Shown: positions 1 to 64,000 of the stretch, in pieces
Position numbering within the stretch: position 1 is the first letter of the stretch
Layout: each line of letters begins with the position of its first letter
Source of the DNA: Morinoia aosen
Taxonomy: Eukaryota > Arthropoda > Malacostraca > Amphipoda > Talitridae
Length of the DNA stretch: 64,000 bases
Reading direction: 5' to 3'
NCBI GenBank assembly: GCA_030386875.1
Contig: CM059556.1
Coordinates: 35,318,964-35,382,963, forward strand
Translations under genes and position numbers: made by a program
Notes under the pieces: model-generated
What the model was told of the DNA's origin: nothing
Database searches by the model: none
The model's input: the letters and a program-made list of their open reading frames with translations, nothing else

Positions 1-1944
1 GCTTGTTGTCAGAATATCTTAATTTTTTTCATTAAATCCATTGGAAATGCCTGTATATTCTTGTATTATGTACAACGCAATCGAAAGATCAACAGACCAA
101 AAACATTATTCATAATGGATTTTCTCGGTAAAATCCTTAATTCGTGTGAGTTAGGACATCCAGAACTCTAGAACATTTCGACTATCACTTGCATTGGCCT
201 TATACGCTACGTGTTATAAATTCTTCACAGGAAAGTCCAATAAAAGATCAGAACATCAGTCAATAAAGACGAGACGTTTGGAGTGGAAGAATACCTGTCC
301 AGCTCTGGCTTCGACCACCACCAAAGTGCGCATGGACCTTCGCTCCAGTGGAGAACGTGTACGCGTGAGGCTATTTTTGAACGTGTCAATTAGAGCGTAA
401 CACTTCACGCTCTGAAGCAAGACAGAAGTTGGAGGACTTTGCTGTGCACTCAATGCGTCCAGTCCGGAGTGGATGATCACCTCAACGGGGGAAGGTAAGT
501 CAAAAATTATCCCTCGTTTCTTGTTAAACTGGTTTGTCTACTTGAAGCTCTGTCACTTTTATTGCTAGTTATCTCGTTTATTATTTAATTATTTTTGGTT
601 TTAATTTATTTCTCTGGTCTTACTTTTTTCACTTGGTCTTTTTTAATTTATTTACAATTTATTTTTTTCATGAAACATTGAATTCAGATGCGCTTTGAAA
701 TACGGGACATCCATTGCAGAGCTATAGCTCGTACGGACATTTTCTCTGCTATAAATATAAAATTGCTATGAATTTCATTTATTGCTTGTGCAGCTTTACG
801 CGGTGTTTTAAACTGTCACCGTACCATGTTTGTCTTTATGGTGATATCAGCAATTTCAAGAATTTGAATCGCAGCAATTAATTCATTTCGTTCATTGAGC
901 CAAATTCACATTAGTTTTCGGGACAGTCTAAAGTGATCTCGGATGAAGATTACTCAAATCCAGACATTTTTCACTTCCTCCTGTGAATCTTCATGAAGTT
1001 CCATCGGGAACAATCAGAAGAAAACAATCGGGTCCAAACTGTTGAACAATAGTGGCTACAGTGAATCCCTTATTCTAGAGAGATTCATGAGCTGATTAGG
1101 ATTCACTGCATCCCAAGGTGAGATTGGAGCTGCTATAATACTGCGTTCTTTAGGGTGCTTGGAACTATACGTCGTACACACAAAGTTTGTTCAACAACTA
1201 GAGTATTGGACGAAAAACTCACGCAACAATAATCTCTGCTTGGAGATAATATGTACCTAAGTCGTCACGTCACATTCATTTGCTAGAAGCTCTGCATGTA
1301 ATTTAATACAGAAGACGCTTGTAATTTTTTGTGTGACGAATTCGTCACACTCGGGTGCAAAGGGTTAACCTGTTAACCATCGGAGCGATTGCCATCGTAA
1401 ATAGGGAAAACCATGCGACGACGAATAATGAAATTTCTGTTTTTCACATAGAATGCATAACATGGACTAGGTAAACATATTACTGACGAAAGTTTTCAAA
1501 TTTAAAAAGGATTAAAACCCTTTTCAACTGGCTACTGCAGATGCCGTCAGTGATAGGGAATATGCAACGCACCACGGGACGTAACTGGACACTGACAGTT
1601 ACCACGTTAATTGCTCGGGTGCTAAAATGACTTGCAACACTCCCACTACAGCGTTCATATGAGTTCGGTAATATTTACTTTCATTATACCATGACCAGAA
1701 ACGGAATGATTTTTGAATTTTCATTTGCATACCAAATAATATTATCCATAGAGGTAGTTTAAAATATCAGCGGTGACCACACTGTAATTATATCAACCAA
1801 TGACTTGATTGCCTGATACAATTGCCTAGCTGATCGGTTGATTCGGTACTGTCTCATTTGGAGACTTTGTAAAATTAAATTCTACAACGAAGTTTGAATA
1901 TTATTCTCATAGTTATAGTTTTCTCATTTTTTTAATACTCAACA
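1..1944. other. No gene seen
   Basis: AT-rich single-copy-looking sequence. At about 1330-1375 a CGTCACACTCGGGTGCAAAG GGTTAA string resembles one end of a TTAA-type transposon, but no partner end was found. Confidence 0.4.
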
Positions 1945-2052
1945 TCGCATAGCGACACATGAGCTCCCTGTCATCAGGCCAATAATGGTGCCAGATTTGG
2001 GGCTTGCAGTGGTGTCAGATGTAATATGAGCGCTGCTATCCCTGTCGAGGTC
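1945..2052. repeat. Dispersed repeat (copy 1 of 3)
   Basis: Holds AGGCCAATAATGGTGCCAGA, TTTGGGG and GCAATATGAGCGCTGCTA-like blocks shared with 14170-14390 and 39250-39530. Confidence 0.5.
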
Positions 2053-2063
2053 ATTCAGATCAA

Positions 2064-2252
2064 TTTCTAACACGTTGGCTACGATGCTGAAGTTCAATAT
2101 TAAACTCAAATTTCAAGTCAAACTTTTTCAACCATTCTATAAATACCAAACATTAACTGGGTCTATGAAACACCATTAATTTTAAAAGATAATTACAATT
2201 TTTTCACAAAACCCATCAATGAGTTGTATTGCAGTCAACGTGCTAACCTTGT
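2064..2252. mobile_element. TTAA-type (piggyBac-like) miniature element
   Basis: Ends AACACGTTGGCTACGATG and ATTGCAGTCAACGTGCTAAC are inverted copies of each other. The inside (GAAGTTCAATATTAAACTCA, then AACATTAACTGG) is shared with the other members. Confidence 0.5.
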
Positions 2253-2379
2253 TGATTTAGATGGAAATTTTTTGTTGAAACCCGATGCAATTTTTGATCT
2301 TTGACCAAAACGGCGTAACTTTGGTCTTGAATACTCACCTGGGTTTCGAAGTATATACCTACCCATCCCCTTAGGAAAA

Positions 2380-2640
2380 TACACTTTTGCATCTATGGGA
2401 ATTAGCGCTCTGACGGAGAGAAATGTGAGGTCCCGAGCTGAGGGTTAGGTAAGCTTTCTCTTTGTTGATACAGAATAGGTTCTTTGTTTTGTTACAGATC
2501 ATCTTTTATCGGTTCACTACAGTTCTGTTTTTCAGTCCTGACTACTTTCTTTTACAACATCATATTTCATAAATTTCGTTTTCAACTCACTATTTCTATG
2601 CGCAAGGTACACACTAATTGTGTGGGAGCACCCTTTGAGC
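2380..2640 (-). repeat. Long dispersed repeat, inverted copy
   Basis: Reads in reverse the family's 3' half: TCTATGGGAATTAGCGCTCT, GAGGTCCCGAGCTGAG, CATCTTTTATCGGTTCACTA, CTATTTCTATGCGCA. It is the only clear minus-strand copy. Confidence 0.55.
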
Positions 2641-2917
2641 GTCTGTTCCCCGTTCTCTTAACTCCACACTTAACGGTGCCGACATCTTTCTGCTTTTTGG
2701 GACACTTTAATTGTGGTTACATAACTACTACACGCCTTTTCTCAATGACAGACACTGCGCGAAAATATTATTTATTATTAATATAATATTGTATTGTTGT
2801 TAGTACATTTCTTTTTCTATCACATTCACGCATGAAAATAATATTAACTAGTGAAAAAATGACGGTGAACAATATTTTCCTGAAATGAAACTTCAAGAAA
2901 GATGTGGCAAGACAAAC

Positions 2918-3055
2918 TGGATCTTCAAGACAAACAAATACATCCATCCTAATAATACCTGCGCTAAAAATATTCTTGTACATGTACACTAGTGAAACTC
3001 GTATCACTGATACGGTGATTCAGCATCCTTATCAGCGTGACAGAGAGACGGACCA
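2918..3055. mobile_element. Arm fragment of the 58.4-kb TIR family
   Basis: Shares AGACAAACAAATACATCCAT, CACTAGTGAAACTCGTATCA and GAGCGTGACAGAGA-like blocks with the arms at 58.45-58.6 kb. Confidence 0.5.
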
Positions 3056-3237
3056 AATAAACAAGCAGTAACTGTACATTATTATTTTTTTCTTAGTGCA
3101 TAAAACTCTCCACAAATGTAATGTGTTTCATGAGAGTTCCATTTTAATAACATAAGAGAAACTAAAAATATGTATGAATTTATTTATTTTATACTTAAGG
3201 AAACACGTGGCGTTTCATTATGTGTATATGGGATGGT

Positions 3238-4385
3238 GATTAAAGGGGACATTCAAGCGATTTTTAATTTTTGATACGATTGTCCTGAAATTTATCCAGT
3301 AGATGTAATTTTTGAAAAAAACATATTTTACATCTGTAACTTTTTCGATTTTGGCTTTAGTTTTTTGAGAAAATTTGAAATATTCGATTTTATGTTATTT
3401 TAACGGGTATTTCAAAAGCATAGTAGTCAATGAGCTTTCATAATAGAAAAAATTAAAAAACAGTTTTGAAATCCTTGTAAAATTTCAAACAAAGTTATGA
3501 AGCCTTATTTTCTAATTTTTTTCTTTTCGAAATGTGATTTTCGATCACAAACTAAAATATTCACAAATTTTTGTTTCGAACTGTGATAAAAAATGGAATG
3601 TATAAATTGGGAAATTTGGCTGCATCATTTTGCTAGAAATGTTCCAAGGATTCCAAAACTGTTTTTAAATTTGATCTAGAATGAAAAATCATTGAATTCT
3701 ATTCATTTTTATGTTGAAAATTAGGTTTTTACGAAAAATGCAAAAAGCGCTAATTTTGTGGTGAAGTGTGATATAATACATTTTTTACTTGAATGCTGTA
3801 TTTATGTTGTATTATCTAAAAAAATATGCATGCATAATTTCATATTTTCACTGTAAATCGCGTATCACATGTATAAATTATATAAATGAAATACAGTTCT
3901 TAATTTTTTGGGCACATGATAAATTTTTCCTTGTAGACTGATTCTCCTGAAATAGACCAGTATACGTAATTTAAATAAAATATTTTGGTCGTGTAATTTT
4001 TTCGCTTTTGGCCTTAGCTTTTGAGAAATTGAGAAATGTTTGTTTATTATATCATTTATTCGGACATTTCAAAAGATTAGAAGTCAATGAGTTTTCATGC
4101 TAAAGCAAAACCAAAGACATTTTTGAATTTCTTGAAACATTTATAACAATCTAGCGAGGTCAGATTTTTCATTTTCTTATTCATTTCTTTGTATGTTATG
4201 TAAGGGTCATAATTCATCATTTTTGGCCCCCATCCCCCTTTAGAACCCTCTTGGGAAGGGGTTCTAGCATTCGTGGCCCCATAAAATTTTAGGGCACAAT
4301 AACCCACCAGTGAACCACCTAGGAATCTATTTCAACAAAAAAATGGCTAATTTGACCAAAAATCACTGGGATGTTCCCCTTTAAG
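3238..4385. mobile_element. Non-autonomous TIR element, about 1.14 kb
   Basis: The left end reads TTAAAGGGGACATTCAAGCG and the right end is its imperfect inverse (AATCACTGGGATGTTCCCCTTTAA). The inside has two diverged copies of one block (about 3240-3490 and 3915-4140: 'ctgaaat... cttttggc... tttcaaaag... gtcaatgag') and no transposase frame. Probably a miniature DNA transposon with an internal duplication. Confidence 0.5.
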
Positions 4386-6493
4386 TTAATGGTCATTAAT
4401 AAAAGAGTGTTTTTTAGTGACCCACCCTGAATAGGGCCATTAAGTATTTCTGCCTTTCGGTACCTGTGCAGCTAGAGTGAGGTGGTCTCTAATTACATTT
4501 GGTCATGCTCTGCGCGTGCGCAAAATTTTAAGACACTCACGGTGATGTGCAACGAGCCTGGATGGTGTCACCATGTTTATTCAGACTCAAAGTTTAACGA
4601 AATACTCTGGACACCACGACTTGGGGATGTTGAAATTAACACACAATACAACCAAGGAGCAGTTAGTTATTAGAGACGCATGTATGGCAAATTTGTTTGT
4701 TTTTTCTTAAAGACTTTTACAGCTTTGCTCGTTATCATACGTGGAGGTACTCTAACGCGAGGTAAAGCTGGAAAATTATTGCACGTAACTCTTACGTCAA
4801 GTCGGTTTTTAACAGCCAATTTGAGTTTATGCATCGCTGAATTCAACTTTTAAGATTACATTTAAAATTTAAAAGTATTTTTGAAGAGGAAATTCAGTTT
4901 ATTCCTCTTATTTGTTTATCTTTGGTAACTGAGACACGGAATGTGAAATGAAAGTGGGAATGTTTAGTGGAAAATTACGCACTTCATTAATTCATTACAA
5001 GATGAGAACAAGGAAAGAGGCAACTGACCACTCAATTCATTCTGAATTAGACAAAAAAATACAAAAATTGACGATCATTTTTTTGCAGAATTCAAAACAA
5101 AAGTTCCTAAAGAATTAATACGTTCAAAAGTGCATTTTTCCGTTTTTAAGAAACCAAAACTCCTACCTCAAGAAGAGGAGTTGTCGAGATAGTGATGCGC
5201 TTGTAAGAAGACCAGCGACTGTCCTGTACCGACTGAAAAGACACAAAATTGATTAGTTTAGATTCCTGTTTCATTATGACGAAGTTGCCACTTTAACATC
5301 CACAAATGCATCTTAATAAGGTGATACTACCCTTTTCATGCCAACAAATGTATTTTATTATAATGATAATGCCACTTTTTGACCGTGAATGCATTTTACA
5401 AAAGTGATACTACCGCTTTGATGTCAATAAATGTACTTTATGAAAATAAGGCCACTTTTATGTCCTTGAATGTTTTTATTAAAGTGGTATAATCATGTTA
5501 ATGTAGCTCGCCACACACTGACTGCGTAGATGAAGCTAAAGCGTCGAGGTCGAGCGGTGACAGTATAGGGAAAATGTCAACAGTGTCATATTTTCTCGAG
5601 TGCTGAGCGAGTTCAATAGATTTGAAGGTTAGAAAGACTTGGAAGATTTGTAGAATTAGAAACTTTATGGGTAAAAAGAGAGTATTAGTTTTTCTAAATA
5701 AAAAGTTTAATTTTTTTTAAAAAACGAGCCTGGATAGTGTCACCATGTTAATTCATTTTTTTTAAATTAAAGCTTTTGAAATCAAAAGTTTTACGGCAGC
5801 GAATGTGCAATGACATCAATGTTTGTACCTAGGTATGGTGAAATTAGATACTCTAGTGGTCAGATAGAAGGAATTTTGAACATTGACATCAGAAAAGGTA
5901 TTTAAAATGAAAAACCATTATATCAAAGCACATTAATAGCTAACATGTTTCCACAGAAGGATAACCTTGTAAAAATTATTCCAAAAGCAGAATTGAAATC
6001 AAATTGATATTTTTGCTTCAATTTTTTTTAAATTACGAGCTTTTTCATCAATAAAGGAATTAGAAGCTTTTCTAAACATTAATCTTTACGTACTGAATAC
6101 TTTATTCAAGAGTAGTAAAACAGTGCACTGAAAAAATTAAATTTTTTAAGAATTATATACCTCTAATTTGAGCATAAAACATAGAAAAGTTGAAAGATTA
6201 TTGCACCGTTCAACTTTTGATAAGAAACTGACGAGACAATGAACTAAACTGTTGACATCGGAGTAAAAACTTATAACATTAGTAACTATAGTGTCATTTA
6301 GACTATTGATATGTACTACTCACATGCATAAACATGTGTCGTTTCAAATTCATGTGCAAAAAGAACCGCACACTGCGAATTTGGTATCGTTATTCAAAAA
6401 CTTTCTGTTCAACTTCATGCATACATATTTTTTCAAGAGTAATATTCAGTACGGCCCAAGAGTCAGTGTACATGTATAAATAAATCCCTTTTA
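4386..6493. other. No gene seen; minor duplications
   Basis: AT-rich. ACGAGCCTGGAT(G/A)GTGTCACC occurs at about 4550 and again at about 5724. No exon is supported. Confidence 0.4.
5285..5505 (+). repeat. Degenerate tandem repeat, ~50-bp unit, about 4 copies
   Basis: Units share GTGATACTAC, CAATAAATGT and GCCACTTTTATG-type blocks. Confidence 0.45.
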
Positions 6494-6860
6494 GATGTTA
6501 GATAAGTTAGTTCCAGCCTCCCTCAGCATAACAAAAGTTTTCCAAAGGGAGGAAAGATGAAGGCTCCATTTAGTATGGAGTTGTGAAAGCGAGAAATTTA
6601 TGAACAAAATGTGTTCCCTGAGCATAAAAACACTAAAGTTAGGAAATACGTTTCTGAAACAAGCGAAAGTCGTAGAAAAACGTGTTTGGTGCGGAAAAAC
6701 AGGACAGCAGTTAACGTAAATAGAAACGTCCGCTCGGAAACAAAAAATATTTTATTTAAACAAAAAGATAACGTGTTTAGCTTCAATCTCGGGACCTCAC
6801 ATTTTCCCCATGTGAGCTTTAATTCCCATACATGCGCCTGTATCCCTCGCACGGGGAAAA
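6494..6860 (+). repeat. Long dispersed repeat
   Basis: Family hallmarks: GATAAGTTAGTT, GCCTCCCT, CCAAAGGGAGGAAAG, TTTAGTATGGAGTT, GACAGCAGTTAAC, CTCGGGACCTCACATTTTCC and AATTCCCATA. Confidence 0.6.
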
Positions 6861-6945
6861 GAATTACTACGAAATCATTTATATATGAAATAGCCGTGAT
6901 AGTCAGACGAAACTATGAAATTAGCAAATAATCTGTTCACTGCTT

Positions 6946-7137
6946 AGTGTCCCACCGGTGGTCACTGAGTGGATTTCTATAGCGCACGCGACCCACTAGT
7001 GGCCACAAACTGAAGTATCACAATTACTTGAAAATAAAATGAAGACACGTTTCGATAAAAATTCGGTTCATTTCCATGCAAAATATTGAAATGAGTTAAT
7101 TATTGAACTTCAGTTTAGCCCACCGCAGTCAACATGT
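6946..7137. mobile_element. TTAA-type miniature element
   Basis: Carries the CCCACCGGTGGTCACTGAG end and the inner GAACTTCAGTTTAGCCCACC, closing with GCAGTCAACATGTTAA. Same family as the 13.5- and 40.1-kb copies. Confidence 0.5.
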
Positions 7138-7269
7138 TAATGGCACAAAAAATAACACACCCGTACAACATATACATTGTGTAACATGAAGATAACTGAA
7201 CCAAAATAATAATGAACGGGTTGTAAGTAGCAGAAGGTTGTTGGTTAGGTCGTAAGTTGCAGAATAGGG

Positions 7270-8015
7270 AAATCAATTTAATGCATGAATACATTTTTAT
7301 CCTTCCTAAGACATATGACAAATACAATTGAAGGATACATTTCACCTGGTTCGAGTATAATAACTTGTTTCTTAAAGAGGTCGCGAAACATGAAATCTCA
7401 TTCATTGATACTAGTACGTAAGTGAGCAATTTACCCATTGGTACACATGGGGCCCTGTAAGCAGGGAACGTGTTAGACTTTGCGCTAGGTGTGAACCATA
7501 GTTTCCATTTCACGGAACTGCACCATTTACGTACTTATTTTTCCATTTTTTGTAATTTCACGTATTAAATTAATTAGCCTTGTGTACCATTGTGTACTTG
7601 GTCACTATAAGTGAAAAATTAACCGCTTCACGTGATAACTTGACCACTGCACGTGATAAATTCACCTCTGTTGTGATAACTTGACCATTGTTGTGGTAAC
7701 TAATACGTCAACAACACATTTACGCACTTGTTTTTCTTAAGTTGATAATTCCACATATGAAATTAATTTAGAACTATCTATCAAAACATACATGCAATTA
7801 TTGCTCTGATATCAGTTATTTGTCGCCTGAAATTTTTTTAATCTGTGTATTAACATGAAAAATACAATTGCACGATAGCATTTTACCTCGTATGGTAAAA
7901 GTTATTCTTTGAAAAGATAGCGAAACAGATAAAAAAGTCTTTCATTTATACCTGTACGTACATGAGCAATTTACCTGTGGTACACATGTGGCCCGGTACG
8001 CGGGGAACGTGTTAT
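7270..8015 (+). repeat. Diverged direct duplication
   Basis: Block 7270-7485 (AAATACAATTGAAGGATACA ... GAGCAATTTACCCATTGGTA, GGGAACGTGTTA) recurs at 7850-8015 (AAATACAATTGCACGATAGC ... GAGCAATTTACCTGTGGTAC). Between them are CACGTGATAACTTGACCACT-type short repeats, which recur at 9060-9170. Confidence 0.5.
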
Positions 8016-8045
8016 ATTAGAGCTGAATATCGAACATTCTAGAAC

Positions 8046-8420
8046 AAATGATGCAACTAATCGATTTTAGAAATTTTGTTGCCTTCATCATGGTAATTAC
8101 ATCGAAATAAACAACTTTTCTTCCAAGCCCTTTTTGGGGCAAATGAGTATTTAACGAGTTATAGCGGTAAATGACTTACTGTAACTCTAGTGTTTGAAGC
8201 GGGAAGAAATTTTTCTGAAAGGAAGACTACAAAGGACTCTCCCTTCCGACGCGCTCGAATGATCGAGCGCATTCCAGCCATCAAAGACGAAAATTAACAT
8301 ACCGCTATAACTCGTTAAATACTCGTTTGTCCCAAAAAGTGCTTAGAAGAAAAATAGTTTATTTTGATGTAATTACCATGATTCAGGCAACAAAATTTCA
8401 AAAATCGGTTAGTTGCATAT
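8046..8420. mobile_element. Fold-back element with ~130-bp inverted arms
   Basis: The left arm starts with GATGCAACTAATCGATTTTA and the right arm ends with its inverse (AAAATCGGTTAGTTGCAT). The arms hold matching blocks such as CGAGTTATAGCGGTA and TACCGCTATAACTCG around a ~100-bp centre. A half copy lies at about 11820-11975. Confidence 0.6.
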
Positions 8421-8522
8421 CCTCAACATTTACCAAATATTTCATTCCAACAAAAAGAAGGCCTACCTAACTCTCAGCTCGGGACTGAAGTTTATCAAAC
8501 TACAATCTATCGTACACTCACA

Positions 8523-8768
8523 CTATCCCATCTCGCCTATTGTGAAAAGGGAAGATTTCTCATTCGTTTCCTGGTTGTTGAGCAAAATGAAGTATTTATC
8601 TCCTACCTTTTCTTTAGCTACTTGTGTGCAATTAATTAATTCCAAACCCTTTTTGGACTCGCGCGCTGCTTCAAATCCGTTCACCATTAATTTTTTTGTG
8701 TTCCATGCATTAATTACATTTCCAGACCTGATATCTTCAACTTGTAATTTATTATTCAACCAGTATCA
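8523..8768 (-). pseudogene. Protein-like open frame of unknown origin
   Basis: Reads WLNNKLQVEDIRSGNVINAW, NTKKLMVNGFEAARESKKGL, ELINCTQVAKEK, then a possible donor (GTAGGAG), though the frame continues to a stop at 8523. Upstream it is stopped by TGA. Composition is protein-like, but no family is recognised. It may be a fragment of a mobile-element protein. Confidence 0.22.
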
Positions 8769-9673
8769 AATAATTCTTATGAAACCCTAAATTCAATTCC
8801 CTAAACACAGTATGATACTTGCTCCCCAGGACACATTTAATCCCTCATTGGTATTGCAGGCACGCGATTGGCCGAGACAATGCAGGTGGGGTATTTTTAT
8901 TCGTCTCTGATTGGCCCTCAGGCCTCCACCAGGAATGTTCAAGCCAATAAATTTTACTTTCTAACGTAAATTTCAAACTTGCATTGCCACGTTGGGGTTC
9001 GGACTCAAGTTGAGGTGCTTGAAGACAAAAACATTGAAAGTTACAAAAGTGATTTCCTGATTACCGCACATAGTAACCACAAGTGGAAAATTAACCCCCA
9101 CACGGGATAAATTCACCACTTCACGCGATAACTTGACCACTGCATGTGATAACTTTACTTCTGTTTGATAATGCTCGTGCTCGATAATGTCACGACAGCT
9201 TTGGTAAACCGATGTTGACGCGAGTCACGCACAAGGGAACCGCACATCCCAGAACGAAATATGAAAGACGCAAAGATTGACCGCAAAACGCTGATATTGG
9301 GTCTCATAAGTTTTGGAGGGCGCACGCCACGGCTGTGGTGGTGATGGTGGTGATGGTAAGATGTGTGTGGTCACCACCATCTTCCTGAAGCCATCTTCAA
9401 GATGAGAGCACACAAACGGCACTGTATACCGATTCGGTTAAAACAAAAAATAGTTCTGTTTGTATTGTTTTACTTTTCCTCATAGCCGTTCAAAACGTGG
9501 GCATTTGATCTGCTCCACCCAGTAAAAATTAGTTGGTATTCTTCAAGTTTTGCCTCAAGACTTGGAACCCAACGCCATGTTTTTCGATTTCTTCCTCCTG
9601 TGGAATTTTCTTCGGAGAAAATACTGTTGCTTGCTAGTGGTACAAACATAAGGGACAGAAATCGCTTAAATTA

Positions 9674-10025
9674 TGTTAGATAAGTTAGTTTATGCCTTTC
9701 TAACCGCAGTAAACAGGTTCCGAAAATAGGAAGGAGGTAAGCACAAATTAGAATGGAATTTAGAAAAAAGGAGATCTATGCACAACGTGTGTTCCCACCC
9801 AAGATCTCCTGCATATAGAAACTGCAACTTTTGAAATAAGTTTGAAATTCAAGAACGAGGTAGACTCTGCTGAAAAAGTGGACTGCAATGAACCGAGGAA
9901 AACACGGTCCGTAACGAAACAAAAACCTACTATATTTTAACGAAGGAAGGCCTACCTAACCTCTAGCTCGGGACTTCACATCTTCCCTCTGCGAGAGCTA
10001 ATTCCAATAGATACAGTTGTTGTTT
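9674..10025 (+). repeat. Long dispersed repeat
   Basis: TGTTAGATAAGTTAGTTTAT at the 5' end; AGGCCTACCTAACCTCTAGC and GAGCTAATTCCAATAGATAC at the 3' end. Confidence 0.6.
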
Positions 10026-10856
10026 CCATCTGTAGAACTACAATAGCTGTATGTCTAGTGATCAACTATCGAAAAAATAAAATGTGGATGATGTAAAATG
10101 ACAGGTTGAAAAAGTATGTATTAACTGTCGAAAAAATTACAAAAATATCATCGGCCAAAAATGTTTGGTACATCACATCGGACTCTGTGAATGAAGAGTA
10201 AACTTATCACGCACTTTCTGCGCTAGATACCGCATAAAAATGTGGACTTTCTTTAAACGGAGATCGCGATCCAAGTTTCATTCCAAACCAGCATCTCACA
10301 AGTGTGGGAAGAATTTCGTAACAAATGTAAGAATTCAAACTCGAAAACAATGCTTGTGTTAAAAAAGTGGATGTCTTAGGCTTGAAAATACAGGTCTGCC
10401 GCTCTACGTCATTGAGAGTCATTTTAAAAACCGCTTTTTACTCTCATCATAAGCGTTCTTTGAGCACCAAATTGCAAGCCTAAAATGCTGAAAAATACAA
10501 TGTCATTACGAAATGTAAAATAAGAAGATTTCACCGTACCCACCAAAATGAAGATAAGTGTTACGGGAGTGAGATATCAGCAGTGTTTTGCAGCAAGGTG
10601 AATTAGGTGATGGAGATGAAAATCAAAAGACAATAAAGCTTCCTAAACATTCATCGGTCCCGTGCTTTTTCTCCTTCGATGTGCCTTCATGACAGTTGAT
10701 CTTTCTTTCAACTGAGTTTGTAGGAGTTTTCCGGTGAATTTTGTAATCTGTCTTCTGGAAATGCTGTGACTGGAGCAACTTCTTCTCTAGAATGAAGAGA
10801 GGCTAAAATTTTCCAAAGACGTGATTTTCAAGAACATTATCAAAATTCTTACTTCA

Positions 10857-11110
10857 ACACGTTCACCGCAACGGGTTAAACAGAAGTTCAATGTACAATG
10901 CAAATTTGCAGCCAATTGTATCTAGTAATTTTTTTTTAACAGCAAACATTAACTGGATTGCGCTTTCATTTATATTTGATAAAGTTTTTATAAAAATTCG
11001 GTTTGTTTTTATAAAAATAAAAAAATGTTTCATAAAAATTGGTCGGTCAGCAGCATTATGAAAATTTCCTCCGGTAGACAGGTGGCTCACATAGCAGTCA
11101 AAGCGTCAAG
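10857..11110. mobile_element. TTAA-type miniature element
   Basis: Starts ACACGTTCACCGCAACGGG TTAAAC, contains ATTGGTCGGTCAGCAGCATT and ends GCAGTCAAAGCGTC. Confidence 0.5.
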
Positions 11111-13254
11111 GACACAACTCGTGAAGATAAATTTCCCAAGCGAATACTTCACGGTGGTTCATCTTCAGTCCCCAATGTTTATACTTGAAAGGGTCAAATA
11201 GTTAGATCTCGCATCACTGGCCATTTAGCAGCTGCAATGCCCTCCGTTCGCATAGGTGTGACTCTTCAGCAATACCCAGTGCTGAAGTTTACTGGAGTTT
11301 ACTCACACTATTGTGAGTATTGTAGTTTACTCACACTATTCGTGCTACTTGTTGAAGTAACCTTCTACTGTTCTACTTTTTATTCGTGTTATTTGTTCCA
11401 GTGACATGACACCGTCTCGATGCTGCCTTGAATTCCTTTCATCTTCCGTATTTGCAAACTCAGTAACTTTGATAACATTTTCTTATGGTAGAGGATCCAT
11501 TATGTGCACCGAAGATGTACATTACCCTTTCTTTGAATCCCTCTCTTCCTTTTCTTGTAGCGCATGACGTAGCCTAACAACTTCTTTTTCCATCAGGTAT
11601 ATCTAGTTCGGTAAATGTTTACGGCAGACACTAATCGCGAGTGACGCCATGGCTGCCCTGATGTGTACTTATCATTTGCGTTGCGTAATCGAATTATTTA
11701 AGAACAGTCGGTAAATTTATAGAAAAGAATGATAAAGCAATTACATTTCCAGGTTAGTAAAATCGTTTAAATAAAATAACATAAGCTAAGCTACCCAACC
11801 TAACGTATCTTATAACGTTCATTCCAGCTATGAAAAACGAAAATTAAAATACCGCTATGGCTCGTTAAGTACGAATTTACGGCGAAAAGTGCATGGAAGA
11901 AAAGTTGTTTATTTCAATCTCATTATCATTATACAAGCAACAGAAATTGAAAAATCGATTAGTGTCCGGTGGTAAACAAAAACCTCTAGTTTTACTTTTA
12001 TATATCTTTCTCAAATTTAAAAGTTCCTGCTGTAATTCGCTACATTGTTGAGTTTATGCGATGTGTGCCTTGTGTTGAGTAGAAGGCCAACAAGCGCTCG
12101 ATAAATAATTTAAAACATTTAACTTTGCAGAAGCAGTAGTCAAAACACATGAACCACAAGTGTAGGCACCTTAATAGTTGAAAATAAAAGAATTCCTAAA
12201 AAACCTACAAGAAAACTGGTAAAACAACAATTTTAAACACTACTTGAACAACAACAAATACGTGAAATACGCATTCAGTTCAAGTTTATCAGGGTTCATC
12301 ATTCAATTACCCTGAAATTTTGCACTCTTTTGATTACAGAGGATAAAAAAGAACATGGTGCGTAGTTCAGAATGCCTCAAAAAGTTAGCATTAACCTTTC
12401 AACATCAGAATTTTTGTCCTCACGCCACGGTTATCACAACCACCGCCATTTGAGAGTCACTGACATCAGGTTGTCACCGATATCAGGTCGGAAAAAAACT
12501 GCCCCTCGGCAGTGAACTTCTCAAAAGACCTTAGGGAACAAATTTCATAAGCAATACAATATTTTCCTATAATTACAAAAAGTCGATTCTTTGGAAAACT
12601 CCTGAGTACGATGAAAAGGAGAACAAATGTTGAACGGTACAGTTTTATAATTCATTGTACGAATTGTTAGTTTTTGGAGAGGACCGTATAGTTCTCAAGA
12701 CGATAAACGGTTAAGAATGAGTTGCTATTCCTGATCAGATGTGACATGAACCTTATGCTGCACAAATTAAACTCCAATCCCAAGCAAACGAAAGCAGTCG
12801 AGGGCTGTTAGAAGTGCATCCCCAATTTCCAGCAAACTTATTTACACGATCCCCCACGATTTTTAGCCACCAAAGTAGCGCCTTGAGCACTCACTGGACA
12901 GGTATAGCCTCAGGAGGGCGGCTAAAAAAGTAGTTGTTCCGGTGAAAAAGTTGAACTAAGAATAAGATACGACTGTAGGGTCTCAAACTTATTAGTTTTT
13001 GCGAGCGGATGAGCTACAATACAGAAATTTACGCTCAGTAACGTAGGTTAGAAGGCCGCGCGACAGGCACGGAAAGCGACGCCGGCTTAGCGAGCTCTGG
13101 GTTGTTCGTTGCATCCCAATGAGAAGCTGGGATGCGCTGGGCATCCCAATGAGGAGTTGAGGCGTCTGTGTGGTGCATCCCGGCCAGTGGCGTGCGTTGT
13201 AATGCATCCCTACGCAGCAACCTTGTTTGCAGTGCACCGTTCCAACATCCCTAA
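11111..13254. other. No gene seen
   Basis: Besides the fold-back half copy (11820-11975) the region shows only unassigned AT-rich sequence; open frames are short and not protein-like. Confidence 0.35.
11820..11975. mobile_element. Half copy of the fold-back element
   Basis: Carries the right-arm sequence seen at 8280-8420 (ccagct...aaaattaa...taccgctatggctcgttaa...aaaaatcgattagt), diverged, without the inverted partner. Confidence 0.5.
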
Positions 13255-13405
13255 CGGGTTGGCTGAATCCCTGCGGGGATGGTTGCGTCCCTGTGGGTAT
13301 GGTTGCATCCCTCCGGGGATGGTTGCATGCCTGTGGGGATGGTTGCATCCCTGTGGGTATGGTTGCATCCCTGTGGGGATGGCTGCATCCCTGTGGGGTT
13401 AATTT
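13255..13405 (+). repeat. Minisatellite, 20-bp unit, about 7-8 copies
   Basis: Unit GATGGTTGCATCCCTGTGGG with few changes. Open frames on both strands here (GCIPVGMVAS-type repeats) are only the array read through. Confidence 0.8.
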
Positions 13406-13499
13406 CACAAAGCTGCATCCCAGTGTGGGCTGCAGAGGGTTGCATGCAAGTGGAACATAGTCATTATTTATAAGCAACTCATTATAACGTTTCCCGTAA

Positions 13500-13692
13500 A
13501 GGGACCCACCGGTGGTCACTGAGATTTTCATAATGATGCTGACCGACTTCTTGTCACTCACTCAATTTCCATAAATACTAAATGAAGGTGCGATCCAGAT
13601 AATGTTTGCTGTTCTCAAAATCGCTAGGTACAATAGATTTTAATTTTGAATTGAAATTTGAACTTCAGTTTAACCTATGCCTGAAAACGTGT
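13500..13692. mobile_element. TTAA-type miniature element
   Basis: GACCCACCGGTGGTCACTGA at one end, ATAATGATGCTGACCGAC inside, GAACTTCAGTTTAACC and ACGTGTTAAAG at the other end. Confidence 0.5.
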
Positions 13693-14009
13693 TAAAGTTG
13701 TAATCAGGCGGAGTTAAGGTAACTGAATAGTTTTTCAGCAGGAAACCACTCGAACATTCATGCTTTTCTTGCTCTTCTTCCGTGAAGTGGAATAAAATGG
13801 TACTGTGAACGTGAAAGAAGTTTACCGGTTAATTTTGGCTCGACATTTTCTACATTTATTTCCAATATTTAGAGTTTTTTCAATTCAATTTGATTCCTTT
13901 TCAAATAACATATGAGCTTCATTTTAATTCTATTCTGACGCTGTTCTCCTATAATCTACCGTTACCCCAACTCTAATTTAACTTTTTCACGCTATTTGAA
14001 CTTAATCCT

Positions 14010-14165
14010 CGACATTCCATTTTATTTATAAATATTGTTGTGCACAGTGCGAATCAATGTATGTAGGTTGTGCTGGCAGTACATTGAGTCACAAGATTGC
14101 AGAGCATAGTGAATTATATTGTCGCACAGGTGGCATCCAAGGCACAATAGACGTAACAAGGTTGC
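14010..14165 (+). mobile_element. Penelope-like retroelement relic: GIY-YIG endonuclease fragment
   Basis: One frame reads FIYKYCCAQCESMYVGCAGS then TLSHKIAEHSELYCRTGGI. This matches the start of the GIY-YIG nuclease of Penelope-like elements: I-Y-x-I-x-C-x-x-C, then Y-V-G, then L-x-x-R/K-I-x-E-H and a later RTG. Only this part survives; no reverse transcriptase is seen beside it. It is followed at once by a different dispersed repeat (14170-14390). Confidence 0.55.
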
Positions 14166-14167
14166 GT

Positions 14168-14390
14168 CAAACCAGTTTTTTTCCGTTGACCGTGTCACAA
14201 TGCTGACGTCATGGCACCGAGCCAATAGCAGCGCTCAGATTTCATCTGGCAACACTGCTAGCTTCAAATCTAGCTCCACTATTGGCCTAACGACATGTCG
14301 CAATGTTGACGTCATTTAGCGAGTTAGAAATGAAACCTTTCTATTGGCTAGGTGAACAAGAGGTATATTTTTCCCCATAGAAATGATTTT
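14168..14390 (+). repeat. Dispersed repeat (copy 2 of 3)
   Basis: Contains GCCAATAGCAGCGCTCAGAT, CTCCACTATTGGCCTAACGA and AACCTTTCTATTGGCTAGGT. An inverted copy is at 39250-39530. CCAAT/ATTGG boxes recur on both strands. Confidence 0.55.
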
Positions 14391-14987
14391 AACTTGTTTC
14401 CTCTACCATGATGTTAGGGTAACCTTCTCATTGAGCAGTCAGTACCCGTTATTTTCAACTGATTTTATGCAGCCCAAACAGCTAAGATGTGTATGTATTT
14501 TAAATATCAGCCATCTTTTTTTGTTCATGTTCCAGGTGAGTGTAGGAGTTATCCCGAAATATTCTTTTAAATCTTCAAATATTTTTCTTCACTCATGTTT
14601 TTGTTTTGTTTTTATTTTACTTGATTATTTACTGAAAAAGAAATATGCGTCATTAAGAGCTTTAATGAATTGACGACAAATGTTTTGAAGTTTTGCGTCA
14701 TTGCCGTAATAGCTTGAGTTTGATTTCCTTCGTTTCATTGCGTTTTGTTACAATTTTTACGTAAAAAACTGCAACACTAATTTCATAATTCCGAGTACAG
14801 TTCCACGAAAAAATATTTTTTCGAACCCATTCATTAGCTTTCGAACAACCGTGCACTGGCGCACGCATTGTCAATATAAAATAAAATCAATAAATGAATT
14901 TTGTTGAAAATTACTCCCCATTGAAATAAAAACATTGAAGCGCCGCAACCTTTCATGAGTATATTTGAAATATACTACTTGTCAAGA

Positions 14988-15080
14988 ATGTTAGTTTACG
15001 TCAGTGAGTGCTAGTGAATGTTAGTTTACGTCAGTGAGTGCTAGTGAATGTTAGTTTACGTCAGTGAGTGCTAGTGAATG
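14988..15080 (+). repeat. Tandem repeat, 30-bp unit, 3 copies
   Basis: Three exact copies containing TTAGTTTACGTCAGTGAGTG. Confidence 0.85.
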
Positions 15081-15529
15081 TATCAGACATTATTGTAATA
15101 ATAATTAATTGGTATGTATCGCTAAAACCTTGTTGCGCCTCGAAGCTCTAAGCGCATCATTAATTATATTATATTAAATGATTAGCTTGAAATTAATGAA
15201 CAAAATAGTTTTAAAACCATAAATAGAATACTCATAATTGAACATCGAGAGACTTTGATTTGAGTTCACATTGATCACCGGTTCTTTAAATACAAATCTA
15301 CGGTTTGTTTACACCAATGTTCAATACCTCGCGATTGATAAGGTGTTCGAGTCCGTGATTGCAAATTTCAACATTTATACAACTGAGTATTCTCATCGTT
15401 TGAAGACCGTTGGGATCATCGTTTCATTTCTCAAGTAACGGTGGCAGAGACATTGCAGTTTCCATACAAGAAATGAGAATGTTATAGTGTTACACTGACA
15501 ATATGTATCTTCATTTCACAGACAACACT

Positions 15530-16366
15530 GACGATGACATATTCATTCCTCAGGCAAAACTGATAAAATTTCTACATCTCAAGCCATACTGACAATACCA
15601 TTTTCATTGCTCAGGCAACACTGACAACATCATTTTTACATCCCAAGTCATACTGACAATACCATTTTCATTGCTCAGGCAACACTGACAACATCATTTT
15701 TACATCCCAAGTCATACTGACAATACCATTTTCATTGCTCAGGCAACACTGACAACATCATTTTTACATCCCAAGTCATACTGACAATACCATTTTCATT
15801 ACTCAGGCAACACTGACAACATCATTTTTACATCCCAAGTCATACTGACAATACCATTTTCATTGCTCAGGCAACACTGACAACATCATTTTTACATCCC
15901 AAGTCATACTGACAATACCATTTTCATTGCTCAGGCAACACTGACAACATCATTTTTACATCCCAAGTCATACTGACAATACCATTTTCATTGCTCAGGC
16001 AACACTGACAACATCATTTTTACATCCCAAGTCATACTGACAATACCATTTTCATCGCTCAGGCAACACTGATAACATCATTTTTACATCCCAAGTCATA
16101 CTGACAATACCATTTTCATTGCTCAGGCAACACTGATAACATCATTTTTACATCCCACGTCATACTGGCAATACCATTTTCATTGCTCAGGCAACACTGA
16201 CAACATCATTTTTACATCCCAAGTCATACTGACAATACCATTTTCATTGCTCAGGCAACACTGACAACATCATTTTTACATCCCAAGTCATACTGACAAT
16301 ACCATTTTCATTGCTCAGGCAACACTGACAACATCATTTTTACATCCCAAGTCATACTGACAAAGA
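15530..16366 (+). repeat. Minisatellite, 64-bp unit, about 13 copies
   Basis: Unit contains CAGGCAACACTGACAACATC and CCCAAGTCATACTGACAATA; nearly identical in the middle, diverged at the left. Confidence 0.9.
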
Positions 16367-16654
16367 TGTTCAGGTAACACCCAAGATAACTTCAGTTCGT
16401 ATAAGCCAAACAATGGAAAATAAAACAATCATAATTAAAAATTGAGTCATCACTCATTCGAACTGATCAACAACTAGGGGCTCGTAGTTAACCTATAAAA
16501 TAATAGTTCAAATTTATCACAAGTTTTTTAAATCTCGGAATGTTTGCTAACGAAATGGACTACCATAAAATAATAGTTAAAATTTATCACAATCGCTATA
16601 AAATCATGGAATGTTTGCTAACGGAATGGACTTCTCGAGAGCGAGTGTAGAATT

Positions 16655-17270
16655 TAATTTTAACTAGTTCAAATTAAGGTCCATTGGTAAGTATACAAAT
16701 TAACTAGATCAAATTAAGTAGCATAGTTTCGTAGTTAATTTACGAAGTTTCAAATTAGGTACCATAATTAAGTAGGCGAGTTAACTACTTCAAATTAAGC
16801 TCCATAGTTAAGTAGACAGGTTAACTAGTTTAATAAGCTCCATAGTTAAGTATATAGGTTAACTAGTTCAAATTAAGCGCCATAGTCAAGTATACAGGTT
16901 AACTAGTTCAAATTAAGCTCCATAGTTAAGTAGACAGCTTAACTAGTTCAAATAAAGCTCCATAGTTAAGTAGACAGCTTAACTAGTTCAAATTAAGCTC
17001 CATAGTTAAGTAGACAGCTTAACTAGTTCAAACTAAGCTCCATGGTTAAGTAGACAAGTCAACTAATTAAAATTAAGCTCCTTAGCTAAGTAGACAGGTT
17101 AACTGGTTCAAACTAAGTTCGATAGTTAAGTAGACATATTAAGTAGTTAAAGTTTAGAACCATAGTTTGGTAGTTAAGTTACGAAGTTTCATATTAAGTA
17201 CTATAGTTAAGTAGATATATTAAAAAGTCTTAAATTAAGTGCCATGGTTAAGAAGATAAGTTAAGTAGCA
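16655..17270 (+). repeat. Degenerate minisatellite, ~42-bp unit, about 14 copies
   Basis: Core units contain AAATTAAGCTCCATAGTTAA and GTAGACAG; edges are more diverged. Lies downstream of the donor of the last gene A exon seen. Confidence 0.75.
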
Positions 17271-17584
17271 TCCAATTACGTGTGTTGTTCCAAGTGAACT
17301 GCCTTCATCAATATAAACTTTATTAATCTTCTAACCGTACTATTCATTAGTTGATTATTTCGTGTTAATCGTTGACTTTAGTTGGAACTCAACATTTCAC
17401 ACTGATCAGTCTCAATTTTATCTTCGGAAACATTTTATGAGTTCAAATGAATGTTTAAGAATTACAATAACGAAAATATGTAGAAAGAAAACGCAAATTT
17501 TCGCGACGAAAACCTGCTTACAATTTGACTGCAATTATTTGTATTTTCTAGGGAATAATTAGAATAAAAACTCCTTAAATTTAC

Positions 17585-17698
17585 CCCAGACTTGACCCAA
17601 TATGCTGGGGTGGAAGACGACGGAGCCGCGAGCGGTGTTGCCGTCCCTGAAGGTAGTTTCCTTGTACTCCACAGCACCAACTTGTACAAAAACTTCCG
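17585..17698 (-). CDS. Gene A exon 12 (last exon seen)
   Basis: 114 nt; acceptor CAAAAATCTAG, donor CTGGG|GTAAAT, phase 1 to 1. Reads EVFVQVGAVEYKETTFRDGN then TARGSVVFHPSILGQVW. The composition is strongly protein-like, and it is GC-rich in an AT-rich stretch. Another frame is also open but is Ser/Thr/Pro-rich and less convincing. No following exon was found in the window. Confidence 0.62.
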
Positions 17699-18245
17699 CT
17701 AGATTTTTGAGCATCACTGGAACATAACGGTTTTTTTACTTCAATGTGAAGGTATTTTCTAATAAATCATAGTTAACATTGAAACATATTTATGGGTGAA
17801 GCTAAAACTTAACGGTTTTTGTACTTTAATGTGAAAGTATTTTTTAATAAATTATAGTTAAAAACGAAACATATTTTTGGGCATAGCTGAAACAAACCGG
17901 TTGTTCAATTTCAATATGAAGGTATTTTCCAACAAATAATAGAAATGATGAAAACGGTCATAAATTTCTGAGCGAAGTTAAAATACCAAGGCAATTATAT
18001 TTAAATCTAAGGGTATTGATAAATAAATTGCTGATTAAACGGCTACAACTTTTTCAGCACAGCAGAAACAAAGGTTTTTTTATTTCAATATAAGAGTATT
18101 CTCTAGTAAAAAATACAATTGTTGATAACATGGGTACTAGTTTGAGCACCACTAAAACATAAGTTATTACATTCCAAATTGAGGCAAGGTATATTTAATG
18201 ATACAATTGTTGATCAGACCGTCACTGCATCAGCAAAACCGTGCT
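17690..18245 (+). repeat. Degenerate tandem repeat, ~107-bp unit, about 5 copies, starting at an exon edge
   Basis: Units share GGTTTTTTTACTTCAATGTG, AAGGTATTTTCTAATAAAT and a minus-strand TGCTCAAAAATCTAG-like stretch that in the first copy is the acceptor region of the 17.70-kb exon. Confidence 0.6.
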
Positions 18246-18316
18246 GTGACCGTGTGTCAATACACGCCACGTCTGACACACACACGCCACGTCTGACACA
18301 ATCACGTGCAACTGAC

Positions 18317-18359
18317 CTGCCACGCCGCCACGTGCTGCGTCACCACACGCGGGCACGCG
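18317..18359 (-). CDS. Gene A exon 11 (short, tentative)
   Basis: 43 nt between TTTTACATTTCAG and TGGCAG|GTCAGT. With phase 0 in and 1 out it reads RVPACGDAARGGVA and links the exons on either side. A different frame (ACPRVVTQHVAAWQ) resembles the end of exon 2 (VTSAHALWQ), and the junction bases GTGGCAGGTCAGTTGC are the same in both places, so this may instead be a duplicated copy of exon 2's end. Confidence 0.42.
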
Positions 18360-18514
18360 CTGAAATGTAAAAGTAAATATCAAACGACTAAATAAAATTG
18401 CAGCAAGTTTGTTTACGTCTTCATGGCTCATCAAGGCATTAAATATATTATTATTTTTGGCTTATAGTGGTGAACTGAACGAAGAATAAACGAGATAAGT
18501 ACTAACTCAAGTTT

Positions 18515-18735
18515 GAATAATCGTTACAAACTCAATTATGAATGACTACAAACTCAAGTTTAAAAGATTACTAACTCAAGTTTGAATAATTACTTACCCA
18601 AGTTAGAATAATCATCACAAAATCAAGTTAGAATAATCATCACAAACTCAAGTTAGAATAATCATTACAAACTTAACCTTGAGTAATCATTGTTCACTTA
18701 AGTTTGAATAATTATTAACTCAAGTTTGAACTTGA
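18515..18735 (+). repeat. Minisatellite, ~25-bp unit, about 8 copies
   Basis: Unit resembles TAATCATCACAAACTCAAGT plus five bases. Confidence 0.7.
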
Positions 18736-18875
18736 CCTCATCGCCAAGTTAGTGTCCTAATGAAGATTTGATTAGATTGCTAAAGACGGAGTCATTCATT
18801 GGGCACAGTTGCGCTGAGTAATCTACCGCACGTCTTTGTGTAATTCGTCGGATAGCACTATAGTGTGGTGCTGGT

Positions 18876-19305
18876 GAAAGGTTAGATAAGATTTTAGTTT
18901 ACGCTTCCCTAACCGCTAAAAAAAAAACGTTCCGAAGAGAGGAAGGTACCATTAAGTAGGGAGATGAGGGAACGCGAAATCTAATCCATGCTAAAATAAA
19001 AACAGTGAGTTGGAATAGAATAGAACTGAATCGCGAATAGAACTGAATCGCGAGTAGTTGAAATAGAATAGAAACAGTGTGTTGAGAAAGAAGTTTATCA
19101 TACAAGAAAAAAGTTGAAGAAGAAAGTAGTTGGTACTGAAAGACAGGATAGCAGAGAACCGACAAAATGCGTTCCTCAACAAAACCAAAAAACATTTTTA
19201 TTTCAACGAAAAGAACGCCTACCTAACTCTCAGCGCGGACCCTCACATTGTCCCCCTGGGAGCGCTAATTCCCATAGATACAATAGTTGCATCCCCCTGA
19301 GAGGC
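18876..19305 (+). repeat. Long dispersed repeat in a gene A intron
   Basis: GTTAGATAAGATTTTAGTTT, CTAACTCTCAGCGCGGACCC and CCCATAGATACAATAGTTGC. Contains a small internal tandem (ATCGCGAATAGAACTGA). Confidence 0.6.
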
Positions 19306-19943
19306 AGTGCTGCTAAAATCAAATGTAATTTTAGGAGACGTAATATTTTGAATAAAGCTGAAAAAACTGCATTCGCTCTGGACTTTCACAGCGCAGGTTG
19401 GTCTGTCACGAGACGTTAGGCTCCCCAATTACATGCTGAGGATATTTTTGAGAACCAATCTTTTCCCACAGCTTTCTTCGTAGCGTTCCTAAACGTTTTT
19501 CTATTATACATTACCTATAATTCTCATTTAAGTGTTATTATTATAACATTCCTGCGTACTCCTATCCTAATATTATATTAGCTATAGATCTATCGAAGTT
19601 GTCACGTCACAGCAGTCACGATGATATGTGATGTCTGTGTGCCCTGATCTTACGTCTGTTATCATTGCCTAAAGTTTTGTGCTGGAACACAAAGCTGTCT
19701 GGGATGCTACCTACGCCATACAAAGTTACCTATCAATCTATTTTTGACCAGGTTTTAATGATCGTTCGATAAATATTACTTCAACGACATCCTCCCTACT
19801 ATATTCGTAATAAATGTAGAGACTTGTAAACCTGGGAACAAGTGAAAACAAAACAAACGAAACTCTAATGGCATTTTCCGTGGTCACTGGCTTGTTAGGC
19901 TTAGCCACCTTACTAAAGAAAGCCAAGTGTCCGCTGACAAGAT

Positions 19944-20280
19944 AATAAGTTAGTTTATGACTCTCTTTTCACAACTAAGGTTTCCCAAAGAGAAAGTGGA
20001 GGAAGGGACCATTTGGGTTCGCGGAGTCCTTGCGCAAGGTTTGATCCCATACAAGATCCCTGCGCACAGAAACAGTGAGCTAGGAAAGAAGTTTTTGAAA
20101 CAAGATTACAGCGGCAGAAGAAAGTAAAAGGTGCTGAAAAACAGGATAACAGTGAACTGAAAAAAGATGGTAATTTACAAAACAGAAAATATTAAAAAAA
20201 TCCTACTTAATTCTCAGCTCGTGACCTCTCATTTTCCTTCTGGGAGAGAAATACATAAGATATTGCCTCCCATAGGTTGA
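19944..20280 (+). repeat. Long dispersed repeat in a gene A intron
   Basis: ATAATAAGTTAGTTTATGAC, GAAACAGTGAGCTAGGAAAG and AATTCTCAGCTCGTGACCTC. Confidence 0.6.
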
Positions 20281-20439
20281 GTACATCAATTTTAGGTCAC
20301 TCTGTATTAAGCAAAAATATATATAGCTGTGATGACCGCATACCTCATAATTTTGTAGTTAACAATTGTTTAATAGAGCAATCGTTGAGAATGAGAAACT
20401 TGAAACTCATTTTTATACCCATGAATTAAATTGAAAAAA

Positions 20440-20672
20440 TATGAAAAAGAAGTTTCTTAAAAAGAAGTTTCTTAAAAAGAAGTTTCTTAAAAAGAAGTTT
20501 CTGAAAAAGAAGTTTCTTAAAAAGAAGTTTCTTAAAAAGAAGCTTCTTAAAAAGAAGTTTCTTAAAAAGAAGCTTCTTAAAAAGAAGTTTCTTAAAAAGA
20601 AGTTTCTTAAAAAGAAGCTTCTTAAAAAGAAGTTTCTTAAAAAGAAGTTTCTAAAAATTAAGTTTCTTAAAT
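20440..20672 (+). repeat. Minisatellite, 15-bp unit, about 15 copies
   Basis: Unit AAAAAGAAGTTTCTT, with GCTT variants and one AAGTTTCTG. The frame KKKFL is a by-product. Confidence 0.9.
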
Positions 20673-20917
20673 TATTTGAAAAAATGAAGTTTCAGATTCA
20701 TTTTAACACACATGAATGACCCAATGTTGAGAATGAATAACTCGTAACGCATTGTAACGCCCAGGAATTAAACCGGCATTGAAAATGAACAACTTTTATC
20801 ATACTCGTTTTTGACGCCCACGAGTCAAAACGATGATGAGAATAAACAACCTGCGCGGAATCTTAACGCGTTTCCACAATTAAGACACATTCTCCAAATG
20901 CAGTATACTGACTCACG

Positions 20918-21025
20918 CACTTGGAACAACGAGAGGAGCTGATTTTTTTCTGTGTGTGACACTTCGAGCAGCAGGAGGAGCAGCTCTGTTGCTGTCGGTG
21001 TGTCGCCTTCATGCGGTCCGTGTGC
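20918..21025 (-). CDS. Gene A exon 10
   Basis: Acceptor TAGACATTTCACAG, phase 0. Reads AHGPHEGDTPTATELLLLLL then EVSHTEKNQLLSLFQ. Two donors overlap: CAA|GTGCGT (used here, exon end about 20918, phase 0, keeps the frame into the 18.36-kb exon) and GTGC|GTGAGT (stronger, four bases on, but joins out of frame). Either could be used if another exon exists. Another frame is Cys-rich and also open; phase with exon 9 favours the one given. Confidence 0.55.
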
Positions 21026-21104
21026 CTGTGAAATGTCTAAATTTACTTTAACAAATGTACTTACAATCGTGGTCTTGCATTTGTACTTAGCACAAATGTA
21101 ATTG

Positions 21105-21592
21105 TACGAATGAGCTTGTGCTAATGAGCTTGTGCCAATGAGCTTGTGCCAATGAGCTTGTGCAAATGAGCTTGTGCCAATGAGCTTGTGCTAATGAGCC
21201 TGTGCTAATGAGCTTGTGCTAATGAGCCTGTGCTAATGAGCCTGTGCTAATGAGCTTGTGCTAATGAGCTTGTGCAAATTAGCTTGTGCAAATTAGCTTG
21301 TGCTAATGAGCTTGTGCTAATGAGCTTTTGCTAATGAGCTTAAGCTAATGAGCATGTGCTAATGAGCTTGTGCTAATGAGCTTGTGCCAATGAGAATGTG
21401 CTAATGAGCTTATGCTAATGAGCTTGTTCTAATGAGCTTGTGCTAATGAGTTTGTGCTAATGAGCTTATGCTAATGAGCTCGCGCTAATGAGCTTGTGCT
21501 AATGAGCTTGTGCTAACGAGCTTGTGCTAACGAGCTTGTGCTAACGAGCTTGTGCTAATGAGCTTGTGCTAATGAGCTTGTGCTAATGAGCA
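21105..21592 (+). repeat. Minisatellite, 14-bp unit, about 34 copies
   Basis: Unit AATGAGCTTGTGCT. Sits about 80 bases from the acceptor of gene A exon 10. Confidence 0.9.
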
Positions 21593-21849
21593 AATTCGAC
21601 AGTACACCTTCACAATACATCTACATAAATTACTTTCTACTTTCTAAAAAGTATTAAAAAATATAACACAAATAAGGATGTAATATATTGTATTCGTTAT
21701 CAATGAGATTCGATTCTGAAACTCTTCAAGCATGCAGAGAAAGAATACATAGAACTGTATTGAATAAAAAAGAAATGGAACGAAATAGTGTAAATAAGTT
21801 TATCCACGAGTTGAATAGTGCAAGCAGCAATGACATAAACTTTCAACTC

Positions 21850-23045
21850 AGCCTCTCTACTCGGCCACACTCAACTCGGCCACACTCAACCCGGCCACAC
21901 TCAACTCGGTCACACTCAACTCGGTCACACTCAACCCGGCCACAGTCAACCCGGCCACACTCAACCCGGCCACACTCAACCCGGCCACACTCAACCCGGC
22001 CACACTCAACCCGGCCACACTCAACCCGGCCACACTCAACCCGGCCACACTCAACTCGGCCACACTCAACCCGGCCACAGTCAACCCGGCCACACTCAAC
22101 CCGGCCACAGTCAACCCGGCCACACTCAACTCGGTCACACTCAACCCGGCCACACTCAACCCGGCCACAGTCAACTCGGCCACACTCAACTCGGTCACAC
22201 TCAACCCGGCCACAGTCAACCCGGCCACACTCAACCCGGCCACACTCAACCCGGCCACACTCAACCCGGCCACACTCAACCCGGCCACACTCAACCCGGC
22301 CACACTCAACCCGGCCACACTCAACTCGGCCACACTCAACTCGGCCACACTCAACCCGGCCACAGTCAACCCGGCCACACTCAACCCGGCCACAGTCAAC
22401 CCGGCCACACTCAACTCGGCCACACTCAACCCGGCCACAGTCAACCCGGCCACAGTCAACCCGGCCACAGTCAACCCGGCCACAGTCAACCCGGCCACAG
22501 TCAACCCGGCCACACTCAACCCGGCCACAGTCAACCCGGCCACAGTCAACTCGGCCACAGTCAACTCGGCCACACTCAACTCGGCCACACTCAACCCGGC
22601 CACAGTCAACCCGGCCACACTCAACTCGGCCACACTCAACTCGGCCACACTCAACCCGGCCACAGTCAACCCGGCCACACTCAACTCGGCCACACTCAAC
22701 CCGGCCACACTCAACTCGGCCACACTCAACTCGGCCACACTCAACCCGGCCACACTCAACCCGGCCACACTCAACTCGGCCACACTCAACTCGGCCACAC
22801 TCAACCCGGCCACACTCAACTCGGCCACACTCAACTCGGCCACACTCAACTCGGCCACACTCAACTCGGCCACACTTAACTCGGTCACACTCAACTCGGC
22901 CACACTCAACTCGGCCACACTCAACTCGGCCACACTCAACTCGGCCACACTCAACTCGGCCACACTCAACTCGGCCACACTTAACTCGGTCACACTCAAC
23001 TCGGTCACACTCAACTCGGCCACACTCAACTCGGCCACACTCAAC
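21850..23045 (+). repeat. Minisatellite, 15-bp unit, about 80 copies
   Basis: Unit CACTCAACCCGGCCA with C/T (CCCGG or CTCGG) and C/G (CACTC or CAGTC) variants. Being a multiple of three with no stop, it leaves long frames open on both strands; I do not read them as proteins. Confidence 0.92.
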
Positions 23046-23230
23046 CAGAATTTCTGAGATTGCCGATTCCTAGTTTTTCTCTTGAACATTTTACAAAACT
23101 CACGCATTCTAGTTAACATATCCTGTGGAGGCTCAAATTATTTTCGAATGATAAATCTAGTTTCAGAATAAATTTAGAGGCCTCAAAATTAGCTTTCCGA
23201 TTTTTGCTCTTTGCGGATTTCATAACTCAC

Positions 23231-23649
23231 TTTTTCGAAAAACTTCTTTAAGCCCTCAAATGATGCGTTAAGTTTGCGTTCGTCGAAGATTTTCCAGTTC
23301 ACGAAAATCGGGGGCAGCGACTCGTTATCTTTATTTTCTTTTCTTAATTCCATATTTTCTTCCGTTCTATCTTTCGCCTGTGCATCTGTTTCTTCCTCCG
23401 CTTCCTTTTTCTTCCCTGTTTTTTCTTCCTTCTCCTTTGACTTCTTCTCTTCTACTGCCTCATTTTCTTTTCCAGCTTTTTTCATGTCCTTCGCTTCTTC
23501 TAATTCTTCCTCCTCTTTCACCCGGTCCACTTCCTCTCTTTCCTCCGCTGGTGGAAGACTTGATTTACTAAATTGGACCACTGCGATCTTGGTGGAAGCT
23601 AGACGGGGTGGAGCGAAGTGATTCACTTCTTCCACCGTCAGATCTGAGC
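23231..23649 (-). CDS. Gene A exon 9, with a Glu/Lys-rich insert
   Basis: 419 nt; acceptor CATTTTCCAG, phase 1 in. Donor GAAAAA|GTGAGT gives phase 0; the open frame runs on to a stop at 23189, but the strong donor makes read-through unlikely. Starts SDLTVEEVNHFAPPRLASTK, IAVVQFSKSSLPP, then about 75 residues of Glu/Lys repeats predicted to be disordered or coiled-coil, then PPIFVNWKIFDERKLNASFE, GLKKFFEK. One N-A-S site. Confidence 0.7.
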
Positions 23650-23656
23650 CTGGAAA

Positions 23657-23790
23657 ATGTTTTATAAGAAATTCGAGCGTTATATTGAATTAATAAAAAT
23701 GGCGTAAAAAATAGAGCGTTTTATTGAATTAATAAAAATGTCATCAAATTTCGAGCGTTGTATTGAATTAATAGAAATGCCTTTACCTCA
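23657..23790 (+). repeat. Tandem repeat, ~48-bp unit, 3 copies, at the acceptor side of exon 9
   Basis: Units share TCGAGCGTTATATTGAATTA and ATAAAAATG. The array begins within 10-20 bases of the exon's acceptor. Confidence 0.65.
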
Positions 23791-24029
23791 TGTATTTAAT
23801 ACTAAAATAAATGTGCACACAGATGGATATTTTTATGTATTTTTATATGCATTCTTGAATTGAATTAAAGAAGTAAAAAATTCACGGTATGACTGAAGAT
23901 GAGCCTTCAAACTTATGATTTTTTCTAAGTAGTAACTAAATAGATTATATGAGCTAGTTAAGCGTTCCTAACCACAGCAACGGTGTTCACAAGAGAGATA
24001 AGAGTAAGGCACCATTTATGCAATGTGCA

Positions 24030-24320
24030 ACCCTCGGTATTTTACCCAACCCTCTGTAGTCTATCCAATCCTCTGTATTCTATCCAACCCTCTGTATTCT
24101 ATCCAACCCTCTGTATTCTATCCAACCCTCTGTATTCTATCCAATCCTCTGTATTCTATCCAACCCTCTGTATTCTATCCAATCCTCTATTCTATCCAAT
24201 CCTTTGTATTCTATCCAATCCTTTGTATTATACCCCACCCTCTGTATTATACCCAACCCTTTGTATTATACCCAACCCTCGGTATTCTATCCAACCCACG
24301 GTACTTTATCACACTAGCTC
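24030..24320 (+). repeat. Minisatellite, 19-bp unit, about 15 copies
   Basis: Unit CCAACCCTCTGTATTCTAT. Interrupts the 3' side of a truncated long dispersed repeat (23950-24018). Confidence 0.88.
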
Positions 24321-24377
24321 GCTTACCGCGTTTCCGCCTGTTTTAGATAAAAAGTACCAGACTAGCCACATTGGTAC

Positions 24378-24510
24378 CTGCAAAAGTACCCCTCGCGGCA
24401 GGGGATACACGCAGCTGTACCCGCAGCTCCCAGGCCTGGAGAGGGCGTACCCACCGCACCTGGTACAGGTCAGGGTACGTCATGTTCATGTGGACCTCTA
24501 ACGGTCCGTC
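24378..24510 (-). CDS. Gene A exon 8
   Basis: 133 nt; acceptor TTTTTTGTCCCCAG, donor TTTGCAG|GTACCA, phase 0 to 1. Reads DGPLEVHMNMTYPDLYQVRW then VRPLQAWELRVQLRVSPAAR, GTFA. One N-M-T site. Alternating strands (LEVHMNM, YQVRWV, WELRVQLRV) suggest a beta-sandwich. A 19-bp array lies about 50 bases past the donor. Confidence 0.72.
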
Positions 24511-24691
24511 CTGGGGACAAAAAAGAAGAACAGTTTATTTTCAATAAATTTCAAACATGAAATGTTGAAACATTAGATTTTAAAATACCTTAACATTAAT
24601 ATCCTTAATTGATAATAAAATATAGTATCGTAATACCCATGTAAAGTGCTGAAACAAAAAATGATTGACAGAGAAGCACGGAGCGGGGAGT

Positions 24692-24960
24692 TAATGAGAT
24701 TAGGTGTTAGTTAAAGCCTCCCTAATCGCAGCAAAGGCGTTCCAAAGAGAGAAAGGCACAATTTAGTATTTAGTTTGGAAAGAATTTCATGAAATGAGAT
24801 TTAAGTTGAAGAATAAAGTAGTAGGTGCTGAAAAGGCCGGCAGGAACCGAAAAAGATGGTAAGTAAAAAAATTTCTTTTTCAACAGAAGGAAAGCCATCC
24901 TAATTTTTAGCTTGAGACCTCACATATTCCCCTAGCACCGCTAATTCCCATAGATAGGCA
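24692..24960 (+). repeat. Long dispersed repeat in a gene A intron
   Basis: GATTAGGTGTTAGTTAAAGC, GTAGTAGGTGCTGAAAAGG and GCTAATTCCCATAGATAGGC; the middle is shortened. Confidence 0.55.
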
Positions 24961-25809
24961 AGAGATAGACGTACCGCACTTGAGAGCGAGAATACTTTAT
25001 TTCTATTGAAATACTTCCCTTTGATGCAAGTAACACTTCAATATTGAGTGCTTGATTTAATAATGTTGATAAATTTTTGCATGATTTCGAAAATTCTAAA
25101 TTTATATAAAAATAACAATAGCAAGAATAAAAAATTAAGATGCAATCTAAAAAGTCAAAATAAAAATGTGAAATAATGCGATGCATTCGAAATGGAGCGG
25201 CGAGGCATTTCGGATTCAGTGTTTTTTTTTTAAATTTAGAACTTTCACTTACCTCCCTAACGAAAATTTTTGAAACGCTGAAGTGCACAGAAGGATGCTA
25301 AAAACGCTGAAGATTTCAGAAATTGAGCGAACATCTTAAAAAATTGCAATCGATTACAAGATAAAATTTTGGGAAAAATAAAAAGGATTGGTATGCAAAA
25401 AAAACAATGTTTTTCTCGATGCATCAGAAAAGGGGTAAACGAAAATGGCACGGAATTTCAAATAAAATGGAACGTAAAAAAAATTATAAAACTTCTGCAC
25501 AATTTTTTTAAATGTGCAAAGTGTAATTGATATTACTGGGAATTACACACTATAGTAAACCTTCAACATTTTTGACACTATAAACAATATGAATGAAATA
25601 AATTTTTGATCGTGGAAACAATTACAGTTACAGCAGAGCGCAAAAAAATTATTCAATGCCAGCATCGCACAAATATCGCATCAAAAATGCCACATATAGC
25701 ATTTTTGATTGCCTATGCAATATAACAACATTCAATGAACCAGTAAGCAACATTCAGTGAAAATACAGCAAAATAGAACTAACAAACTAGATTTTCTAAG
25801 TAAATAAAA

Positions 25810-25995
25810 AATTAAACATTGACGAGAAACTGACGGAAAAGTAGGCCAAATAAAAGTTCACAAGAAACTAACAGAAGTAGAAAAATATTAAAAATTTACG
25901 ATAAACTAACGGAAAATGCAAAAAAATAACCATTGACGAGACACTAACATAAAAAAGAAAAAAATGAAAATTACGAGAAACTAACATAGAAATAA
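25810..25995 (+). repeat. Degenerate tandem repeat, ~45-bp unit, about 4 copies
   Basis: Units share GACGAGAAACTAACAGAA-like blocks. Ends just before the donor of gene A exon 7. Confidence 0.5.
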
Positions 25996-26010
25996 ATCAA
26001 ATTACATTAC

Positions 26011-26171
26011 CTGGGCGTTGTAGAATGCAAAAGTTTTGGTGTAGCCAGAGAAGACGTTGGCCCCCCACGCCCCCCGTACCCCCATGGAAGTGCGCCCCCC
26101 CTCCAGCGTGACCGTCTCCCCCCCAGAACGGGGGTCTTGGTGGAATATTTCTGCACATTTGATGGAGGCCG
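26011..26171 (-). CDS. Gene A exon 7
   Basis: 161 nt; acceptor ATGCTCACCTCAG, donor GCCCAG|GTAATG, phase 1 to 0. Reads ASIKCAEIFHQDPRSGGETV, then TLEGGRTSMGVRGAWGANVF, then SGYTKTFAFYNAQ. It is GC-rich against an AT-rich background and has a runs-of-G segment. The folded, Gly- and aromatic-rich composition looks like part of a globular extracellular domain, unassigned. Confidence 0.7.
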
Positions 26172-26337
26172 CTGAGGTGAGCATGTGCACAATCAATGAC
26201 GAACACAAAAAAATCTACACAAACATAAAATTGTGTTGAACAAAAGGCGTGAAACTGACACAAGATTTCATGTTTTCTTTTATGTTTTTTTTCTGAACCT
26301 GAGGGCTTTTTGGGGATCCTTCACCGACTTTCCGGGA

Positions 26338-26935
26338 CACCCACAGACTCCCGAGGACTCCCGAGGACTCCCGAAGACTCCCGAAGACTCCCGAAGACTC
26401 CCGAGGACTCCCGAGGACTCCCGAGGACTCCCGAGGACTCCCGAGGACTCCCGAGGACTCCCGAGGACTCCCGAGGACTCCCGAGGACTCCCGAGGACTC
26501 CCGAGGACTCCCGAGGACTCCCGAGGACTCCCGAGGACTCCCGAGGACTCCCGAGGACTCCCGAGGACTCCCGAGGACTCCCAAGGACTCCCGAGGAATC
26601 CCGAGGACTTCCGAAGACTCCCGAGGACTCCCGAGGACTCCCGAGGACTCCCGAGGACTCCCGAGGACTCCCGAGGACTCCCGAGGACTCCCGAGGACTC
26701 CCGAGGACTCCCGAGGACTCCCGAGGACTCCCGAGGACTCCCGAGGACTCCCGAGGACTCCCGAGGACTCCCGAGGACTCCCGAGGACTCCCGAGGACTC
26801 CCGAGGACTCCCGAGGAATCCCGAGGACTCCCGAGGACTCCCGAGGACTCCCGAGGACGCTCGAGGACTCCCGAGGACTCCCGAGGACTCCCGAGGATGC
26901 TCGAGGACTCCCGAGGACTCTCAAGGACTCCCAAA
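26338..26935 (+). repeat. Minisatellite, 10-bp unit, about 59 copies
   Basis: Unit GACTCCCGAG, nearly perfect. Because 10 is not a multiple of three, all frames repeat every 30 bases and stay open on both strands. Located in a gene A intron. Confidence 0.93.
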
Positions 26936-27237
26936 CGTCTTCGAGCAGCAGGATCCTACAGTCTCAGAGTTTTTCAATTTTTGACTCATTAGCTCTAATT
27001 GCCACTCATGCTCCCCTAGCATCAAAATCTGGCGCTAATAAAGCACTGATTGACGTAAGTAATTGCGCTTACTAACGTGAATGCGTTCACCAACTATCGT
27101 TAACACATGTACCAAGTCACGTTAGTACTCATATAATATTGAATTGTTTTGTATTCAATATTATTCTAGTATTACTATAGATATGGTTAATATTGAATAC
27201 TATAGTATTCAATATTGTAGATCAAAATCAGACTCAC

Positions 27238-27324
27238 GCTGCAGGTGGTAGTTGAAGGCTGGATGCGTGGGGCTGGAGGCGCTCTGCTCGATGACAGCCA
27301 CCGTTGAATTAGACTCGAGGTTTT
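27238..27324 (-). CDS. Gene A exon 6
   Basis: 87 nt; acceptor TTACCTCTACAG, donor CTGCAGC|GTGAGT, phase 1 to 1. Reads NLESNSTVAVIEQSASSPTH then PAFNYHLQ. One N-S-T site. A TTAA-type miniature element lies within about 15 bases of the acceptor, on the intron side. Confidence 0.66.
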
Positions 27325-27333
27325 CTGTAGAGG

Positions 27334-27553
27334 TAAACTTCTTTAAGCACTTTGAACGTAATAGGTTAAACGGAAGTTCAATATCATACTCAAATTTTAA
27401 TTTAATTGCAGGAATCAGTCTTGAAAATGGCTAACATTACCTGTATTTTTCTTTCATTTAGGTCTAATTAATTATGAATGTAAATTGGTTTGTGGATACC
27501 TGTCGGTCAGTAGCATTTTGAAAATCCTCTTCGTGGCGCAAGGGGCGGTCAAA
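27334..27553. mobile_element. TTAA-type miniature element in a gene A intron
   Basis: TTTAAGCACTTTGAACG at the left and GGGCGGTCAAAGTGCTGA at the right are inverted copies; inner GGAAGTTCAATATCATACTC matches the family. It sits within about 15 bases of the acceptor of the 27.3-kb exon. Confidence 0.55.
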
Positions 27554-27984
27554 GTGCTGATTTGTTCAAAAATTTAAACTGCTGTCAATCACATACCTTC
27601 CCACACCTTTATAGATAAGAGAACACATATTTACCTTAACACATGGACCCAATCATGCACTTAGTTACCCACATTTATGAAATCACGTCTCAAAATATGC
27701 TCACCCAGACCTAAAATAATTCATTCATGTAAAGAGCAGTGCAAAAAAATGCATGCATTTGACTATTCTTTTTGCACCTACTTAGGTAGGGAGGCTCAAA
27801 CTAACTTGCTATTTAATTTTCATGCTCCCAAAACTCTGCGCTGTAGGCTATTTTGTGGCATACTCGAACTCCAGAATTGCCTTAATAAAGACTGGCAGCG
27901 AGGAATTTGATTTCCTGCATGAGTGATTGTGAAGGGTGGGGCAAAAAAAAAGGATCAAATCAATGCGGCCTTTTCGCGCCACCC

Positions 27985-28076
27985 TGTTCATACATACATA
28001 CATATGCACATACATACTTACACATACATATTTGAACATATATATACACAACATATACATACACACATACATACCA
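27985..28076 (+). repeat. CATA-type microsatellite at the donor of exon 5
   Basis: CATACATACATA/ACACATAC runs begin directly at the GTTGGTATGT donor. Confidence 0.75.
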
Positions 28077-28078
28077 AC

Positions 28079-28611
28079 CTAAGATGGTCATGTTGCTATA
28101 GGAACAATACGCAGGGCTGGAGAAGTTGTGTCTCACCACAGACGCGACTCTCAGCAGCGACTGCAGGCCGAACACATGCGCAAGTCTCTCTTCCTCTTCT
28201 TCGCTTAGCATGTTTTCTTTTTGGTAGTCGTTGGAAATTTTCTGTCGTGATTCACTCCGGTGCTTATTCAAAATTATCGGCTCGGAGATTTTATTACCGT
28301 GGTCGGAGTTAGAGTTTAAAGGTACAGATTTTTCATCCCCGTCGAAACACTTTTGTCTGACTTCAGCATTTGCAAACCCTACCTTCCGAGAAACTTCCTC
28401 GTACTGAAACAATCCGATCACTGATTGACTGCTAGTGTTGATCGAACACGTACTTTTCTTAGAAATTTCCACGGTCCCGCTGTACTTCCTCCTATCGGAA
28501 CAGGACTCGTTCACTTCACTCCACCGAGAGTGGAAGAGTAAGTTGAGGGGAGGAACAGCGGTGTAGCTCTCGGCGATGTTGAACGGCTCGTCCGCTGGCA
28601 GCCGCCGTGAC
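28079..28611 (-). CDS. Gene A exon 5 (largest)
   Basis: 533 nt; acceptor CGTCTACAG, phase 2 in, phase 1 out through TTAG|GTTGGT (GTATGT four bases on is an alternative but breaks phase). Reads SRRLPADEPFNIAESYTAVP, then PLNLLFHSRWSEVNESCSDR, and ends RVASVVRHNFSSPAYCSYSN, MTIL. It holds several cysteines, N-E-S, N-F-S-S and N-M-T glycosylation sites, and an acidic EEEEER run. The downstream intron starts with a CATA-type microsatellite; the upstream intron is a 105-bp array that copies this exon's acceptor. Confidence 0.72.
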
Positions 28612-29100
28612 CTGTAGACGATCAGACCCGATAAATGAGTGTCTAAAGTTTCAATAGGATTTTGGATAATCTTATAATTGGATGTTCACTTTACGCTCGC
28701 AACTGTAAGACAATCTAACTCTATAAATGCTTATGTTGCAATAGATTATTAAATAATCTTATTATTGGGCTTTGACTTTAAGTTTGCGACTTGCAGACGA
28801 TGAAATCCTATAAATGCTCATGTCTGTTCCATTATGCAGGCTATTAGACATAAACTTATAATTGGGTGTTGACTTCACGTTCGCGATCTATAGACCATCA
28901 AACCGGATAAATGCTCATGTTTGAGATTTCATTAGGGTATTAGATAACCTTTTATTAAGCGTTGACTATACAGTCGCGACCTAAAGACGATCGAACCCGA
29001 TAAATGTTCATGTCTAAGGTTTCATTAGGCTATTAGATTATGTTATTATTGGGTGTTGACTTTACGTTCGAAACCTGGAGGCGGTCAAACGGCAATCATT
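28612..29100 (+). repeat. Tandem repeat, ~105-bp unit, about 4.5 copies, copying a 3' splice site
   Basis: Each unit has GACGATC, CCGATAAATG, CATGTCT, TTTCATTAGG and TTATTGGGTGTTGACTTTAC blocks. On the minus strand each ends in a CGTCTTTAG|GTCGCG-like stretch matching CGTCTACAG|GTCACG at the real exon 5 acceptor. Confidence 0.7.
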
Positions 29101-29244
29101 CGATGCTCGACGGGCAATCAATGGATACAGAATGAGGCTTAAAAATTTGATGCATTGGAAATTAGAATTAATCCAACGAAAATGAGTGTTTATGCTGCAT
29201 TTCAAAAAGTAATGAATTAATTTTTAGTCAACACCGAACCTCAC

Positions 29245-29377
29245 CTCGATTCAGACTCTGGTGCGGTTGACACTTTGGTGAAGATAACAGTCGAGTCACT
29301 GCCTTGAGTCAGAGTTAATGATGCTACCGAGAATCCTCGGGTCGGCGAGTCTTGAAAACTTGAGGGAAACTCCGAAT
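29245..29377 (-). CDS. Gene A exon 4
   Basis: 133 nt; acceptor GGGTCCTAAG (weak tract), donor TCGAG|GTGAGG, phase 1 to 2. Reads SEFPSSFQDSPTRGFSVASL then TLTQGSDSTVIFTKVSTAPE. The acceptor choice rests on phase, since several AG dinucleotides lie close together. The alternating polar/hydrophobic strands suggest a beta-rich extracellular segment (inference). Confidence 0.62.
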
Positions 29378-29384
29378 CTTAGGA

Positions 29385-29840
29385 CCCCAAAAATCGTAAA
29401 ATCTTATAGTTACAAAACTTTGGAATTTAAAATATCCTTATTTTGAAATTTTAAAATCTGATAGGTTTCAACTTTTTAATCCTAATTTGGATAGTTGCAC
29501 ATTTTATAATTTTGAAACTTTAGTGTCTGATGGTGTTGAAGTTTTAAAATCTCATCTCTTAGGCATTTCTAAATTTGAAAATTTTCAAGTCCAAAAATCC
29601 TAATCTCGAAGCATCACAATCTCATAATTAAAGGCTTAATATGTTAAACATACAAAAATGATGCACTTAAACTTTTTCAACCACAAAGTCGAATATTTTT
29701 TGAATCTTATAACCCTAATTTGGAGAAGAAATTTCACAATTTAGAATATTAAAACCTCATAATTTGGAAACCCTAAATTTATCAAAAAATCAAAACATCA
29801 AAAAATCGAAAATAACCAAAACATACAACCATAATCTCAT
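29385..29840 (+). repeat. Degenerate AT-rich short tandem repeats
   Basis: Loose ~30-35-bp periodicity of AAATTTTAAAATCTCATAAT-like strings upstream of exon 4. Confidence 0.35.
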
Positions 29841-29892
29841 TAAAATAGTGTAATCGTAAACCTGAAGTGCTAGCAAATGTTTTTTGGAAGGA

Positions 29893-30245
29893 AGTTATAT
29901 TAGATAAGTTTATTTTAGTATAAGCCTTCGAAACAACAAAAACAAAGTGGGGAATGATGAAAGCATCTTTTAGTATGGAGTTATGGAAATCAATGCTAAA
30001 GTTGTGTTTTCACACAACATTCTCCACACATGTGAACTGTGAATTAGAGAGGAAGTTTGTGGAACGAGATAAAATTTGGAGAAAAAAGTAATAAGTGCTG
30101 ATAAATGGAACAACAGGGAACTGAAAAAAGATGGTCCTCACCCTATTCTTTTTCAACAAAACGAATGTCTAGCTAACTTTCAGCTCGGGGCCTCGCATTT
30201 TCCCTTTGGGAGCGCTAATTCCCCTACATACAATAGCTACTTCCC
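29893..30245 (+). repeat. Long dispersed repeat in a gene A intron
   Basis: ATTAGATAAGTTTATTTTAG, GAGAAAAAAGTAATAAGTGC and GGGAGCGCTAATTCCCCTAC. Ends about 65 bases from the donor of the 30.3-kb exon. Confidence 0.6.
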
Positions 30246-30309
30246 CATGAACAGCGCAAAATTACAACGTAAAATTACAATTTTTCTAAGCCGGTAAACT
30301 TCCTTTTAC

Positions 30310-30571
30310 CCTCCAAGATGAACTCGGCAACGCTCTTTAGAAATTCTGAAACGTGGCCTCCATTCTCTCCAGATCTGTCCCCATCACAGTCACGACTAGG
30401 CGGTTGGTCGTGCTGCGTAGAGCTGGCAGAGCCGCCTTTAGGACACGCGTCTTCATCAAATTTCTGGCTTGAAGAGTGTGTGTCCGTGCGATACACAAGT
30501 TCGAAGTGCAATTCTGGTTCTTCAAGTTTCCATTCAGAAGACGTCAGCGGGAAGTTGTCGGAAATCCGGTG
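30310..30571 (-). CDS. Gene A exon 3
   Basis: 262 nt; acceptor CTATTTCAG, donor GGAGG|GTAAAA, phase 0 to 1. Starts HRISDNFPLTSSEWKLEEPE then LHFELVYRTDTHSSSQKFDE and ends EFLKSVAEFILEG. The middle is Ser/Asp/Gly-rich and looks disordered. The open frame, balanced composition and phase fit on both sides support coding; no domain is recognised. Confidence 0.68.
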
Positions 30572-30599
30572 CTGAAATAGTTATTTTTCGACAAGTTTC

Positions 30600-30860
30600 T
30601 CACAGGTAACGATTTGGAGTTTTTATATACATACATTTAAATTAATCATCTACACAATCATTACACAATTATCTGTCACACAGCGTTGATGCATCGTTAT
30701 TGTGATCAACATTTTGGAACTAAGCTAAAATTGTTATATTTTGAAAAATCTTTTGGTGGTAACTAATTGGAGTTTTTAGTTACATTTCCATTGCACTATA
30801 ATCAATGTTGATTGTGCAAATTATTGTGCGTTGGTGCATCGTTACTGTAATCAGCAGCTC
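30600..30860 (+). repeat. Diverged direct duplication upstream of exon 3
   Basis: GGTAACGATTTGGAGTTTTT ... GATGCATCGTTATTGTGATC recurs as GGTAACTAATTGGAGTTTTT ... GGTGCATCGTTACTGTAATC. Confidence 0.5.
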
Positions 30861-31017
30861 GTACCTATTACAGCTATGGTCATAACTGCGTTCCATTTGC
30901 TGATGTATTGATTGTATCCCAGAAATTGCGCACCATCAAGGTTTTTATAAAAATACTTATGTGTATACATAATTCTTGAGCTACGGGGCGGTATGTTGCC
31001 AAACATTAAAGCAATTG

Positions 31018-32618
31018 AACTCTTCCAAACTGAACTCTTCCAAACTGAACTCTTCCAAACTGAACTCTTCCAAACTGAACTCTTCCAAACTGAACTCTTC
31101 CAAACTGAACTCTTCCAAACTGAACTCTTCCAAACTGAACTCTTCCAAACTGAACTCTTCCAAACTGAACTCTTCCAAACTGAACTCTTCCAAACTGAAC
31201 TCTTCCAAACTGAACTCTTCCAAACTGAACTCTTCCAAACTGAACTCTTCCAAATTGAACTCTTCCAAATTGAACTCTTCCAAATTGAACTCTTCCAAAT
31301 TGAACTCTTCCAAATTGAACTCTTCCAAATTGAACTCTTCCAAATTGAACTCTTCCAAATTGAACTCTTCCAAATTGAACTCTTCCAAATTGAACTCTTC
31401 CAAATTGAACTCTTCCAAATTGAACTCTTCCAAATTGAACTCTTCCAAATTGAACTCTTCCAAATTGAACTCTTCCAAATTGAACTCTTCCAAATTGAAC
31501 TCTTCCAAATTGAACTCTTCCAAATTGAACTCTTCCAAATTGAACTCTTCCAAATTGAACTCTTCCAAATTGAACTCTTCCAAATTGAACTCTTCCAAAT
31601 TGAACTCTTCCAAATTGAACTCTTCCAAATTGAACTCTTCCAAATTGAACTCTTCCAAATTGAACTCTTCCAAATTGAACTCTTCCAAATTGAACTCTTC
31701 CAAATTGAACTCTTCCAAATTGAACTCTTCCAAATTGAACTCTTCCAAATTGAACTCTTCCAAATTGAACTCTTCCAAATTGAACTCTTCCAAATTGAAC
31801 TCTTCCAAATTGAACTCTTCCAAATTGAACTCTTCCAAATTGAACTCTTCCAAATTGAACTCTTCCAAATTGAACTCTTCCAAATTGAACTCTTCCAAAT
31901 TGAACTCTTCCAAATTGAACTCTTCCAAATTGAACTCTTCCAAATTGAACTCTTCCAAATTGAACTCTTCCAAATTGAACTCTTCCAAATTGAACTCTTC
32001 CAAATTGAACTCTTCCAAATTGAACTCTTCCAAATTGAACTCTTCCAAATTGAACTCTTCCAAATTGAACTCTTCCAAATTGAACTCTTCCAAATTGAAC
32101 TCTTCCAAATTGAACTCTTCCAAATTGAACTCTTCCAAATTGAACTCTTCCAAATTGAACTCTTCCAAATTGAACTCTGCCAAATTGAACTCTGCCAAAT
32201 GGAACTCTGCCAAATGGAACTCTGCCAAATGGAACTCTGCCAAATGGAACTCTGCCAAATGGAACTCTGCCAAATGGAACTCTGCCAAATGGAACTCTGC
32301 CAAATGGAACTCTGCCAAATGGAACTCTGCCAAATGGAACTCTGCCAAATGGAACTCTGCCAAATGGAACTCTGCCAAATGGAACTCTGCCAAATGGAAC
32401 TCTGCCAAATGGAACTCTGCCAAATTGAACTCTGCCAAATTGAACTCTGCCAAATTGAACTCTGCCAAATTGAACTCTGCCAAATTGAACTCTGCCAAAT
32501 TAACTCTGCCAAATTGAACTCTGCCAAATTGAACTCTGCCAAATTGAACTCTGCCAAATTGAACTCTGCCAAATTGAACTCTGCCAAATTGAACTCTGCC
32601 AAATTGAACTCTTCTCAT
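31018..32618 (+). repeat. Minisatellite, 15-bp unit, about 106 copies, with ordered variant blocks
   Basis: Unit TGAACTCTTCCAAAT. Variants lie in four successive blocks: ...CCAAAC (about 16 copies), CTTCCAAATTG (about 62), CTGCCAAATGG (about 16), CTGCCAAATTG (about 14). One unit near 32500 is 14 bp. Stop-free in several frames on both strands. Confidence 0.93.
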
Positions 32619-33059
32619 CTCTTCTAAATATAAAACCAATTCAACTCTTTCGTCTACTGTTAGTTTCTCACTCATATCAGATCTAATCTGAAACATAAAA
32701 AAGAAATAGAAATTATCGTACGGTGTGCAACTTCTGGAGTACCCTGCACTGTTTACGTCTGTAGCATACGAAAATACTTCTAGATATTGACGGAGGGAAG
32801 CAATTATGGTTTAAATAATTCTGTAGCTTGTGGCATCTTTTATAAATTGTTATTACGGGGTGCTGAACACGACGCTCAAATGATGATGATGAATGAAATC
32901 TTGAGCTTGCCTAAAAAAATTCTCTACTGAACGTTTCCCTGTCATGCGGCAAGAGTAATGAAATAAAACAAATATTTCAGCTAAATTTTGTGTTGAGTTA
33001 CTCAAAGGAAATCTAAACGAGAAAAAAAGATTTATGACTGAAATTTGAAAAGTATGATG

Positions 33060-33420
33060 TTAAACGCGGATCAAGTCTGTCTACGTCAAAACTTACGATC
33101 AAGTCTGTCTACGTCACAACTTACGATCAAGTCTGTTTATGTCACAACTTACAATCAAGTCTAAGTCACAACTTACGATCAAGTCTAAGTCACAACTTAC
33201 GATCAAGTCTAAGTCACAACTTACGATCAAGTCTAAGTCACAACTTGCGATCAAGTCTAAGTCACAACTTACGATCAAGTCTAAGTCACAACTTACGATC
33301 AAGCCTAAATCACAACTTACGATCAAGTCTAAGTCACAACTTACGATCAAGTATAAGTCACAACTTACGATCAAGTCTAAGTCACAACTTACGATCAAGT
33401 ATAAGTCACAACTTACGATA
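33060..33420 (+). repeat. Minisatellite, 24-bp unit, about 14 copies, with GTAAGT in each unit
   Basis: Plus unit contains AAGTCTAAGTCACAACTTAC; on the transcribed minus strand each reads GATC|GTAAGTTGTGACTTAG. Begins about 25 bases after the exon 2 donor. Confidence 0.88.
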
Positions 33421-33444
33421 AGCTCCGTGCGCGCAGCAACTGAC

Positions 33445-33517
33445 CTGCCACAAGGCGTGTGCTGAAGTGACCGTGTCGTTGTGCAGGGAAGCTGAATTGT
33501 CTGCGCTGCTTACCGAT
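33445..33517 (-). CDS. Gene A exon 2
   Basis: 73 nt; acceptor TTTTTCATACAG, donor TGGCAG|GTCAGT. Phase 2 in, phase 0 out. It reads SVSSADNSASLHNDTVTSAH then ALWQ, with one N-x-T site. It joins exon 1 and the 30.57-kb exon without a frame break. A 24-bp array carrying GTAAGT in each unit begins about 25 bases after the donor. Confidence 0.6.
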
Positions 33518-33594
33518 CTGTATGAAAAAGAAAGTAGTTAATACATTGAAAAATTATTTTCAAACGTGTTTCTACCTGTAGTTCAAAACCGATG

Positions 33595-34000
33595 AAGAAT
33601 TTCATTTTCAATGTACATTTCGAAAATTATTCCTACACACATTTCGAAAACTATTCCTACACATGTTTTGAAGCGTTTTGAAACGCTTATCTTCCAACAT
33701 GTCGATGTCTATACCTATCCAATATTTCGATATCCCTATTCGTCAATATTTCGAAAGCCTCACCAATTTGTCTAAATGCGCACCAATTTTTATAAATGTT
33801 CAGCAATTTGTCTTTATGATCACAAATTTTTAAAACCTTCATCAATTTTTCAAAATCCTTTCCAATTTTTCAAACCTTGCACCAAACAGCATTTCGAAAC
33901 CCATTTACAGCAATACATCGATAACACTTAAAATCATTGAAAGGATGATCATTGATCATTTTCAAATATTTCAATAAATGAACATTTCAAAAGCACCGTC
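33595..34000 (+). repeat. Degenerate ~25-bp repeats in gene A intron 1
   Basis: Recurring ATTTCGAAA, CCAATTTTTCAAA and CACCAATTTT strings without a clean unit. Confidence 0.4.
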
Positions 34001-34445
34001 TCCAACACTTCTAAAAGCTATCCAAACTAAGATTGAAATACTAGTAAGTTTTCGAATGCTAACAGATAAAAGCGTAGTCATTCATTAGAGAAACAAAATT
34101 TCAATGGAATTCAGTCATGTTAACTTCCTATATCACAACCCTATCAATGTGGCTCAAACTTGTTCCATAGGTCACAAAAGCTGAACACCTCACGCTGTTG
34201 TATGATATAGTGTTCCCAGATATCGATCACAAAGTTAGTGGTAACATTTGTGAACAAATTGAATGAAAATCCTGTGCACTAAACACCATAGTTTTCACGT
34301 CGACTAAAGCAAGCCGAATCCTAATTTTAAAATTATTCTTAATTTTACAAAAATTTGAAATTGTGCTCGAAAGTGAGCTAAAAATTTAAAAAAGAACAAC
34401 CATTATAAGAATAGCGGAACTAAATCTAAATCTTTGATCCCGTAC

Positions 34446-34575
34446 CTTCGGCAGATCCTCCAGAGTACAACAACATCTTCACAGCGCCATCGTGCGTCCG
34501 TCACCGTGACCACAAACCACAACATCCACAAGTACAATTTCATCTCACGGTTACTGGAGGGCATCTCAGAGCCAG
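34446..34575 (-). CDS. Gene A exon 1: start codon and signal peptide
   Basis: An acceptor-like TTTTCTGTGCAG precedes 11 bases of 5' UTR and an ATG at 34564, so a non-coding exon probably lies upstream. Coding runs MPSSNREMKLYLWMLWFVVT, VTDARWRCEDVVVL, WRICRR. A second ATG at 34543 starts directly at MKLYLWMLWFVVTVTDA, a typical signal peptide with a cleavage site near TDA|RW, and may be the real start. Donor GAAG|GTACGG, phase 2. Confidence 0.65.
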
Positions 34576-34614
34576 CTGCACAGAAAACATTATAAGAAAA
34601 CAATGTACATTAGA

Positions 34615-34965
34615 ATAAATTAGATGTTAGTTTAAGCCTCTCTAACCGCAACAAAAATGTTCCAAAAAGAAGAAGGCACCATTTAGCATGGAGTTGAGGG
34701 AACTTGGAATCTATGCACAACGGGCATAGAAACAGGAAGTTTAGAAATAAGTTCATGCAACAAGATAAAAGTTCAAAGAGAGTTGTAGGCGATGAAAAAC
34801 AGAACAGCAGTGAACCGAACAAAAATGGTCATTAACAAAACAAAAAAAAAAAACGTTTAATTTCAACATCACTAATGCCTACCTAATTCCAGCTCAGGAC
34901 CTCACATTTTCGCCCTGGGAGTGCTAATTCCCATCGATACAATAGTTGTATCCCCTGAGATATGA
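34615..34965 (+). repeat. Long dispersed repeat just upstream of gene A exon 1
   Basis: ATTAGATGTTAGTTTAAGCC, CCATTTAGCATGGAGTTGAG and CCCATCGATACAATAGTTGT. It starts about 40 bases upstream of the exon 1 acceptor. Confidence 0.6.
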
Positions 34966-34999
34966 AAACCACGTAAACGCTAGGCATCTCAAAAGAGCA

Positions 35000-36099
35000 A
35001 TTCTGGGTATGTCGTTACGGGTTTACAGAATGAAAGGATAAAGGATCAAGCTCTGTGCGAACATTAGAAAAGAAAGAAAAACAGTGTATTTAAAAAAAAT
35101 CGATTCTAAAGTTCAACCCGAAGGTTTTTAAAATTTCCTTATACAAAGGGCCTTATATCTAATTGGTGGTAAAGCTACAGCAAGCAAATATTTTGATATC
35201 TATATCAGTGGTTGGATGAACTGAGAGCGAAAAGAATCAGGTTCTATTCTAGGCTGTACCGAGGTATTTTCATCTGAGCAAGCAGCTCTACAGGCCAATT
35301 TATACCATGAAGAAGACGGGAAGAAATGATTCAAAGGGGAACTCTTCCACACCTCGAGCTTCTACGTTACTCTCTCCTATGGGTAAATGTTACCAGAAAA
35401 CCATGGTGCAACGCGACTGTAATAAAGAAGCGATCAATACAGACGTTGCCCAAGTGGTGTCTGCGAATGAATGCTCCAAAGAGATAAGAAGGACGTCATG
35501 TGAGCAAATTTGCATGGGACCTGAAGCTTTTATTAGGTTCTGATGAAGAAAACGTCTCCAGTTCCTTGTAGCCTATGTGTCCAAAAGTTGAAATAGCAAA
35601 AATATTTCCAGCAAGGAAGTGTAACTTTGTGGAACAGATACACAGCCACACTATGCTGTTTTCCTTCAGTGTCTTGCCTAATAAATGGCTGGCTTATCTA
35701 CATTAAGTAATAAAAACAAACCAGAAAATTTCTTTTATGTAGAAATTAATTTATTGAACGTTTAACCTGTTTTTTTTGAGCGATTGTTGGAAAGAAGCTC
35801 ATGTAAACCGAAGAAATTTTATAACCACGGGCCAGGAGAGTTTTCACACCGAAAATCTTGACTCGATACGAACAAAAACCGAAACAACTAAAACCAAAAC
35901 CGGGAAAAGAGGGTTTACGGAAAACCGTAAATAAAGGAAAAAGAAGGGAAAAAACGTGTATTTCCGAAACAAAGATGATACATGGGACGTATGACAATAA
36001 ATTGGACTTTACATATGCCTTGTAGTCTCAAGACTTTTTATCCTTCTCGAAACCAGAGTATTTGAAAACAACAGTTAACCTTTGTTTGATCGTATTAAT
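35000..36099. other. No supported gene
   Basis: A 78-codon frame at 35307-35543 (MKKTGRNDSKGNSSTPRAST...) and a shifted frame (TEVFSSEQAALQANLYHEED) look weakly protein-like and overlap, which could mean a broken mobile-element gene. No family match is recognised. Confidence 0.25.
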
Positions 36100-36298
36100 T
36101 CAGGTTAAACCATTTGACTGCAACGTGAGCCACCTGTGGCCACGGAGGCAATTTTCATAATGCTGCTGACCGACCAATAGTCACAAACTCAATTTTTATG
36201 AATGCTTAATTAATGCTAAATGAGGGCATGATCCAGTTAATGAAGGCTATTTTCAGTTATTGAACTTCAGCGTTGCCAATTGCGGTCAAAGGGTTAAG
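36100..36298. mobile_element. TTAA-type miniature element
   Basis: GGTTAAACCATTTGACTGCA at one end and TTGCGGTCAAAGGGTTAA at the other; contains CATAATGCTGCTGACCGACC. Confidence 0.55.
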
Positions 36299-36375
36299 AA
36301 TCCTTAATAACCGCATTCGTGATACGAAAAATATTTTAATCGCGGGTGCTTTTAGGATGGATAGATTTGTTTGTC
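36290..36375. mobile_element. Arm fragment of the 58.4-kb TIR family
   Basis: Inverse-orientation piece with the blocks GTGATACGA, AATATTTTAATCGCG and GGATGGATAGATTTGTTTGT also found at 59.0-59.1 kb. Confidence 0.45.
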
Positions 36376-37781
36376 ATTCATATCTGAACGATTTAGCACT
36401 AAATAAAAGCTAAATTAAAGCATGATCCAGTTAATGTTCCCTGTTATCAAAATTGCTTGCTGCAATTGACTTTATATTTGAGTTGAACGTTGAAGTTCAC
36501 TTAAACCAATATCAGTTGAAGTATCAAGCAAATGAGCGTCCTGTGTTGATGATCAGAAATGTAAGTCGACGATAGATATCGAATTAAAGTAACTCTTGAA
36601 TTCTTACTTACTGAATTATTAATAAAAGTATCATTTTCGAAAGATTACAAAAGCGAAAAAGTAAACATTATATTAAGAAAAACGCCGAGAATGATTTCAG
36701 GAGCAGCGTAGATAATGCCGAACAAAAATTCTACTAAAATTTGGCATGGAGAATTTGAAAATTCTACGATCAATTCTACAATACCGATGTTGAACGCGCC
36801 TCTGCACACGTGATTGCTAGGGTAGCGGCATCTTATGTATATGAATAAGCCTTTCAATACTCCTACCCGCTAAAGAAACCTTGAAAAATACAGTTTAGAA
36901 ACCACGCCACATATGTATATTTGCTTGCCGTATGTACTTTTCTTAATGCTATGGAATTAATCCAAAAAATAACTGTCACGGCGTTCTTTCATGACACCGA
37001 GGGAAAATTTTTAACATACCACCACCCACGGAGTCTGGTGTTGTACTAAAGGCGTCCCGATCTGGGTTCATCTTCATGGTTCAGGTGTAGGACTAACTAC
37101 TGGGCACCTGCAACAGTGCTGAATTTCTCCGTGACTTGAACACTTCCAGTCAGGAGCGTTCTGGTAACATTTGCTAAATGGGAAGAAAGAAAGAAAGAAA
37201 GAAAGAAAACCGTTGATTTTTTCAAAAAGTTGATACGTGAAATTTATAACAACACATAGGATTTAAAAAAATCCTAATATAAAGGACTTAATTGATAACA
37301 AAACATACGAAGTGTATGAGAATAACTTTGCTCCACGAGATAGAATTTGTAGACTTTGAATATCATCGAAGGAAACTCGAGACTTTTTACAATATGTCAA
37401 AATATGATGATACGACTGTCTAATCGTGCGTATATATTTCTTAACCCGCAAAATTGTGCAACGGATCATTCAAGAGGGTGCCCCAAATGCAACTTTACCA
37501 GTTTAAACATTTACCATTCAAAAATTGTAGGAGACGCAAAGATTTAGTCAAGCCTGAAAGAAAGAAGAATTCTTAGAGTTTTCACATGAAAATAAGTTTA
37601 TGCGAATATCTTACATTATTATCCAGGCAGAACGAACTCTCTGTAGAGTATTTTGCATCACACTTCTCAGAATGTCTAGAGAAATATTACGATTTTCTTC
37701 AATTTTATACTGTTACAGTTTTGAATGTGTGTTTGGAATATTTACGTAGACTTCAAACTTCTAAATTTTGACCTAGATGTG

Positions 37782-37985
37782 AATCGCCGGTGTACACGGA
37801 GGGAATTTTCATAATGCTGCTGACCGACCAGTAGTCACACAGTCTTCTTTCGTAAATACTTAATCAAAGCTCAAGGAAGGCACGATTCAGTTAATGTTTG
37901 CTATTTTTAAAACTGCATATTGCCTTTAATTTTGAGGTGAATACTGAACTTCACGGTTAAACCCATCGTGGTCAACGTGTTGAAT
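37782..37985. mobile_element. TTAA-type miniature element inserted in a transposase relic
   Basis: Contains CATAATGCTGCTGACCGACC and GAACTTCACGGTTAAACCCA, ends GTGGTCAACGTGTTGA. The mariner-type relic starts directly beyond it. Confidence 0.55.
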
Positions 37986-38075
37986 ATCCGCAGAGATAAG
38001 CCTCTAGAGGTGTTAAATCGGGCGATCGAGGTTGCCAAGGCGGGTCCGCAAAGCGAAGAATTAGTCGACCTGGAA
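37972..38075 (-). mobile_element. Mariner/Tc-type transposase relic (DDE catalytic core)
   Basis: Reads RLILRFADPPWQPRSPDLTP then LEAYLCGYS. This fits the W-P-x-R-S-P-D-L-T-P-L-D-x-x-L-W-G block of an arthropod mariner-like transposase family; the second catalytic Asp lies in SPDLTP. The rest of the gene is missing. On the 3' side it is cut by a TTAA-type miniature element; on the 5' side a 15-bp tandem repeat begins. Confidence 0.6.
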
Positions 38076-38107
38076 ATGCTGTCTTTACCAATGCCATCTT
38101 CTTAGAA

Positions 38108-38205
38108 CTACATGTCTGGCTCCATCTTCTTGGAGACACGTGTCTGGCTCCATCTTCTTGGCTCCATCTTCTTGGCTCCATCTTCTTGGCTCCATCTTCT
38201 TGGAA
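38108..38205 (+). repeat. Tandem repeat, 15-bp unit, about 6 copies
   Basis: Unit TCTTGGCTCCATCTT (plus GAGACACG variants). Confidence 0.75.
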
Positions 38206-39249
38206 CCATATGTCTTCCTCTTGAATCCGTGTTTGCAGTAATTTTCAACCATTTCCCCGTGCCTTTCTCTGGTGACCATAGCAGTTGTTCCAGAATCGTT
38301 TTAAAAAACAAGTCTTTTTGTTGCCAGTCTGTATCATACATACGAAAACAGCCTCCCAATATTCCTCTTTCATACGCACTTAACTAGAACGATTTTTCTT
38401 TTTGAGTTTTTACCCAAAAAATGTTTACCCTATATTATCTATAAATTTCCTCTCATACAACCCTGGGAAATAATCGCTAATCATAACTGCTACGAAATTT
38501 TGTTACAGTTTCCGTGCATACGTTCCTCCTTGCTTCCTTCCCGTCGAAACACCGTCGCAACAAAGCAACGTAGTTTCCTATGTCACAAAATGCATAAATT
38601 TGCCACGAATCTGTCTCGTTGTTTTGTCTCCGTTCTCTGCTCATTTCCTTTTTTTTTCTTCACACAGATCGAGCGCATTGTGTGCAAATGAACATGCTAA
38701 TGAAGGGTAGTTGACTTGCACAGGTCAGTGCCTCGCATGTAAACGCCAGAGACTACCGCGTGAGTCTTGAACAACTCCAGCATCTGGACCTGCTACTGCC
38801 CCCAAAAAATGAGTTTAATAGGGTATTTTTTCACTATTAAGGCATGTTAAAAGAATAAATTCCTGATAGGTTACTACGCAGAATCTTAAAATTAGTTTTT
38901 GACACAGTCAAGTTCATGAAGTCTAATACGCGATTTGCACAGCTACAAGTCCCAACTGTACAGCTCAAGCCAACGAATACAAATTTTTGAGAAAAACTCG
39001 CAAAGCTAAAAATTTAAAATGAACGTCTCTCTTTTTATCTTCATTGCTGAAAAATTCCAAGTTATTCAGAATCGATTAAGTTCAGATATAATATTCCATT
39101 CGTTCAATAATATTCCTTCACATGGACACTTCACAGGTCCTGCAGAATGAGGAAAGATGTGGGTAGGATTTTCGGATGCTACTTAGTTCTACAGTAAATA
39201 GTCTACGCTCGTATTTGAAGTCATTGACGACGTATCACGGTAGAGGAAA

Positions 39250-39530
39250 CAAGCTAGGGTCATTTCTAATGGAGAAAATACACCTCCTCTTGTTCGGCTA
39301 GCCAATAGAAAGGCTTTATTTCAAACAAACTTTGTAACGTCACCAAAACGCCATGTCGCTAGGCCAATAGTGGAGCCAGATTTGGGGTAGCAGTGCTACC
39401 AGGTGCAATATGAGCGCTGCTATTGGCTCGTTGCTGTGACGTCAGTAAAACCACGTCGTCAACAAAAAAGACTGGGTTGAACCTACCTTGTTTCCTCTGC
39501 CGTGCTACGTTTTGAGACATAAGCGTGCGA
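39250..39530 (-). repeat. Dispersed repeat (copy 3 of 3, inverted)
   Basis: GCTAGCCAATAGAAAGGCTT, GTCGCTAGGCCAATAGTGGA and GAGCGCTGCTATTGGCTCGT are the inverse of blocks at 14.17-14.39 kb. Confidence 0.55.
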
Positions 39531-40093
39531 CTAGGTGAATTGCTCATTCACGCACTGGCACTAAAACATTTAAATTATTTTACCATTATTTTAAAATAGA
39601 TTTCACCGTGCGAGGTCAAATATTATCGCGCAATTAAATTTTAGAATTTCGTCAAAATAATTGAAATGTGTTCAAGCAGTAGCGTCAGTTTTTAAGTTTT
39701 GCTGAACATGACTTAGCCCGACCAACCTCATTTGCGCAAACGTAGACAACTTCTTGAGTTTACAGTTCATTTTTGTTTTTGAATCCCATTATATGCATGC
39801 CATAACTCGCTGATTGCAAGGCCAAAGTGTCCGTTACTACTTCCACTCTGCAAACTGGATACCTGGGCGGTACATAATGATTGCATCTTGCTCGCTCTTT
39901 CTTAAGGAGGTCATTACAGGCCACATTTGGCCTGCGCACCCAACTGGGGTCCATTTTTTGGTTGTTGTTGAAAAAGGACCATTAGGTGGTGGACTATTAG
40001 GTCCTGAAATTTTTTGGCGCTGCGGACGCTAGAACCCCCCTGAAGTAACCTTACAGTATCCCCCTGTATAAGATAGGATAGATTAGATGTTAG

Positions 40094-40322
40094 TTTAACA
40101 CGTTGACTGCGATGGGCTAAACTAAAGTTCAGTATTCAACTCGAATTTATATTAAAAAGTTGTTTAAAAATTTTATAAATACCTAACATTCACTGTGTCC
40201 AATAAATACCAATAATTTGAAAAGATTGTTGAAAATTTTCGAACGACTTGTCGATGGGTCGTTTCGCAGCTGGAAAAACTTAGGTACGACCCACCAGTGG
40301 GTCACACTGCAGTCAACATGTC
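40094..40322. mobile_element. TTAA-type miniature element
   Basis: GTTTAACACGTTGACTGCGA at the left; CCCACCAGTGGGTCACACTG and CAGTCAACATGT at the right. It sits inside a copy of the long dispersed repeat, splitting its first bases from the rest. Confidence 0.55.
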
Positions 40323-41030
40323 TAGCCTCCTTAACCGCAACAAAAACGTTACAAAGAGAGGAATGAGGAAGACATATAGTATGGAGTTAAGGGGACGCAG
40401 AATCTACGCACAAGGCTCGTAGAAAGATGTTATATAGTGAAGTAGGCATCGTTGTGTTTATGGGATTTCCGGAGCTGAGGTTTGCGCGTCACCGGAAGAC
40501 CTGCAGATTACGTTTTACCGGATGCCTTATCGCGTTCAGGTCACATGTCTTTATGGGACCTCCGCCGGAAGCCGTTCCTTGGGGGCGCATCGCATTGGCA
40601 TGCACCGGAAGGGCCTTGTTTAACTTCCAAGCGCTATAGCTTATAAGCAGAGTCGGTGTATCGAGTCAGTACAAGAATAGGAACCTAGCTGAGAGTTTCC
40701 TTCTCCTACTCCTTGAAGTTAAGGCTTCTGATACGGTAGGTAAAGTTACCTTTTACAAAACCTCGTATCGTGGTGAAATACCACGATACTACAAAAGAGT
40801 AAGGCGAGATTGAAGTCAATGAAACAAGAAGAAAGTTGAAGAAGAAAGTAGTAGGTGCTGAAAAAAAGACAGCAGTGAACCGAAGAAAGATGGTCCTTAA
40901 CAAAACAAAAAAAGTTTTATTTCAACATAAAAATGACCTACATAACTCTCAGCTCGGGACAACACATTTCCCCCTGGGAGCGCTAATTCCCTTAAATACA
41001 ATAGTTGTATTCCCCTGCGGGCCCAAATTG
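40322..41030 (+). repeat. Long dispersed repeat split by an insertion
   Basis: The 5' part (GCCTCCTTAACCGCAACAAA to about 40428) and the 3' part (about 40815, GAAGAAAGTAGTAGGTGCTG, to ATACAATAGTTGTATTCCCC) are separated by about 385 bp of unrelated, GC-richer sequence. Confidence 0.55.
40429..40812. other. Insertion inside the long dispersed repeat
   Basis: GC-richer segment with several CCGGAAG motifs and a hairpin (CTCGTATCGTGG / CCACGATACTAC). One 70-codon frame is open but not protein-like. Probably a separate mobile element; no TIR or target duplication is clear. Confidence 0.35.
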
Positions 41031-42699
41031 TATAGGATAGCTGTAGAAGACTCGCCTCGGTAACATCTGTTTTAGTTCTGTACTGTACAACTATAGTTGT
41101 AATCACGCCTGAAATTTTCATTCCTGGCATACGAGAGAAAGATGTCTTCAAGTCGACAGCCTAGGTCTCCCGATGATTCGGTGAGAAGCACGTTTTCCGT
41201 TTAAGGGTTAAATTATACTAAAATAAACGTGTTTAGTTTTCAGTTACTAAGTAGAGTATTGACTTTAATAGTTATCATGAACTTTTGTTGAGTTATGTAA
41301 AAATCATTGTATTTGTACCATTCACATCATACTTCATTTGTTTGTTTCTTTGCAGAAAGAAGTGTCAATAAACGAAAACTTCTTCTCGAATCATCTTTCA
41401 TTCCCATGAAACAGCAAACAAAAAATAGTTTACTACAATAAATAAACCTAACTTTAGCCTATCGTCTATCCTCTGCTCTGTTAGAAGATATCCAAATAAG
41501 AATCAGTGCCGCGAAGAATCAAAGATTTACAAAGAAGCCAAACAACGGAGGAAAATGAGGCACGAAAAATTGCAATCATTTTAATTTTTTTATTAGAACG
41601 TGTGAACTGAACACACAAACACCGGCCAAACACAACCATCGATCAGCTTCACACACGTGATTAGAAATAACTAATTAATACTCACAATACGCAAAGCTGG
41701 TGGTTCAATTTAACCCACCTTAATTTCATGATTCCTACTCGCACAGTCGCGAACAATACTCGTTAAATTAGAAAAAATAATTTGAAGTCGTTTTTTTCAC
41801 GTGTCATAAGGGGTCATTTTATTTTGTGAAGTAGCTGTTTTAAATATTTGGGAGAAATAATTATAAACTAGAAAAAAAATACTGAAAACGTTTACAGAGT
41901 TGAGATCGAAACGCAGCAGATTTTCTCTAAATCTGTCGGTACATAATCAATAGAAAAGCAGGTATATAAATCGATGAAATAGAAACTATAGTAATAAATT
42001 TCGCAGCTCATATATAAAAATTAATAGAATAGCCAGAAAATAAATCAATGAGATACACCGTAAACAAATCAATGAAATAGCTCGTGTATAAAAATTAATA
42101 GAGCAGCCCGTAATTAAATTAACAGAATAGCCCGCATATAAATCGATGAGATTTTAGAAGCGACATTCAGAGATTAATAGAAAAGCTCGTATTTAAATCA
42201 ATGAATTACTATAAGCAACGTTTAGAAATTAACAGAACAGCACGTATTAAAATCAATGAAGTACCAGGAGTATGACAGCAACAGCCGATATATAAGTCAA
42301 TAAAACTGTAGTTGTAAAGCAGAACAAGACAAAGGGAAAAGTCCTCAAGTTTTTACAGCACAATCTGACGTAAATGTAAATACGAGCGATGCGGAACGTT
42401 TCAATAGATCAAGCTTCTGCCACGCAAGAGTTCGTGTATGAACTAAATATAGTTATGTACACATAACATCTACGGGCACATGTGAGCTCAAACTCAACAC
42501 ACTTTATACCACACGAATACAATTATATCGAACGCTAAGTCGAATCGATTCGCACTAAAACACAACAAAAACACAGGAAACTGAAGGCAGACCACACAAC
42601 AACATAACCAGACTGTTTACAGACAGCAACCTAGTCTGTAGCGTACGAAGTGCTAGAAGAGATGAAAATTAATTTTTTGCAATTTGTTTACGGGTACTA
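41031..42699. other. No gene seen
   Basis: AT-rich with loose recurrences of AATCAATGAAATAG and CCCGTATATAAAT (41940-42300), a very degenerate tandem. No exon supported. Confidence 0.35.
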
Positions 42700-45428
42700 T
42701 TCGTTCCCACAGCCCCGCTGCTGACTGCTGCATTCCCACAGCCCCGCTGCTTAGTACTGCATTCCCACAGCCCCGCTGCTGACTGCTGCATTCCCACAGC
42801 CCCGCTGCTTAGTACTGCATTCCCACAGCCCCGCTGCTGACTGCTGCATTCCCACAGCCCCGCTGCTAAATTCTGCATTCCCACAGCCCCGCTGCTGACT
42901 ACTGCATTCCCACAGCCCCGCTGCTGACTACTGCATTCCCACAGCCCCGCTGTTGACTGCTGCATTCCCACAGCCCCGCTGCTAAATTCTGCATTCCCAC
43001 AGCCCCGCTGCTGACTACTGCATTCCCACAGCCCCGCTGCTGACTACTGCATTCCCACAGCCCCGCTGCTGACTGCTGCATTCCCACAGCCCCGCTGCTT
43101 AATACTGCATTCCAAAAGCCCTGCTGCTGACTGCTGCATTCCCACAGCCCCGCTGCTGACTGCAGCATTCCCACAGCCCCGCTGCTGACTGCTGCATTCC
43201 CACAGCCCCGCTGCTGACTGCTGCATTCCCACAGCCCCGCTGCTAAATACTGCATTCCCACAGCCCCGCTGCTGACTGCTGCATTCCCACAGCCCCGCTG
43301 CTAAATACTGCATTCCCACAGCCCCGCTGCTGACTGCTGCATTCCCACAGCCCCGCTGCTAAATACTGCATTCCCACAGCCCCGCTGCTGACTGCTGCAT
43401 TCCCACAGCTCCGCTGCTGACTGCTGAATTCCCACTACTCCGCTGCTGACTACTGCATTCCCACAACCCTGCTGCTGAATGCTGCATTCCCACAACCCCG
43501 CTGCTGACTGCTGCATTCCCACAACCCTGCTGCTGAGTGCTGCATTCCCACAACCCTGCTGCTGAATGCTGCATTCCCACAGCCCCGCTGCTGAATGCTG
43601 CATTCCCACACCCCCGCTGCTGACTGCTGCATTCCCACAGCCCCGCTGCTGACTGCTGTATTCCCACTACTCCGCTGCTGACTACTGCATTCCCACAACC
43701 CTGCTGCTGAATGCTGCATTCCCACAACCCTGCTGCTGAATGCTGCATTCCCACAGCCCCGCTGCTGACTGCTGCATTCCCACAGCCCCGTTGCTGAGTG
43801 CTGTATTCCCACAACTCCGCTGCTAAATACTGCATTCCCGCAGCCCCGCTGCTGACTGCTGCATTCCCACAACCCTGCTGCTGAATGCTGCATTCCCACA
43901 GCCCCGCTGCTGACTGCTGCATTCCCACAGCCCCGCTGCTGACTGCTGTATTCCCACTACTCCGCTGCTAAATACTGCATTCCCGCAGCCCCGCTGCTGA
44001 CTGCTGCATTCCCACAACCCTGCTGCTGAATGCTGCATTCCCACAACCCTGCTGCTGAATGCTGCATTCCCACAGCCCCGCTGCTGACTGCTGCATTCCC
44101 ACAGCCCCGTTGCTGAGTGCTGTATTCCCACAACTCCGCTGCTAAATACTGCATTCCCGCAGCCCCGCTGCTGACTGCTGCATTCCCACAACCCTGCTGC
44201 TGAATGCTGCATTCCCACAACCCTGCTGCTGAATGCTGCATTCCCACAGCCCCGCTGCTGACTGCAGCATTCCCACAGCCCCGCTGCTGACTGCAGCATT
44301 CCCACAGCCCCGCTGCTGACTGCAGCATTCCCACAGCCCCGCTGCTGACTGCTGCATTCCCACAGCCCCGCTGCTGACTGCTGCATTCCCACAGCCCCGC
44401 TGCTAAATACTGCATTCCCACAGCACTGCTGCTGACTGCTGCATTCCCACAGCCCCGCTGCTAAATACTGCATTCCCACAGCACTGCTGCTGACTGCTGC
44501 ATTCCCACAGCCCCGCTGCTAAATACTGCATTCCAAAAGCCCCGCTGCTGACTGCAGCATTCCCACAGCCCCGCTGCTGACTGCTGCATTCCCACAGCCC
44601 CGCTGCTGACTGCTGCATTCCCACAGCCCCGCTGCTGACTGCAGCATTCCCACAGCCCCGCTGCTGACTGCTGCATTCCCACAGCCCCGCTGCTGACTGC
44701 AGCATTCCCACAGCCCCGCTGCTGACTGCTGCATTCCCACAGCCCCGCTGCTGACTGCTGCATTCCCACAGCCCCGCTGCTAAATACTGCATTCCCACAG
44801 CACTGCTGCTGACTGCTGCATTCCCACAGCACTGCTGCTGACTGCTGCATTCCCACAGCCCCGCTGCTAAATACTGCATTCCCACAGCCCCGCTGCTAAA
44901 TACTGCATTCCAAAAGCCCCGCTGCTGACTGCAGCATTCCCACAGCCCCGCTGCTGACTGCTGCATTCCCACAGCCCCGCTGCTGACTGCAGCATTCCCA
45001 CAGCCCCGCTGCTGACTGCTGCATTCCCACAGCCCCGCTGCTGACTGCTGCATTCCCACAGCCCCGCTGCTAAATACTGCATTCCCACAGCACTGCTGCT
45101 GACTGCTGCATTCCCACAGCCCCGCTGCTAAATACTGCATTCCCACAGCCCCGCTGCTAAATACTGCATTCCCACAGCACTGCTGCTGACTGCTGCATTC
45201 CCACAGCCCCGCTGCTAAATACTGCATTCCCACAGCCCCGCTGCTGACTGCAGCATTCCCACAGCCCCGCTGCTGACTGCTGCATTCCCACAGCCCCGCT
45301 GCTAAATACTGCATTCCCACAGCCCCGCTGCTAAATACTGCATTCCCACAGCACTGCTGCTGACTGCTGCATTCCCACAGCCCCGCTGCTAAATACTGCA
45401 TTCCAAAAGCCCCGCTGCTGACTGCTGC
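42700..45428 (+). repeat. Minisatellite, 29-bp unit, about 94 copies (largest array)
   Basis: Unit contains CCCACAGCCCCGCTGCTGAC and TGCTGCATT, with variants CTAAATACTG, ACTGCAG, CAACCCTG and CAGCACTG spread in patches. On the plus strand each unit has TGCATTCCCACAG, a good 3' splice-site match. Frames rotate every unit, so long open frames here are not proteins. Confidence 0.93.
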
Positions 45429-45583
45429 AGCAACAGGATCAATTTTTGATGGACGTTAGAACGCCAAAGAGCAACAATAAGGAGATGCAAGCTCAGTTCG
45501 AAAATCTCAAAACCGTTTGCGAGAAACTGCGAAGTTTTCACTCATGGAAAACTGAAAAGCTCCTCAGACAAAAAAGAAATTAA
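45429..45583 (+). CDS. Possible short terminal exon next to the 29-bp array
   Basis: After the array's last CTGCTGCAG, a frame reads QQDQFLMDVRTPKSNNKEMQ then AQFENLKTVCEKLRSFHSWK, TEKLLRQKRN and TAA, with AATAAA about 10 bases later. It looks like a short helical segment. There is no supporting upstream exon, so it may be chance or a relic. Confidence 0.22.
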
Positions 45584-45764
45584 GAAATAAATAAAACCTC
45601 GCTTGAAAGATCTGTAGGTAAGAAAAGCTGGAAAGATCCCTGAAAAAGAGAGACGAGAAGGAGCCATGATCAAAGAGCGCTGAATGGAACCCGACAAGTG
45701 CAAGATGGATATCCGGGTAAGGAAAGCTGAACGGATATCCAGGTAAGGAGAACTGAAAGAATTC

Positions 45765-46905
45765 TTAGACATGGTGAGCAGAAAGAACCCTCAGACATGG
45801 TGAGCAGAAAGAACCCTTAGACATGGTGAGCAGAAAGAACCCTCAGACATAGTGAGCAGAAAGAATCCTCAGACATGGTGAACAGAAAGAACCCTTAGAC
45901 ATGGTGAGCAGAAAGAACCCTCAGACATAGTGAGCAGAAAGAATCCTCAGACATGGTGAACAGAAAGAACCCTTAGACATGGTGAGCTAAAAGAATTCTT
46001 AGACATGGTGAGCAGAAAGTACCCTTAGACATGGTGAGCTAAAAGAATTCTTAGACATGGTGAGCAGAAAGAACCCTCAGACATGGTGAGCAGAAAGAAC
46101 CCTTAGACATGGTGAGCAGAAAGAACCTTCAGACATAGTGAGCAGAAAGAATCCTCAGACATGGTGAACTAAAAGAATTCTTAGACATGGTGAGCAGAAA
46201 GAACCCTCAGACATGGTGAGCAGAAAGAACCCTTAGACATGGTGAGCAGAAAGAACCCTCAGACATAGTGAGCAGAAAGAATCCTCAGACATGGTGAACA
46301 GAAAGAACCCTTAGACATGGTGAGCAGAAAGAACCCTCAGACATAGTGAGCAGAAAGAATCCTCAGACATGGTGAACAGAAAGAACCCTTAGACATGGTG
46401 AGCTAAAAGAATTCTTAGACATGGTGAGCAGAAAGTACCTTTAGACATGGTGAGCTAAAAGAATTCTTAGACATGGTGAGCAAAAAGAACCCTCAGACAT
46501 GGTGAGCAGAAAGAACCCTTAGACATGGTGAACTAAAAGAATTCTTAGACATGGTGAGCAGAAAGAACCCTCAGACATGGTGAGCAGAAAGAACCCTTAG
46601 ACATGGTGAGCAGAAAGAACCCTCAGACATAGTGAGCAGAAAGAATCCTCAGACATGGTGAACAGAAAGAACCCTTAGACATGGTGAGCAGAAAGAACCC
46701 TCAGACATAGTGAGCAGAAAGAATCCTCAGACATGGTGAACAGAAAGAACCCTTAGACATGGTGAGCTAAAAGAATTCTTAGACATGGTGAGCAGAAAGT
46801 ACCCTTAGACATGGTGAGCTAAAAGAATTCTTAGACATGTTGAGTTGAAAGAATCCTTACACATGGTGAGCAGAAAAAATCGTTAGACATAGTGAGCAGA
46901 AAGGC
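45765..46905 (+). repeat. Minisatellite, 26-bp unit, about 43 copies, with higher-order blocks
   Basis: Unit contains AGACATGGTGAGCAGAAAGA plus ACCCTC or ACCCTT. Variants (ATAGTGAGC, GGTGAACAG, GCTAAAAGAATTC) recur in the same order in blocks, so several-unit segments have been copied together. ATG|GTGAGC recurs as a donor-like string. Confidence 0.9.
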
Positions 46906-47373
46906 TCATAAGGAAGAAGAGAAAGACAACAAGAAACACAATCAATAAAAACAAACACAGAACACTACGATGATAAACACGTCCAACTGAAAATCTGAGT
47001 ACAAAGCTCACTCAAATTTGATTCCGATGCGTTCGAAAGTAATATGCCCGGAAGAATATTTTTCACATTTATCATTAATACCCGCACACAACAGGCACTT
47101 GGAATATTACATTCATTTAGTGGTAAATATAAATGCCCAAATACTCCGTACAATAAATTCGGTTAATTTTAATTACAACAGAGAAACCTTAATTCAAAAC
47201 AGCTAATGACACCATGAAAATACGTGAATAAGCCCTTAAAATTACGAAAAAATCACATAGGCTACATATTAGTACTACTATGCTAATGCTATCCATATAT
47301 CTTCGTTATCAGTGATCTATAAATCTTTTCATCATCGTGTATATTTTTTATCATAATAAAGTAAAAACGGCAG

Positions 47374-47684
47374 CCGAGAATCAAAACGACGTACAAAACT
47401 TAGCAGGACTCATCAATAAGGATACAGTTTCCTTGTTGCTCCGGACACGAGCATTTCTCGAGGAGCTCAGGAATCCCACCTGTGAAGGATCCCCGAGTCT
47501 CAGATACAAGTTGCCCATGGACAGACAATCCGAGGTGGATAGGAGGGGAATCTCTCGTCAGTCAAAGGGCAAAAAATCGGAAAAAGGTCGTAATGAGGGG
47601 GCGGATAACAGGAAAAATGATCTCAAATCGCGAAACTTGGAAGAAATCTTAGAAGAGGAACCATTTATCGCTGTTGATTTTAAC
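47374..47684 (+). CDS. Isolated plus-strand exon-like open frame, unassigned
   Basis: Possible acceptor AAAACGGCAG and donor TTTAAC|GTGGGT bound 311 nt reading ENQNDVQNLAGLINKDTVSL, LLRTRAFLEELRNPTCEGSP, SLRYKLPMDRQ, a Lys/Arg/Glu-rich middle, and NLEEILEEEPFIAVDFN. Composition is protein-like and charged. The frame stays open on both sides until a dispersed repeat takes over at 47710. It may be an exon of a plus-strand gene or a gene fragment cut off by the repeat. No family is recognised and no partner exon can be joined with confidence. Confidence 0.4.
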
Positions 47685-47709
47685 GTGGGTTGCCACGGGC
47701 GTACTAAGA

Positions 47710-48435
47710 TTAGATTAGATTATTAGTTAGTTTAAGCCTCCCTATCCGCAACTACGACGATCCAAAGAGAGTAGGAGGAAGGCACCATTTAATATGGAGT
47801 TAAGGGAACGCGGCATCTACGCAGAAAGGGCTTAGAAACAGTAAGTTGGGAAAGAAGATAATGAAACAAGATCAAAGTTAAAGAAGAAAGTAGTAGGTGC
47901 TGAAAAACAAGGACAGCAGTCAACCGAAAAAAGATGGTCCTTAACATAAAAAACCTTTAATTTCAACAAAGATAGATTAGTCGTTAGTTTTTAGCCTCCC
48001 TACCCAGCAACAATTGCGATCCAAAGAGAGGAAGGAGGAAGGCACCATTTAGTATGGAGTTAAGGAAACGCGGAATCTACGCAGAAAGGCATAGAAACAG
48101 TTAGTTGTGAAAGAAGATTATGAAACAAGACCAAAGTTGAAGAAGACAGTAGTAGGTGCTGAAAAACAGGACAGCAGTGAACCGAAAAAAGGTGGTCCAT
48201 AACATAACAAAAACATTTTATTTCAACAAAAAGAAGGCCTACCTAACTCTCAGCTCAGGCCCTCACATTGTCCCCCTGGGAGCGCTAGTTCCCATAGATA
48301 CAATAATTGTATCCCCCTGAGGGGATAATTTCAACAAAAAGAAGGCCTACCTAACTCTCAGCTCGGGCCCTCACATTGTCACCCTTGGAGTGCTAATTCC
48401 CATAGATACAATAGTTGTATCCCCATGAGGGGGCG
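47710..48435 (+). repeat. Two tandem copies of the long dispersed repeat plus an extra 3' tail
   Basis: Copy one 47710-47965 lacks its 3' tail; copy two 47972-48325 is complete; a further tail (AGGCCTACCTAACTCTCAGC to ATACAATAGTTGTATCCCCA) follows at 48328-48430. Confidence 0.6.
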
Positions 48436-48724
48436 GGCGCACCAAACAAAAAAACAATTTTTGAGCGAGTTATTGCTGATAAACTCGCATAGAGGCTACT
48501 TATTAGTATAGATGTAAAGACTACATATTAGTATAGACCACTCGTGTAAAGACTTTCGATGATGCGCTGGTGTATATAGTCCAGGTGATACACTGGTGTA
48601 AAGGTTTTAGATGGTACACTGGTGCAGAGGCTTTATACGAGGTTCAGGCATTAGTTCTTCCCTCAGAGGTTATCAAAAGAAAAATATTCACTGGACTTTC
48701 ATGTTACTATTACAGACTATTGTT

Positions 48725-48885
48725 CCACTGTATTGCAGTTCCTGAAAACAAATGGCTCGATTGTGCCAAAATTCCTGAACAAATAGCCCGACTGTATCAG
48801 AAGTTCCAGAACAAATGGCCTAATTGGGCCAAAATTTCGTGAAAACATAGCCTGATTGGGCTAAAAGTCCGCACGCACTCCAGCC
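48725..48885 (+). repeat. Degenerate ~33-bp tandem repeat
   Basis: Units resemble CCTGAACAAATAGCCCGACT and GCCAAAATT. Confidence 0.5.
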
Positions 48886-50104
48886 AACATTAGGAGTCAG
48901 ACTCGGACGCACTTCGCTTCGACGCAGACATGCACGTCACTTTCATACTAAACGCTGTTAAGTATAACTCCTGATGCTACGTGATGTTTTTAACCGTGGC
49001 ACTCAGCATACTTCAAAGCAGCACATGCTTTGCTGCAGTTCATGGGAACAACGTAGGTGTTACGTCGGCCGCACGATAAAGCGTCTACCCCAATACGCGA
49101 ACAAAAAGATATTTTTCCAAACCCCCACTCTGATTCTCGGTACAAATGCTTGCTGCTATTCCTAACGGAGAATGAGTCGTACAAAAGTCGTTTAGCCTCA
49201 CGTTACGTTGATGAGAACAGATACCGGCTATCACTCAGAGCAAGACTAGAGACTAAGTCCCGGATGTTTTGAACGGAAATCCCCGTCTGTACTACTCGTA
49301 CATCAGGGATGGAGTCTCAAGGAGTCTCTCATAGAGAAGCATATAATATCTTTGACTCTCACTTCTAAGCTGATATAAAAGCTATAGATATCTAAAAACT
49401 AGATAGGTTGGTATCTATGTAGATTACCAGCCACGAGATGTTTTAAATAGCACTCCCATTATAGGTTACTCAGATCATATTTCTTAGCTACTGACCAACC
49501 GCATTATCATTTACACTATTCAAGTCACTAAAAGTCTTCTGGTATTGGATTAATTTTGTGAAAAATTGTTAAACAATTCGATACGGAATTTGTTAGATTT
49601 CTAAAAGGTTTGGAGAAGCGAATGTTCATGAAGTTATGACCCAAAATTAAAAGGGGGTATAAACCAATTTTATTTCACTAGTCAAACTTGCAAGGAATGT
49701 CGCCCGTTTAGGATCTCAATATGACATAATGACTATCAACTCAAGACTCTCTTCTCTTTCTCCTAAATAATATGTCTACCCCTCACATCGTTACATTTTA
49801 CTTCTATCAGTTTCTCTATCAACTTAGGACCTTTGTATTATGAAATATTCAGAATCCAATAGACTGTAATACTTTACAAGTCTCTACTTTTTGGAAGGAT
49901 GATTTTTTTTCTTTTTTGATCGACATGTCCTTGAAATTCTCCGTATCTCGCAAGTCCTGGAATTTGGAGTCCGTACACATAACGACGGTCTGGTGAGATC
50001 TTTCAAAGAGCACCTGAATTTTCGACTGAAATTATGGAATATTTTACAATTACATACATTTACAATATTTTACTCTGGTATTGATCCATTCAGATCAATT
50101 ACAT
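48880..50104. other. No gene seen
   Basis: Overlapping open frames at 48970-49270 exist on both strands but none looks like a known protein and no splice context is clear. Confidence 0.3.
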
Positions 50105-50330
50105 GATTGATTATAAGTTAATTTCAGACTCTTTTACCACAACAAAGACGATCAAAGAGAGGAAAGATAAAGGCACCATTTAGTATGGAGTCAAGAAAAT
50201 GCAGAATGTACGCACAAGGTGTGTTCCCCCACAGGATCCCGTGCGCATAGAAACAGTAAGCTAAGAAGGATGGCAATGAAACATGATATAAGTAGAAGAA
50301 AAAAGTTGGAGGTGCTGAAAAACACGACGT
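50105..50330 (+). repeat. Long dispersed repeat, 3'-truncated
   Basis: AAGTTAATTTCAGACTCTTT, CACCATTTAGTATGGAGTCA and GGAGGTGCTGAAAAACACGA; then replaced by GCATGC/GCATGAAT-rich sequence. Confidence 0.55.
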
Positions 50331-50574
50331 GCAAACATGAATGTACAGTACATTCAATGCAAGCATGAATGCAGAAAGATGCGCATTCAACATGTGCATG
50401 CATGCAAGCATAAAATATTCATATAATGCATGCACGCATGAATAAAGCATACATTAACACAAAACAACACTCGAATAACACGTAGGAATCAGACTACACT
50501 CGATTTCCAAGAAATGCCCTGCTTAATACGCCGCATTCTTGTAAAAATGTGAAGACCAACACTGTAAACTCAAC

Positions 50575-50670
50575 ACGCGTGACTGGGGAGAGACCCACCG
50601 GTGGTCACAGAGATGATTTTCATAACACGGCAGCCCCATTGGAGGTCACTAACTTGATTTGAGCAATCAA
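50575..50670. mobile_element. Fragment of the TTAA-type miniature element
   Basis: GAGACCCACCGGTGGTCACA and ATTTTCATAACACGGCAGC match one end only. Confidence 0.4.
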
Positions 50671-50894
50671 AACCAAACGGACGACTAATTTATTGGTTGT
50701 TATTTCTATTTCTGAGTGCCAAATTGAATGTTTTCATAATTGAATAATATACTTCATTTCAACACAAAACACTCAACGTCAAATTAAAGCGCTACATTGT
50801 TCTAGTAAAGTAGGAATGCACTTATTAGATTGGGCGAGTACCGATTAAATTAGGTATATGCATATCAAACTGGTGGGTACTATTAAATAATGAA

Positions 50895-51535
50895 ATTACC
50901 ATTAAATTAGCCGAGGACCTATTAAATTAGCCGAGGACCTATTAGATTAGGCGAGGACCTATTAAATTAGCCGAGGACCAATTAAATTAGGCGAGGACCT
51001 ATTAAATTAGCCGAGGACCTATTAAATTAGCCGAGGACCAATTAAATTAGGCGAGGACCTATTAAATTAGCCGAGGACCTATTAAATTAGCCGAGGACCT
51101 ATTAAATTAGCCGAGGACCTGTTAAATTAGGCGAGGACCAATTAAATTAGGCGAGGACCTATTAAATTAGGCGAGGACCTATTAAATTAGCCGAGGACCT
51201 GTTAAATTAGGCGAGGACCAATTAAATTAGGCGAGGACCTATTAAATTAGGCGAGGACCTATTAAATTAGCCGAGGACCTATTAAATTAGCCGAGGACCT
51301 ATTAAATTAGCCGAGGACCTAATAAATTCGCCGAGGACCTATTGAATTAGGCGAGGACCTATTAAAGTAGTCGGGTACCCATTAAATTAGGCGAGTAACC
51401 ATTAATTAGGCAACTACTTAATAAATTAGGTAGATACCTATTTTAAGGAGGTAAGTACCCCTTCAATTACGTAACTACCAATTAAATTAGGTAAGTACAC
51501 ATTGAATTAGGTACCTATCTACCAAATTGGGCAGA
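50895..51535 (+). repeat. Minisatellite, 20-bp unit, about 24 clean copies plus diverged edges
   Basis: Unit ATTAAATTAGGCGAGGACCT with GCC/GGC and CCA/CCT variants. Confidence 0.9.
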
Positions 51536-52654
51536 TACCTATTTAATTTCGGTATGTAGTTTTTTAAATGACAAACGACTAGATGGTATCAACAACAACT
51601 TCCAAGCGAAACAAAGAAGGACTATGTAAGAAAATATACGACCATGTGAAAGTAATGCTGTAGTGTGACGGGTTATTTATAGCAGTAAGAATTTTTACGA
51701 TTATAATTTATACAATTACTATTACATTCTTTTTTGCCTAAAATGTCCACGTGATATTTTGTGGTTGCACATACAGAAATGTGAACGTGGTAGACTATAG
51801 TATGAAAATGTATGAGTACAGTAATATGTGATCCAGCTCTACATAGAATATTTGTTTCAAGAATGCCAAAAAATAAGGAGAATAACGGAGAATAACGTTC
51901 TAATCTAAGCGTAGTGTGGAGCAGCGGTGGGTATACATTCGGAGAATACGTGTCTAGAACCATATCGTCCACGATACTCTTTTCGCGTGAAAAAAAAAAA
52001 ATCTTTTTTAAATGCTATGCAAAATCTTTTGAGTGTTTTACCAACTTGAAATATGAACAATAAAAACTGCAGCAAGAAATTATTCAATAGGCCGAACAAA
52101 GCAATGTCCGGGTAAGGCTTTCATACCTCCAAAGCAGGTGAGTATATTACTATACTCGTATCTATTCGTAAAGAGATCCACCAACTGTAGTCGGCGTGCA
52201 TACAAATCCCCTCTAAGCGACGTAGATTTACAATCATCTTCAAGTAGATGCTATACCATGAGCCCTAGCTCTTCACTACGTTGAAGTCAGATTATTCGTC
52301 GACTTCTATTAAAAATAAACGGTAAAAATGGAGCATAATTCGAGAGCTCCTTCAAAATTGTATGTCCTATATTTATAGACCTTTAGCACTGGCGGCAGGA
52401 ATATCTCGGCACCTGAATTCGGCGGAAAAAGAATCGTGTTCTGGTTCACTGGTCCGAGGAGGAAATCAGAGCATTTATAAGTCTACATCAGCACCTAGAG
52501 TTACCCTAAAACTAGGACGTGCTGTTCATCAGACAGGAGTGTCAACATATGACCATTTTAAAATGTGATCGTGCTATTTTGAAAGTATGATCATACTTGG
52601 ACTCACAGTTACACTCTCAATTAGGTTGTAATGCTTGTAGACATGTAAAAGATG
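51536..52654. other. No supported gene
   Basis: A 68-codon plus-strand frame at 52362-52568 is the only notable one; its composition is mixed and it has no recognised motif. Confidence 0.3.
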
Positions 52655-53150
52655 TTTTTGCCTAGGCCGTACTATATGTTTAACAGATACCCTGGTTTAA
52701 GTGATCTAAATGTCTTGACATTTAGGGGATTCTCTGGTTTAAGTGAATGTGTTAATACGTTGGTGATTACCTAGTTTAAAAGATCTAAATGTGTTAATAC
52801 GTAGGAGATTACCTAGTTTAAATGATCTAAATGTGTTAATACGTAGGAGATTACCTAGTTTAAATGATCTAAATGTGTTAATACGTAAGAGATTACCTGC
52901 ATAGCTTAAATAATCTAAATGTGTTAATACGTAGGTGATTACCTGGTATTAGTGATCTAAATGTGTTAATACGTAGGTGATTACCTGGTATTAGTGATCT
53001 AAATGTGTTAATACGTAGGTGATTACCTGGTATTAGTGATCTAAATGTGTTAATACGTAGGTGATTACCTAGTTTAAATGATCTAAATGTGCTCATTTGA
53101 AGGTGATTACCTGGCTTAGGAGATTCGATTGAATATGCCGATAGGAGATA
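52655..53150 (+). repeat. Minisatellite, ~42-bp unit, about 11 copies
   Basis: Unit contains GATCTAAATGTGTTAATACG and TAGGTGATTACCTGGTATTA. Confidence 0.85.
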
Positions 53151-53329
53151 GTCTGGTTTAGGTGTCGTCTACCAACATTTCGGAGACGGTCAAAGTGTGT
53201 AGACGTTGAAAAAAGGCTAGCAAAGGCGGTCTACACTGAACAAAATAGCTGCGGTTATCTCACTATCAGGTGTTTGGGTGCTAAATAAATTTAATTTTTG
53301 GGGGTATTTGGAGTGAATAAGAAATTAAG

Positions 53330-53665
53330 GAATGTACCCTAAAGTTGAACGTTTGGAGTACATTATAAAGTTAGATAAACCAACAATAGATTTGGACATT
53401 TGGAGTACATTAGAAATTCAAAAAAGTACAGTAGATTTGGGCATTTGGAGTACAGTATAAATACAAAGAATTACGGTAGATTTCAGCATTCGGAGAAGAG
53501 TAGAAATACAAAGAATTACAGTAGAGTTCGGCATTTAGAGCACATTAGAAATAACCACATAGGAAGTGGATGTCACGCGATTCGGCATTTGGAGTAGATT
53601 TGGAAATTCCACACTTGAAGTACAAACACATATTAAGGAGAAAAATTCAGGCATTCGGAGCTAAA
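53330..53665 (+). repeat. Degenerate ~45-bp tandem repeat, about 7 copies
   Basis: Units share GGCATTTGGAGTACA and AAATTACAGTAGATT-like blocks. Confidence 0.65.
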
Positions 53666-53869
53666 CTCAGGCAATAAGATACTTGAAATAAATGTCAGAG
53701 ATTCAGGCATTTGGATAAGATGAAGGCAATTACACGACATATCTGAATCCACAAACAACTTAGGATGCTTCCAACCGAAGGTAGCACATCTAAACCACAA
53801 CTCGCATCAACATGGAACTCGTTCGTGTAAAACTGGTGAATCACGAAGCTGGTGACCGAGACACTCGTG

Positions 53870-54384
53870 TTCGAGACACGCGTGCGAGAAACTCGTGTTC
53901 GAGACACACAAGTGATCGAGACACACTCGTGTTCGAGACACACAAGTGACCGAGACACACAAGTGACCGAGACACTCGTGTTCGAGACACACAAGTGACC
54001 GAGACACAGGTGATCGAGACACAGGTGATCGAGACACAGGTGATCGAGACACAGGTGATCGAGACACAGGTGATCGAGACACAGGTGATCGAGACACAGG
54101 TGATCGAGACACAGGTGATCGAGACACAGGTGATCGAGACACAGGTGATCGAGACACAGGTGATCGAGACAGGTGATCGAGACACAGGTGATCGAGACAC
54201 AGGTGATCGAGACACAGGTGATCGAGACACAGGTGATCGAGACACAGGTGATCGAGACACAGGTGATCGAGACACAGGTGATCGAGACACAGGTGATCGA
54301 GACACAGGTGATCGAGACACAGGTGATCGAGACACAGGTGATCGAGACACAAGCGATCGAGACACAAGTGATCGAGACACCCTA
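53870..54384 (+). repeat. Minisatellite, 15-bp unit, about 30 copies, in the predicted 3' UTR of gene B
   Basis: Unit GAGACACAGGTGATC; left edge has GTGTTC variants. It starts about 20 bases past the minus-strand stop codon. Confidence 0.9.
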
Positions 54385-54403
54385 GGTCGAAACAGTCGTT
54401 TCC

Positions 54404-54537
54404 TTAGGGCTGGAGCAAGTCGGAGTCCGTGGACCCCCTCTGGGGGGCGAGCAGGTCGGCGCCCCCCGCGTCCGCGTACGCCCCCCCGCTCTGGTAGTTG
54501 AGGGGGCGTGTTGCACCCCCACCGCTCAGCCCCCCGT
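54404..54537 (-). CDS. M6PR: M6PR-like last exon with acidic-dileucine sorting signal and stop
   Basis: Acceptor CCCCCACCCAG; the exon starts with two bases that complete the phase-1 codon left by the 57-kb exon, then reads GGLSGGGATRPLNYQ...AYADAGGADLLAP...GSTDSDLLQP and TAA. The C-terminal D-S-D-L-L fits the DXXLL motif that GGA adaptors bind in mannose-6-phosphate receptors. The glycine-rich linker is not conserved in vertebrates. The exon is much more GC-rich than its surroundings. About 20 bases after the stop a 15-bp minisatellite begins, so it should lie in the 3' UTR. No polyadenylation signal was assigned. Confidence 0.82.
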
Positions 54538-55794
54538 CTGGGTGGGGGTAGTGATATTAGCAGTGTAGTGCGCTCAGGAAATGGTGAAAGTTTGTCTCGT
54601 AACTATACTATATGAATAATTATAAAGATTAATTGTTTTAAATAATAGATAATTCGAGAGAAAATACGAACTTGAGAAGAGATAAAAATAAAATAATTAT
54701 ATATAACTATGGGAAATATGCTCACAATGGTGTTAATCGAGCATAGAAAATTCATGGAAAAATAATTATTCGCAAGAGTATGATATAAAAAAACAATCAT
54801 ACTTAAGCATAGAAAATAACACGAAAATGTGACTACACTTATGTACAGAGAATAATTTGTAAATTGAAGAGACGCATAAAATACAGCAATAATAATGTAT
54901 ACCTAGGTATATGAAATGATCTGAAAATTGACGATGCTTAAACACTGGAAGTTCAACAGAAAAATTATTGTGTGTGAGCGTTGTAGATGATTTTAAAATC
55001 AATGATACACAAATCATAGAAACTGTCAGAGGCAAATTTCAACACTACCCATAGGTAACAAAGAAAAAAGACTCAGAGAACATCAAGGTTCGATAATATT
55101 AATTACGGAAATAATACCAATGTGTTCATAATATTGCCCATAATGCTGAGAAGTATTTCAATGAAAGTGAATTCGATGTTGATTCCGATACCAACCATGA
55201 CAACATTGAGTGCGATTTCATAGATACAATACTGAGTTAAATCTAAAACTTTAAAATTAAAAGGAAGAATCAAAATTTGAAAATTTAAATGATTGAAGTA
55301 CATTTTTGACGGCGCTGGTGGCGATTTTCTCTGTTGGGTATAGGGGAAAAATTCCAAGCATAATACCCCAATCTAACCAAGGTGTCTGAAATGGGTACCG
55401 GTCTTGACCGGGGGAAAGCGTCATGGCGTCCTGGCGTTAGTTATAAGGCATTTGAAAATCCAATGTACAAGGTGATATGTATCAGGCTTGATTGGAAATA
55501 AAGCATCCGTAGATGCCTTCATTATTTTGACATCCAAAAAGGCATATTTTCACCAACGAAATTAGCATAAAATTCAATGCAAAATTTTGAAGTTTGTTGA
55601 AAATAAATAATAGACCGCTCCGAAAATATTATTGGCGATAAGTCCCAGCATTTTAGCTTCAGTAGGAAAACTTTTTAATTACTGAGAATTCTTCAAACCT
55701 CACCCAATTGTATTACTCTAAGCATTAGCTCAAATCCAACTTGAAAATAAAGATAAAGAGGAGAAAGATGTTGAAACATACAAAACACACACAC
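54538..55794. other. Intron of gene B, no further feature
   Basis: AT-rich with loose GAAAATA(A)NACNNG-type recurrences (54650-55030). Lies between the last exon's acceptor and the distal end of the 39-bp array. Confidence 0.4.
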
Positions 55795-57062
55795 AACACT
55801 CACCAGACACACGCAACACTCACCAGAGTAAGGCGCACTGCCACCAGACACACAACACTCACCAGAGTACGGCGCATTGCCCCCAGACACACAACACTCA
55901 CCAGACACACACAACACTCACCAGACACACACAACACTCACCAGACACACACAACACTCACCAGAGTACGGCGCACTGCCACCAGACACACAACACTCAC
56001 CAGAGTACGGCGCACTGCCACCAGACACACAACACTCACCAGAGTACGGCGCACTGCCACCAGACACACAACACTCACCAGAGTACGGCGCACTGCCCCC
56101 AGACACACAACACTCACCAGAGTACGGCGCACTGCCACCAGACACACAACACTCACCAGAGTACGGCGCTCTGCCCCCAGACACACAACACTCACCAGAG
56201 TACGGCGCACTGCCACCAGACACACACAACACTCACCAGAGTACGGCGCACTGCCACCAGACACACAACACTCACCAGAGTACGGCGCACTGCCCCCAGA
56301 CACACAACACTCACCAGAGTACGGCGCACTGCCCCCAGACACACAACACTCACCAGAGTACGGCGCACTGCCCCCAGACACACAACACTCACCAGAGTAC
56401 GGCGCACTGCCCCCAGACACACAACACTCACCAGAGTACGGCGCACTGCCACCAGACACACAACACTCACCAGAGTACGGCGCACTGCCCCCAGACACAC
56501 AACACTCACCAGAGTACGGCGCACTGCCACCAGACACACAACACTCACCAGAGTACGGCGCTCTGCCCCCAGACACACAACACTCACCAGAGTACGGCGC
56601 ACTGCCACCAGACACACACAACACTCACCAGAGTACGGCGCACTGCCCCCAGACACACAACACTCACCAGAGTACGGCGCACTGCCACCAGACACACAAC
56701 ACTCACCAGAGTACGGCGCACTGCCCCCAGACACACACAACACTCACCAGAGTACGGCGCACTGCCCCCAGACACACAACACTCACCAGAGTACGGCGCA
56801 CTGCCACCAGACCACCAGACACACACAACACTCACCAGAATACGGCGCACTGCCACCAGACACACACAACACTCACCAGAGTACGGCGCACTGCCCCCAG
56901 ACACACAACACTCACCAGAGTACGGCGCACTGCCACCAGACACACACAACACTCACCAGAGTACGGCGCACTGCCACCAGACACACACAACACTCACCAG
57001 AGTACGGCGCACTGCCACCAGACACACAACACCCACCAGAGTACGGCGCACTGCCACCAGAG
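55795..57062 (+). repeat. Minisatellite, 39-bp unit, about 30 copies, made from an exon/intron junction
   Basis: Unit contains CACTCACCAGAGTACGGCGC and ACTGCC(A/C)CCAGACA. Read on the minus strand each unit is the end of the M6PR-like tail exon (GGCAGTGCGCCGTACTCTG) followed by GTGAGTGTTGT. Some units are 41 bp (extra CA); the distal end has short 20-bp partial units. Confidence 0.93.
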
Positions 57063-57133
57063 ACAGAAGTGTAGTCATCGAAGTTGTTGTCCCCGAAGTG
57101 TTTGTCGCAGCGGCACAGCACTCCGGTACAGTC
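57037..57133 (-). CDS. M6PR: M6PR-like exon: Cys-rich cytosolic tail
   Basis: 97 nt, phase 0 in, phase 1 out; acceptor ACGTGCAG. It reads DCTGVLCRCDKHFGDNNFDD then YTSVSGGSAPYS. The DC...CRC start matches the DGC...CR segment of the family's tail, where paired cysteines are palmitoylation sites in vertebrates (inferred here). The nearest donor is TACTCTG|GTGGGT. The last ~25 coding bases and the donor form the unit of the adjoining 39-bp array, so the second donor 39 bp on (GTGAGT) is a closer match to consensus and would add 13 residues in frame. Confidence 0.82.
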
Positions 57134-57280
57134 CTGCACGTGGATGTGTTACGGACTTGCGAGTGAGTTCTTTGAAAATTAGGTATAATGTGTTAAGGAC
57201 TTTTACGAGTGAGTTACTTGACAATTCATGCCATTGAGGCACCATGCATCACCGGCTGGGTGCATCACAGTACGTCACAT

Positions 57281-57512
57281 TAACACTTTGACTGCGACTA
57301 CCAAATATTAAGTTCAATGCCAAACTCAAATTTAAAGTCAATTGTAGTAAACTATTGTGAAAATAGCAAACATGAACTGGATTGTGCCTTCATTTAGCTA
57401 TGATTAAGTATTTATGGAAATTTAGTAAATTTAAAAACACTGGTCGGTAGTAGCATTATGAAAATTACCTCCGTGTACCACCAGCGGCGCATGTCGCAGT
57501 AAAAGTGTTAAA
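57281..57512. mobile_element. TTAA-type miniature element in the M6PR-like intron
   Basis: Best-preserved ends: TTAACACTTTGACTGCGA and CGCAGTAAAAGTGTTAA, flanked by TTAA. Inner CGGTAGTAGCATTATGAAAA matches the family. Confidence 0.6.
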
Positions 57513-57779
57513 GAGTGATTTTCGCACTGGTTTAAGCCAAAAAAGTGGTTACACGGCAGCAATACTCTCACTATGCATGTTTTTTCTACTTTGTCATGTC
57601 ACTTGTGTATCTACAATCGGGTCGTGCCGTTTTATCCAAACTTTCTGTTTTTTTTTTTACTTGTGGGTTGTTTTGCCCCGAGCAGTGGACTTCATGTACG
57701 GGTACCTTAAGGGTAGCAGCATTTACCTCATTTTTGTTTTGGCACTCTGGTTTATATAAAAACACAGAGTGAATTATAA

Positions 57780-57925
57780 TTCTATTGTGTTTTTTCGGAA
57801 GGAAATTTGTTTGGATTATAATTAACTTAGTGTATTTTTCGGAAGGAAATTTGTTTGGATTATAATTAACTTAGTGTTTTTTTCGGAAAGGAATTTGCTT
57901 GGACTATAATTCTCTTCAGAAAAAC
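57780..57925 (+). repeat. Tandem repeat, ~43-bp unit, 3 copies
   Basis: Units contain TTCGGAAGGAAATTTGTTTG and GATTATAATTAACTTAGTG. Lies about 80 bases past the donor of the transmembrane exon. Confidence 0.75.
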
Positions 57926-58007
57926 CACAAAGTGAATCACAATCCAAACACACTCCCTCGAAAAATCCGCGCGAGAATTTCCCCCACCAAATAGCACCCT
58001 TGCTCAC

Positions 58008-58268
58008 CGCAATGGCATTGCCAGTCCTGAACCAGAAGAGCTTGTTGGGGAGCTGGTCAATGCCCTTGGCGCCCTTCACGAAGCGCATGTAGGCGACCCC
58101 CAGCAGGAGGTAGGTGGCGAACAGCACCGACACGACGATGAGAAACACCGAGAAGCCCCCCAGGCCCGAGGACGGGCGTGGGGCGCTGCAGGCCAGGGAG
58201 TGTGAAGTCGAGAACGAGTTGAAGCACCCGAGGCCGGGCACTGGGTCCGACTTGAGCGTTGGGGAGGG
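58008..58268 (-). CDS. M6PR: M6PR-like exon: end of MRH domain, transmembrane helix, juxtamembrane tail
   Basis: 261 nt, exactly 87 codons, phase 0 to 0, acceptor ATTATTACAG and donor GCG|GTGAGC. The first part holds the last lectin cysteines (LGCFNSF, then SHSLACSAP). A hydrophobic run GGFSVFLIVVSVLFATYLLL follows as the single transmembrane helix. Next comes GVAYMRFVKGAKGIDQLP and KLFWFRTGNAIA, which aligns with the conserved cytosolic start of the vertebrate receptor tail (R-x-V-x-G-A-K-G-x-x-Q-x-P, then FW). Codon choice is GC-rich compared with the surrounding AT-rich intron. This is the diagnostic exon of the gene. Confidence 0.88.
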
Positions 58269-58396
58269 CTGTAATAATAAAAAAAAAAATTACTAAGTAA
58301 TAACCAAGTACTTACTAATGCTCAGTAATTAGGAATTACTACCACTTTTACCTAAGTAGTTACCAAGTCGTCAAACAGGAATTATAATAATATTAG

Positions 58397-59157
58397 CGTG
58401 CACTGCCCGTCAAAAATGACGGGATTCATTACCTTTCTTGAACAAATTTTCCAGATGTGGATGACAAACAAATATTTCCACCCTAACTGTACCCGTGATA
58501 AATATCCTTGTACTCGTGCACTGGTGAAACTCGCATCACAGATACGGTCATTATAACTATCCTTATGAGCGTGACAGAGAAATGGGAAAAGCGGACTCCA
58601 AACATATAAACCAAGGGTATTATTAGGTAGTAGTAGCTCCTGTGGAAATTCCTTTGTTGCTTTGTTGGCTGGGTGTCACCGTCCAAGCCCTGCTTTCGGC
58701 AATTAAACAGGGCAAAATGCAGCATGCTGCTTCAGGAAAGAAGATAGGGCAAAATTTTAAATTACCACACATGATGTTGTGGATGCGACTTGTGAGTAAA
58801 AGAGAGCCAGGAACTGCATCAGCAGACATGTCAAAGTGCCCCACGTTTCTAAATTGGGCAGTGCAATAATCCAATATTTTGACAGAATCTTACCAAATAA
58901 CACCCATGGTGTGTTAATTTATTTTCATATTTATATATTGGTTTGCTGTCTGCTTTTTAAGAAACAGATCCTTTGATTTGATTTCAAGGATGCTTAATGA
59001 ACGTATCTGTGATACGAGTTTCACCAGTGTACAAGTACAAGAATATTTTAATGGCGTTCACTATTAGGATGGATATATTTGTTTGTCATCCACATCTGGA
59101 AAACTTGTGTAAAGAAAATATAGAATCCCGTCATTTTTTGACGGGCCCTGTACACTA
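58397..59157. mobile_element. TIR element inside the M6PR-like intron
   Basis: Inverted arms of about 170-200 bp surround ~380 bp. Both ends carry a palindrome, CCCGTCAAAAATGACGGG, and both arms share blocks such as CCAGATGTGGATGACAAACA and TGGTGAAACTCG. The centre has an open frame on each strand with no recognisable transposase. Partial copies are at about 2918-3055 and 36290-36375. Confidence 0.6.
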
Positions 59158-59639
59158 GTGAGTTATAAACGCCAACAAATTCAGATTCCAGCCCAAGAAA
59201 ACCTATCGGAAAACTTTGCATGCAACACGGGGCAGTAGCCTGCTCACCTCTGCGCAATATTTCCAGAAAGTTGGTTGCTTCGGAAACTTAATCACAGAAA
59301 TCTTTAGTGGTCAAACACCGACTAAAATAGGAGTATTTGGGAACGCAAAAATCCAACTACTAATTCGAATTAGAGTTGACACCAGCACAAATTTTGGAAC
59401 ACGTGAAATCGGGATCGAAATTTACTTTTATTCGAAAGATTAATGAATACTTGGTCTCCTAAAGTTTCGCATTATGGATCCAATTGTATAAAATTCAAAT
59501 TATTAGCGTGACTTATTTCTTACTATCTCATTTTTACAGGTCGTTTCACAAAAAATTCAAGTCCGTCTGTATCGACACTAAAAGCTAACGACACCACGGC
59601 AACCAGAAGTAAATTTTGTACATTTAAGCATGTAACGGT

Positions 59640-60019
59640 ACACCTTGTAGGTACTGCTTACGTACCTCCCGCATATCACTTGAACCCCTCACGCATGTTA
59701 CGTGCCTCGCTACGTGAACCCCTCATGTACATCCGGGCGTGTCACGGGCACCCCAGAACGTACATGACGGGCTAATGACGCACCTTATCACGCACATGAC
59801 GTACCTCGTCCCACCAACCCCGCACGCACATGACGAGCATATCACGTGGACCATGTCATGTACTTCGTCACGTCAACCCCCCACACACATTGTGGGCACA
59901 TGACGACGCACATGACGGGCACGTCACGTACCTCGTCGCGTACCCCATCACTCTCATGACGAGCACGTCACGTACCTCGTCACGTACCCCATCACGCACA
60001 TGACGGGCTAATGACGTAC
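59640..60019 (+). repeat. Degenerate minisatellite next to the MRH exon donor
   Basis: Recurring CACGTACCTCGTCACGTACC, CCATCACGCACATGACGGGC blocks. On the minus strand GGGGTACGTGACG and GAGGTACGTGACG copy the exon's own GGG|GTACGTCA donor. Confidence 0.7.
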
Positions 60020-60155
60020 CCCTTGCACGTCGTAGTCGCAGGTGACGAGAAGACGAGCGGTGCGCGGTCGGCTGGCGCAGGCGTCAGCGGCGGAGTAGTT
60101 CGTGCTGCTCAGCCACACCACCTCCACCCAGTCCGCTGTGGGCACCGTGGCGGCT
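60020..60155 (-). CDS. M6PR: M6PR-like exon: MRH lectin domain
   Basis: Frame reads ...TVPTADWVEVVWLSSTNYS, then AADACASRPRTARLLVTCDY, then DVQG. This has the MRH pattern: Tyr, a Cys-containing loop, an R-x-T strand and a TCD strand. In the family this part of the fold forms the sugar pocket and its disulfides. The donor is CAAGGG|GTACGT (phase 0), which matches the next exon. The 5' edge is uncertain: CCCCAG (exon start 60155) or CCCACAG (exon start 60135) could be the acceptor. Tandem arrays sit on both sides; their units repeat GGTACGT on the donor side and CCCCAG on the acceptor side. Confidence 0.75.
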
Positions 60156-60520
60156 CTGGGGCTTTGTGTGTACAGACTCGAGCGCTTTGCTGCTCGGGCA
60201 CACTGACTGTGCAGCTCTGGGGCTTTGTGTGTGCACACTCGAGCGCTTTGTTGCTCAGGCACACTGACTGCGCAGCTCTGGGGCTTTGTATGTACACACT
60301 TGAGTGCTTTGTTGCTCTGGCACAGTGACTGTGCAGCTCTGGGGCTTTGTTTGTACAGACTTGAGTGCTTTTTTGCTCAGGCACACTGACTGTGCAGCTC
60401 TGGGGCTTTGTGTGTCCAGACTTGAGTGCTTTGTTGTTCAGGCACACTGACTGTGCAGCTCTGGGGCTTTGTGTGTACAGACTTGAGTGTTTTGTTGCTC
60501 AGGCACACTGAGCTAATCTC
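60140..60520 (+). repeat. Minisatellite, 60-bp unit, about 6 copies, at the MRH exon acceptor
   Basis: Unit contains GCACACTGACTGTGCAGCTC, TGGGGCTTTGTGTGTACAGA and TTGAGTGCTTTGTTGCTCAG. On the minus strand each has AAAGCCCCAGAGC, the likely acceptor of the exon. Confidence 0.85.
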
Positions 60521-60559
60521 TGAAGTTAGGCGAGCATACTTTGGAAGTAAAGACTCAAG

Positions 60560-60790
60560 CATATACTATTGAAAAAACAAACTGCTATGGTGTCCAGAAA
60601 AACAAACTGCTGTGGGTACAGTGTTAACTCAATGTACTTTGAAAATAAAAGCTCAAGTTGTCTGAATTCAAGAAAAACAAACTGCTGTGGTGTCCATAAT
60701 TTTAGAAAAACAAACTGCTATGGTGTCCAAAATTAAAAAAAAATAACTGCTGAGGTACCCAAAATTCAAGAGAAACAAACTCCTGTGCTG
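60560..60790 (+). repeat. Degenerate ~28-33-bp tandem repeat, about 6 copies
   Basis: Units share AAAACAAACTGCTGTGGTGT and CCA. Confidence 0.65.
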
Positions 60791-61052
60791 CCCAAAATTA
60801 GGCCAGCAGGCTGCAAAAATATGACAAGTTTTCTGCCATCACAGGAAAATCAATGTTTCACAGGTCCACGATTAAGTCAGCACCGCACTCAAATAGGCAC
60901 TCATGACACCGACCAATATGCCCGCAGTACATCCTCCCACACAGACACAGTCATTGTACTCATGCAGTGCTGCAATTTGCTTCATCAATTTCCATATTTA
61001 TCGAACCTAGATTACACAACAAAGGAAAAACATTTTTCAAACTATTCCCTCA

Positions 61053-61350
61053 GATTAGATTATTAGATAGTTTAAGCCTTCCTATCTGCCACAATGGCCA
61101 TCCAAAGAGAGGAAGGAGGAAGGGACCATTTAGTATGGAGTCAAGGGATCGTGGAATCTATGCAGAAAAGGCATAGAAACAGTAAGTTGAGAAAGAAGAT
61201 AATGAAACAAGATCAGAGTTGAAGAAGAAAGAAGTAGGTGGTAAAAACAGGACAGCAGTGAGCCGAAAAAAGATGGTTTTTAGTATAACAAAAACTTGTT
61301 ATTTAAGCAAAAAGAAGGCCTACCTAACCCTCAGCTTGGCCCTCACATTT
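61053..61350 (+). repeat. Long dispersed repeat
   Basis: GATTATTAGATAGTTTAAGC, GACCATTTAGTATGGAGTCA and CTAACCCTCAGCTTGGCCCT. Confidence 0.6.
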
Positions 61351-61754
61351 AACTATTCCCTCAATCATCGGTTTTGACTATTGACATGAGTATAACGTTG
61401 CTCATGTGTGTATTTGAACAAAAAATCCTGACGTCAAGATATTTTAAAAACCGATGAGGCTTTTGTATCATCTTTATTGGAAAAACACCATTTTTCTTTT
61501 CTTTCGAGTGTCCTTAGGCCGAGCTCTTCCCGTTCACTTTTCTTTGTTTGTTTTTATAGAATTGATAAGCACTCTCGGTTTGATTCGTTTCTTGAGATTT
61601 ATTTGCATGATTGTAATTAATTTAACGTGATATAAATGAGATAGTAATTTAATCTCATTTCAATAATTTGATTTGATCACCGTGATGGTAATTTATTTCA
61701 AGGCCAAGTCTTGTTTGTTTTGATCAGGTCAAACCTGGTCATGGGTGGGCCATG

Positions 61755-62055
61755 ATGTACTTCTACTCGTACTTATGAGTTCATACTTGTTACTTCTACT
61801 CATATTTGTACGGCCATGCTTTAAAGTTCTACTCGTACTTGTAAGTTCGTACTAGTACTTCTACTCGCACATATGAGTTCATTCTTAGTACTTCTACTCA
61901 TACTTGTACGTTTATTTTGAACTTCTACTCGTACTTGTAAGTTCGTACTAGTACTTCTACTTTTATTCATGAGTTCATAATTGGTACTTTTACTCGTACT
62001 TTTGAGTTCCTACATAATACTCGTACTTGAAAGTTTATACTTAGTACTTTCATTT
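61755..62055 (+). repeat. Degenerate tandem repeat of GTACTTCTACTCGTACTTGT type
   Basis: Unit about 50-60 bp with ATGAGTTC and AAGTTCGTACTAGTACTTCT blocks. Confidence 0.65.
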
Positions 62056-63049
62056 AGACAGTGTTTTACGTCCGCGGTCCCACCGAACTTTTGTTTTATG
62101 ACGTCTTATGTTAGGAAATTTTTAAAAGCCAATATGCTGGCATGTATCTCATGTGGCAACTTGGAAATAAACGGTTTTTCTTTCTTTCTTGACCAGCCTA
62201 GCTTGTAACATATCTATCACATGCATGTAGATGCTCTTGACAAATTTCATAATTCTTTACTTATTCGTACTGATGGTCACTAGTTACCTAACATGCTTCA
62301 TTGAAATTCTTTACCTACCTATTTGTAACGTAGGTCACCATTTGCTTATACAATTGTTATTAGAATTTTTCACGTATTCTTGATTGTGGTCCTTAGTTTT
62401 CTTTAAAAGTTTCCTGTAAATATTTTACCTGCGTAAATCATTAACTTCATTAACTTAATCATTTAACTTCAGTCCCAAGTCTTTCTCGATTTTTCAAGTA
62501 CAGCGATTTCAACATTGATTCCAACTTTTTGCATTCCTTCAGTAATCCATTTCATTTTGAGTAAATCATAACAATCGCAATTCTTCCATCCCACCATTTC
62601 CCCAGTTGATCGCTACTACGATTGAAATTAGAACTTAGCGTGAAAAAAAAATTCCGCAACACAGCACCAGTTGTTCATGGCAATAAAAGAAAGAAAGAAA
62701 ATCTAGAGATGAACTAGGACAAAATACCTCACAACTACACAACCTGCACACTGCAGTACATATTTAATTATATTTTTCGAGGTAACAATTACTGGTAATA
62801 ACTTGCAACAACCCGCACAGCACAACCACGATCCTCAGATATATTCATAGCAATGAGAGAGGAAAGGGTATAATATACCCGGCAACATAACACATGACAT
62901 TACCTCTCAATAATTGACAACAATGACAAAAAAAGCAAAACGCACCATAACACACATGACGCTACCTTTTTTTTATCTACTGTATTCAATGTAATAATAA
63001 AAAATACGCGTCACAAAAACACAATACGACGTCCTCAACGATATAGAAC
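62056..63049. other. No gene seen
   Basis: AT-rich. CAACA/ACACATGACGNTACCT strings near 62890-63150 recur loosely and grade into the 34-bp array. Confidence 0.35.
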
Positions 63050-63224
63050 ATTCACGCAAAACAACACACAAGGTACCACTCCCTCAACAACGACACAAAA
63101 CAACACAATACGCTTGACAACACACATGACGTCACCTTTTTTAGCAACAATAAAAAAATGCAAGAACACAATACCACTTCCTCAACAATATTCAAGGCAC
63201 CGATCCACAAAGCAACAAGTACGC

Positions 63225-64000
63225 GTCCCAACAACACACACGGTACCACTCTTTCAAGTCCGACACAAAACAGCGCAGTACGCGTCCCAAACAACGCCAC
63301 AAAACAGCACAGTACGCGTCTCAAACAACGCCACAAAACAGCACAGTACGCGTCTCAAACAACGCCACAAAACAGCACAGTACGCGTCCCAAACAACGCC
63401 ACAAAACAGCGCAGTACGCGTCCTAAACAACGCCACAAAACAGCACAGTACGCGTCCCAAACAACGCCACAAAACAGCACAGCACGCGTCTCAAACAACG
63501 CCACAAAACAGCACAGTACGCGTCCCAAACAACGCCACAAAACAGCGCAGTACGCGTCCCAAACAACGCCACAAAACAGCGCAGTACGCGTCCCAAACAA
63601 CGCCACAAAACAGCACAGTACGCGTCTCAAACAACGCCACAAAACAGAACAGTACGCGTCTCAAGCAACGCCACAAAACAGCACAGTACGCGTCCCAAAC
63701 AACGCCACAAAACAGCACAGTACGCGTCTCAAACGCCACAAAACAGCACAGTACGCGTCCCAAACAACGCCACAAAACAGCGCAGTACGCGTCCCAAACA
63801 ACGCCACAAAACAGCACAGTACGCGTCCCAAACAACGCCACAAAACAGCACAGTACGCGTCTCAAACGCCACAAAACAGCACAGTACGCGTCCCAAACAA
63901 CGCCACAAAACAGCACAGTACGCGTCTCAAGCAACGCCACAAAACAGCACAGTACGCGTCTCAAACAACGCCACAAAACAAGCACGGCAGGCGTCCTAAA
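63225..64000 (+). repeat. Minisatellite, 34-bp unit, about 21 copies, runs off the window
   Basis: Unit contains AACGCCACAAAACAGCACAG and TACGCGTCTCAAAC; two units lack AACA. Diverged copies extend left to about 63050. Confidence 0.9.

What the first reader, a model, noticed from the sequence alone, without database searches (positions are those of the whole stretch)
55795..57133. A minisatellite built from an exon/intron junction gives the receptor tail exon a ladder of 5' splice sites
Seen: the 39-bp unit on the minus strand is the last ~25 coding bases of the M6PR-like tail exon plus the start of its intron, so each of about 30 copies has TACTCTG|GTGAGT. The first donor (57037) is GTGGGT; the second (56998), 39 bp on, is GTGAGT, closer to consensus and in phase, adding 13 residues (GGCCVSGGSAPYS). 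The third is 41 bp further and shifts frame. Inference: the array could produce tail-length isoforms between the transmembrane helix and the DXXLL signal, or act as a splicing decoy, and copy number could vary between individuals.
Basis: partly seen in the sequence, partly recalled or inferred. Interest (0 to 1): 0.88.

Follow-up and report, generated by a model that had tools for sequence, protein, structure and literature searches.

The report
Splice-junction minisatellite in a receptor gene
In an amphipod crustacean's mannose-6-phosphate receptor gene, the end of one exon and the start of its intron are copied about thirty times in a row, a kind of repeat already known from amphioxus; similar copies at other exons sampled in this genome make it a good place to ask how cells choose the right splice site.

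Summary
On the minus strand, the last 25 coding bases of an M6PR tail exon plus 14 intron bases form a 39/41-bp array with 30 junction copies; 4 more donors sit in 20-bp half-units, giving 34 TCTG|GTGRGT sites (57036 to 55803). The junction 23-mer (up to 2 mismatches) was found 30 times in the 1.99-Gb genome, all here. The gene is an amphipod cation-dependent M6PR. Hyalella's tail agrees with the donor-1 form to within one residue, so the exon looks older than the array.

The isoform ladder is mostly not supported: 2 of 34 donors keep the DXXLL signal, 29 give NMD-type stops, 3 give truncated tails. Most likely this is a tolerated "mirage", the exon/intron-boundary minisatellite described in amphioxus. 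Human IFI6 is a precedent for using a few such donors.

Beyond the finding: of 40 Ras-family exon pieces from the same genome, 5 clearly carry tandemly copied splice junctions, and 2 more do less certainly. In the donor cases no native site outscores its best copy. No transcripts, reads, second haplotype or second family were available.

The parts
60020..60135 (-). M6PR exon A (luminal domain piece, DWVEVVWLSS...DYDVQG)
   Evidence: joins in phase with exons B-D; protein match E 2.2e-4
58008..58268 (-). M6PR exon B (transmembrane helix and start of the tail)
   Evidence: protein match E 7.4e-30; Pfam PF02157 match
57037..57133 (-). M6PR exon C (tail), ending at native donor CTG|GTGGGT
   Evidence: protein match E 4.2e-10
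55787..57065 (-). Junction minisatellite: 39/41-bp units of 25 exonic + 14 intronic bases, 30 full junction copies and 20-bp half-units; 34 TCTG|GTGRGT donors from 57036 down to 55803
   Evidence: private to this place by the 23-mer pattern
56998..57036 (-). Segment added to exon C if donor 2 is used (13 residues GGCCVSGGSAPYS)
   Evidence: the frame allows it, no RNA data
54404..54537 (-). M6PR exon D (last exon) with the DSDLLQP sorting signal and stop
   Evidence: aligned to the Hyalella C-terminus DSELLQP

Best explanation
The array is a mirage-type minisatellite. A tandem duplication spanning the exon C/intron junction of an amphipod CD-M6PR gene grew, by slippage or unequal exchange, to 30 junction copies. 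Shown: the copies come from this junction alone, the exonic part has a counterpart in Hyalella, and 32 of 34 donors would remove the sorting signal. Inferred: the native donor, transcribed first and nearest the 97-nt exon, is chosen in most transcripts by exon definition or position; the copies leave with the intron; donor 2 may leak and give a tail 13 residues longer; use of donors 6-34 would be cleared by nonsense-mediated decay. The array is tolerated rather than selected, and the same tolerance shows at other exons of this genome.
For: 34 donors, 30 with the exonic part; 30 of 30 genome matches of the junction 23-mer lie here. Hyalella reads TSVSGASAAYAGDGAL where this gene reads TSVSGGSAPYSDGGL. 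Outcome per donor: 2 full, 3 truncated, 29 NMD-type. Minisatellites cover 24.7% of the window and 16.5% of sixteen 10-kb stretches of C1. In 40 Ras-family exon pieces, 5 clear and 2 less certain junction arrays; array coverage 0.3% in exon interiors, 11.5% at donor ends, 5.1% at acceptor ends, 5.6-14.7% in nearby intron. In L046 copies 3-5 lost the Asn of VGNKK that the exon-proximal copy keeps. Amphioxus mirages are reported not to disturb splicing (PMC3087553, passages; PMC3902484, passage).
Against: No transcript was seen. The native donor is the weakest of the 34 by the rough matrix, so a strength-driven choice would favour the copies. IFI6 shows that downstream repeat donors can be used (PMC4526556, passage). 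The Hyalella comparison rests on one relative and its exon border is unknown. In L046 copy 2 keeps VGNKK too.
Confidence: 0.7

Rival explanations
1. Two tail-length isoforms: donors 1 and 2 are both used at steady levels, giving receptors that differ by 13 residues (with two extra cysteines) between the membrane and DXXLL.
For: Donor 2 is in phase and scores above donor 1. In IFI6 two downstream repeat units serve as donors (PMC4526556, passage).
Against: Donors 3-34 score the same as donor 2 but are unproductive, so strength-driven use would mostly make faulty RNA; Hyalella agrees with the donor-1 form to within one residue. No RNA data.
Confidence: 0.15
2. Decoy or dimmer: the copies bind U1 or are spliced to faulty RNA that is destroyed, so copy number sets the amount of receptor.
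For: 29 of 34 donors give NMD-type stops and 33 of 34 score above the native donor.
Against: Similar arrays lie at exons of other genes and amphioxus mirages are reported as silent; nothing ties copy number to expression.
Confidence: 0.1
3. The array length is an assembly artefact.
For: Tandem arrays are error-prone in assemblies (general knowledge); no reads were available.
Against: The 33 donor-to-donor segments fall into 12 types in irregular order, unlike simple stutter; junction arrays recur at other loci of the assembly.
Confidence: 0.05

Closest known systems
Amphioxus 'mirages' (Adh3, globins BflGb6 and BflGb9, TnC, PGBD5)
   Same: Minisatellite-like tandem copies of an exon/intron boundary, at donors or acceptors, many with splice signals (PMC3087553, passages; PMC3902484, passage).
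   Different: A crustacean, not a cephalochordate; 30 junction copies here against 6 and 3 units in the two BflGb6 haplotypes; splicing and length instability were examined there and not here.
Human IFI6 (6-16) minisatellite with multiple splice donors (Turri et al. 1995; not held, known from citing papers)
   Same: A minisatellite at an exon end supplies downstream donors (PMC4526556, passage).
   Different: In IFI6 two downstream units are used and three mRNAs are made; here no RNA is known and only one downstream donor is in frame.
Intron gain by tandem duplication across a boundary (potato RdRp; human tandem repeats at exon-intron boundaries)
   Same: Tandem copying of sequence across an intron/exon boundary (PMC4974935, passages; PMC2812944, passages).
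   Different: No new intron is seen here.

Membership tests
Mirage (exon/intron-boundary minisatellite) | Tandem units that contain the boundary, exonic and intronic part together | tested here: met
   25 exonic + 14 intronic bases per 39-bp unit, 30 copies
Mirage (exon/intron-boundary minisatellite) | Regular splicing not disturbed by the copies | not testable with these tools
   no transcripts at hand; only indirect support from the frame and from Hyalella
Mirage (exon/intron-boundary minisatellite) | Length instability between haplotypes (and somatic at Adh3) | not testable with these tools
   one haploid assembly, no reads
Minisatellite supplying used splice donors (IFI6 type) | Downstream repeat donors used in mRNA | not testable with these tools
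   donor 2 is permitted by frame; use unknown
Cation-dependent M6PR | Match to the family profile and to annotated members | tested here: met
   PF02157 E 2.5e-20, over its cut-off; Hyalella CD-M6PR 59%. ATG27 also matches, below its cut-off
Cation-dependent M6PR | C-terminal DXXLL sorting signal | tested here: met
   DSDLLQP here, DSELLQP in Hyalella; the motif's role is recalled
Cation-dependent M6PR | Binds mannose 6-phosphate | not tested
   the N-terminal exons were not assembled; one lies beyond the window

The most novel reading that the evidence does not exclude
Splice-junction arrays are commonplace in this amphipod genome: tandem duplication ignores exon borders, and the spliceosome there reliably uses the exon-proximal copy although equal or stronger near-identical sites follow within tens of bases. 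Five to seven of 40 sampled Ras-family exon pieces carry such arrays, at donors and at acceptors. If transcripts confirm it, the genome is a large natural experiment on position against strength in splice-site choice, and a reservoir for new introns.
Probability: 0.5. Interest if true: 0.72.

Novelty: new member of a known kind. Interest (0 to 1): 0.5.

Why it matters
Junction-spanning minisatellites were named in amphioxus; the listings of my searches showed no crustacean case (open-licence papers only, and the lists were capped). A 30-copy example, with five clear ones among 40 exon pieces of the same genome, suggests that the phenomenon is not private to cephalochordates and may follow from a high minisatellite load. 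Each array is a series of near-identical splice sites at set distances from one exon, so ordinary RNA-seq of this animal could test how position weighs against strength. It also warns that gene models in such genomes may be wrong at repeated junctions.

Tried and rejected
Exon born from the array: rejected as less likely, because Hyalella has the same peptide at this place (one relative only). Dispersed family: not found for the junction 23-mer. Extra M6PR copies: the protein search gave 5 matches, 4 of them exons of this gene and one weak match on C8 at E 3.71. Enrichment of arrays at junctions: not found. Coverage at donor ends is like that of introns, and at acceptor ends lower, so I claim tolerance and not attraction. 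RNA folding of two stretches of units gave nothing I could interpret. Solved structures: 0 matches. A second survey family was never obtained: PF00069 and PF00004 did not complete once each, PF00227 four times.

Rows dropped: one search listed 128 Ras matches (150 of 532 candidates scored). Going down the list I reached rank 53 and fetched 40, leaving out 9 with stops inside, 3 that cover nearly the whole domain in one frame, and 1 near-identical duplicate. Several of the 40 pieces are exons of one gene, so they are not 40 independent genes; the five clear cases lie on five different contigs. Exon ends are HMM match ends; in L065 the match overshoots its donor. Clear: L046, L053, L061, L071, L072. 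Uncertain: L058 (weak donor, 2.86) and L065 (second junction copy 380 bp on). L040 has an array that only abuts the exon and is not counted.

Full report
Setting. The window is C1:35318964-35382963 of a 1.99-Gb assembly in 29 contigs. The minus-strand gene at 60.1-54.4 kb is a cation-dependent mannose-6-phosphate receptor. Four exons join in phase into a 201-residue C-terminal part that matches Pfam Man-6-P_recep at E 2.5e-20. The protein search gave two matches, both amphipods: Hyalella azteca (59% identity over the whole query) and Trinorchestia longiramus (75% over 62%). A further exon lies just beyond the window end (E 0.0015). The organism is therefore an amphipod, probably talitroid (inference). 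The protein search of the genome gave 5 matches, 4 in this gene and one weak one at E 3.71.

The array. Exon C (57133-57037) encodes DCTGVLCRCDKHFGDNNFDDYTSVSGGSAPYS and ends at CTG|GTGGGT. From its last 25 bases on, the sequence repeats with a 39-bp unit (25 exonic, 14 intronic) and 41-, 49- and 20-bp variants, down to about 55.79 kb. There are 34 donors TCTG|GTGRGT: 33 with CTG|GTGAGT and the native CTG|GTGGGT. Thirty are preceded by the exonic part. Genome-wide, the junction 23-mer with up to two mismatches was found at those 30 places only. The 33 donor-to-donor segments fall into 12 types. The unit contains TCTGGTG twice, and the 20-bp half-units near the far end are what exchange between these two boxes would leave (inference).

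Origin. Hyalella has TSVSGASAAYAGDGAL where this gene reads TSVSGGSAPYSDGGL. The exonic part of the repeat therefore seems older than the array, and the donor-1 form agrees with Hyalella to within one residue. Only one relative covers this part (the Trinorchestia model ends at exon B), and an exon border cannot be read from a protein.

Consequences of each donor. The last exon is entered in phase 1. Donors 1 and 2 give the full DXXLL tail, donor 2 with 13 extra residues. The 41-bp spacing after donor 2 shifts the frame. Donors 3-5 would give tails without DXXLL whose stop should escape NMD. The other 29 place a stop at least 50 nt before the last junction. On a rough matrix from recalled frequencies the native donor scores 7.41 and the copies 9.95; U1 duplex energies are -10.3 and -11.1 kcal/mol. 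The native site is thus the weakest of the 34, and a choice by strength alone would cost most transcripts their sorting signal. Since the reading frame looks intact, I infer that the exon-proximal site is chosen by position or exon definition. This is not shown.

Is it special? Tandem arrays of period 7 or more and at least 3 copies cover 24.7% of the window and 16.5% of sixteen 10-kb stretches of C1. I took 40 of 128 listed Ras-family exon pieces of the same genome, with up to 400 bp on each side (selection in Tried and rejected). Arrays of period 20 or more and score 100 or more cover 0.3% of exon interiors, 11.5% of the 31 bases around donor-side ends, 5.1% around acceptor-side ends, 5.6-14.7% of nearby intron and 13.9% of the C1 stretches. 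At the match end itself an array covers 5 of 40 donor-side and 2 of 40 acceptor-side ends, against 1 of 40 and 0 of 40 sixty bases inside the exon. So arrays are not enriched at junctions. They are excluded from exon interiors and seem about as frequent at donor ends as in introns.

The cases, read by eye and scored, native copy included: L046, five copies of AAG|GTTAGT (81 bp); L071, four of CAG|GTRGGY (53 bp); L053, two (112 bp); L061, four of an acceptor TTGATTGCAG or TTAATTGCAG (72 bp); L072, nine of an acceptor CAG|GC (32 bp). Less certain are L058 (three, weak donor) and L065 (a second copy of its junction 380 bp away). No native donor outscores its best copy: M6PR 7.41 vs 9.95, L053 6.7 vs 8.9, L071 7.99 vs 9.51-10.13, L046 equal, L065 the same nine bases, L058 2.86 vs 3.19 (but it outscores its other copy, 2.3). 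In L046 the exon-proximal copy and copy 2 read VGNKK while copies 3-5 read GYKK or RYKK. That Asn belongs to the NKxD motif of GTPases (recalled). This fits selection holding the exon-proximal copy.

Prior art. Tandem repeats spanning exon-intron boundaries were named mirages in amphioxus Adh3. In amphioxus globins RT-PCR suggested regular splicing, and two haplotypes of BflGb6 had 6 and 3 units (PMC3087553, passages). PGBD5 and TnC are further cases (PMC3902484, passage). In human IFI6 two downstream repeat units of a minisatellite serve as donors (PMC4526556, passage; the original, Turri et al. 1995, is not held, and its title was seen in reference lists). Tandem duplication over boundaries has been linked to new introns (PMC4974935, passages; PMC2812944, passages). 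Searches aimed at crustaceans listed no such array (listings only, two of them capped). The Trinorchestia genome paper gives 6.18% tandem repeats (PMC7062882, passages) and the passages seen there and in the Parhyale paper (PMC5111886) do not mention junctions.

Verdict. The sequence observation is right in the details that could be checked. The isoform ladder is not: one in-frame alternative exists, not thirty. The best reading is a tolerated mirage. What raises interest is the small survey. Its limits: one protein superfamily, several pieces per gene, exon ends from HMM matches, no RNA. Counting L058, 6 of 40 gives a 95% interval of 6-30%.

Noticed in passing
window 60153-60511: A 61-bp minisatellite (5.9 copies) ends 17 bases upstream (in transcript order) of the start of exon A, so a second junction of the same gene is nearly reached by an array.
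   Followed up: partly
window 53851-54380: A 15-bp minisatellite (34.9 copies) begins 23 bases after the M6PR stop codon, presumably in the 3' UTR.
   Followed up: no
window 58412-58553 and 58995-59138: Inverted repeats of 94 nt (79%) and 54 nt (91%) with about 440-540 nt between the arms, in the intron between exons A and B; looks like a transposon-type hairpin.
   Followed up: no
L046, L053, L061, L071, L072 (also L058, L065): Tandemly copied splice junctions at Ras-family exons of the same genome, at donors and acceptors.
   Followed up: yes
G000 C9:38727472 and C9:39663425; C12:41167426 and C12:41763479; C1:366484 and C1:7335160: Pairs of Ras-family exons with equal or nearly equal scores and partner exons at matching spacing, as in recent segmental duplications or retained haplotypes.
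   Followed up: no
window 42704-46903: Two long minisatellites almost back to back: 29 bp x 94.0 and 26 bp x 44.2.
   Followed up: no
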